From IMG/VR virus record IMGVR_UViG_3300033553_000095, positions 1 through 31,068 of that record: a DNA stretch of 31,068 nucleotides, one strand, 5' to 3'. The notes under the pieces are model-generated. The model was not told the origin of the DNA, searched no databases, and saw nothing but the letters and a program-made list of their open reading frames with translations. This DNA comes from a virus. The translations under genes and the position numbers were made by a program. Shown in pieces: positions 1 to 31,068 of the stretch; positions within the stretch are counted from its first letter, which is position 1; every line of letters begins with the position of its first letter.

Positions 1-1
1 G

Positions 2-169
2 CGAAAGCTGGGCAATGGCTGGATCGCGGTTAAACTCGCAGTCGGCCTTGGTACAGCCTACGTCATAATCGTATCGGGTGAGCAGTGGATGCTGATTGCT
101 CTGACGGTGTTCTTCTTCGCGCTGGCAGCCTGGAATTACCGTATCATTCGACGTTTCGGGAAGCTATAG
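2..169 (+). CDS. Small membrane protein, 3' end only
   Basis: The frame is open from the left edge to a TAG at 167-169 and gives 55 residues; the true start lies outside the window. Two hydrophobic stretches are visible, about residues 8-26 and 29-46, separated by a short polar turn (SGEQW). The C-terminus is basic (RIIRRFGKL). This is the pattern of a small two-helix inner-membrane protein with a cytoplasmic basic tail. It lies just upstream of the kinase/terminase pair and ends one base before a pentamer repeat array. I do not recognise the family. A holin-like or other small phage membrane protein is possible, but nothing decides it. Confidence 0.6.
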   Translation, partial: RKLGNGWIAVKLAVGLGTAYVIIVSGEQWMLIALTVFFFALAAWNYRIIRRFGKL

Positions 170-170
170 T

Positions 171-195
171 CACACCAAAGCACACCACACCAAAG
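171..195 (+). repeat. Pentamer repeat array A, upstream of the kinase-like gene
   Basis: Five uninterrupted 5-base units of the consensus C-A-(A/C)-A-(not A): CACAC three times and CAAAG twice. The array begins directly after the stop codon of the upstream gene. It ends 14 bases before the ATG at 210, just upstream of the ribosome-binding-like GGAAAG (197-202). A TATAGT hexamer at 165-170 abuts it on the left, but no matching -35 box is visible. Confidence 0.85.
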
Positions 196-209
196 CGGAA
201 AGTTTAAAA

Positions 210-740
210 ATGCAGGCAGTGAATTCCAACTATAGCGCTCAGCTCAAGCAGCTCCCAAAGCTGCTGGTCATTGGCCATGGTCGACATGGCAAGGATTCAG
301 TAGGGGAGATCCTGCGGAAAAACTACGGGCTGAGCTTTGTATCAAGTTCGGAATTCGCTGCCGAGAAGGCAATCTATCCGCTGGTGTCAGACATTTATGT
401 GAACTGGCAGGAAGCCTACCTGGATCGACACAACCATAGGGACATGTGGTTCCACGCCATCCGGGCTTACAACCTGCGTCCCGGTCCGATGCTCGCTGAA
501 CAGATGCTCGAAGACCATGACCTATACGTCGGCATGCGTTCACGCGATGAGCTGGAGAGATCCCGGCACGTCTTCGATGCCATTGTCTGGGTCGATGCTT
601 CGGAACGTCTGCCATGTGAACCAGGCTCCTCCATGGAGCTCACCAAGGAAGACGCCGACTTCGTCATCGACAACAACAAGCCCGAGTCGGAGCTCACTGG
701 TTCCGTTGCAGACTTCTTGGTTCAGGCGAGGTTTGCCTGA
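210..740 (+). CDS. Deoxynucleoside-monophosphate-kinase-like P-loop protein
   Basis: 176 residues. A P-loop of the form GHGRHGKDS lies at residues 22-30. A central YVGMRSRDEL segment and a later IVWVDASERLP segment, followed by an acidic DADFVIDNN stretch, match the layout of phage proteins annotated as deoxynucleoside monophosphate kinases or adenylate-kinase-like NTPases. These would phosphorylate dNMPs for phage DNA synthesis, but NTPase activity of another kind cannot be excluded. The start follows GGAAAG with 7 bases spacing. The stop overlaps the terminase start by one base (TGATG), so the two are probably translationally coupled. N4 also has a conserved gene (gp69) next to its large terminase (gp68), and this may be its counterpart. 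Confidence 0.8.
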   Translation: MQAVNSNYSAQLKQLPKLLVIGHGRHGKDSVGEILRKNYGLSFVSSSEFAAEKAIYPLVSDIYVNWQEAYLDRHNHRDMWFHAIRAYNLRPGPMLAEQMLEDHDLYVGMRSRDELERSRHVFDAIVWVDASERLPCEPGSSMELTKEDADFVIDNNKPESELTGSVADFLVQARFA

Positions 741-2401
741 TGCACCTCGAAGAAGACCTGGAGCTTGAAGACCAGGAAACGAACCCCATCACATCTGGTA
801 TGGCGGCCTCCGGGCTCGTCAGGCAGTCCGTTGATGATTGGCTGAACCAGGTTGACTACTCGGGCCTGAACTCCGGGCATTACATGCCGACAGCTTTTGC
901 GCTGAACTTCATGAACTTCATCAAGCTGGTCAACGGTGGAGAAGGGGAGCAGAACCTCACACCGGTGGTTCATCTGGCAATGCTCGACGAGATCGCCGGG
1001 AACAAGAAACGGATCGCCAACCTGTGTGCTCGGGGCATGGCCAAGACCACATTGATGTTCGAATACCTGTTTCTCTACATCGCCGTGTTTGGAGAGATCG
1101 AAGGCTTCGGCAAAATCGACGGTATGATCTACGTGTCCGACTCCATGGACAACGGCGTGAAGTCAGCTCGCAAGAACATTGAGTTTCGCTGGAACAATTC
1201 CGACTTCCTTCAGGAATGGCTTCCACACGCGAACTTCACTGACGCCTATCTCGAGACCCGGTCCAAGGAAGGCAATATCCTGGGCTGCAAGATGTTCGGT
1301 GCAAAGACCGGTCTTCGGGGCACCAAGATCTTCGGCAAACGTCCTGTGCTGGCTGTGCTCGATGATCTGGTGTCGGATGATGACGCCAAGTCCAAGGCAG
1401 CGATGGAAAGCATCAAGGACACAGTCTATAAGGGCGTCGATTACGCTCTGGATCCACGGCGCCGCAAGACGATCTTCAATGGCACCCCGTTCAACAAGAA
1501 CGATATCCTTTATGAAGCTGTGGAATCCGGGGGCTGGCACGTCAACGTCTGGCCGATCTGCGAGCAATTCCCGTGCAAGAAGTCCGAGTTCCGCGGTGCC
1601 TGGGACGATCGCTTCACCTATGAGTTCGTTCTGGATCAATACCAGACAGCTGTGGCCACAGGTAAACTGGCAGCCTTCATGCAAGAACTTATGCTGCGGA
1701 TCTCGTCTTCGGAAGAACGGCTGATCCAGGACAGCGAGATACGGTGGTATCGCAGGCAATCTCTGCTGGCGAACAAGAGCAAGTTCAACTTCTACATCAC
1801 CACCGACTTTGCCACCAAGGGCAAGCAACACAACGACTTTTCGGTGATCTCCGTCTGGGCCTACAACGCCAACGGGGATTGGTTCTGGGTCGACGGGATC
1901 TGCAAAAAGCAAACGATGGACAAGAACATTGATGATCTATTTCGTCTGGCTCAAGAGTACCACCCTCAGTCTGTGGGTGTTGAAATCTCCGGACAACAAG
2001 GCGCCTTCATCCAGTGGATCCAGAACGAGATGATGACCCGGAACGTCTGGTTCAACTTCACTCAAGGCAAGAACGGTGAGCCCGGTATTCAGCCGGAAAC
2101 GGACAAGCTGTCCCGGTTCAATCTCGTGGTTCCCCAGTTTAAGGCCGGGAAGATCTATTTCCCCGAGGAGATGAGGGCGACGAAGATCATGGGCGAGTTT
2201 ATCCAGGAGATCTCTCTCGCAACGATCACTGGCTTCAAGTCCAAGAATGACGACGCGATAGACACCATATCCATGCTCATGTATCTTAAACCCTGGAAGC
2301 CAAGCGAAGACGCTCCCATGTCCCAAGGCCGTGACCGGCGCTGGGAACTGGACGAGGACGACGACGACGGCCACTCCCCAATCTCATCTTATATCGTCTG
2401 A
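740..2401 (+). CDS. terL: Terminase large subunit (N4 gp68-like)
   Basis: 553 residues, the usual size for a podovirus DNA-packaging motor. The ATPase domain shows a Walker-A-type CARGMAKTT at residues 96-104, a Walker B VLAVLDDL at 203-210, and a motif III-like NGTPFNKND at 247-255. The RNase H-fold nuclease domain follows, with candidate metal-binding residues Asp356 (TTDFATKG), Glu415 (VGVEISG) and Asp505/Asp508 (DDAIDT). The protein would translocate DNA into the prohead through the portal and cut it at the end of packaging. The Walker A loop has Met-Ala before the Lys instead of the classical Gly, as in other terminases with deviant P-loops. The C-terminus is very acidic (about residues 537-544). 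No separate small terminase is recognisable in the window. Confidence 0.95.
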   Translation: MHLEEDLELEDQETNPITSGMAASGLVRQSVDDWLNQVDYSGLNSGHYMPTAFALNFMNFIKLVNGGEGEQNLTPVVHLAMLDEIAGNKKRIANLCARGMAKTTLMFEYLFLYIAVFGEIEGFGKIDGMIYVSDSMDNGVKSARKNIEFRWNNSDFLQEWLPHANFTDAYLETRSKEGNILGCKMFGAKTGLRGTKIFGKRPVLAVLDDLVSDDDAKSKAAMESIKDTVYKGVDYALDPRRRKTIFNGTPFNKNDILYEAVESGGWHVNVWPICEQFPCKKSEFRGAWDDRFTYEFVLDQYQTAVATGKLAAFMQELMLRISSSEERLIQDSEIRWYRRQSLLANKSKFNFYITTDFATKGKQHNDFSVISVWAYNANGDWFWVDGICKKQTMDKNIDDLFRLAQEYHPQSVGVEISGQQGAFIQWIQNEMMTRNVWFNFTQGKNGEPGIQPETDKLSRFNLVVPQFKAGKIYFPEEMRATKIMGEFIQEISLATITGFKSKNDDAIDTISMLMYLKPWKPSEDAPMSQGRDRRWELDEDDDDGHSPISSYIV

Positions 2402-2421
2402 CCCCTTAAGGAGCGCCCGCC

Positions 2422-3144
2422 ATGAATGTCGGTGAATTCTTCACATTGCTTTCTTACGGAGAGCTCAGCAATCTGATCATCGGCGGAGAGGGCTCAGGTG
2501 AGATCCCCGCAGAGCATCACTCCCGTATCCTGACGCTGACCCAGCATGCCTTGAAAGGGCTCTATAGCCGGTTCGCGCATAAAATTGATTATGTGACCTT
2601 GCGACAGGTCGAAGGTCTGCACCGGTACGATATCCGAAAGACGCACGCAGTCACTGACGCCACCGTGGGCAACACATCCGAGCGGTATCTGATCGACAGT
2701 GCGCTCGAGCCTTTTCCTGGCGAAGTCGTCAAGATCGTCTCTGTCCGACCGATCCATGAAGAGTATGGTCTGCAGAAAGATCTGTTGATCAATGACGTGT
2801 CTGATGAGAGCGAACTGAAGGCGCTGTCCTACGACCAGCTCTATTTTGTGAATCCAGAAGCAGGCAAGGAATTCCTGCTCGAAGTTCAGTTGAACCATCC
2901 GAAGCTGACCATCCCGGCAAATCGTGATGAGGATATCTTGCTGGCTCCGGTTCTGGAAAGTGCCCTCTCCTACAAGGTGGCGTCCCGGATCTACAGCAGC
3001 ATGAACGGTGCGGAGAACATCTCCAAGGCTGCTATTCTGGATGCCCAGTACGAAGGTGTATGTAATCTTGTAACATTAGAAGATCTGCTTCAGGTCGGTT
3101 CCACCAACCAGGGTGATCGGTTCCAGATGGGTGGGTGGATCTAA
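2422..3144 (+). CDS. Head-tail adaptor / neck protein (N4 gp67-like, inferred)
   Basis: 240 residues. The N-terminus (SYGELSNLIIGG) and the following helical stretch (residues 32-52, ILTLTQHALKGLYSRF) resemble the adaptor proteins that sit under the portal in podoviruses (T7 gp11 / P22 gp4 style). The middle part is mixed alpha/beta and the C-terminus lacks features. A good ribosome-binding site, AAGGAG, lies 8 bases before the ATG. The stop codon overlaps the next start by one base. Its place directly after the terminase is that of N4 gp67. The assignment rests on position, size and general resemblance, not on a diagnostic motif. Confidence 0.7.
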   Translation: MNVGEFFTLLSYGELSNLIIGGEGSGEIPAEHHSRILTLTQHALKGLYSRFAHKIDYVTLRQVEGLHRYDIRKTHAVTDATVGNTSERYLIDSALEPFPGEVVKIVSVRPIHEEYGLQKDLLINDVSDESELKALSYDQLYFVNPEAGKEFLLEVQLNHPKLTIPANRDEDILLAPVLESALSYKVASRIYSSMNGAENISKAAILDAQYEGVCNLVTLEDLLQVGSTNQGDRFQMGGWI

Positions 3145-4424
3145 TGGCCATCACGGACCTGCAGTCATGGGCTGAAAATCTGGAAGTCCTCCGGCTCCCG
3201 GCCATTGAGAGCGATATCGATCTCCTGCAAACGCAGCAGGGCGAAACGTCTGGGCTCCTGTCCGCAAAGAGCCAGGAATTCAACGATCGCCTGAATGCAC
3301 ACACGGTCCGGATCGACGTAAACCAGACAGGCATTGTCGTTGCAGACGACAGGTCCATGGACGCTCTGACCCGTGTTTACGATGCAGAGTTGCAGGCCAA
3401 AGCCTACACCGATGCCGCTGCCCAGAACCTGCGTGACAAGATCACAGCGGAAGTGGAAGCTGCAAAGCTGGCTCTCGAGCAGTCAATCCTCGCCACATTG
3501 GGTGCGGATTTGGACGGCACCCTTGCAAATTACGACATTTCCTTTGCTGCCCAAATTGCTGAGATCGACGCCCGTATGGCACAGATCGATGCAGATCGGG
3601 CAGCATTTGATACTGTCACGGACGACATTCTGAACCAGACCGTGCCCATGTTGGAGTTGACTCAGGGCGGCCTGAACAACGACATCACCAATCTGCGTGG
3701 AATCGTCACAACGCACCTGACCGACTTTACCGAAGCCTCGTTGAGACAGGGTCTCGACAATGTTCTTACGAGCACAGGGGCTGAAATATCCGCTCTGCGC
3801 ACGGAACTGACAGCGGACATAGCCAGCGTATCCGCAGTCTTGCAGGTCGACTATTACACGATTGCCGCAACGGATCAGGCGATCTCTCTGGCAACCACCA
3901 CTCTCAAATCCCAGATGGAAGCCCCTACGGGATCCATTGGTTCCCTGTCTGCGACGTTGACAAACGACTACCTCACGACCGTAGACACCAATGCGGCTAT
4001 TGCCGTGGCACGTACTGCTCTGGAAGCAGACATCAACGGTCTGTCAGCAAACGTAACCACGCAAAGCACTGCTATCAGTAACCTAGAAGGCAATGCGTCT
4101 GCAGGCTTTCTCATCAAGGCTCAAGCTGGGTCCTCCGTATCTTTGTTTGATCTGATCGCTGCTGATGGCAGTGCAGGATCTGTCTCGGTGGCCCGTGTTT
4201 CCGCACAGACTATTTTGTTGGATGGGACCGTCTACGCCCAGCACCTGGCTGCGGACTCTGTCACAGCCGACAAGATTAGTGTCATCTCCCTGGCCGCAGT
4301 ATCTGGGACACTGGGCCTGTTCAGAAGCGCCACGACTGGTGCGCGAGTGGAGATCCAGGACGACAAGATTTCTGTCTACAGAGCCAACGGGACATTGGCC
4401 GTGCGTATCGGGAACCTTGCGTAA
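3144..4424 (+). CDS. Tail appendage / fibre protein (N4 gp66-like position)
   Basis: 426 residues when started at the ATG at 3144, which overlaps the preceding stop (TAATG). A GTG nine bases earlier at 3135 is also in frame but less likely. The first 330 residues are rich in Asp, Ala, Thr and Gln with long helical and coiled-coil stretches. The last 80 residues contain DGTVYAQHLAADSVTADKI, the style of the C-terminal region of lambda J-type host-specificity proteins. This suggests a trimeric fibre with a receptor-facing tip. Its position after the adaptor matches N4 gp66, the appendage protein. Host binding at the tail is the inferred role. The exact receptor cannot be read from the sequence. 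Confidence 0.75.
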   Translation: MAITDLQSWAENLEVLRLPAIESDIDLLQTQQGETSGLLSAKSQEFNDRLNAHTVRIDVNQTGIVVADDRSMDALTRVYDAELQAKAYTDAAAQNLRDKITAEVEAAKLALEQSILATLGADLDGTLANYDISFAAQIAEIDARMAQIDADRAAFDTVTDDILNQTVPMLELTQGGLNNDITNLRGIVTTHLTDFTEASLRQGLDNVLTSTGAEISALRTELTADIASVSAVLQVDYYTIAATDQAISLATTTLKSQMEAPTGSIGSLSATLTNDYLTTVDTNAAIAVARTALEADINGLSANVTTQSTAISNLEGNASAGFLIKAQAGSSVSLFDLIAADGSAGSVSVARVSAQTILLDGTVYAQHLAADSVTADKISVISLAAVSGTLGLFRSATTGARVEIQDDKISVYRANGTLAVRIGNLA

Positions 4425-4711
4425 TGGCTTATGGAATGCTGCTCCAGACCCCTGATGGGATGCAGAGCGTGGACACTCTGCGCAGTGCCCAACTGGTGCT
4501 GAAAGTCTACAAGACCGCCAAGTCGGGGTCTCAAGCCCTGCCGGCCGGGATCACGGCCAGCAATGCCTTCGCGTTCATTATCCCTCGAGATGGCTTGACG
4601 CCTTCATCTGTCTCCCTGTCTGGCAGTACGTTGGTCTGGACTCTACCAACCTTCAAAAGCGCAAGCTACTTCAGTGCAAGCTTCGACATACTCGTGTTGA
4701 GGCATAAATGA
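4424..4711 (+). CDS. Small tail-associated protein starting MAYG
   Basis: 95 residues. It begins with MAYGMLLQTPDG and overlaps the preceding stop by one base and the next gene by four (ATGA). Alternating polar and hydrophobic residues and no charged helix suggest a small all-beta domain. The Met-x-Tyr-Gly start followed by a short beta stretch is common among phage proteins encoded next to fibres, and the following gene shares it (MSYG). It probably sits on or near the fibre or tail tip. Function is inferred from position only. Confidence 0.7.
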   Translation: MAYGMLLQTPDGMQSVDTLRSAQLVLKVYKTAKSGSQALPAGITASNAFAFIIPRDGLTPSSVSLSGSTLVWTLPTFKSASYFSASFDILVLRHK

Positions 4712-5316
4712 GTTACGGGATTCAGGTAAAAAATGCGTCGAGCGAGACCGTCGTAGATGACCAGTACCCGGTCTACGCTCTTGATGCTCAACAGACCGTC
4801 ACTGGCGTGTCAGTTGGCTCCGGGCATTACAGATACGATTTGAGCTCCGCATACCTGCCGTTCTTTTCTTTGCCGGTGGGTGGCACAATCTATTGCGAAG
4901 ACCGGGTGTCCTACTGGTCGAACCAGTCTTCATTGCTGATGCGTCGAGCCAAGTTGGCAAACGAGCTGCCTGCTCCGACAGGATACGGCGCCGCAGTTTA
5001 TAATTCTGCCGGTCAAGTCACATGGGCCGCATCTACTTCGATCATAGCGGTCAAGGAATGCCTAGTGGCTCCCAACAGTGGCACGAGCAGTCCGGGTCCG
5101 AATGTCGCCTGTTCGGATGCCTGGGTGGCGTTGCTGGCAAGCTACATCGTGCCCTTCGCACCGCAAGGACCGGGCCAGCCACCGTTCTATCTGAATGGAT
5201 GGGGTCTGGAGCGAAACTCGACCACGACCTACCGGCAGATTTACCAAACACTGCAAGACTGGACCGGCGGCTATCAAGCGGCTGCTGATCTGCCTGTTAT
5301 TTTCCTATCTGCCTAA
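4708..5316 (+). CDS. Tail-associated protein starting MSYG
   Basis: 202 residues, predicted mostly beta from its many Ser, Thr, Tyr, Gly and Pro residues. The start MSYGIQVKNASSETVVDD is similar in style to the preceding 95-residue protein, so the two may share a beta domain by duplication. It contains three Cys residues and several aromatic patches (RVSYW, YIVPFAP, FYLNGWGLE) of a kind seen in surface-exposed binding proteins. It is translationally coupled to its neighbour by a 4-base overlap. A structural protein at the tail tip or fibre is the likeliest role. An enzymatic role is not supported by any motif I can see. Confidence 0.7.
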   Translation: MSYGIQVKNASSETVVDDQYPVYALDAQQTVTGVSVGSGHYRYDLSSAYLPFFSLPVGGTIYCEDRVSYWSNQSSLLMRRAKLANELPAPTGYGAAVYNSAGQVTWAASTSIIAVKECLVAPNSGTSSPGPNVACSDAWVALLASYIVPFAPQGPGQPPFYLNGWGLERNSTTTYRQIYQTLQDWTGGYQAAADLPVIFLSA

Positions 5317-5350
5317 CAACCAAAAAACCAAAACCATGAGAGAGAACAAA

Positions 5351-5836
5351 ATGAAAAACGTATTGAAAACAATAGCCCTGACCTTCGCCCTGATGTTTGG
5401 CACTATGGCTCTGGCCGGGGAATCCTATATCTGCAAGTCTTTCTTCCTGGGCGGATGCAAGACACTCTACACCGGCACCACCTCAGTTGAAGATGCCGTA
5501 CTATACCTGGATCAGACACGTACTTTGATGGGTCAGATTGTCAACGAAACGCCAAGCGTAGCCCACGCCACTTACGATCCCAAGGCGGGCCAGGTCATCT
5601 TGGTTCAATCGCATGGATACAAAGATCGGCCCGATCTGAAAGCGGTGGCAAACCGCTTCGCACAAGCGAGATTACGGATCACTTCCATCTATCTTGTAAC
5701 AGAGCGCTCTGAGGTACTGAACCGACGGAAAGTCGTGCGAGACTTTGGCGGTGACTCGCGATTCTGGGCCTTGGAAAAAGTTCGTATTCCTGGTGAATAC
5801 CGTCACCCCATAACTGTCTTCAAAACAGCAGGGTAA
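5351..5836 (+). CDS. Small exported protein with signal peptide, unknown function
   Basis: 161 residues from the ATG at 5351. An in-frame ATG at 5336 would add five residues; the purine-rich GAGAGAGAA before 5351 favours the later one. The N-terminus is a textbook signal peptide: MKNV with two Lys, a hydrophobic core to about residue 18, then MALA followed by Gly-Glu-Ser, a likely signal peptidase I site after Ala22. The mature part is about 139 residues with two Cys close to its N-terminus (YICK and GGCK), which could form a disulfide in the periplasm. The rest is basic and mixed alpha/beta. It lies between the tail genes and the lysis region. It could alter the host envelope (exclusion, lysis timing), but I do not recognise it. 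Confidence 0.75.
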   Translation: MKNVLKTIALTFALMFGTMALAGESYICKSFFLGGCKTLYTGTTSVEDAVLYLDQTRTLMGQIVNETPSVAHATYDPKAGQVILVQSHGYKDRPDLKAVANRFAQARLRITSIYLVTERSEVLNRRKVVRDFGGDSRFWALEKVRIPGEYRHPITVFKTAG

Positions 5837-5899
5837 GCTGGACTTAGAATATGTAGTGCTTTACCCTGGAAGAAGGACGACAGCCAGGCACCTTGGTTC

Positions 5900-5933
5900 C
5901 TGTGAGAGTACCTGCCCCGCACTCCCCTCACAG
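5900..5933. other. Weak inverted repeat in the gap 5837-5959
   Basis: The 123-base gap after the exported-protein gene has no good reading frame. It contains a 7-base inverted repeat, CTGTGAG at 5900-5906 and CTCACAG at 5927-5933, around a 20-base loop, without a following T-run. It could be a loose hairpin or a binding site, or chance. Nothing else is evident in this gap except the AGGTG before the next start. Confidence 0.25.
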
Positions 5934-5959
5934 CTAACTTTCTAAATAATAGGTGCCCT

Positions 5960-6634
5960 ATGTCAGAACTCTCACAGGATGGCTCTGCCCAAATAAAAAA
6001 GATCCGCACTCTCCTATGGGACGAAGGCGTGAAGTGGACTGTGCGCAGTTTTTACCTTGCTGCGACAGCTGCCGTCATCTTCATGCTAACCCCCGTCGGA
6101 GAGCAGGCCAGAGATGTCTGGAATGCTCCCACGAATGCGATTGAATCGGAATTGGAGAGCAAAGCCGATCGGCAGCGTATAGAGAAAGAGACCAAGGAGA
6201 AGCTTGATCTCCTTGATGACAAGATGGACCTGGTTCTCCAAAAAATCAGTCAACTGACTGGAGAGAACCGGGTGACGTTCCAGCCGGAGGATATGTCCTA
6301 CGTCAAGGAACCAGCCTATTTTAGAGAACCTATCATGTTGGTTCTCTTCATTGGCTACACGGAGATGGGCTCTGGCTGCATCCTCAAAGAAGAGATCCCG
6401 CAGTTCACGGACGAGAACGACGTGACACTGTCCCTGCCCCCCCGGAAACCTCGCACCCAGTTCAGCACAACAACCGTCCGGCGCCAGTATGAGCTGGATC
6501 AACCGATTGGTCTGATCCCCGGACGGACCCGAGTAAACCTCCAACTGGAGTATGTGTGCGATGGCGAAACCATCTTCGAAAACACGGATCCAGTCTTCTA
6601 CTATGCCCTGGCTGAGCGGCCCGAAGATCCGTAA
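5960..6634 (+). CDS. Membrane-anchored coiled-coil protein in the lysis region
   Basis: 224 residues. A short cytoplasmic N-terminus with basic residues (KKIR, VKW, R) precedes one transmembrane helix at about residues 30-45 (FYLAATAAVIFMLTPV). A charged helical coiled-coil region follows at about 55-97 (heptad-like ESELESKADRQRIEKE). The C-terminal 120 residues look beta-rich. This topology, one N-terminal anchor and a periplasmic coiled coil, is that of inner-membrane spanins, and N4 has its Rz/Rz1 genes in this part of the map. However, the protein is longer than usual and its C-terminal beta domain is unlike Rz. No embedded Rz1-type lipoprotein frame was evident. Spanin function is possible, not shown. 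Confidence 0.7.
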   Translation: MSELSQDGSAQIKKIRTLLWDEGVKWTVRSFYLAATAAVIFMLTPVGEQARDVWNAPTNAIESELESKADRQRIEKETKEKLDLLDDKMDLVLQKISQLTGENRVTFQPEDMSYVKEPAYFREPIMLVLFIGYTEMGSGCILKEEIPQFTDENDVTLSLPPRKPRTQFSTTTVRRQYELDQPIGLIPGRTRVNLQLEYVCDGETIFENTDPVFYYALAERPEDP

Positions 6635-6639
6635 GAATA

Positions 6640-6669
6640 ATTTGGTGTGGTGTGGTGTGATTGGGTGTA
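6640..6669 (-). repeat. Pentamer repeat array B, inverted
   Basis: Read on the minus strand, this is a run of 5-base units: TACAC and CCAAT (degenerate), then CACAC three times and CAAAT once, all in 5-base phase. The plus strand shows GTGTG units. It begins 6 bases after the stop of the coiled-coil membrane protein and lies 38 bases before the endolysin start. It is the only member of the family pointing against the direction of the genes. Confidence 0.8.
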
Positions 6670-6706
6670 ATATGCTCATCACAACCATTTCACAGAAAGT
6701 AGATCC

Positions 6707-7504
6707 ATGACCTCTGTAATTTTTGACATCAATCTGCTTGCGGCCATCACCGAACAGCGGGCCACCGATAATATGCGCTCCGTTCTTCTGGGCCTGATTG
6801 CAGGCGGAAAATCCAATGGGCTCGATCTGCCTCATCGATTGGTTCCCTATCTGGCACAGCTCTCCCACGAGTCCGCCGGGTTCAAATATGACCGCGAGAT
6901 CTGGGGACCCACCGCAGCTCAGAGACGCTACGACATCCGGACGGATCTCGGAAACACCCCAGAACGTGATGGAGACGGTCAGAAATATGCAGGTCACACA
7001 GCCATCCAAATCACCGGCAGATACAACACCAGCAAGTTCCGTGACTGGGTCTGGGCCTACGTGGACAAGTCGGCCCCCGACTTTGTGGATACCCCCCACC
7101 TGATGAACACAGACCCTTGGGAGGGTCTGGGTCCGATCTGGTATTGGAGCTCCCGCAACCTGAACAAGTGGGCAGACAGTGGTGAGTTCGACGTGGTCTC
7201 GAAGAAGATCAACGGCGGCTACAACGGCTATTCGGATCGCTGCCGCAGGTACACCCGGATCGGTCTGTTGTTGCTGGGATTCAATCCAAGCGACATCGCA
7301 GGCTATCAGCGGATTGCCGGTCTGAGAGTTGACGGCAGTGCCGGTCCGAAGACCCGCCGGTCGATCCACGAGGATCTGCTCAAAGTTGGTCCCCTCTCCT
7401 TCCAGGATTCGTCAAAGCAGTTTGCTGCCGCAACCAAGCAGACAAAACCCAACACCCTGATGGAGAAAATCAAAGACTTCTTCAGGTTCTTCTTCCCGTT
7501 TTAA
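6707..7504 (+). CDS. Endolysin: GH19 chitinase-like lysozyme with peptidoglycan-binding domain
   Basis: 265 residues. The N-terminal 185 residues fit glycoside hydrolase family 19. QLSHESAGF (residues 51-59) holds the candidate catalytic Glu55, DREIWGPTAAQRRY (62-75) holds a second acidic residue, Glu64, and IQITGRYN (about 101-108) is the conserved substrate-cleft segment. A short peptidoglycan-binding-like repeat follows (about 205-230, with GLRVDGSAGPKTRRSI). It would cleave the glycan strands of murein at lysis. There is no signal peptide or N-terminal anchor, so release probably needs a holin. The last 14 residues (MEKIKDFFRFFFPF) are strikingly aromatic and basic. The ribosome-binding site is weak (AGAAAG). 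N4 uses an anchored muramidase (gp61) at this map position instead. Confidence 0.88.
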   Translation: MTSVIFDINLLAAITEQRATDNMRSVLLGLIAGGKSNGLDLPHRLVPYLAQLSHESAGFKYDREIWGPTAAQRRYDIRTDLGNTPERDGDGQKYAGHTAIQITGRYNTSKFRDWVWAYVDKSAPDFVDTPHLMNTDPWEGLGPIWYWSSRNLNKWADSGEFDVVSKKINGGYNGYSDRCRRYTRIGLLLLGFNPSDIAGYQRIAGLRVDGSAGPKTRRSIHEDLLKVGPLSFQDSSKQFAAATKQTKPNTLMEKIKDFFRFFFPF

Positions 7505-7531
7505 CCTCACCTACCTCAAGGAACACACACC

Positions 7532-7891
7532 ATGTTTGACCGTATTCTAGACCTCGCAGATCCCTACATCGCAGAAGCTATCTTCACACTCCTGGTCACC
7601 TATTTCGGCTGGGCCTTCAAATCGATCTTCAAGACCAAACAGAGCCAGGAAAGTCTGCACTCTGCCCTGAACACCGGGGTCGATATGATCACGGATCTTC
7701 TGGCGCACAGTGCTTCAGCAGCCACTGGCAAGGTCGATGTGATCGCTGACCAGATGATCTCTGAAGTGGTAGATTACACGCGGCTGTCTGTGCCGGATGC
7801 GATCAAGCATTTGAAGCCCACCACAGTTCAGTTGCGCAAGATGGCCATCGCAAAGATCCGCGGTCGTCTGGCTGATCTCGGCAAGATCTAA
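7532..7891 (+). CDS. Putative holin or lysis-associated membrane protein
   Basis: 119 residues. One hydrophobic segment lies at about residues 13-31 (EAIFTLLVTYFGWAFKSIF), after a short acidic N-terminus. The remainder is an amphipathic helical cytoplasmic or periplasmic domain with a basic C-terminus (KIRGRLADLGKI). AAGGAA lies 8 bases before the ATG. Its place right after the endolysin gene, its size and its single membrane span suit a class III-type holin, which would let the signal-less endolysin out of the cytoplasm. One span and no recognised family make this only a candidate. Confidence 0.65.
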   Translation: MFDRILDLADPYIAEAIFTLLVTYFGWAFKSIFKTKQSQESLHSALNTGVDMITDLLAHSASAATGKVDVIADQMISEVVDYTRLSVPDAIKHLKPTTVQLRKMAIAKIRGRLADLGKI

Positions 7892-7933
7892 ACAAGTCCT
7901 TTCGAGCAGTAAAATATAACAAGAGGTCGGCCC

Positions 7934-8614
7934 ATGCGTTTTTCAGCACCTAATCCTGGATTGGTTCCACAGATCGATCCAAGAGTCGCGCAGTTGGCTC
8001 AGCGAGGCAGTTCGCTGATTGGGAACGCATGGTCCGGCCTTGAAGAAGACCAGGCAGCTCGTGATGCCCAAATCGCTCAGGCAGCCCAAAAGGGCTATGC
8101 GATGCACGACAAAATAAGCCGGATTGGCGCCGGAGATCTAAGCTTCGGTCAAGCAACTCCGGATGGCTTTGGCAGTAACGTCCCCCGTTCCCTGATCGGA
8201 ACGGAGAGTGGCGGCAACTGGAATGCCCAGAACAACGAGACAGGAGCCGGAGGAGCCAAGGGGCACTTCGGTATTTTGCAGTTCGGACAGGCCCGCCTTG
8301 AAGATGCAAAACGAGCCGGGGTTATCCCGAGCTCGATGACGCCACAGCAGTTCAAGCAGAACCAGCAAGCTCAGGTCGACGCTTCCAACTGGCACTTCAA
8401 TGACATCGACAGCCGCATCCAGAAGAACGGATATGACCGGATGGTTGGTCAGACCATCGGAGGTGTCCCCATTTCGATGAACGGCATGAGAGCCATGGCT
8501 CACCTTGGTGGTTTCGGCGGCCTGTCCAAATTCATTCAGACCGGGGGGTCCTACAACCCTTCGGATTCCTTCGGAACCTCACTGGCCGCTTACGGCAAAA
8601 CACACCGCTCATAA
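7934..8614 (+). CDS. Lytic-transglycosylase-like, probably virion-associated peptidoglycan hydrolase
   Basis: 226 residues. The first 80 residues are polar and helical. The catalytic-looking core is SLIGTESGGNWNAQN (residues 87-101), with Glu91 as the candidate general acid, then HFGILQF at 111-117. These are the Glu-Ser and (F/G)LxQ signatures of the lysozyme-fold transglycosylases. The C-terminus has an AHLGGFGGLSKFI segment and a YNPSDSFGTSLAAY segment, typical of phage murein hydrolases carried in virions. Encoded between the holin candidate and the portal, it may locally open the wall during DNA entry rather than serve lysis. AAGAGG lies 7 bases before the ATG. Confidence 0.8.
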   Translation: MRFSAPNPGLVPQIDPRVAQLAQRGSSLIGNAWSGLEEDQAARDAQIAQAAQKGYAMHDKISRIGAGDLSFGQATPDGFGSNVPRSLIGTESGGNWNAQNNETGAGGAKGHFGILQFGQARLEDAKRAGVIPSSMTPQQFKQNQQAQVDASNWHFNDIDSRIQKNGYDRMVGQTIGGVPISMNGMRAMAHLGGFGGLSKFIQTGGSYNPSDSFGTSLAAYGKTHRS

Positions 8615-8633
8615 CGGCTGAAAAGGTAACCCA

Positions 8634-10802
8634 ATGCAAAACGAGCCAACATACGAGTCCCGCGACAAAGACGTGAACGTCAAGATCACCGATTGGAAAA
8701 ACGAGCCCACTGTCCTGGATCTCCAGGATGATCTGAAGATCGCTCAGCCTTCCCATGACCTCCACGTCTCGAAGGTGAAGAAGTGGATGGAGCTGCGCAA
8801 TATCGAAGGCAGCACCAAACCCAAGACCGGAAAAAACCGATCGAAGGTTCAGCCCAAGCTGGTACGTCGTCAGAACGAGTGGCGGTATTCTGCGCTGTCG
8901 GAACCCTTCTTGTCGTCGGAAAAGCTCTATGACCTGGCTCCCGTTACCTGGGAAGACGAGAAGTCTGCACGCCAAAACGAACTGGTTCTGAACTGGCAGT
9001 TCCGCACCAAGATCGACAAGGTCAGCTTCATCGATCAACTGGTTCGTACGGATGTCGACGAAGGCACGGTCTATGTCCGGACCGGCTGGAACCGTGAAAC
9101 CGTCATGGAAGAGGTAGACGCCCCGGTCTGGGAATACACATTGGCTCAAGACCCGATGTATCTCCAGCAGCTGCAGATGGCGATGCAGACGATGATGAAG
9201 GATCCAAATGGATTCCTGAACCTGCCTGAAGAGATGCAGGAAGCAGCCACATACTCCGCCGAGAACGCCGTTCCTGTTCAGGCCCGGATCATCGGGACCG
9301 AGAAGGTCAAAGAAGAGAAAGTGGTGAAAAACCACCCCACAGCCACGATCATGGATTACGAGAATGTGTATCTTGATCCTGCGTGCGAAGATGACGTGGA
9401 TAAAGCCGGGTTCTGCATTCTCTCCTTCGAGACATCCCATGCCGAGCTGAAGAAGGATGGTCGATACAAAAATCTCGACAAAGTGTTGTGGTCAAGCAAC
9501 ACACCTCTGAACCAACCTGATCATGCCAGCCGTCTGGATGGGTCTGTGCAGTTCAAGGATGATCTGCGCAAACGTGTTGTGGCCTACGAATACTGGGGCT
9601 TCTACGACGTCTACAAGACAGGCGAACTGGTTCCCATCGTGGCTACCTGGATCGGCAATGTGATGATCCGGATGGAAGAGAATCCCTATCCTGACAAGAA
9701 GCTGCCTCTGGTCACCATTCCGTATATGCCTGTGCGCAAGTCGGTGAACGGTGAGCCTGATGCTGAACTGCTGGAAGAGAACCAGGCCATTCTGGGTGCT
9801 GTTACCCGTGGCATGATCGACCTAATGGGACGGGCTGCCAACGGTCAGACAGGTTTCCAGAAGGGCTTGCTCGATATTGTGAACCGTCGGAAGTTCGAAG
9901 GCGGGGACGACTATGAGTTCAATCCAAGCACCCACCCCAAAGGTGGCATGCACCAGCACACCTTCCCGGAGATTCCCAACTCTGCACTGACGATGTTGCA
10001 GCTCCAGAACCAGGAAGCAGAAGCCCTGTCCGGGGTCAAAGCCTTCTCTGGCGGCCTGTCCGGGGAAACTTACGGTGAAGTGGCTACCGGTATCCGCGGT
10101 ATGCTGGATGCCTCAAGCAAGCGTGAAATGTCGATCCTGCGCCGTCTGGCCTCGGGCATTGAAAAGATCGGCCGTAAGTTTGCGTCGATGAACGCAGTCT
10201 TTCTGTCCGACGAAGAGATCATCCGTGTCACCAACGACAAGGAAGGCTTCGTCAAAGTTCGCCGTGACGAGCTGGCCGGTGAGTTTGATCTGATCGTCGA
10301 TATCTCCACAGCTGAAATTGATGAAGCCAAGGCACAGGACCTGGCATTCATGCTGCAGACCATGGGCAACAACATGGACTTCGCCATGACGCAGATGATC
10401 CTGTCGGAGATTGCACGTCTCAAGCGGATGCCTGCTCTGGCCAAGATGATCAAAGACTTCCAGCCGCAGCCTGATCCACTGGATCAAAAACTCAAGGAAC
10501 TGGAGATCGCCAAACTGGAAGCAGAACTGGCCGAGATCCAGAGCAAGTCGATGCTCAATGAGGCCAGAGCTCGGAAAGAAGCATCTGATGCGGATCTTAA
10601 GGATCTGGACTTCCTGGAGACAGAGTCCGGAACCAAACATGCCCGTGATGTCGACAAGCTTGGTGCGCAGGCAAGTGCCAATCAGGACCTCGAAATCACC
10701 AAAGCAATCCTTGATCCGGAAGATCAGGGCAGCAAACTGAGCAATGTCGCTGGCGCTATCACACAGAAAGAGCTTTCAAAGCAATTGACGTCGGTAGAGT
10801 GA
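8634..10802 (+). CDS. Portal protein (N4 gp59-like)
   Basis: 722 residues, close to the size of the N4 portal. The N-terminal third is acidic with a WxxWxxxR-like helical layout (KVKKWMELRNIEG). The middle contains the wing/stem-type segments GEVATGIRGMLDASSKRE and LRRLASGIEKIGRKF, and the C-terminal 110 residues form a long charged helix (from about residue 615) that could line the barrel inside the capsid. Twelve copies would form the DNA entry and exit channel at one vertex, contacting the terminase during packaging and the adaptor afterwards. AAAAGG lies 7 bases before the ATG. It is the first gene of the head module. Two Cys are present (about residues 248 and 258). Confidence 0.92.
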   Translation: MQNEPTYESRDKDVNVKITDWKNEPTVLDLQDDLKIAQPSHDLHVSKVKKWMELRNIEGSTKPKTGKNRSKVQPKLVRRQNEWRYSALSEPFLSSEKLYDLAPVTWEDEKSARQNELVLNWQFRTKIDKVSFIDQLVRTDVDEGTVYVRTGWNRETVMEEVDAPVWEYTLAQDPMYLQQLQMAMQTMMKDPNGFLNLPEEMQEAATYSAENAVPVQARIIGTEKVKEEKVVKNHPTATIMDYENVYLDPACEDDVDKAGFCILSFETSHAELKKDGRYKNLDKVLWSSNTPLNQPDHASRLDGSVQFKDDLRKRVVAYEYWGFYDVYKTGELVPIVATWIGNVMIRMEENPYPDKKLPLVTIPYMPVRKSVNGEPDAELLEENQAILGAVTRGMIDLMGRAANGQTGFQKGLLDIVNRRKFEGGDDYEFNPSTHPKGGMHQHTFPEIPNSALTMLQLQNQEAEALSGVKAFSGGLSGETYGEVATGIRGMLDASSKREMSILRRLASGIEKIGRKFASMNAVFLSDEEIIRVTNDKEGFVKVRRDELAGEFDLIVDISTAEIDEAKAQDLAFMLQTMGNNMDFAMTQMILSEIARLKRMPALAKMIKDFQPQPDPLDQKLKELEIAKLEAELAEIQSKSMLNEARARKEASDADLKDLDFLETESGTKHARDVDKLGAQASANQDLEITKAILDPEDQGSKLSNVAGAITQKELSKQLTSVE

Positions 10803-10814
10803 GCGTAATAGTAT
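10785..10814 (+). promoter_or_regulatory. Candidate sigma70-type promoter before the gp58-like gene
   Basis: TTGACG at 10785-10790 (five of six consensus bases) is followed after 18 bases by TAGTAT at 10809-10814 (four of six). A start point at about 10821 would fall at the beginning of pentamer array C, so the transcript leader would be the array itself. N4 late genes are known to use the host sigma70 polymerase with a phage activator, which makes such a promoter plausible. One imperfect match in AT-richer sequence can also be chance. Confidence 0.35.
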
Positions 10815-10818
10815 AACT

Positions 10819-10843
10819 CACACCACACCACATCAAACCAACC
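10819..10843 (+). repeat. Pentamer repeat array C, upstream of the gp58-like gene
   Basis: Five consecutive 5-base units: CACAC twice, CACAT, CAAAC, then the degenerate CAACC. It ends 15 bases before the ATG at 10859 and just before the AAGGAA ribosome-binding site. It follows the candidate promoter at 10785-10814. Confidence 0.85.
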
Positions 10844-10858
10844 CGCAAGGAAATGATA

Positions 10859-11197
10859 ATGTCGAGCATCCAGGAAATCGAACTGTCCATCGAAGAGGCA
10901 AAGGAAAAGATCTCTCGTCGGGACGCTGCTCTGAAGTTGAGTGGCAATCGCGAGTTCAAGAAATTGATCCTTGACGGGTACTTCAAGGAAGAGGCTTCCC
11001 GCCTTGTGTCTTTGATGGGTGATCCCGCTGCCAAAGATTACCGGGACGATATTATCATGGATGCTCAAGCCATTTCGTCCTTCCAGCAATACATGCGCCT
11101 CATCGTACAGATGGGCAATATTGCGGAAGCCGAACTGAAGGCTCACCAGGAGATCCTGGACGACGAGCGTGCAATGGACGAAGAGGTAGACATCTAA
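10859..11197 (+). CDS. Small helical head-module protein (N4 gp58 position)
   Basis: 112 residues from the ATG at 10859, chosen because AAGGAA (10847-10852) then sits 6 bases upstream. An in-frame ATG at 10853 would leave no space after it. The protein is almost entirely charged and helical, with no membrane segment or motif. It lies between portal and scaffold-like protein, and its stop overlaps the scaffold start by one base. That is the position of N4 gp58. It may help prohead assembly or be a minor head protein, but I do not recognise a family. Confidence 0.75.
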   Translation: MSSIQEIELSIEEAKEKISRRDAALKLSGNREFKKLILDGYFKEEASRLVSLMGDPAAKDYRDDIIMDAQAISSFQQYMRLIVQMGNIAEAELKAHQEILDDERAMDEEVDI

Positions 11198-12471
11198 TGG
11201 TCGACGTCAACTTCGATACCATGTCCGACGAAGACTTCCTGAATTCGAGTGTCCCGGCACCGACGGACAAGGAAGACTATTCGCATCCGGAATCCACTGG
11301 CTCCACGCTGGAGGATCGTCTTGGTTCCCCAGTGGAAGAAGAAGCCCCCTCCTCCGCACCGGCGGAAGAGGACGAAGGCTCTTCCAAGGAAGAGAGTCAC
11401 ACCACACCAAAGCAAACCAAAGCAGAAGAAACCCCTGCTGTTGCTGAGGAAGGTGCCGAAGAAGAAGACGAGGATGATGCAAGCCAGTCCGAGCAGGACG
11501 ACGAAGCATTCTCTGGAGATGCCCCCAAGAAAAAAGACCCCGATCCGGCCGAGGCTGAGAGCGCCAAGTCGGAGGCGGCAGCCGAAGATGAAGGTGCGGC
11601 AGCCGACGGCAAGGACGGGGATAAAGCTCCTATCGATTACAAGCAGGAGTACGAAAAACTGTTGGCGCCGTTTAAAGCAAACGGTCGAGAGTTCAAAGTG
11701 AACTCCCCCGATGAGGCCGTGCGTCTCATGCAGATGGGCGCCAACTATACCAAGAAGATGCAGAGCCTGGCTCCCAATCTGAAGTTGATGAAGATGTTGG
11801 ATAACAACGATCTTCTGACCGAAGACCAGGTTTCCTACATGATTGATCTCGCGCAGAAGAAGCCGGACGCAATCCAGAAGCTTCTCCACGAGAGCAAGAT
11901 CGATCCCCTTGAGATCGATGCCTCCGAGCCCGGCAACTACCAAAAGGGCAATCACAGCGTCTCCGATGAAGAGATGGCATTCCACGACGTACTGGGAGAT
12001 GTAACACAGACTTCCGGCGGCAAGGAAACCGTCCAGCACATCGACAAGACCTGGGATCAAGCCAGCAAAGCTGCCGTGTTCAAAGAACCAACGATCCTGG
12101 CGATAATCAACCAGCAGCGTGAAAATGGTGTCTACGATACCATCACCGCGGAAATTGATCGCCAAAAGACTCTCGGGATCATCCCGAACAACACACCATT
12201 CCTCGAAGCTTACAAGCTGGCTGGCGACAAGTTGCAGTCCGAGAATGCCTTCGCTCCCAAGGAACCTGAGACTCCTCAGACTCCTGCGGACACCGAAGCT
12301 CCTCAAGTGATTGAAACCCGCACAGCCACACGGAAGCCAACCGTTGCGAATGGGGAAAAGGCAAAAGCAGCTTCGCCTGCCAAGTCTACCGCAAAAACCC
12401 CGCCACAGTCATTTAACCCGTTCGAAATGTCGGACGAGCAAATCATGGCGATCACATCTCCCCAGGGCTGA
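11197..12471 (+). CDS. Acidic scaffold-like head protein (N4 gp57 position)
   Basis: 424 residues, no Cys. Residues 20-145 are an extremely acidic, low-complexity stretch rich in Glu, Asp, Ala, Ser and Pro, surely disordered. A folded helical core follows (about 150-350), including ANGREFKVNSPDEAVRLMQM, a segment seen in many phage scaffold or head-assembly proteins. The C-terminal 70 residues are again disordered (Pro, Thr, Ala, Lys) and end in a short hydrophobic patch (FNPFEMSDEQIMAI) that could bind the capsid protein. Its place right before the major capsid protein fits a scaffold. Pentamer array H lies inside the acidic stretch and is read as S-HTTPKQTK-AEE (residues 67-76). Confidence 0.8.
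   Translation: MVDVNFDTMSDEDFLNSSVPAPTDKEDYSHPESTGSTLEDRLGSPVEEEAPSSAPAEEDEGSSKEESHTTPKQTKAEETPAVAEEGAEEEDEDDASQSEQDDEAFSGDAPKKKDPDPAEAESAKSEAAAEDEGAAADGKDGDKAPIDYKQEYEKLLAPFKANGREFKVNSPDEAVRLMQMGANYTKKMQSLAPNLKLMKMLDNNDLLTEDQVSYMIDLAQKKPDAIQKLLHESKIDPLEIDASEPGNYQKGNHSVSDEEMAFHDVLGDVTQTSGGKETVQHIDKTWDQASKAAVFKEPTILAIINQQRENGVYDTITAEIDRQKTLGIIPNNTPFLEAYKLAGDKLQSENAFAPKEPETPQTPADTEAPQVIETRTATRKPTVANGEKAKAASPAKSTAKTPPQSFNPFEMSDEQIMAITSPQG
11398..11422 (+). repeat. Pentamer repeat array H, inside the scaffold-like gene
   Basis: Five perfect units with no deviation: CACAC twice, CAAAG, CAAAC, CAAAG. It lies inside the reading frame of the scaffold-like protein, in the part encoding its acidic disordered region. 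No ribosome-binding site with a start codon in a useful frame follows, so it is not an obvious leader. It is as well preserved as the best intergenic copy. Confidence 0.8.
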
Positions 12472-12495
12472 TAAGCCCAAGCAAGGATAAGCACC

Positions 12496-13686
12496 GTGTT
12501 TAAGTATAACGACCCCGCCGGAGGCACGCCCTCCGCAATCGAAGGTGCTGGCTCCGCCCAGATGAACACCTACTTCTGGCAGCGAAAAGCGCTGATTGAA
12601 GCTCAGAAAGAAGCGTTCTTCACGCCCCTGGCCGACGTTGTCTCGATGCCCAAGCACTACGGCAAAGAGATCAAGGTCTATCACTACATCCCTCTGCTCG
12701 ATGACCGCAACGTCAACGATCAGGGTCTGGATGCTGCTGGTGCCACAATGGTCGATGGTAACCTCTATGGTTCCAGCCGTGATATTGGCGCCATCAACGG
12801 CAAACTGCCGACACTGACTGAGAACGGTGGCCGGGTGAACCGCGTTGGTTTCACACGTATCCAGCGCAGCGGTACGATCAGCAAGTTCGGTTTCTTCACC
12901 GAGTTTACCCAGGAATCCCTGGACTTCGACTCCGACGAAGAGCTCTACATGCACCTCAGCCGTGAGCTGGTCACCGGTGCGACACAACTGTCCGAAGCTG
13001 TCCTGCAGAGCGATCTGTTGGCTGGTGCTGGCGTTGTGGTCTACACCGGTGCTGCAACGTCGGACCTCACAGTGACCGGCGAAGGTGCCGATGTGTCTGT
13101 GGTCACGTACGAAGACCTGATGCGTCTGTCGGTTGTTCTGAACGACAACCGCACACCCAAGCAGACCAAGGTTATCAGTGGTTCGCGGATGATCGATACC
13201 AAGGTCATCTCTTCGGGCCGCGTGATGTATATCGGCTCCGAGCTGGAATCGATCATCAAAGGTATGACCGATCTGTTCGGTGACGCTGCCTTTATCCCAG
13301 TCAGCAAATACGCTGCTGGTGGTACGGTCATGAACGGTGAGATCGGTACTGTCGACGAGTTCCGTATCATCTCGGTCCCTGAGATGCTGCATTGGGCTGG
13401 TGCCGGTGGAGCTGTGACGAGCAACCCTGGCTACCGTGCCTCGGGCGGCAACTACGACATCTTCCCAATGCTGGTCGTTGGTGACCAGTCCTTCACAACC
13501 ATCGGCTTCCAGACCGGTGGCAAGATGATGAAGTTCAAAATCACCACCAAGATGCCTGGCAAAGAGACCGCGGATCGTACCGATCCTTACGGTGAGACAG
13601 GCTTCAGCTCGATCAAATGGTACTACGGCACCATGATCCTGCGTCCGGAACGTCTGGCCGTGATCAAGACAGTCGCCAAGGTCTAA
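12496..13686 (+). CDS. Major capsid protein (N4 gp56-like)
   Basis: 396 residues, close to N4 gp56, starting at a GTG with AAGGAT 7 bases upstream. The order is as expected for an HK97-fold shell protein of this family: a helical N-arm ([18 protein letters not shown]), an extended loop region with many Gly and Asp, a spine-helix-like stretch ([24 protein letters not shown], about residues 149-172), and a C-terminal P/A-type region with ISVPEMLHW and [15 protein letters not shown]. It has no Cys. Smooth codon use and a strong terminator right behind it fit very high expression. It would form the icosahedral shell. The identification rests on order, size and family resemblance. Confidence 0.92.
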
Positions 13687-13701
13687 GACCTGACGACGAG
13701 A

Positions 13702-13727
13702 GGGAGGGGCTAAGGCTCCTCCCTTTT
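13702..13727 (+). terminator. Intrinsic terminator after the capsid gene
   Basis: A 9-base-pair stem (GGGAGGGGC at 13702-13710 with GCTCCTCCC at 13715-13723, one G-T pair) has a 4-base loop TAAG and is followed by TTTT at 13724-13727. It starts 16 bases after the capsid stop codon and ends 5 bases before pentamer array D. Confidence 0.85.
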
Positions 13728-13732
13728 CCACT

Positions 13733-13767
13733 CACACCAAACCACATCGCACCATAGCGAAACATCC
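13733..13767 (+). repeat. Pentamer repeat array D, after the capsid terminator
   Basis: Seven 5-base steps all beginning with C: CACAC, CAAAC and CACAT match the consensus, then CGCAC, CATAG, CGAAA and CATCC are decayed but in phase. It ends 13 bases before the ATG at 13781 and just before the GAGGAAA ribosome-binding site. Confidence 0.75.
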
Positions 13768-13780
13768 CCGAGGAAATCCC

Positions 13781-14434
13781 ATGTCTGACGCCGAAAACAC
13801 CACCCCTACCCTGTCGAATGGTCCCGATGCAGAAGCATCGAACGAGACTGAAGTGAGCACCACAACAGGTCTGACACCCGAGCAAGAGCTCGAACTGCTC
13901 AAGTCGAAAGCCGACAAGATGGGCGTGAAATACGGTCCCCGTATTGGCGTCGATACCCTGCGTAGCAAGATCAATGCTGAGCTGTCCGGGGAAAAGTCCG
14001 ACGAGAAGGACAACGATGAAAACGAGGGCGAAGCTCCTGCCCTGACCGCCAACGAGATCCTGGCGAAGAAGCGTGGCGACATGGTCAAGAAAGAGCTGCG
14101 TATGGTTCGTTGCCGTATCAGCAACCTGAACCCGCAAAAGAAAGACCTCGCAGGCGAGATCTTCTCGGTGACCAACAAGTACCTGGGCACAGTGAAGAAG
14201 TTCATCCCCTACGGTGAAGCCACGGACGAGGGCTACCATGTGCCTTACATACTGTTCCAACAGCTCAAGACCCGCAAGTTCCAGTCGATCCAGACCAAGA
14301 CCGTGAAAGGTCAGATCCAGGTCAAGCGTCGCTGGGTCCCCGAGTTCGCTCTGGAAGAGATGGATCCCCTGACCCAGAAAGAACTGGCATCGCTGGCCAA
14401 CAGCCAGGCAGCTGCCGGGGGTATGTCCGAATGA
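13781..14434 (+). CDS. Virion or DNA-associated protein with SAP/HeH-like helix (N4 gp55 position)
   Basis: 217 residues. The N-terminus is acidic and disordered. Residues 34-67 (LTPEQELELLKSKADKMGV, then GPRIGVDTLRSKI) have the spacing of a SAP/HeH/LEM-type helix-extension-helix module, which often binds nucleic acid. The second half (about 103-190) is a basic conserved-looking domain with MVKKELRMVRCRISNLNP and VTNKYLGTVKKFIPYG. It overlaps the next gene by 4 bases (ATGA). GAGGA lies 6 bases before the ATG. Its position corresponds to N4 gp55. A role in contacting packaged DNA is an inference from the SAP-like segment. Confidence 0.78.
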   Translation: MSDAENTTPTLSNGPDAEASNETEVSTTTGLTPEQELELLKSKADKMGVKYGPRIGVDTLRSKINAELSGEKSDEKDNDENEGEAPALTANEILAKKRGDMVKKELRMVRCRISNLNPQKKDLAGEIFSVTNKYLGTVKKFIPYGEATDEGYHVPYILFQQLKTRKFQSIQTKTVKGQIQVKRRWVPEFALEEMDPLTQKELASLANSQAAAGGMSE

Positions 14435-15033
14435 GCTTGCTGAAGAACAAGCTGACCCCTGATGACCTTCAGGCGATGGTTCTCCACAAAGAGTTCTTTC
14501 GCCCTGAAGGCAGCACCCTGACAGTGTGCGTCATTGAACTGAACAATGGCTGCACTCTCACGGGAACCAGCAACGTCATTGATCCTGCGAACTATGATCA
14601 GGATCTTGGCGAACAGGCGGCCTACTCCAACACGGTGAACCAGCTTTGGGAACGTGAAGGCTATGCTCTGAAACGGGACATGATCTCATTGGTGGAACGG
14701 GCTGCCCGTGCATCGCATATGGCCAACAAGCTTTATTGCGAAAGCCTTGGTGACACGTCCCAACTCAACTGGGATGCCGCTCCGGATTGGCAGAAGAACA
14801 GTGCCCGCATGGGTGTTCGGGCCATCATGGAGAACCCGGACATGACCCCAGAAGAGAGTCACCTATCCTGGCTCAGCCAGAAATGGGCAGACGGTTGGGT
14901 TTACGGCCCGGTGAAGGATCCGGAGACCAAGGAACACCCCTGCATGGTTTCATATTCCGAGCTGCCTGAAGATCAGCGCCGCAAGGGTGAGATCTTCGGC
15001 ACAATCGTACGCTCCGTGTTGGCCCCCGTTTAG
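14431..15033 (+). CDS. Phage Gp49/66-family domain fused to RyR-like domain (N4 gp54 position)
   Basis: 200 residues. Residues 20-90 (NNGCTLTGTSNVIDPANYD, then LWEREGYALKRDM) match the phage family named after N4 gp49 and Sf6 gene 66. The C-terminal half (about 130-195: SHLSWLSQKWADGWVYGPV, KEHPCMVSYSELPEDQRRK) has the GWxYGxxxD...HPxxxxYxxLxxxxR layout of RyR-type repeats found in many phage proteins. Both families are of unclear function. It is translationally coupled to the previous gene and sits among virion genes. Whether it is a virion part or a regulatory protein is open. The stop codon lies inside a strong hairpin. Confidence 0.8.
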   Translation: MSLLKNKLTPDDLQAMVLHKEFFRPEGSTLTVCVIELNNGCTLTGTSNVIDPANYDQDLGEQAAYSNTVNQLWEREGYALKRDMISLVERAARASHMANKLYCESLGDTSQLNWDAAPDWQKNSARMGVRAIMENPDMTPEESHLSWLSQKWADGWVYGPVKDPETKEHPCMVSYSELPEDQRRKGEIFGTIVRSVLAPV

Positions 15034-15042
15034 GGCCAGCAC
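15016..15042 (+). terminator. Strong hairpin overlapping a stop codon; possible terminator
   Basis: GTGTTGGCCC at 15016-15025 pairs with GGGCCAGCAC at 15033-15042 (10 base pairs, one G-T) around a 7-base loop that contains the first two bases of the TAG stop at 15031-15033. Only two T follow, so intrinsic termination would be weak. RNA processing or protection of the 3' end is equally possible. Array E begins 3 bases later. Confidence 0.5.
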
Positions 15043-15044
15043 TT

Positions 15045-15069
15045 CACACCAAAGACCACCACACCACAT
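15045..15069 (+). repeat. Pentamer repeat array E
   Basis: Five units in phase: CACAC, CAAAG, ACCAC (decayed), CACAC, CACAT. It ends 14 bases before the ATG at 15084 and just before AAGGG. It follows the hairpin at 15016-15042 directly. Confidence 0.85.
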
Positions 15070-15083
15070 AAGGGTTGAGCCAG

Positions 15084-16289
15084 ATGTCTATCGACGGAAC
15101 TTCAAACGACAACGCCGATATACTGGCAAATACCCTTTTCGGGACACTGACGGCAGGCAATGATTTTTCATTGCCTGCCATTAATCTATCCGGACCAGAA
15201 TTTACGACGCCATCTGAAACTGGCAACGCACTCTATGCCGACATCACCAAGCTGACTGAAGCCGATCTGACCGATCGGAACGTGAACGGCAGCGGCTTGT
15301 TCGATGGTTTGATGCAGGCGATGAAAGCCCACATACAGGTGGAATATGAGAAGGGTCGGATCACTGGCGAGGAGTACGCCAAGGTCTATATTGCAGCGAT
15401 CCAGTCTGCTCTTGGTTCCTCTGTTCAGTATCTTCTGGCAACTGATCAGGCCTATTGGCAAGCTGTCATGGCTCAAAAGCAGGCACAGGCTGCCGAAGTC
15501 GGTGTGATTACAGCACGGCTCCAGAACGAAACTGCCAAGGCAAATCTGGCATCCGCTCGTTTGCAGACCCAGAGTGAAGCTGCCAAATACGCTTTGGCCA
15601 AGATCCAGTTGTCGACCTCGGACATTCAGTATTCCTTGCTTCAGGCTCAAGTGGCTCAGGCGGAATATCAAAATGCCAGCATCCTGCCGGCACAGTTGGC
15701 TCAGCTCCAAAAAGAGACCGAGCGTCTGAACTACGAGCTGGTCAACATGATGCCCAAAGAGCTGACCCGGATCGACAAACAGATCGAGCAGGCCTCTGCC
15801 CAGATCTCGATGACGGCTGCTCAGAAGGATCAGGTCCTGTACCAGACTTCTGCTTTGATGCCCGCACAGCTGCTGGGGATCCAGGCCGAGACCGACGTTA
15901 AAGAATACCAGGCGACAACATTGCTGCCTGCCCAGGTCTCTGGCTATACGGCAGACACCACAGGCAAGATCTTCACCAATGACTTCCTGTTGCCTGCCCA
16001 GCTTGTCTCTCTCAATGAGCAGACAGAAGGCCACCGTGCGAAGACGTCGGAGACCCGGATGGATGGGGTCACTCCAATTGCAGGTGCGATCGGCAAGCAG
16101 AAAGCGCTGCATCAACAGCAGATCGACAGCTACAAGCGGGATGCTGAAGCCAAGATCGGCAAGATGCTACTCGATACCTGGATCACACAGAAATCCCTGG
16201 ATGAAGGTCTGGCGCCGCCGACAAGCTTGACCGATGCCAACATCAACACTGTGATGGGACACCTGCGGACAAACCTTGGTCTGGGATAA
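15084..16289 (+). CDS. Helical internal virion protein with 22-residue repeats (N4 gp53 position)
   Basis: 401 residues from the ATG at 15084 (AAGGG 9 bases upstream); an in-frame TTG at 15075 is less likely. No Cys. After a polar N-terminus of 75 residues the protein is one long series of helices rich in Ala, Gln, Leu and Tyr. A motif (L/M)P(A/K)(Q/E)(L/V) recurs, with the residue before it at about positions 200, 222, 258, 280 and 302, so the step is 22 residues with one of 36. This suggests a helical rod or tube. Position and style fit a protein stored inside the capsid or part of the tail. It is 3 bases from the next gene. Confidence 0.8.
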   Translation: MSIDGTSNDNADILANTLFGTLTAGNDFSLPAINLSGPEFTTPSETGNALYADITKLTEADLTDRNVNGSGLFDGLMQAMKAHIQVEYEKGRITGEEYAKVYIAAIQSALGSSVQYLLATDQAYWQAVMAQKQAQAAEVGVITARLQNETAKANLASARLQTQSEAAKYALAKIQLSTSDIQYSLLQAQVAQAEYQNASILPAQLAQLQKETERLNYELVNMMPKELTRIDKQIEQASAQISMTAAQKDQVLYQTSALMPAQLLGIQAETDVKEYQATTLLPAQVSGYTADTTGKIFTNDFLLPAQLVSLNEQTEGHRAKTSETRMDGVTPIAGAIGKQKALHQQQIDSYKRDAEAKIGKMLLDTWITQKSLDEGLAPPTSLTDANINTVMGHLRTNLGLG

Positions 16290-16292
16290 GTC

Positions 16293-18656
16293 ATGGGAAT
16301 CTTTTCCAGCAAGACCAAGACCTATGTAAGCTCCACTGTTTACAACCTGGCCGGAGATGAAGATCTTCGGCCAGACTTCCTTAAATCGGTCATCCTTGGC
16401 ACAGTCATCAGAGGATCCAATCAGGGAATTGGTTCGGTACTGGCAGCTTCCTTGTTCAGCGGCACTGGCATGCGTCAGCGTCGTTTCTACAATTGGGCCC
16501 AGACCAACTATGATTATGGCATGCCCGAAGCCACCATAAGTGCTGCAAGAAACGTGCCTGCAGATACTGTGCGTGCTGGCATGTTGGGTGTGCTGGGTCT
16601 GGCGTCGAACCAGGAGCTGCGTGTCAGCACCGCGGTAATAGACGCAGCTGATGCAGATTATTGGGCCGAGTTCTGGGTCATCGAAAACCGTCCAGAGCTT
16701 GGTGAAGATGGTTGGTCTGCGGACTTTGACCCGGCCACGGCTGAAGTAATCATCCGAATTCCCGGCGAACCTGATGTGCGTTTGCCTGCTCCCGCCGATC
16801 TGATTTGGGGACTGAGCAACGGTCCTCTTGGTTCATCGCGCAAACTTCTGATCGCAAACTACGAGATCCTGACGCAAGATCCAGTCACGCTGAACATCAC
16901 ACAAAGCGATCCTGCTCTCTTCGTTTATCGGATGGGTTCGGGAAACGTGACCTTCGACACTCTTGGAACCAACGAGGTGACACTCGTTTCCACGTTCAAT
17001 GGCAGCAGCACGACAAAAGGCTTCTATCCTGCAATCCCCCTGCGACTGAACAACGTGTCGATCCGGGATATGCCGGACAAGTTCGACAACGTGAAGAAGG
17101 GATACAGGAAGCTGACAAGGTCTTCGATCGATGATCTGTTGGACAGCATAGAAGAGAACGACAATATCGGGGACATCGATTACTGCTTCTTGGTTCAAGG
17201 AGTAGATCTGACATCGCAGGATCTCACTGCGAAGCAGTATCTCTACACCTTTTTCAAGTCTCTGATTGATGAGCAGATTTACTCCAAGCAGGATCTCAAC
17301 GCATTCCTGGACAACACGGAAGACCAGGAAAGCAGTGTGATCCAATGGGAACGTTGGCTCACTGCGCATGATCAGAGTGAGCCAGGCAAAGAGTATCATC
17401 CCTTGCATGGGGGACTGGCGCCTCTGTTCCAGAACATAAATTCCAAGCCAAGCACGAATGAAGTCCGGGTACACAGCACTGCGCTGTCCGAATTTGATTA
17501 CCGGATCCGTTGGCAGAGCGTTACTGAAACACTGCACGTCGGGAACGCAGGCAGGTTCGACGGAGACCAGACACGTCCTCTTTTGAAGCCTGGAGAGTTC
17601 GGATTACATGCAGGCAACGACGTGCTCTTCAAAACTGGCTCCTTCAATCCAGACGGACTTGTCGGTGGGTTTATCAGCGAATTGCAGGGCATTCCGAAGA
17701 TCTTCATGCTCAAGCAGTATGCCCGGTTCCGATATTCCAAACTGGAGATCCTGGGGCTCCAGCACCGCAACTATGTGTACCAAGGTCACAGCGTCACTCT
17801 GAATGCGGCCGATGCTCTGACAAGCACGGAAGAGAAAGCTGGTGAGTCCGGTTTCCTGATCCCCCTGCACTATCCTACTTTGCAGACTATGGGACTTTTG
17901 AAGAGCACCCAGTTGAGCAGCTCCTCAAGCTATCTGGTTTTCAACACATATGTGCAGCAGAAGATCCGGTGGTATCAACGAGGTCTCTTCAAAGTCATCC
18001 TGGTCATTGCTTCGGTGGCTCTGTCTGTGGTGTTTGCTCCAGCGGGCATGGCAGCAGTGGGTATTCTGGGCACCAACATTGCAGTAGGGACTGCCATTGG
18101 CATTACGGGTGCCATGACAGCGGCCATCGTAGGCGGAGTGGTGAATGCCATCGCAGCCTTAGTTTTGACTTCCATCATTTCCAAAGCCAGCGTGAAGCTG
18201 TTTGGAGAGAAGTGGGGCGCCATCATCGGGACAATCGTGTCCTTTGTTTCTATGCAGTATGGATACGCTTACGGCTCCACAGGGACCTTCAATGTCGACT
18301 GGTCAAAGATCATGAATGTGGACAACATCATGAACCTGACCAACTCCGTATCGAACGCCTACAGTCAGTGGCTCAATGCGGACACAGCCGACATCTTTGC
18401 CTCGATGGAAGAGGTCAAGACCAACTACGAAGGCGAGCTCGAGAAGATCGAAAACATGGCAGATGAAATTCTGGGCATGACGGCGGGGATAATTGACCCT
18501 ATGATGTTAACAGACGCCTCCGAATACCTCGGAGAAAGCAGTGAGACCTTCATGGGTCGGACCCTTCTGACAGGCAGTGATATTGCCGAGTTGACCCACT
18601 CCATGATCGAGAACTTCACTGACATTTCTCTCGAGCTTCCCAAGGCAATTCGCTGA
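16293..18656 (+). CDS. Large virion protein with hydrophobic Gly/Ala segment (N4 gp52-like position)
   Basis: 787 residues. The first 560 residues look mostly beta and mixed, with a conserved-looking N-terminus (YNLAGDEDLRPDFLKS, then RRFYNWAQTNYDYGMP) shared by many podovirus structural proteins. Residues about 563-632 are strongly hydrophobic and rich in Gly, Ala, Val and Ile, enough for two or three membrane-crossing helices (VILVIASVALSVVFAP and AAIVGGVVNAIAALVLTSII). The C-terminal 150 residues are helical. Such a segment suits an ejected protein that helps open the host inner membrane during DNA entry. N4 ejects gp52, gp51 and gp50, but which of these it corresponds to is inferred from gene order. 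Confidence 0.82.
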   Translation: MGIFSSKTKTYVSSTVYNLAGDEDLRPDFLKSVILGTVIRGSNQGIGSVLAASLFSGTGMRQRRFYNWAQTNYDYGMPEATISAARNVPADTVRAGMLGVLGLASNQELRVSTAVIDAADADYWAEFWVIENRPELGEDGWSADFDPATAEVIIRIPGEPDVRLPAPADLIWGLSNGPLGSSRKLLIANYEILTQDPVTLNITQSDPALFVYRMGSGNVTFDTLGTNEVTLVSTFNGSSTTKGFYPAIPLRLNNVSIRDMPDKFDNVKKGYRKLTRSSIDDLLDSIEENDNIGDIDYCFLVQGVDLTSQDLTAKQYLYTFFKSLIDEQIYSKQDLNAFLDNTEDQESSVIQWERWLTAHDQSEPGKEYHPLHGGLAPLFQNINSKPSTNEVRVHSTALSEFDYRIRWQSVTETLHVGNAGRFDGDQTRPLLKPGEFGLHAGNDVLFKTGSFNPDGLVGGFISELQGIPKIFMLKQYARFRYSKLEILGLQHRNYVYQGHSVTLNAADALTSTEEKAGESGFLIPLHYPTLQTMGLLKSTQLSSSSSYLVFNTYVQQKIRWYQRGLFKVILVIASVALSVVFAPAGMAAVGILGTNIAVGTAIGITGAMTAAIVGGVVNAIAALVLTSIISKASVKLFGEKWGAIIGTIVSFVSMQYGYAYGSTGTFNVDWSKIMNVDNIMNLTNSVSNAYSQWLNADTADIFASMEEVKTNYEGELEKIENMADEILGMTAGIIDPMMLTDASEYLGESSETFMGRTLLTGSDIAELTHSMIENFTDISLELPKAIR

Positions 18657-18662
18657 GCCGGT

Positions 18663-18697
18663 CAAAGCGAACCACCCCATATCACAGCAACCCACAT
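18663..18697 (+). repeat. Pentamer repeat array F, decayed
   Basis: Seven 5-base steps, every one starting with C: CAAAG, CACAG and CACAT match the consensus, while CGAAC, CACCC, CATAT and CAACC deviate. It fills the gap between two virion genes and ends 22 bases before the ATG at 18720, upstream of GGAGG. Confidence 0.6.
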
Positions 18698-18719
18698 TAC
18701 CGGAATTTCGGAGGCACCA

Positions 18720-19268
18720 ATGTACCCCTATAACCAACCTACATCTGCAGGATTGCAATTCGGGGCCATGGCTCCGCAAGGTCCTGCACCGCATCCCCTT
18801 TACGCACCACAGGTCGGAGTGAACTCTCCCCTGCAATTCGGGGCTTCAGCTCCGGCACCAATGGCACCGGCTATGCAGTCGAGAGCTCCGACAGTATCCA
18901 CGCAAGGCTCTTCGATGGATATGGTGACAGCGGACGCTATGAACACCGCCGGTGGAGCTGTTCCAGAGGGAGCGGCTGGTGGTATTGGCGGCATCATGAT
19001 GAATGCCGATGGCAGCCTGAACCTTAATGCCATTGGCACGATCGGCAAGGTCATCGGTGGATTCGGTCAGGTCTACGCAGGGATCCAGGCGAACAAGATC
19101 GCCAAGGACAGCCTGAACTTCCAGAAGGAATCCTACGCCACGAACCTGACCAACCAGTTGTCCTCTTATAACCTGGCTCTCGAGGATCGTGTCCGGGCAC
19201 GGTACAAGCAAGAAGGCCGGTCTGGCGAAGCCGACGGGTATATCAACAAGCACCGGTTGGGAGAATAA
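18720..19268 (+). CDS. Small internal virion protein with proline-rich N-terminus
   Basis: 182 residues, no Cys. The first 55 residues are Pro-, Ala- and Gln-rich and hold two copies of a short repeat (LQFGAMAPQ and LQFGASAPA) 26 residues apart. A Gly-rich stretch follows (GGAVPEGAAGGIGGI). The C-terminal 75 residues form a helical region (KDSLNFQKESYATNLTNQL, then RVRARYKQEGRSGEAD), a signature shared by small internal virion proteins of many podoviruses. GGAGG lies 5 bases before the ATG. The next gene starts 3 bases after its stop, so the two are probably made together and may act together in the injected assembly. Confidence 0.78.
   Translation: MYPYNQPTSAGLQFGAMAPQGPAPHPLYAPQVGVNSPLQFGASAPAPMAPAMQSRAPTVSTQGSSMDMVTADAMNTAGGAVPEGAAGGIGGIMMNADGSLNLNAIGTIGKVIGGFGQVYAGIQANKIAKDSLNFQKESYATNLTNQLSSYNLALEDRVRARYKQEGRSGEADGYINKHRLGE
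18754..18844 (+). repeat. Direct 13-base repeat within the proline-rich coding region
   Basis: TGCAATTCGGGGC occurs at 18754-18766 and again at 18832-18844, exactly 78 bases (26 codons) apart and in the same frame, encoding the two LQFGA repeats. Similarity continues for a few bases (GCTCCG). It looks like a small in-frame duplication. Confidence 0.7.
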
Positions 19269-19271
19269 GCC

Positions 19272-21260
19272 ATGTCGAAACGCATCACTTGGCAGAACGT
19301 GGACGCTCCCCGATTTGGGGACGCCATTGCAGCAACGAATGTTGCCGGGAACATGCTGGGCCAGGGCTTTGCCGGTGCCGGTACGGCCGTGGAAGATTTC
19401 CAGACATCCCAACAAGAGAAGGCCTCAGCGGCAGCCGCTGCTGAGATGCTCAAATACACCGACGCGACCCAATGGGACGCTGCCATGAAAGGTGGCGGTC
19501 TCAAAGCATTGGGTCTGCCTGCACATATGGCGACACCTGATTTGCTGAGTGCGATGACATCCCGTCGTGGGGATCTGCTGGCCGATGACAACATGGCGGC
19601 TGACACTATGGGTGTCGAAGCCCGCACAGCTGCGAGCATTGATTCACACAAATGGTCGAACAAGCAGAACCAATACAACTGGGATAAGGCGATCAAGGCA
19701 GACGATACGGCCGAAGCCACTCGAGTGCTGAATGAAGAAGCCTTGTCACTGGCCACCAAGCTGAACCGGGACAACTCCCTGGTGACTGCAGAAGATCGAG
19801 ACCGGGCAGTGCTTGCCGAGAATCTGGATCCAAAGATGCAGACTGCGGTTATGGCTGCGATGGGTTCCCTTCCAGATCGTCGAGGCATTTCTACTGAGGC
19901 TCAGGCAGCGACTGCCAACATGCCTGTGGTCAACGGTTTCAAAACCGGACTGGATCAACGCGAACAGGACATCCAGATCGAGGTGGCGACCAGCCCTGTC
20001 ATGTCGACGTATGCTCGCGGCGCTTCGACCTTCGGGGAGAACAACAGCAACCCGGTAGGCACCATCAAAGAGAGGCTGCGGGAAGACTTCCCTGGTTCCG
20101 ATGAGGAATTCAGCAGCTCCCTTGGCGATCTGCAGGGTTCTTATACCAGGCTGCAGGAAGAGTACCCTGCTCTGCCTCCAATGCTCATTGCGCAGGTTAT
20201 GCGGGAAAACCTGAAAGAAGATCAGTGGTTCGCTGGCTGGCGGGATGGCGGCAAGCTGGATGTTGACTTCGGCGCTGCTGGAAAAATTCTTAAGGAGTTC
20301 AGCAAAGAAGGGTCCCTGCAACAGATCCGGACCGAAAGCTCTGCTGTCGATGGCAGCATCAGAAGCATCAACGAACAGCGCCGTAAGTTCGAAAGTGCCG
20401 AGAACGCCTATCAGATTGCCCTTACGAAACGCGATGAACCTGGCATGGAGCGTGCCATGAAGGCGATGGCAGATATTGCTCAGAAATCTGGCGTTGTCAC
20501 AGAAGGAGATGGCGGCAGAACTGGCGATGGTATCGTGAATGCGGGTACAGGAAGAACAGCTCCTCCTGGACCTGGGGCTATGCCAGTGGATCCGGTAACT
20601 CCCACTTTGGCAGGAATGCCTGATGGTAGGGGCATCGTGAATGCTGCTCAACAAGGCGCACCCGCCCCTGCACCTATGCCACTGGATCCAAGGATTGTTG
20701 CGACCAACGCGGGGATTGAAGATTTTGGAAGAGGTGTTGTGGGGGGTACAACCGATCTTGCGAGAGGTGCCGGAAAGACCGTGAAAGGAATCGGGGGTCT
20801 ATACGACAAAGCTGCGCAAGGGTTCAGTGATACACTTGCTCGGGGTGTTGGCGTCATTGCTCCTGAAACTGGCAGTGCCATGCTGCAGGCCAACGATGAT
20901 TTCCGGGCCGGGACTGGCGAGATAACTCCCACTCCTCCAAGCATGCCGGATATTCCAGCAAGTTCGGTGACTTCAGAATGGGCATCCAGCAACCCAGTGG
21001 AAGCTCTGAATGTGGTGGCTGCTGAGACAGGGTTGTCTCCAAGTCGGGCTCGCTTGCTCGAACAGGTGGCCACATCCCTGCAGACCGGGGTTAATCCTAC
21101 CACTGGTCTCAAGCTGACAGCGGCAGAACGTGCCAAGGCCAAGGAAGATCTGAAAGGTATGGTGGAAGCCATGCGCTTCGGAAACGGACGAGGGCCTCGA
21201 GAAGAACTCCCAGCATTTGACGCAGTTATCAAAGCAGCTGAGAAACAGTTGGCTAAGTAA
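19272..21260 (+). CDS. Internal / ejected virion protein (N4 gp51-like position)
   Basis: 662 residues without a single Cys. The N-terminal 330 residues are helical, polar and rich in Ala, Asp and Gln (NVAGNMLGQGFAGAGTAVED, DQREQDIQIEVATS). Residues about 415-560 are disordered and rich in Pro and Gly (GRTAPPGPGAMP, QQGAPAPAPMPLDP) with a Gly-rich amphipathic patch (GKTVKGIGGLYDKA). The last 100 residues are helical and basic. GGGAGA lies 7 bases before the ATG. Position directly before the polymerase gene and composition fit N4 gp51, one of the proteins injected with the DNA. No enzymatic motif is visible. A terminator follows. Confidence 0.82.
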   Translation: MSKRITWQNVDAPRFGDAIAATNVAGNMLGQGFAGAGTAVEDFQTSQQEKASAAAAAEMLKYTDATQWDAAMKGGGLKALGLPAHMATPDLLSAMTSRRGDLLADDNMAADTMGVEARTAASIDSHKWSNKQNQYNWDKAIKADDTAEATRVLNEEALSLATKLNRDNSLVTAEDRDRAVLAENLDPKMQTAVMAAMGSLPDRRGISTEAQAATANMPVVNGFKTGLDQREQDIQIEVATSPVMSTYARGASTFGENNSNPVGTIKERLREDFPGSDEEFSSSLGDLQGSYTRLQEEYPALPPMLIAQVMRENLKEDQWFAGWRDGGKLDVDFGAAGKILKEFSKEGSLQQIRTESSAVDGSIRSINEQRRKFESAENAYQIALTKRDEPGMERAMKAMADIAQKSGVVTEGDGGRTGDGIVNAGTGRTAPPGPGAMPVDPVTPTLAGMPDGRGIVNAAQQGAPAPAPMPLDPRIVATNAGIEDFGRGVVGGTTDLARGAGKTVKGIGGLYDKAAQGFSDTLARGVGVIAPETGSAMLQANDDFRAGTGEITPTPPSMPDIPASSVTSEWASSNPVEALNVVAAETGLSPSRARLLEQVATSLQTGVNPTTGLKLTAAERAKAKEDLKGMVEAMRFGNGRGPREELPAFDAVIKAAEKQLAK

Positions 21261-21291
21261 TAGACTAGCTCAAATATATGGTGAATAATGG

Positions 21292-21325
21292 CGGGAGATC
21301 CTTACAGGGTCTCCCGTCTTGCTTT
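21292..21325 (+). terminator. Intrinsic terminator between the gp51-like gene and the polymerase gene
   Basis: CGGGAGATCC at 21292-21301 pairs with GGGTCTCCCG at 21307-21316 (10 base pairs with one G-T) around the loop TTACA. The tail TCTTGCTTT is only partly T-rich, so termination may be incomplete. It lies 31 bases after the stop at 21260 and just before array G. Confidence 0.7.
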
Positions 21326-21329
21326 AGAG

Positions 21330-21364
21330 CAAACCACGTCACACCACTTCACACCAAAGCGAAC
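21330..21364 (+). repeat. Pentamer repeat array G, upstream of the virion RNA polymerase gene
   Basis: Seven 5-base steps beginning with C: CAAAC, CACAC twice and CAAAG match the consensus; CACGT, CACTT and CGAAC are decayed. Two more C-initial steps (CCATT, CCAAG) lead into the ribosome-binding site AAGGAA at 21372-21377. The ATG is at 21384. The array follows the terminator at 21292-21325. Confidence 0.8.
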
Positions 21365-21383
21365 CCATTCCAAGGAACCTTCC

Positions 21384-24300
21384 ATGTCCCAGACCACCAA
21401 TCCGTCGTTGTTCGCTTCACTGGCTCAATATGGAGCTGATGCCCCTACTGAACTGGCCATGGGCACAGAAGTGCCGGCAACGAATATGGGGTCTGCTGCG
21501 AAGAAGCCGAGCGTGCTGGCTGCCACTTCACAGAAGGCTGAAGGCGTGCAGCTGACAAGCCTGGCAAAGAAGGCATTGTTTGGGACACCGGAAGAGCAGC
21601 GCTACATTGCCACTGCTGTCCGGGATGGAAATGATCTCGCTCAGGATCCAGGTCTGCAGGACATCATGAACCTGGACGAGTTGTCCTGGGGCAACAAAAA
21701 CGGATGGGACTTGGCTCAGGCCAAGGGAAGTTTCGCTCAAGCCTACCGTGAAGTAGGTGAGCTGAAGAACCGGGAACGTACGAACACACAAGTCGCAACG
21801 GATGCAGCGATCAGCACAGGGTTGATGGCGGCCAATACGATTGCCAATGCAGGCGCTCTGGCCACCGGTGCCGTGGATGCCGTTGCTTCGGGAAGCGATG
21901 ATTACAAGCCAATCACCCCGCGCATTTCGGAAGCTCTGGGAGACTTCAATGAATGGGGCCGCAGCTTTCAGAGCGATCTGACACAGGACCGCAGAGTTCA
22001 GCACCAGATCGAAGGTGAACTGGCTGCCGCGGATTCCGAGACGGCTTACGAAGCGGATCTGGCTGAGCGTGCTGGTTCCAACAATGAATTCTCCAGAACA
22101 GTGGCACCCTGGATCCGCAAGACGGGCCGGGACTTCGGTGACGCTGTGGCCAACTATGCCGACGATCCGATCATGATGGGCGAGCTGGTGCCTGAAGGTG
22201 TTGGTTCCCTGCTCCCGATGACTGCCGGTATCAAGGCTGCAGGCAAACTTGGCGCCATGTCGAAACTCACGGCTCAAGGCATGGGCAAAAAAGAAGCGGC
22301 CGCATTTATGAAGACCAAGGAAGGTCGGGAATTGCTGGATGCCGAAGCTGTTCGTGCAGCCCCTGCTATCATGGGCGGCGTCGAGAGTGGCAGTGCCTTG
22401 GTTCAGACCCAACAGACCATCATGGGGATGGAGCCAGAAGAACTGGCAGGCACCCCGGATTACGATGCTCTGATTGCAGCAGGCAAATCCCATGAGGATG
22501 CCAAGACAGAACTGGCACAAAGCGCAGGGACAGTTGCAGCGGTCACAGCTCTGCCCGGTGCTCTGGCAGCCGGTAAGGTTGCAGCTCCCTTCGCAGCCAA
22601 ACCCCTTTCACTGGGCCGGACATCCAATGGCACTGGTTCCAGCCTCATGGCTGCCGGTCGCAATGTGGGAAGCGAAGCCGTCGAAGAAACACTTCAGGAA
22701 GCCAACGCACAAGTGGCTTCAAACATTGGTCAAAGAGAAGGAGCAGGACTTGATGTCGATCTGGATGAAGGTGTGGCCGCAGGCGCTGCACAAGGCTTTC
22801 TCGGCGGTATCGCCACAGCTGGACCCATGCAGGCTCCAGCAGCTGTGGGTGGCTCAATTCTGGAAGCTGGTCGGGTTGCCGGAAGGATTGGTGCTGCTGC
22901 CATCGATGGACGGGAGGCACAGCTTGAGCGTTCCGCTGATCGCACTTCAGGTGCAGGTTCCAGCGCCCAACAGGAAGCCGGTACTGAAATCCGTACAACC
23001 GCTGATGCCATCCTGGCAGAAGTCGCTCCAAAACAGGGCGAGGCAGACAACGCCCAATCTCAAGTCATCCGGGACACCGTTGCCAAAGCAACCTATCTCG
23101 ATGCAGACGAGGTTGAAGCTTACGCTGCTCAATTCCCTGAAGTCGAAGAGGCTCGCGCAAACAGCAAAGACGGATCGGTAGAACGGTCCGTTGCCATTCA
23201 GGCTGTGGGCAATCTGCTCAAAGACAAGGACATTGCTCCCGAAGGCAAGGCACAAGTCGCGGTCTCGGTGATCCAGTCGCTGAATGATATGCGCCGGATG
23301 GAGTCCACCGAGATGCAGGAAGCTCTTGGTTCCCTGCCGGAAGACAGCAAGCTGCGCACGGATACTGACTATCTGAACGATCAGATCAAAACGATGGCCA
23401 GCTCTGCTGCCGTGAAGGAAGCCACCAAAATCATCGAGGGCATGACACCTGAGATGGTGGCCTCTGTGCTGCAGATCGATGAGATGAAGGCCGGGAAACT
23501 GGCTCCAGAAGAGCTGGAAGCAGCTCAGAGTTTCCTGGAGATTGTTGGTAGCATCAATCCTACGGCCGCAAGCCTCGAGCAGTATGATCTGGTTCTGGAT
23601 CAAGTGGGTGGTGGCAAAGGCAAGAGCATGCTCGCCAAGTCCCTGAAGATCACACGGGACATTGCTGCCAGCTTCTTTGAAGCGGATGAAGCCAAGAAAA
23701 GAATTGAAGATCACCAAGATGCGGTGATTGAAGATCTGCCGGAGAACCAGAAGAAGGCTGCCAAAGGACGTCGCTGGGCGACAACCGACACGGTACGTCA
23801 GGACATACTGGTTGACGGCAACAGCAGGAACAACATGCCTTCCCTGACGGCACATCGTCGGACATTCTCGGAAGCTGTGGCTGCGGGACAGATGGAAGAT
23901 GCCATGGCAGCTCTGGAAAGTCTTGGCGGTTTTGCAGAAGGCATGGCCAACAAGATTGGCGCCTACAACCGATCGGCCCAGGAAGGAAAAGGCAAACCCA
24001 AGCCGTTCCAGTCCTACGGCCCATTCGGCGCGTTTCAGGACAAGACCGGGGTGTATGCAAACACCCGTGCTCCGAGCTCTGTGGCCCAGGTCTCGGAATC
24101 CTGGATCGATGCGAAGACAGTGGCAGCTCTTTACAACAATATGCTGCAAGATCCCCGAATGGGAGATGCAGTGTCTGGTCTGAAGCCCATGGAGATCCCT
24201 GACCTGGATCCATCCATCAAGGCTGCCGCGGCAAACTTGGACTTCACACCAAAGCAAAGCGACCCAACCCAAACCAAAGAACCCACACCTGTGGACGAGG

Positions 24301-27300
24301 CCGTGACAGCTCCCGTCGCTGAGCCCGCAACCGAGGAGGTTCCGGATTCCCTGGTCGATACCGGGGACACGTTCACACAGGAGACGGAAGATGAAACCCC
24401 AGGAGGAGAAGACTCTGGATCTGGAGCAGGAACTGCAGATACTGGAAGCCGAGCAGGCGTACTGGAGGACACCAAAGGTACAGCACCATCTGGAACAGAA
24501 GGAACGCAAACGCAGGACCTGCGCAAAAAAGTTCCGGTTCAAGAAGCGCAAGATGCGCAGCCTACGGTAACTCCCAAGCAAGAAGCAGCTCCGGACACAG
24601 CGACAGGGCTCAGTCTCAAGGAAGAAGCCTTGAAGGCCGAAGACGCTATTGCAGAGGCTGCCAAACCATCTTGGTTCGAAGGGCTGAAAGATCGCCTGCT
24701 GAAGAATGCCAGTGGGGTGAACCAATTCATTCAGAACTTCCGTATGCGCGAGAACGCATCGACGATGACCCAGTATGAAGATCCGGCTGCCTATCTGATG
24801 GAGAACATTGGTTCCCTGATGACAGATGAGAACGGTCTTCAGCGGGAGCTATCCGACGACGAGAGGTCTTCGGTGAACGAGATCCTGAATAAATGGGCAC
24901 CGGGCTTTTCGAACAAGTTCATGATGGAAGTCCAGAAAGCGCTCACATCTGTGCGCAACGAAGACGGTGTCAAGAAGGGCGAGAAGGCCCGAACATTGAT
25001 GACCATGCTGGATCGTGTTCCCGATGCAGGTGGCAAGGACGTGCTGAGCTACTCGAACGGGATGCCTCTGAACTTCCTGATCAAAGAGGAGAACGGATCC
25101 TACGGGGTGGAGCCAGTAGTCATCCAGGCCACACAGATGGCTTTGCTCGAGTGGATCATGAAGAACGAAAGCCGCGGTGCTCCGTTCATGAAAGACGAGG
25201 ACATCTCGAAGATGTTCGGGATGGGCCGCAATGGTGTCGTCACCGATAAGATGCGCAAACTGGCACAATCTGGCGTCAACGTCCAAAGTGCCTTGTCCGA
25301 GATTGCCACAGGTATCGAACGCCTGCTGGGCACGGAAGCCAAGTTGGATATGCCTGCCAACATGACCCAAGGCATGTTCCGCTCGATGGCGGCCACAGCT
25401 TTGGAGATTGCTGAAGTGGGTGGCATGGTCACTCTGAATACAGAGACCGTCACAGTGCCGAAGACTGCTGAACTTCCCAATGGTAAGAAGACAATGTCGA
25501 CCATCAAGGTTCCAGAGAAGTTTACTGGCAAGAAAACACTGGATGGTCTCAAAGCCATGCCGGACATTTTCACCCGCATCTTTACAGACGGTGGGGACAA
25601 GGAACGCTTCATCGGGGAGGCGCCTAAAAAGATCTCCAAGACCCAGCTGAAGAACAAGTTCGGCAAGCTCTCTGAGATGGAGCAGGGGGTTATCAAGCGA
25701 CTGCAGGACACGCCGTTCTATGTGAACAGAGCTATGGTGAGTTTCCTCGATGCTCTGGGCGATGACACGTTCAAAGATCTGCTGGGCTTCAAAGAGATGG
25801 ATCCAGCTGGATCGAACCCCAAGCATGCCACGAGTGTGGATGGCAAGAACATGTCCCTGACCCGTGGGATCGCCGGTGTCCGGGGATACCTTGCAGAGAT
25901 TGAAGCACTTGGTTCCTCGGTAGACGAGACCCCGGTGTTCTTTTCTTGGATGATCTCCAAAGTGGGACGTCTGCAACAGCAAGGTCCGATCACGCCTCAA
26001 GGTGACAAGATCATGCGTGAAATGATCATGGCCACGAATGCGACGATCAATCTGACAGATACGACTTCGGAAGATATGAAGAACTTCTGGCTGGCAGTGG
26101 CCCAGTCGGCAGATATCTCTGTGGAGAAAAAGAACCACACCAAGTCGATCTCAGAGGTTCAGGACCTGATGGCATCGCAGGAAGGCTTTGCTCCGGCACT
26201 GGAGATTTTGAGCGAGTGGCTCGACAAGGCTGACGGTGAACCAATGACGTCCGAAGAGCGGACCGAGTTCGCAGATGCTGTGCGCAACGCCAAGGATGCC
26301 AGCGGAGATCCTGTCAAGGTGACCGAGAAGCTGTTGCACGCTCTGGTCACAGTGGCCCGCATGCAGCAAGCCAAAGCGCTTGGTGGGGAGACCGCTTCGC
26401 AGTTCAAGACTGCTCTGGCTCTGGAAGCGGATGGCAAGACCGATGGTCCGGTGAACGCAATGATCCACATGGGTGTGGGTGAGTTCACTGCTGATGAGCT
26501 GAAACGCTATGCCAAGGGTGGCCTGTTCTTCACCGATCAGGAAACGACTTTGAACGACCACATCGAGAATAACGACAAGGAAGATCTTTACCAGGTGGCA
26601 GCCAGGATCTTTGAAAGGAGCTTGGCAGAAAACTTGGCTGCGATGACCGGGGATGATCAGAAGATTGCATCTTCTTTGATGCGTGTCATGGACACCTTCC
26701 TGCCACATTTCTCTTCTGGGATCACAGTGTCCGATGAAGGCACGACCTTCGATCCTGACGTGAAGCGTAATATCACCAAGAACCCTCTGACTGTGTTCCT
26801 CTATGGATCCAGCGAAGGCGGTATTGCAGGCAAGATCGTGAGCGCAATGTTGGAAGAGTTCCACGTAGCTCTGAACGATCTGGCACAAGGACAGCAAGAC
26901 AGCACCTATACAGACTGGAGAAGCCACCCCAAGTTGGGACGCAAGAGCCCTGACGGAACCTACTTGGTTCAGGACATGATCAATCTGCTGGGCGGAAATG
27001 CAAAATCTCCGGCAGCCCAGTCATTGGCCAAGGCTCTCACAGATCCCACCAATAAAGCCGCTGAGCTGAACTCAGAAGCTATCAAAACGATGGAAGAGAA
27101 TGTTCTGGAGTATTTCGGGAACACTCTGACTGCGGCTGTGGATGAAGCGACAGGCAGCCTTCGAAAGAACATGGTGTTCACCCAGAACCTGGCTTCGGTA
27201 CAGACAGCCATTTTCCAGGACGTCTTCAACCAGGCTCTGAAAGAACGCCAAGAGAAGCGCTTGAGTGATGGCACTCTGCGCAAAGGCGATATCCTGTCCG

Positions 27301-30300
27301 AGAAAGAGCTTCAGGAAGTCTTCGAGGAGACGATGAAGATCGCTCCGATCTACGAGACAGATGCCCAGGAGTTCCACATTTCTGCTGGTTCCAAATACAG
27401 TTCGAGCACGGATGTGTCCAAGTCCCTCTCCGGCAAACTGGCGTCTCAGGCAACATTGCCTTCGCCGTCGGATGCCAGCGTCAAGGTCTCGCCTTACATG
27501 ACCATCGGCACCGGTGACGGTCGTATGATGCTGAACATCTATGCCAATGCAGACGGATCTCTGGATGCGTCCCTGGCCGTGTTCGATGGCGTGGAGATGT
27601 CGATCAACAACGTCACAGCCGGATCCAAGCAGGTGAATAAGGGATCCTTTGATGGCTGGATGGACAGCAACATCTACCGTTCCCTGGCAAACGGGTTCAA
27701 TCAGATGGTTCCATTCATGTCGGAAAAGGAGTTCGACAAGCTGTCCAAAGACACCAAGATGAAGCTTGGTCGTGCCATGGGCTTCGATAAAGGTCAGCCC
27801 GGTACACGCAAAGGTCTCGCCAGCATTCAGCGAGATGTGGAACTGATGGCGGATAAGTCAGAGGCTCGCAAGAAGGCGATCAAGCGGATGCACAGCTGGA
27901 CCGATCACATGGCATCCGGCATGGCTGCCCATGAGAACAAAGGCGAAGTGGCCGGTATCGGGAATCTGATGGAGTTCCAGGCAACTGCTGACCGGATGAA
28001 TGAGATCTATCGTGAAGAGCTCGCCAAGATCGAGGCGAGCAAGAAAGAGAGCAAAGAACGCCCGACGATTGAAAAACCGAACCCGGATCTGGAAAAGAAG
28101 ATCCAGGACTTCGGTACAGAAGTGCCAAACCATCCTGGCGTAACAGCCATGAATGGCGGCCACCTGTTTGCAATCCTTCCGACTGCGAACCAGGAACTCA
28201 AAGATGCTTTGAGCAAGACCGGGAACTTGTCTGACACAGCCTATTTCTTCGGTACACCGGAAGCATTGAGCCAGATGCGGGATGACATGTATTCCGATCT
28301 GCCGAAGCGGGAGATCCAACTGGGGCAAACCCATGTTGGCGCCAATGTTGTGTTCATCAGCAACGCATCGTCAGAGACAATCCTGCACGAGATGCTGCAT
28401 GCCCAAACGAGCCGCACCTTGGTGGATCACTATAATGATCCGGACAACTCCCCCGATCACATCAAGAGCGCCGTGAAGCGTCTTGAGCTACTGGGTCGGG
28501 AAGTCTTTTCCATGGATCCGGCATCGCTGCCGCAAAAGAACCAGGCAGAAGCGCTGGACACTCTGAAGACAGTTCTGAGAAACATGCCCGACGATCCTGC
28601 TGGGCGGTTGTCGGAACTGATCAGCTGGACCTTGACGAACCAGAACCTGATTGAGCTGAACAGCAAGATGAAGGTACGGAACCGGTTGATACTTGCTGGA
28701 CGGGCTGTGCTGAAAGCTCTCAAGGATCTCTTGGGTCTGTCGTCTGTTCCCGGTGATACCATCTTCTCGAACATCCGGTTCAACACGGAAATCCTCATGG
28801 CACGTCCCAAAGAGACTGTGCTGGCGGAAGGGGACGTGAGAACTGACACTGTTCTGGATCAGGTCTTCGGGGATGACGTCAGACTGAAGCGTATCGAGCG
28901 GCGTTTCATGGACCGGTTGTCTGCCCATCTGGATGCGCAGCGTGAACCAAACGAGACCAAGGAACAGAAGATCATCAAGAAGCGTGACGTTGCGAAGCTC
29001 AAGCTGATGTCCACGAAAGCAGCCGAGCATGCGATCCACCAAGGCTTCTCGATGAACCTGAGAGAGAGCCAGGCATTCAAAGCGGTCCATGCTGCGATGA
29101 TGAGTGGCATGCCGATGGATGCGTCAACCACACGTTTGGCAAACCGTTTGTATGGCCATGTTCTGAAGAACGTGAGTGTCGACTCTTTCCTGGAAGCTGA
29201 AGGGCTGACCCAGGAAACAGCGGATACCAACGACATTGCGATGGCAACACGTCGTCTGTCTGCTCTGACCGGGGATGCTGGACTGCGCACAACTGCGGAC
29301 GGCCGCACAGATCTGTTGGCCACATTCGTGTCACTGGCTCTGGTGGACGATACCTTCCGCAAAGTGGTGGAGAAGATCGATGCTCCCAAGGATGTGGAGC
29401 TGAAGTGGAACTCGGTCGACGATGCTCTCAGAAGCCTGGGTCAAACCGTGGTCAACCTTCTGATGCGGATGTCGCTGACCAGACTGAAGCAGCCCAAGAA
29501 GGTCGGGGCTCAGCTGGACGTACTGGCAGACACCCTTTCCGAAGTTCAGGGAGAGCGTCGCTTCATTGCCTCGTTCCTGGAGCTGCGTCTCATGGATCGG
29601 GCCGAAGGCTATGTGGCAGGGAAAGTGGCCAGAGGCAGCGAAAAAGCTGTGGCGAGCCTGCAAAAGACACGGGAGCGTTACATCGCAGCCAACAAGAACC
29701 GGTTGGTGACTGGCGCCTTGGGTGCTGCAGAACTGGTGGCATCCTTTGGTTCAGCGAAGACATCTGCTGATGCGGTTGAAGGTCTGACGACCATGTTGAA
29801 CCACACACCCAAGATGGCAAGTCTGCGGTCCTTGATGAATGACCTGAAAGGTATGACGGCTTCCAATGCGGATCTGATGCGACTGATCAACCCGGTTAAG
29901 GCCATGATTGATGCTATCCGTCAGGACTATCGGGAGAACATCCCGGTTCATCTGGCCAATGCGTTCAACCGCAAACTGACCAAACAGGAATGGTCCCGTT
30001 TGTTCACAGCCATTGGCCGTGCTGATGTGTTGGCTCTGGGCCGTCAGAAGGCACTGGAACTGTTTGCCAAGCCAGATGAGGTGGCTCAGGCTATCGCAGC
30101 TGAAGAAGAGGTCCTGGCAGGGCTGTCCGGGCCTACGGCGAACATCTACAAAGCCAAGGCGAAAGCCCTGGCCGAGTACATGGTCAACCGCAAGGTCACT
30201 TCGAGGAACCTTCTGCGCAATGCAGAAGCGATCGCCAATCTCTATGGGGAGACCAGAACACCCAACATCCAGAACGCCGGCCCATTGATCGCATCGATCG

Positions 30301-31068
30301 ACCGGCTGACGTCTCTCTATGCGCTGGACAAGCTGGACGACCAGACCAAGAAGACTCTCAAGGAGCTGGCCGAGAAGGAACCAGATGGGATGAAGACCCT
30401 GTCCGGCTACCATGCCAACACCCGTCAGATGGAGATTGACCGGATCGGTGATGGCCGGTCGGAAGATACGGAAATGGCGACCAACAACGGATGGAAAGGC
30501 TATGTGCCTTCTACCATTCAGGAAGGGACGTCCCTAATCGTGGCGGATGACACGGATCACGCTGAGCTGGTGAAGAAAGGCTACACCCGTGTTGGGAAAT
30601 ATCTTGGCGACAAGAACGAAAACAGCAAAGGAACCAGGAGCTACTATCGGTCCTCGGTTTCTGGAAGAAATGCGTTTCGTCAGGGTGTGGCTCAGACGGT
30701 TCATGCCACTTATCAGGGGGTGGATGCCAGGACCGGTGTTTCCAAGACTGGGGACATGGCCGGTGTGCTGGTGGGAACTGCGGTCAAATATGCGTCCCGC
30801 AGGAGAGCCAATGATCTGACAGCTGGTCGTGTGGATGGACTTACCGCGGGGAACTATCTGCTGCCGATTTACAATCAGGATGGCAAGGTTGTGGCTTATG
30901 AGCGTCCGATGGATCCAGAAGTGCTGGTTGGGCTCGATCGGGATACGCACCTGGGTCGTATGCTGGGTGTCTGGTCGGGTCGTATTCTGGAAGAGAACGA
31001 GGCTGATACGTTCAACAAGACCTTGGTGGAGACCCTGAAGAAGATCTACGACGAGCAGACCGGACCCA
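21384..31068 (+). CDS. Virion-encapsidated RNA polymerase (N4 gp50-like), 3' end outside the window
   Basis: Open for 3,228 codons to the right edge; N4's protein has about 3,500. The start has AAGGAA 6 bases upstream. The N-terminal region (1 to about 950) is helical and Ala/Gly-rich. An acidic Pro/Thr/Glu-rich linker follows (about 953-1090). The catalytic core of a single-subunit T7-type RNA polymerase then shows KVGRLQQQGPITPQGDK with Gly1528-Arg1529 (T/DxxGR motif), LALEADG with Asp1683 (motif A), RNITKNPLTVFLYG with Arg1795, Lys1799, Tyr1807 and Gly1808 (motif B), and LAVFDGVE with Asp2068 (motif C). Further on, ETILHEMLHA (His2335, Glu2336, His2339) and a later SELISWTLTN (Glu2411) look like a zinc metallopeptidase. 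The rest is helical. No Cys occurs. In N4 this enzyme is packaged, injected, and transcribes early genes from single-stranded hairpin promoters. Confidence 0.96.
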   Translation, partial: MSQTTNPSLFASLAQYGADAPTELAMGTEVPATNMGSAAKKPSVLAATSQKAEGVQLTSLAKKALFGTPEEQRYIATAVRDGNDLAQDPGLQDIMNLDELSWGNKNGWDLAQAKGSFAQAYREVGELKNRERTNTQVATDAAISTGLMAANTIANAGALATGAVDAVASGSDDYKPITPRISEALGDFNEWGRSFQSDLTQDRRVQHQIEGELAAADSETAYEADLAERAGSNNEFSRTVAPWIRKTGRDFGDAVANYADDPIMMGELVPEGVGSLLPMTAGIKAAGKLGAMSKLTAQGMGKKEAAAFMKTKEGRELLDAEAVRAAPAIMGGVESGSALVQTQQTIMGMEPEELAGTPDYDALIAAGKSHEDAKTELAQSAGTVAAVTALPGALAAGKVAAPFAAKPLSLGRTSNGTGSSLMAAGRNVGSEAVEETLQEANAQVASNIGQREGAGLDVDLDEGVAAGAAQGFLGGIATAGPMQAPAAVGGSILEAGRVAGRIGAAAIDGREAQLERSADRTSGAGSSAQQEAGTEIRTTADAILAEVAPKQGEADNAQSQVIRDTVAKATYLDADEVEAYAAQFPEVEEARANSKDGSVERSVAIQAVGNLLKDKDIAPEGKAQVAVSVIQSLNDMRRMESTEMQEALGSLPEDSKLRTDTDYLNDQIKTMASSAAVKEATKIIEGMTPEMVASVLQIDEMKAGKLAPEELEAAQSFLEIVGSINPTAASLEQYDLVLDQVGGGKGKSMLAKSLKITRDIAASFFEADEAKKRIEDHQDAVIEDLPENQKKAAKGRRWATTDTVRQDILVDGNSRNNMPSLTAHRRTFSEAVAAGQMEDAMAALESLGGFAEGMANKIGAYNRSAQEGKGKPKPFQSYGPFGAFQDKTGVYANTRAPSSVAQVSESWIDAKTVAALYNNMLQDPRMGDAVSGLKPMEIPDLDPSIKAAAANLDFTPKQSDPTQTKEPTPVDEAVTAPVAEPATEEVPDSLVDTGDTFTQETEDETPGGEDSGSGAGTADTGSRAGVLEDTKGTAPSGTEGTQTQDLRKKVPVQEAQDAQPTVTPKQEAAPDTATGLSLKEEALKAEDAIAEAAKPSWFEGLKDRLLKNASGVNQFIQNFRMRENASTMTQYEDPAAYLMENIGSLMTDENGLQRELSDDERSSVNEILNKWAPGFSNKFMMEVQKALTSVRNEDGVKKGEKARTLMTMLDRVPDAGGKDVLSYSNGMPLNFLIKEENGSYGVEPVVIQATQMALLEWIMKNESRGAPFMKDEDISKMFGMGRNGVVTDKMRKLAQSGVNVQSALSEIATGIERLLGTEAKLDMPANMTQGMFRSMAATALEIAEVGGMVTLNTETVTVPKTAELPNGKKTMSTIKVPEKFTGKKTLDGLKAMPDIFTRIFTDGGDKERFIGEAPKKISKTQLKNKFGKLSEMEQGVIKRLQDTPFYVNRAMVSFLDALGDDTFKDLLGFKEMDPAGSNPKHATSVDGKNMSLTRGIAGVRGYLAEIEALGSSVDETPVFFSWMISKVGRLQQQGPITPQGDKIMREMIMATNATINLTDTTSEDMKNFWLAVAQSADISVEKKNHTKSISEVQDLMASQEGFAPALEILSEWLDKADGEPMTSEERTEFADAVRNAKDASGDPVKVTEKLLHALVTVARMQQAKALGGETASQFKTALALEADGKTDGPVNAMIHMGVGEFTADELKRYAKGGLFFTDQETTLNDHIENNDKEDLYQVAARIFERSLAENLAAMTGDDQKIASSLMRVMDTFLPHFSSGITVSDEGTTFDPDVKRNITKNPLTVFLYGSSEGGIAGKIVSAMLEEFHVALNDLAQGQQDSTYTDWRSHPKLGRKSPDGTYLVQDMINLLGGNAKSPAAQSLAKALTDPTNKAAELNSEAIKTMEENVLEYFGNTLTAAVDEATGSLRKNMVFTQNLASVQTAIFQDVFNQALKERQEKRLSDGTLRKGDILSEKELQEVFEETMKIAPIYETDAQEFHISAGSKYSSSTDVSKSLSGKLASQATLPSPSDASVKVSPYMTIGTGDGRMMLNIYANADGSLDASLAVFDGVEMSINNVTAGSKQVNKGSFDGWMDSNIYRSLANGFNQMVPFMSEKEFDKLSKDTKMKLGRAMGFDKGQPGTRKGLASIQRDVELMADKSEARKKAIKRMHSWTDHMASGMAAHENKGEVAGIGNLMEFQATADRMNEIYREELAKIEASKKESKERPTIEKPNPDLEKKIQDFGTEVPNHPGVTAMNGGHLFAILPTANQELKDALSKTGNLSDTAYFFGTPEALSQMRDDMYSDLPKREIQLGQTHVGANVVFISNASSETILHEMLHAQTSRTLVDHYNDPDNSPDHIKSAVKRLELLGREVFSMDPASLPQKNQAEALDTLKTVLRNMPDDPAGRLSELISWTLTNQNLIELNSKMKVRNRLILAGRAVLKALKDLLGLSSVPGDTIFSNIRFNTEILMARPKETVLAEGDVRTDTVLDQVFGDDVRLKRIERRFMDRLSAHLDAQREPNETKEQKIIKKRDVAKLKLMSTKAAEHAIHQGFSMNLRESQAFKAVHAAMMSGMPMDASTTRLANRLYGHVLKNVSVDSFLEAEGLTQETADTNDIAMATRRLSALTGDAGLRTTADGRTDLLATFVSLALVDDTFRKVVEKIDAPKDVELKWNSVDDALRSLGQTVVNLLMRMSLTRLKQPKKVGAQLDVLADTLSEVQGERRFIASFLELRLMDRAEGYVAGKVARGSEKAVASLQKTRERYIAANKNRLVTGALGAAELVASFGSAKTSADAVEGLTTMLNHTPKMASLRSLMNDLKGMTASNADLMRLINPVKAMIDAIRQDYRENIPVHLANAFNRKLTKQEWSRLFTAIGRADVLALGRQKALELFAKPDEVAQAIAAEEEVLAGLSGPTANIYKAKAKALAEYMVNRKVTSRNLLRNAEAIANLYGETRTPNIQNAGPLIASIDRLTSLYALDKLDDQTKKTLKELAEKEPDGMKTLSGYHANTRQMEIDRIGDGRSEDTEMATNNGWKGYVPSTIQEGTSLIVADDTDHAELVKKGYTRVGKYLGDKNENSKGTRSYYRSSVSGRNAFRQGVAQTVHATYQGVDARTGVSKTGDMAGVLVGTAVKYASRRRANDLTAGRVDGLTAGNYLLPIYNQDGKVVAYERPMDPEVLVGLDRDTHLGRMLGVWSGRILEENEADTFNKTLVETLKKIYDEQTGP
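24245..24279 (+). repeat. Pentamer repeat array I, inside the polymerase gene
   Basis: Seven 5-base steps, five of them matching the consensus: CACAC, CAAAG twice, then CGACC and CAACC (decayed), CAAAC, CAAAG. It is read as F-TPKQSDPTQTKE (from about residue 954), at the start of the acidic disordered linker before the polymerase core. It shares the T-P-K-Q reading with array H because both use the same frame. Confidence 0.75.

Follow-up and report, generated by a model that had tools for sequence, protein, structure and literature searches.

The window analyzed here, the whole 31,068-nt stretch of viral DNA, corresponds to the late module of a phage of the N4-like type (Schitoviridae), encoding terminase, portal, capsid and virion RNA polymerase (vRNAP). 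The markers of that family, namely the giant vRNAP, the N4-type portal, the capsid and the terminase, are all present (phrog_2206, 1216, 1357 and 38, respectively), while DNA similarity of the window to isolates was limited to one 92-nt stretch. The vRNAP gene probably starts at ATG 21384, directly after one of the arrays described below, rather than at the upstream ATG 21288. The relevant features are the following:

171-196, plus strand: array in a gap, 13 nt before ATG 210
6641-6668, minus strand: array between the gene at 5960-6634 and the chitinase/endolysin-like gene at 6707
10819-10847, plus strand: array in the gap from the portal gene to the next gene
11398-11424, plus strand: array within the phrog_2120 gene at 11197-12471, in its poorly conserved N-terminal portion
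13733-13761, plus strand: array in the gap that follows the major capsid gene
15037-15068, plus strand: array interrupted by a phase slip, in the gap that precedes the gene taken from 15075
18663-18696, plus strand: array in the gap after the gene at 16293-18656
21328-21365, plus strand: array lying 18 nt ahead of ATG 21384, the likely vRNAP start
21384-31067, plus strand: virion RNA polymerase gene (phrog_2206), which carries the reported array and runs off the record end
24245-24279, plus strand: the reported array, seven CAxAx pentamers inside the vRNAP linker (residues ~954-966, peptide FTPKQSDPTQTKE)

An earlier note, made from the letters alone, had described the last of these features as a pentamer array inside the vRNAP gene, and three lines of evidence bear this out. 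The array consists of seven head-to-tail pentamers (CACAC, CAAAG, CAAAG, CGACC, CAACC, CAAAC and CAAAG) of the form C-[A/G]-x-[A/C]-[C/G], and under a period-5 model it scores 41.6 bits, compared to 24.0 bits for the best of 100 window shuffles. The model (a PWM) was trained on the window arrays, and an independent test is provided by a 16-nt pattern probe, which matches 14 sites in the window and a mean of 0.44 sites (maximum 2) in shuffles. Furthermore, when the underlying peptide was recoded with synonymous codons, 0 of 5000 recodings reached the array score, the best attaining 36.7, and a coding coincidence was rejected on this basis. The array at 24245-24279 is confirmed as real and non-random.

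It is also the strongest of a family. A repeat search and a period-5 scan identified about nine arrays over the window, eight of which beat the best of 100 shuffles, whereas the ninth (15037-15068) is split by the phase slip. The shared unit is C-A-x-A-x, with position 3 being A or C and position 5 being C, G or T, and it is restricted likewise in every relative. The second intragenic array, at 11398, gave the same result upon synonymous recoding (0 of 5000). A weaker CAxAx run is found inside the major capsid gene (window:13148-13169), and similar runs occur in the capsid genes of relatives (L036:4047-4065, L214:2305-2328, L276:4013-4036 and L376:10635), including an array-less Dyella contig. 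Such runs may be coding coincidences or seeds for array evolution.

The location assigned to the array, a domain boundary tolerant of insertion, is likewise supported. Matches to phrog_2206 flank it on both sides, with the core match beginning near residue 1221, and the array falls in the linker between the N-terminal part and this core. The absence of an evident internal translation start holds as well. Comparison of the boundary in related polymerases, which the earlier note had called for, revealed arrays in the same N-terminal linker of three of the four near-complete array-bearing genomes (G005, equivalent to residue 956; G004, ~1020; G006, ~1021 and 1060), and none in the vRNAP linker of the fourth, G001. 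The outcome that the earlier note had named as a refutation, namely close relatives lacking any array at this boundary, was thus not observed. The linker arrays of G004, G005 and G006 are read in three different frames. Thus, it is the DNA pattern and not the peptide that recurs, and the linker is simply where it is tolerated. A second common vRNAP array site lies near residues 545-549 in three relatives. Recoding of two of the relatives' vRNAP arrays yielded less extreme results (19 of 5000 for the G004 array at 41830 and 212 of 5000 for the G005 array at 36305). The vRNAP gene also contains a 12-nt tandem repeat of 3.3 copies (window:30951-30990, CTGGGTCGTATG), which is unrelated to the pentamers.

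Across six records, 53 of 75 arrays scoring at least 24 bits are located in gaps, even though gaps comprise 11.8% of the sequence (p 2e-32). Within gaps between co-directional genes, 36 arrays are in the sense orientation and 8 are antisense. Among the sense arrays, 28 of 36 stop 10-27 nt short of the next start codon, placing them directly 5' of the ribosome-binding site, with the proviso that genes were called by a simple in-house caller and single array-to-start distances may be off. The gap from the portal to the next gene carries an array in all nine of the array-clade loci examined, albeit flipped in G005. G001 also has an array in the gap equivalent to 21328-21365. One of the eight antisense gap arrays keeps its position in the window and G001, as the counterpart of the 6641-6668 gap in G001 carries an array at 37039-37064 that is likewise antisense to the G001 genes. 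Many other arrays lie deep inside coding genes. From the terminase to the portal (G001:37039-44800), the arrays are mostly antisense to the late genes, as is the one at window:6641-6668, a hint that this region is transcribed in the opposite direction or that binding here ignores orientation. Since arrays of this type also occupy most long intergenic gaps as well as other sites, in both orientations, the earlier idea of a pause of the ribosome or polymerase between domains of a giant protein is not supported; pausing of ribosomes was rejected, as the arrays are mostly intergenic and some are antisense.

The distribution of the arrays among N4-like phages is narrow. At a threshold of at least 22 bits, the near-complete genomes contain 19 (G001), 19 (G004), 11 (G005) and 14 (G006) arrays, whereas G010, Erwinia phage S6 and the part of phage Pastis that was searched, taken as array-less controls, have none. 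Similarly, the array genomes show more lag-5 repetition than their shuffles do, which is not the case for the controls. A scan of viral contigs with the N-terminal vRNAP protein returned no match and was replaced by scans with the portal, capsid and terminase. Of the 80 relatives recovered from viral contigs by their portal, arrays are confined to the three closest; the capsid and terminase searches extended the array survey to some two dozen loci, and the matches of a blind pattern scan of the viral collection included two more relatives of the array clade. The records are of metagenomic origin and may be incomplete. Bacterial genome contigs contained few N4-like capsid loci, none of these had arrays of at least 24 bits, and no host-resident copy was seen. 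Also noted were unrelated viral contigs (L120, L134, L137, L142, L154, L159 and L166) with at least two separate period-5 arrays each, built of AAACC, ACACC and AGCAA types of units and in some cases spaced through several kb, which could be other systems with pentamer sites.

When the gene content of array genomes was compared to that of the controls, the genes common to the former and missing from the latter included a ParA-type ATPase and a small protein encoded directly after it. A clear ParA orthologue (E <= 1e-80) is present in 4 of 4 near-complete array-bearing genomes versus 0 of 38 N4-like records without arrays; in two of the latter, ParA gave weak and partial matches. The ParA search itself brought up one more array-bearing record, L368. 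The relatives' ParA proteins exceed the gathering thresholds of Pfam VirC1, AAA_31 and CbiA and match NCBIfam ParA_partition at 5e-29, which is below its cut-off; the gene encodes a Walker-type ParA ATPase in these relatives, as opposed to the window. A Rep_3 initiator is encoded near parA, with two Pfam domains above cut-off; Rep3_N occurs in G004, G005, G006 and the record of L368, and in 0 of 38 array-less records. G001 has no Rep_3 gene and instead a different possible initiator beside its par genes. No par gene is present in the 31-kb window, as the record ends before any par locus; judging from the relatives, the par locus of the window's own phage would lie outside the record. A further small protein with weak Pfam similarity to RuvC/DUF460, encoded at G001:9200-9706 as well as in G004, G005 and G006, is absent from the three controls and is possibly a clade-specific resolvase.

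The small protein following ParA (encoded at 62961-63212 in G004) is predicted to be a ribbon-helix-helix (RHH) DNA-binding protein whose N-terminal tail is flexible. The Pfam RHH_10 match of the phage proteins has an E value of 0.002, below the gathering score. The structural model, which is shallow, consists of b-a-a elements with a low-confidence N-tail, and its Foldseek matches are the RHH proteins MatP, Arc, CopG and ParG, with ParG at rank 2 and none reaching E 0.001. The protein also aligns with plasmid homologues, with which it has an N-terminal motif and helix pair in common. A PDB sequence search with the RHH protein of the phage contig L370, introduced below, produced no match.

Arrays are found ~60-90 nt upstream of parA in G001, G004, G006 and L368, all antisense to parA, and none is found upstream of parA in G005. 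These regions are candidate repeat centromeres of the type Ib kind. The closest relatives of the phage ParA are from alphaproteobacterial plasmids, and in an unbiased period-5 scan the strongest stretch was just upstream of parA in 7 of 7 such plasmids. A further connection comes from L370, the closest relative outside the N4-like phages, a 45.8-kb contig of a non-N4 tailed phage with the ParA-RHH-Rep_3 gene set and a parA that is 63% identical. Upstream of this parA are 24 pentamers ending 12 nt before the gene, many of them CACAT, CACAA or CAAAT; they follow the C-A-x-A-x scheme of the N4-like arrays and form a single, centromere-like array. Another contig with the cassette, L371, has the region upstream of parA cut off. 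Overall, loci with the phage-like RHH subfamily (plasmids and the unrelated phage) have period-5 DNA upstream of parA in 11 of 11 cases, compared to 0 of 9 for plasmids in which a similar ParA is followed by an RHH protein of another subfamily, a natural control in which the subfamily split was drawn after inspecting the sequences. A third kind of small protein is encoded by Aurantimonas phage AmM-1 (L395), where the period-5 signal is only weak. The plasmid relatives showed no CAxAx arrays of the phage type near parA, their period-5 units being different. As most plasmid units are different from the phage unit, the link between the arrays and the RHH protein rests upon the period, the position, the RHH subfamily and the L370 case. 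Period-5 centromere-like regions lie upstream of parA in the alphaproteobacterial plasmids L360-L366, L383, L384 and L389. The plasmid units upstream of parA are GCATG, GGTAC, GATAC or ATCAT and are apparently tied to one RHH subfamily, and the last strand residue (K or R) seems to track the unit type.

Here, then, is an array family with non-random placement that co-occurs with a ParA-RHH pair, as well as period-5 DNA upstream of parA in relatives sharing the RHH subfamily. It is likely, in our view, that the arrays are dispersed sites for the ParA-linked RHH protein, serving segregation of a phage-plasmid and/or the silencing of lytic genes. We infer binding of the arrays by the RHH protein, a plasmid state of the phage and gene silencing as a consequence of binding. 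Each pentamer would be one box, and 4-8 tandem boxes would constitute one site. Most likely, the clade keeps its genome as a plasmid prophage segregated by the ParA-RHH pair, usually together with the Rep_3 initiator. From sites before ribosome-binding sites and in coding linkers, the RHH protein may coat the prophage and block lytic transcription in a stoperator-like fashion, and the scattered arrays may also serve as extra segregation anchors. An array in the 10-kb vRNAP gene would be tolerated where the protein is a disordered linker. The earlier suggestion of a protein or ssDNA binding site is therefore favored for its protein option, whereas ssDNA is unneeded, since the linked RHH family binds duplex DNA. 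With even odds, we can further imagine that the centromere-binding protein of a captured plasmid cassette became a genome-wide prophage silencer, its arrays having spread to many operon starts and to coding linkers, that of vRNAP included, and that it now both segregates and represses a lineage widely taken to be lytic.

Several other explanations deserve consideration. There is a negligible chance that the arrays are low-complexity coding or slippage products, i.e. functionless microsatellite drift in T/P/K/Q-rich linkers. The intragenic arrays do reside in disordered linkers, which tolerate repeats, but no synonymous recoding out of 5000 reproduces the reported array, the same linker is used in different frames, the units are degenerate alike in all arrays rather than identical, most arrays are intergenic, and array presence matches par presence. 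An RNA-level element, with CA-rich period-5 leaders in mRNA that either recruit a TRAP-like protein or, being unstructured, enhance translation, would account for the position of most arrays, directly ahead of the Shine-Dalgarno on the coding strand, and a period of 5 resembles TRAP sites. We still find it quite improbable given the eight antisense gap arrays, including the one that the window and G001 share at the same position, the many arrays deep in coding genes, and the plasmid period-5 arrays upstream of parA next to an RHH gene. When read on the opposite strand, the unit becomes G[GCA]T[GT]N, a GGY/NN-like pentanucleotide repeat reminiscent of VIPR guide RNAs (vrRNAs), with which the 5-nt period agrees and GGY-NN is matched by GGTGT units (PMC13142463). 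Yet here there are mostly 4-8 repeats in scattered single arrays rather than 9-16 of the GGY/NN form, the variable positions are restricted (position 3 is almost only A/C and position 5 almost never A), and GCT/GAT units break GGY; this extremely improbable alternative was rejected on repeat number, variability and layout.

Of more weight, albeit unlikely, is a purely dispersed centromere, in which RHH binding only helps ParA to move a 65-75 kb prophage plasmid and silences nothing. It agrees with the arrays upstream of parA and with the period-5 centromere-like DNA of plasmids, and scattered centromere repeats are known from other partition systems (PMC5016525). Conversely, one region is enough in the plasmid relatives, segregation needs neither the 36:8 sense bias nor the 10-27 nt spacing before start codons, and the parA-adjacent arrays are antisense to parA. 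The sense bias could itself reflect tolerance, at least in part, with CA-rich RNA or T/P/K/Q peptides being harmless, rather than polar silencing. Within the reading that we prefer, dispersed RHH sites with segregation and/or silencing, binding by the RHH protein is the better supported step, and silencing may or may not accompany partition. If true, part of the N4-like family would be phage-plasmids by virtue of a ParA-RHH-Rep_3 cassette with dispersed sites, and a lytic lineage would have gained lysogeny control by spreading the binding sites of one protein, even through coding DNA. Period-5 arrays would provide a DNA signature for recognizing phages of this kind, along with a family of centromeres on alphaproteobacterial plasmids, as well as a defined RHH-site system for studying how partition proteins silence genes.

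Among the RHH proteins of plasmid partition, the boxes are 7-bp heptads for omega and tetramers with spacers for ParG, whereas the putative boxes of the array clade are 5 nt long, and its 11-19 arrays are scattered over a phage genome, some in coding sequence. In other respects, the clade resembles type Ib partition (ParF-ParG-parH of TP228, delta-omega-parS of pSM19035 and pCXC100; PMC5016525), having a ParA-type ATPase and a small predicted RHH protein whose N-terminal tail is flexible. In type Ib systems, the centromere consists of short direct (and inverted) repeats preceding the par operon, and the RHH proteins that bind it double as repressors; pSM19035 has three separate parS sites (PMC5016525). 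A similar centromere and a similar dual role would apply here. The stoperators of mycobacteriophages L5/Bxb1 are asymmetric sites, numbering more than 20 and scattered over the genome in short gaps between genes, that mostly point along transcription and silence the prophage, and some L5 relatives are extrachromosomal prophages with parABS (PMC9283540, PMC6550527). The arrays are likewise numerous, dispersed, mainly intergenic (53/75) and oriented with transcription (36 vs 8). However, L5 stoperators are single 13-mers bound by a monomeric HTH-containing repressor and not by a partition protein, whereas the sites of the clade are tandem pentamers with a presumed RHH partition protein. By analogy, the arrays may work like L5 stoperators without being stoperators of the L5 site type. 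KorB of RK2 (PMC11790492) is also a partition-family protein exerting long-range gene silencing through operator sites, but it is a CTP-dependent ParB-type clamp with OB sites rather than an RHH protein, and it belongs to a plasmid rather than a phage. The VIPR vrRNAs (PMC13142463) share only a phage origin and the pentanucleotide period, since they have 9-16 repeats with hypervariable NN at a single locus with an invariable 3' tail. N4-like viruses are generally considered strictly lytic, and members bearing an integrase have been reported only recently (PMC10654107); text searches of a collection of open-access papers found none linking Schitoviridae to ParA-type phage-plasmids. Thus, type Ib partition and stoperators are both known, while dispersed and partly intragenic pentamer sites for an RHH partition protein in N4-like phages appear to be new.
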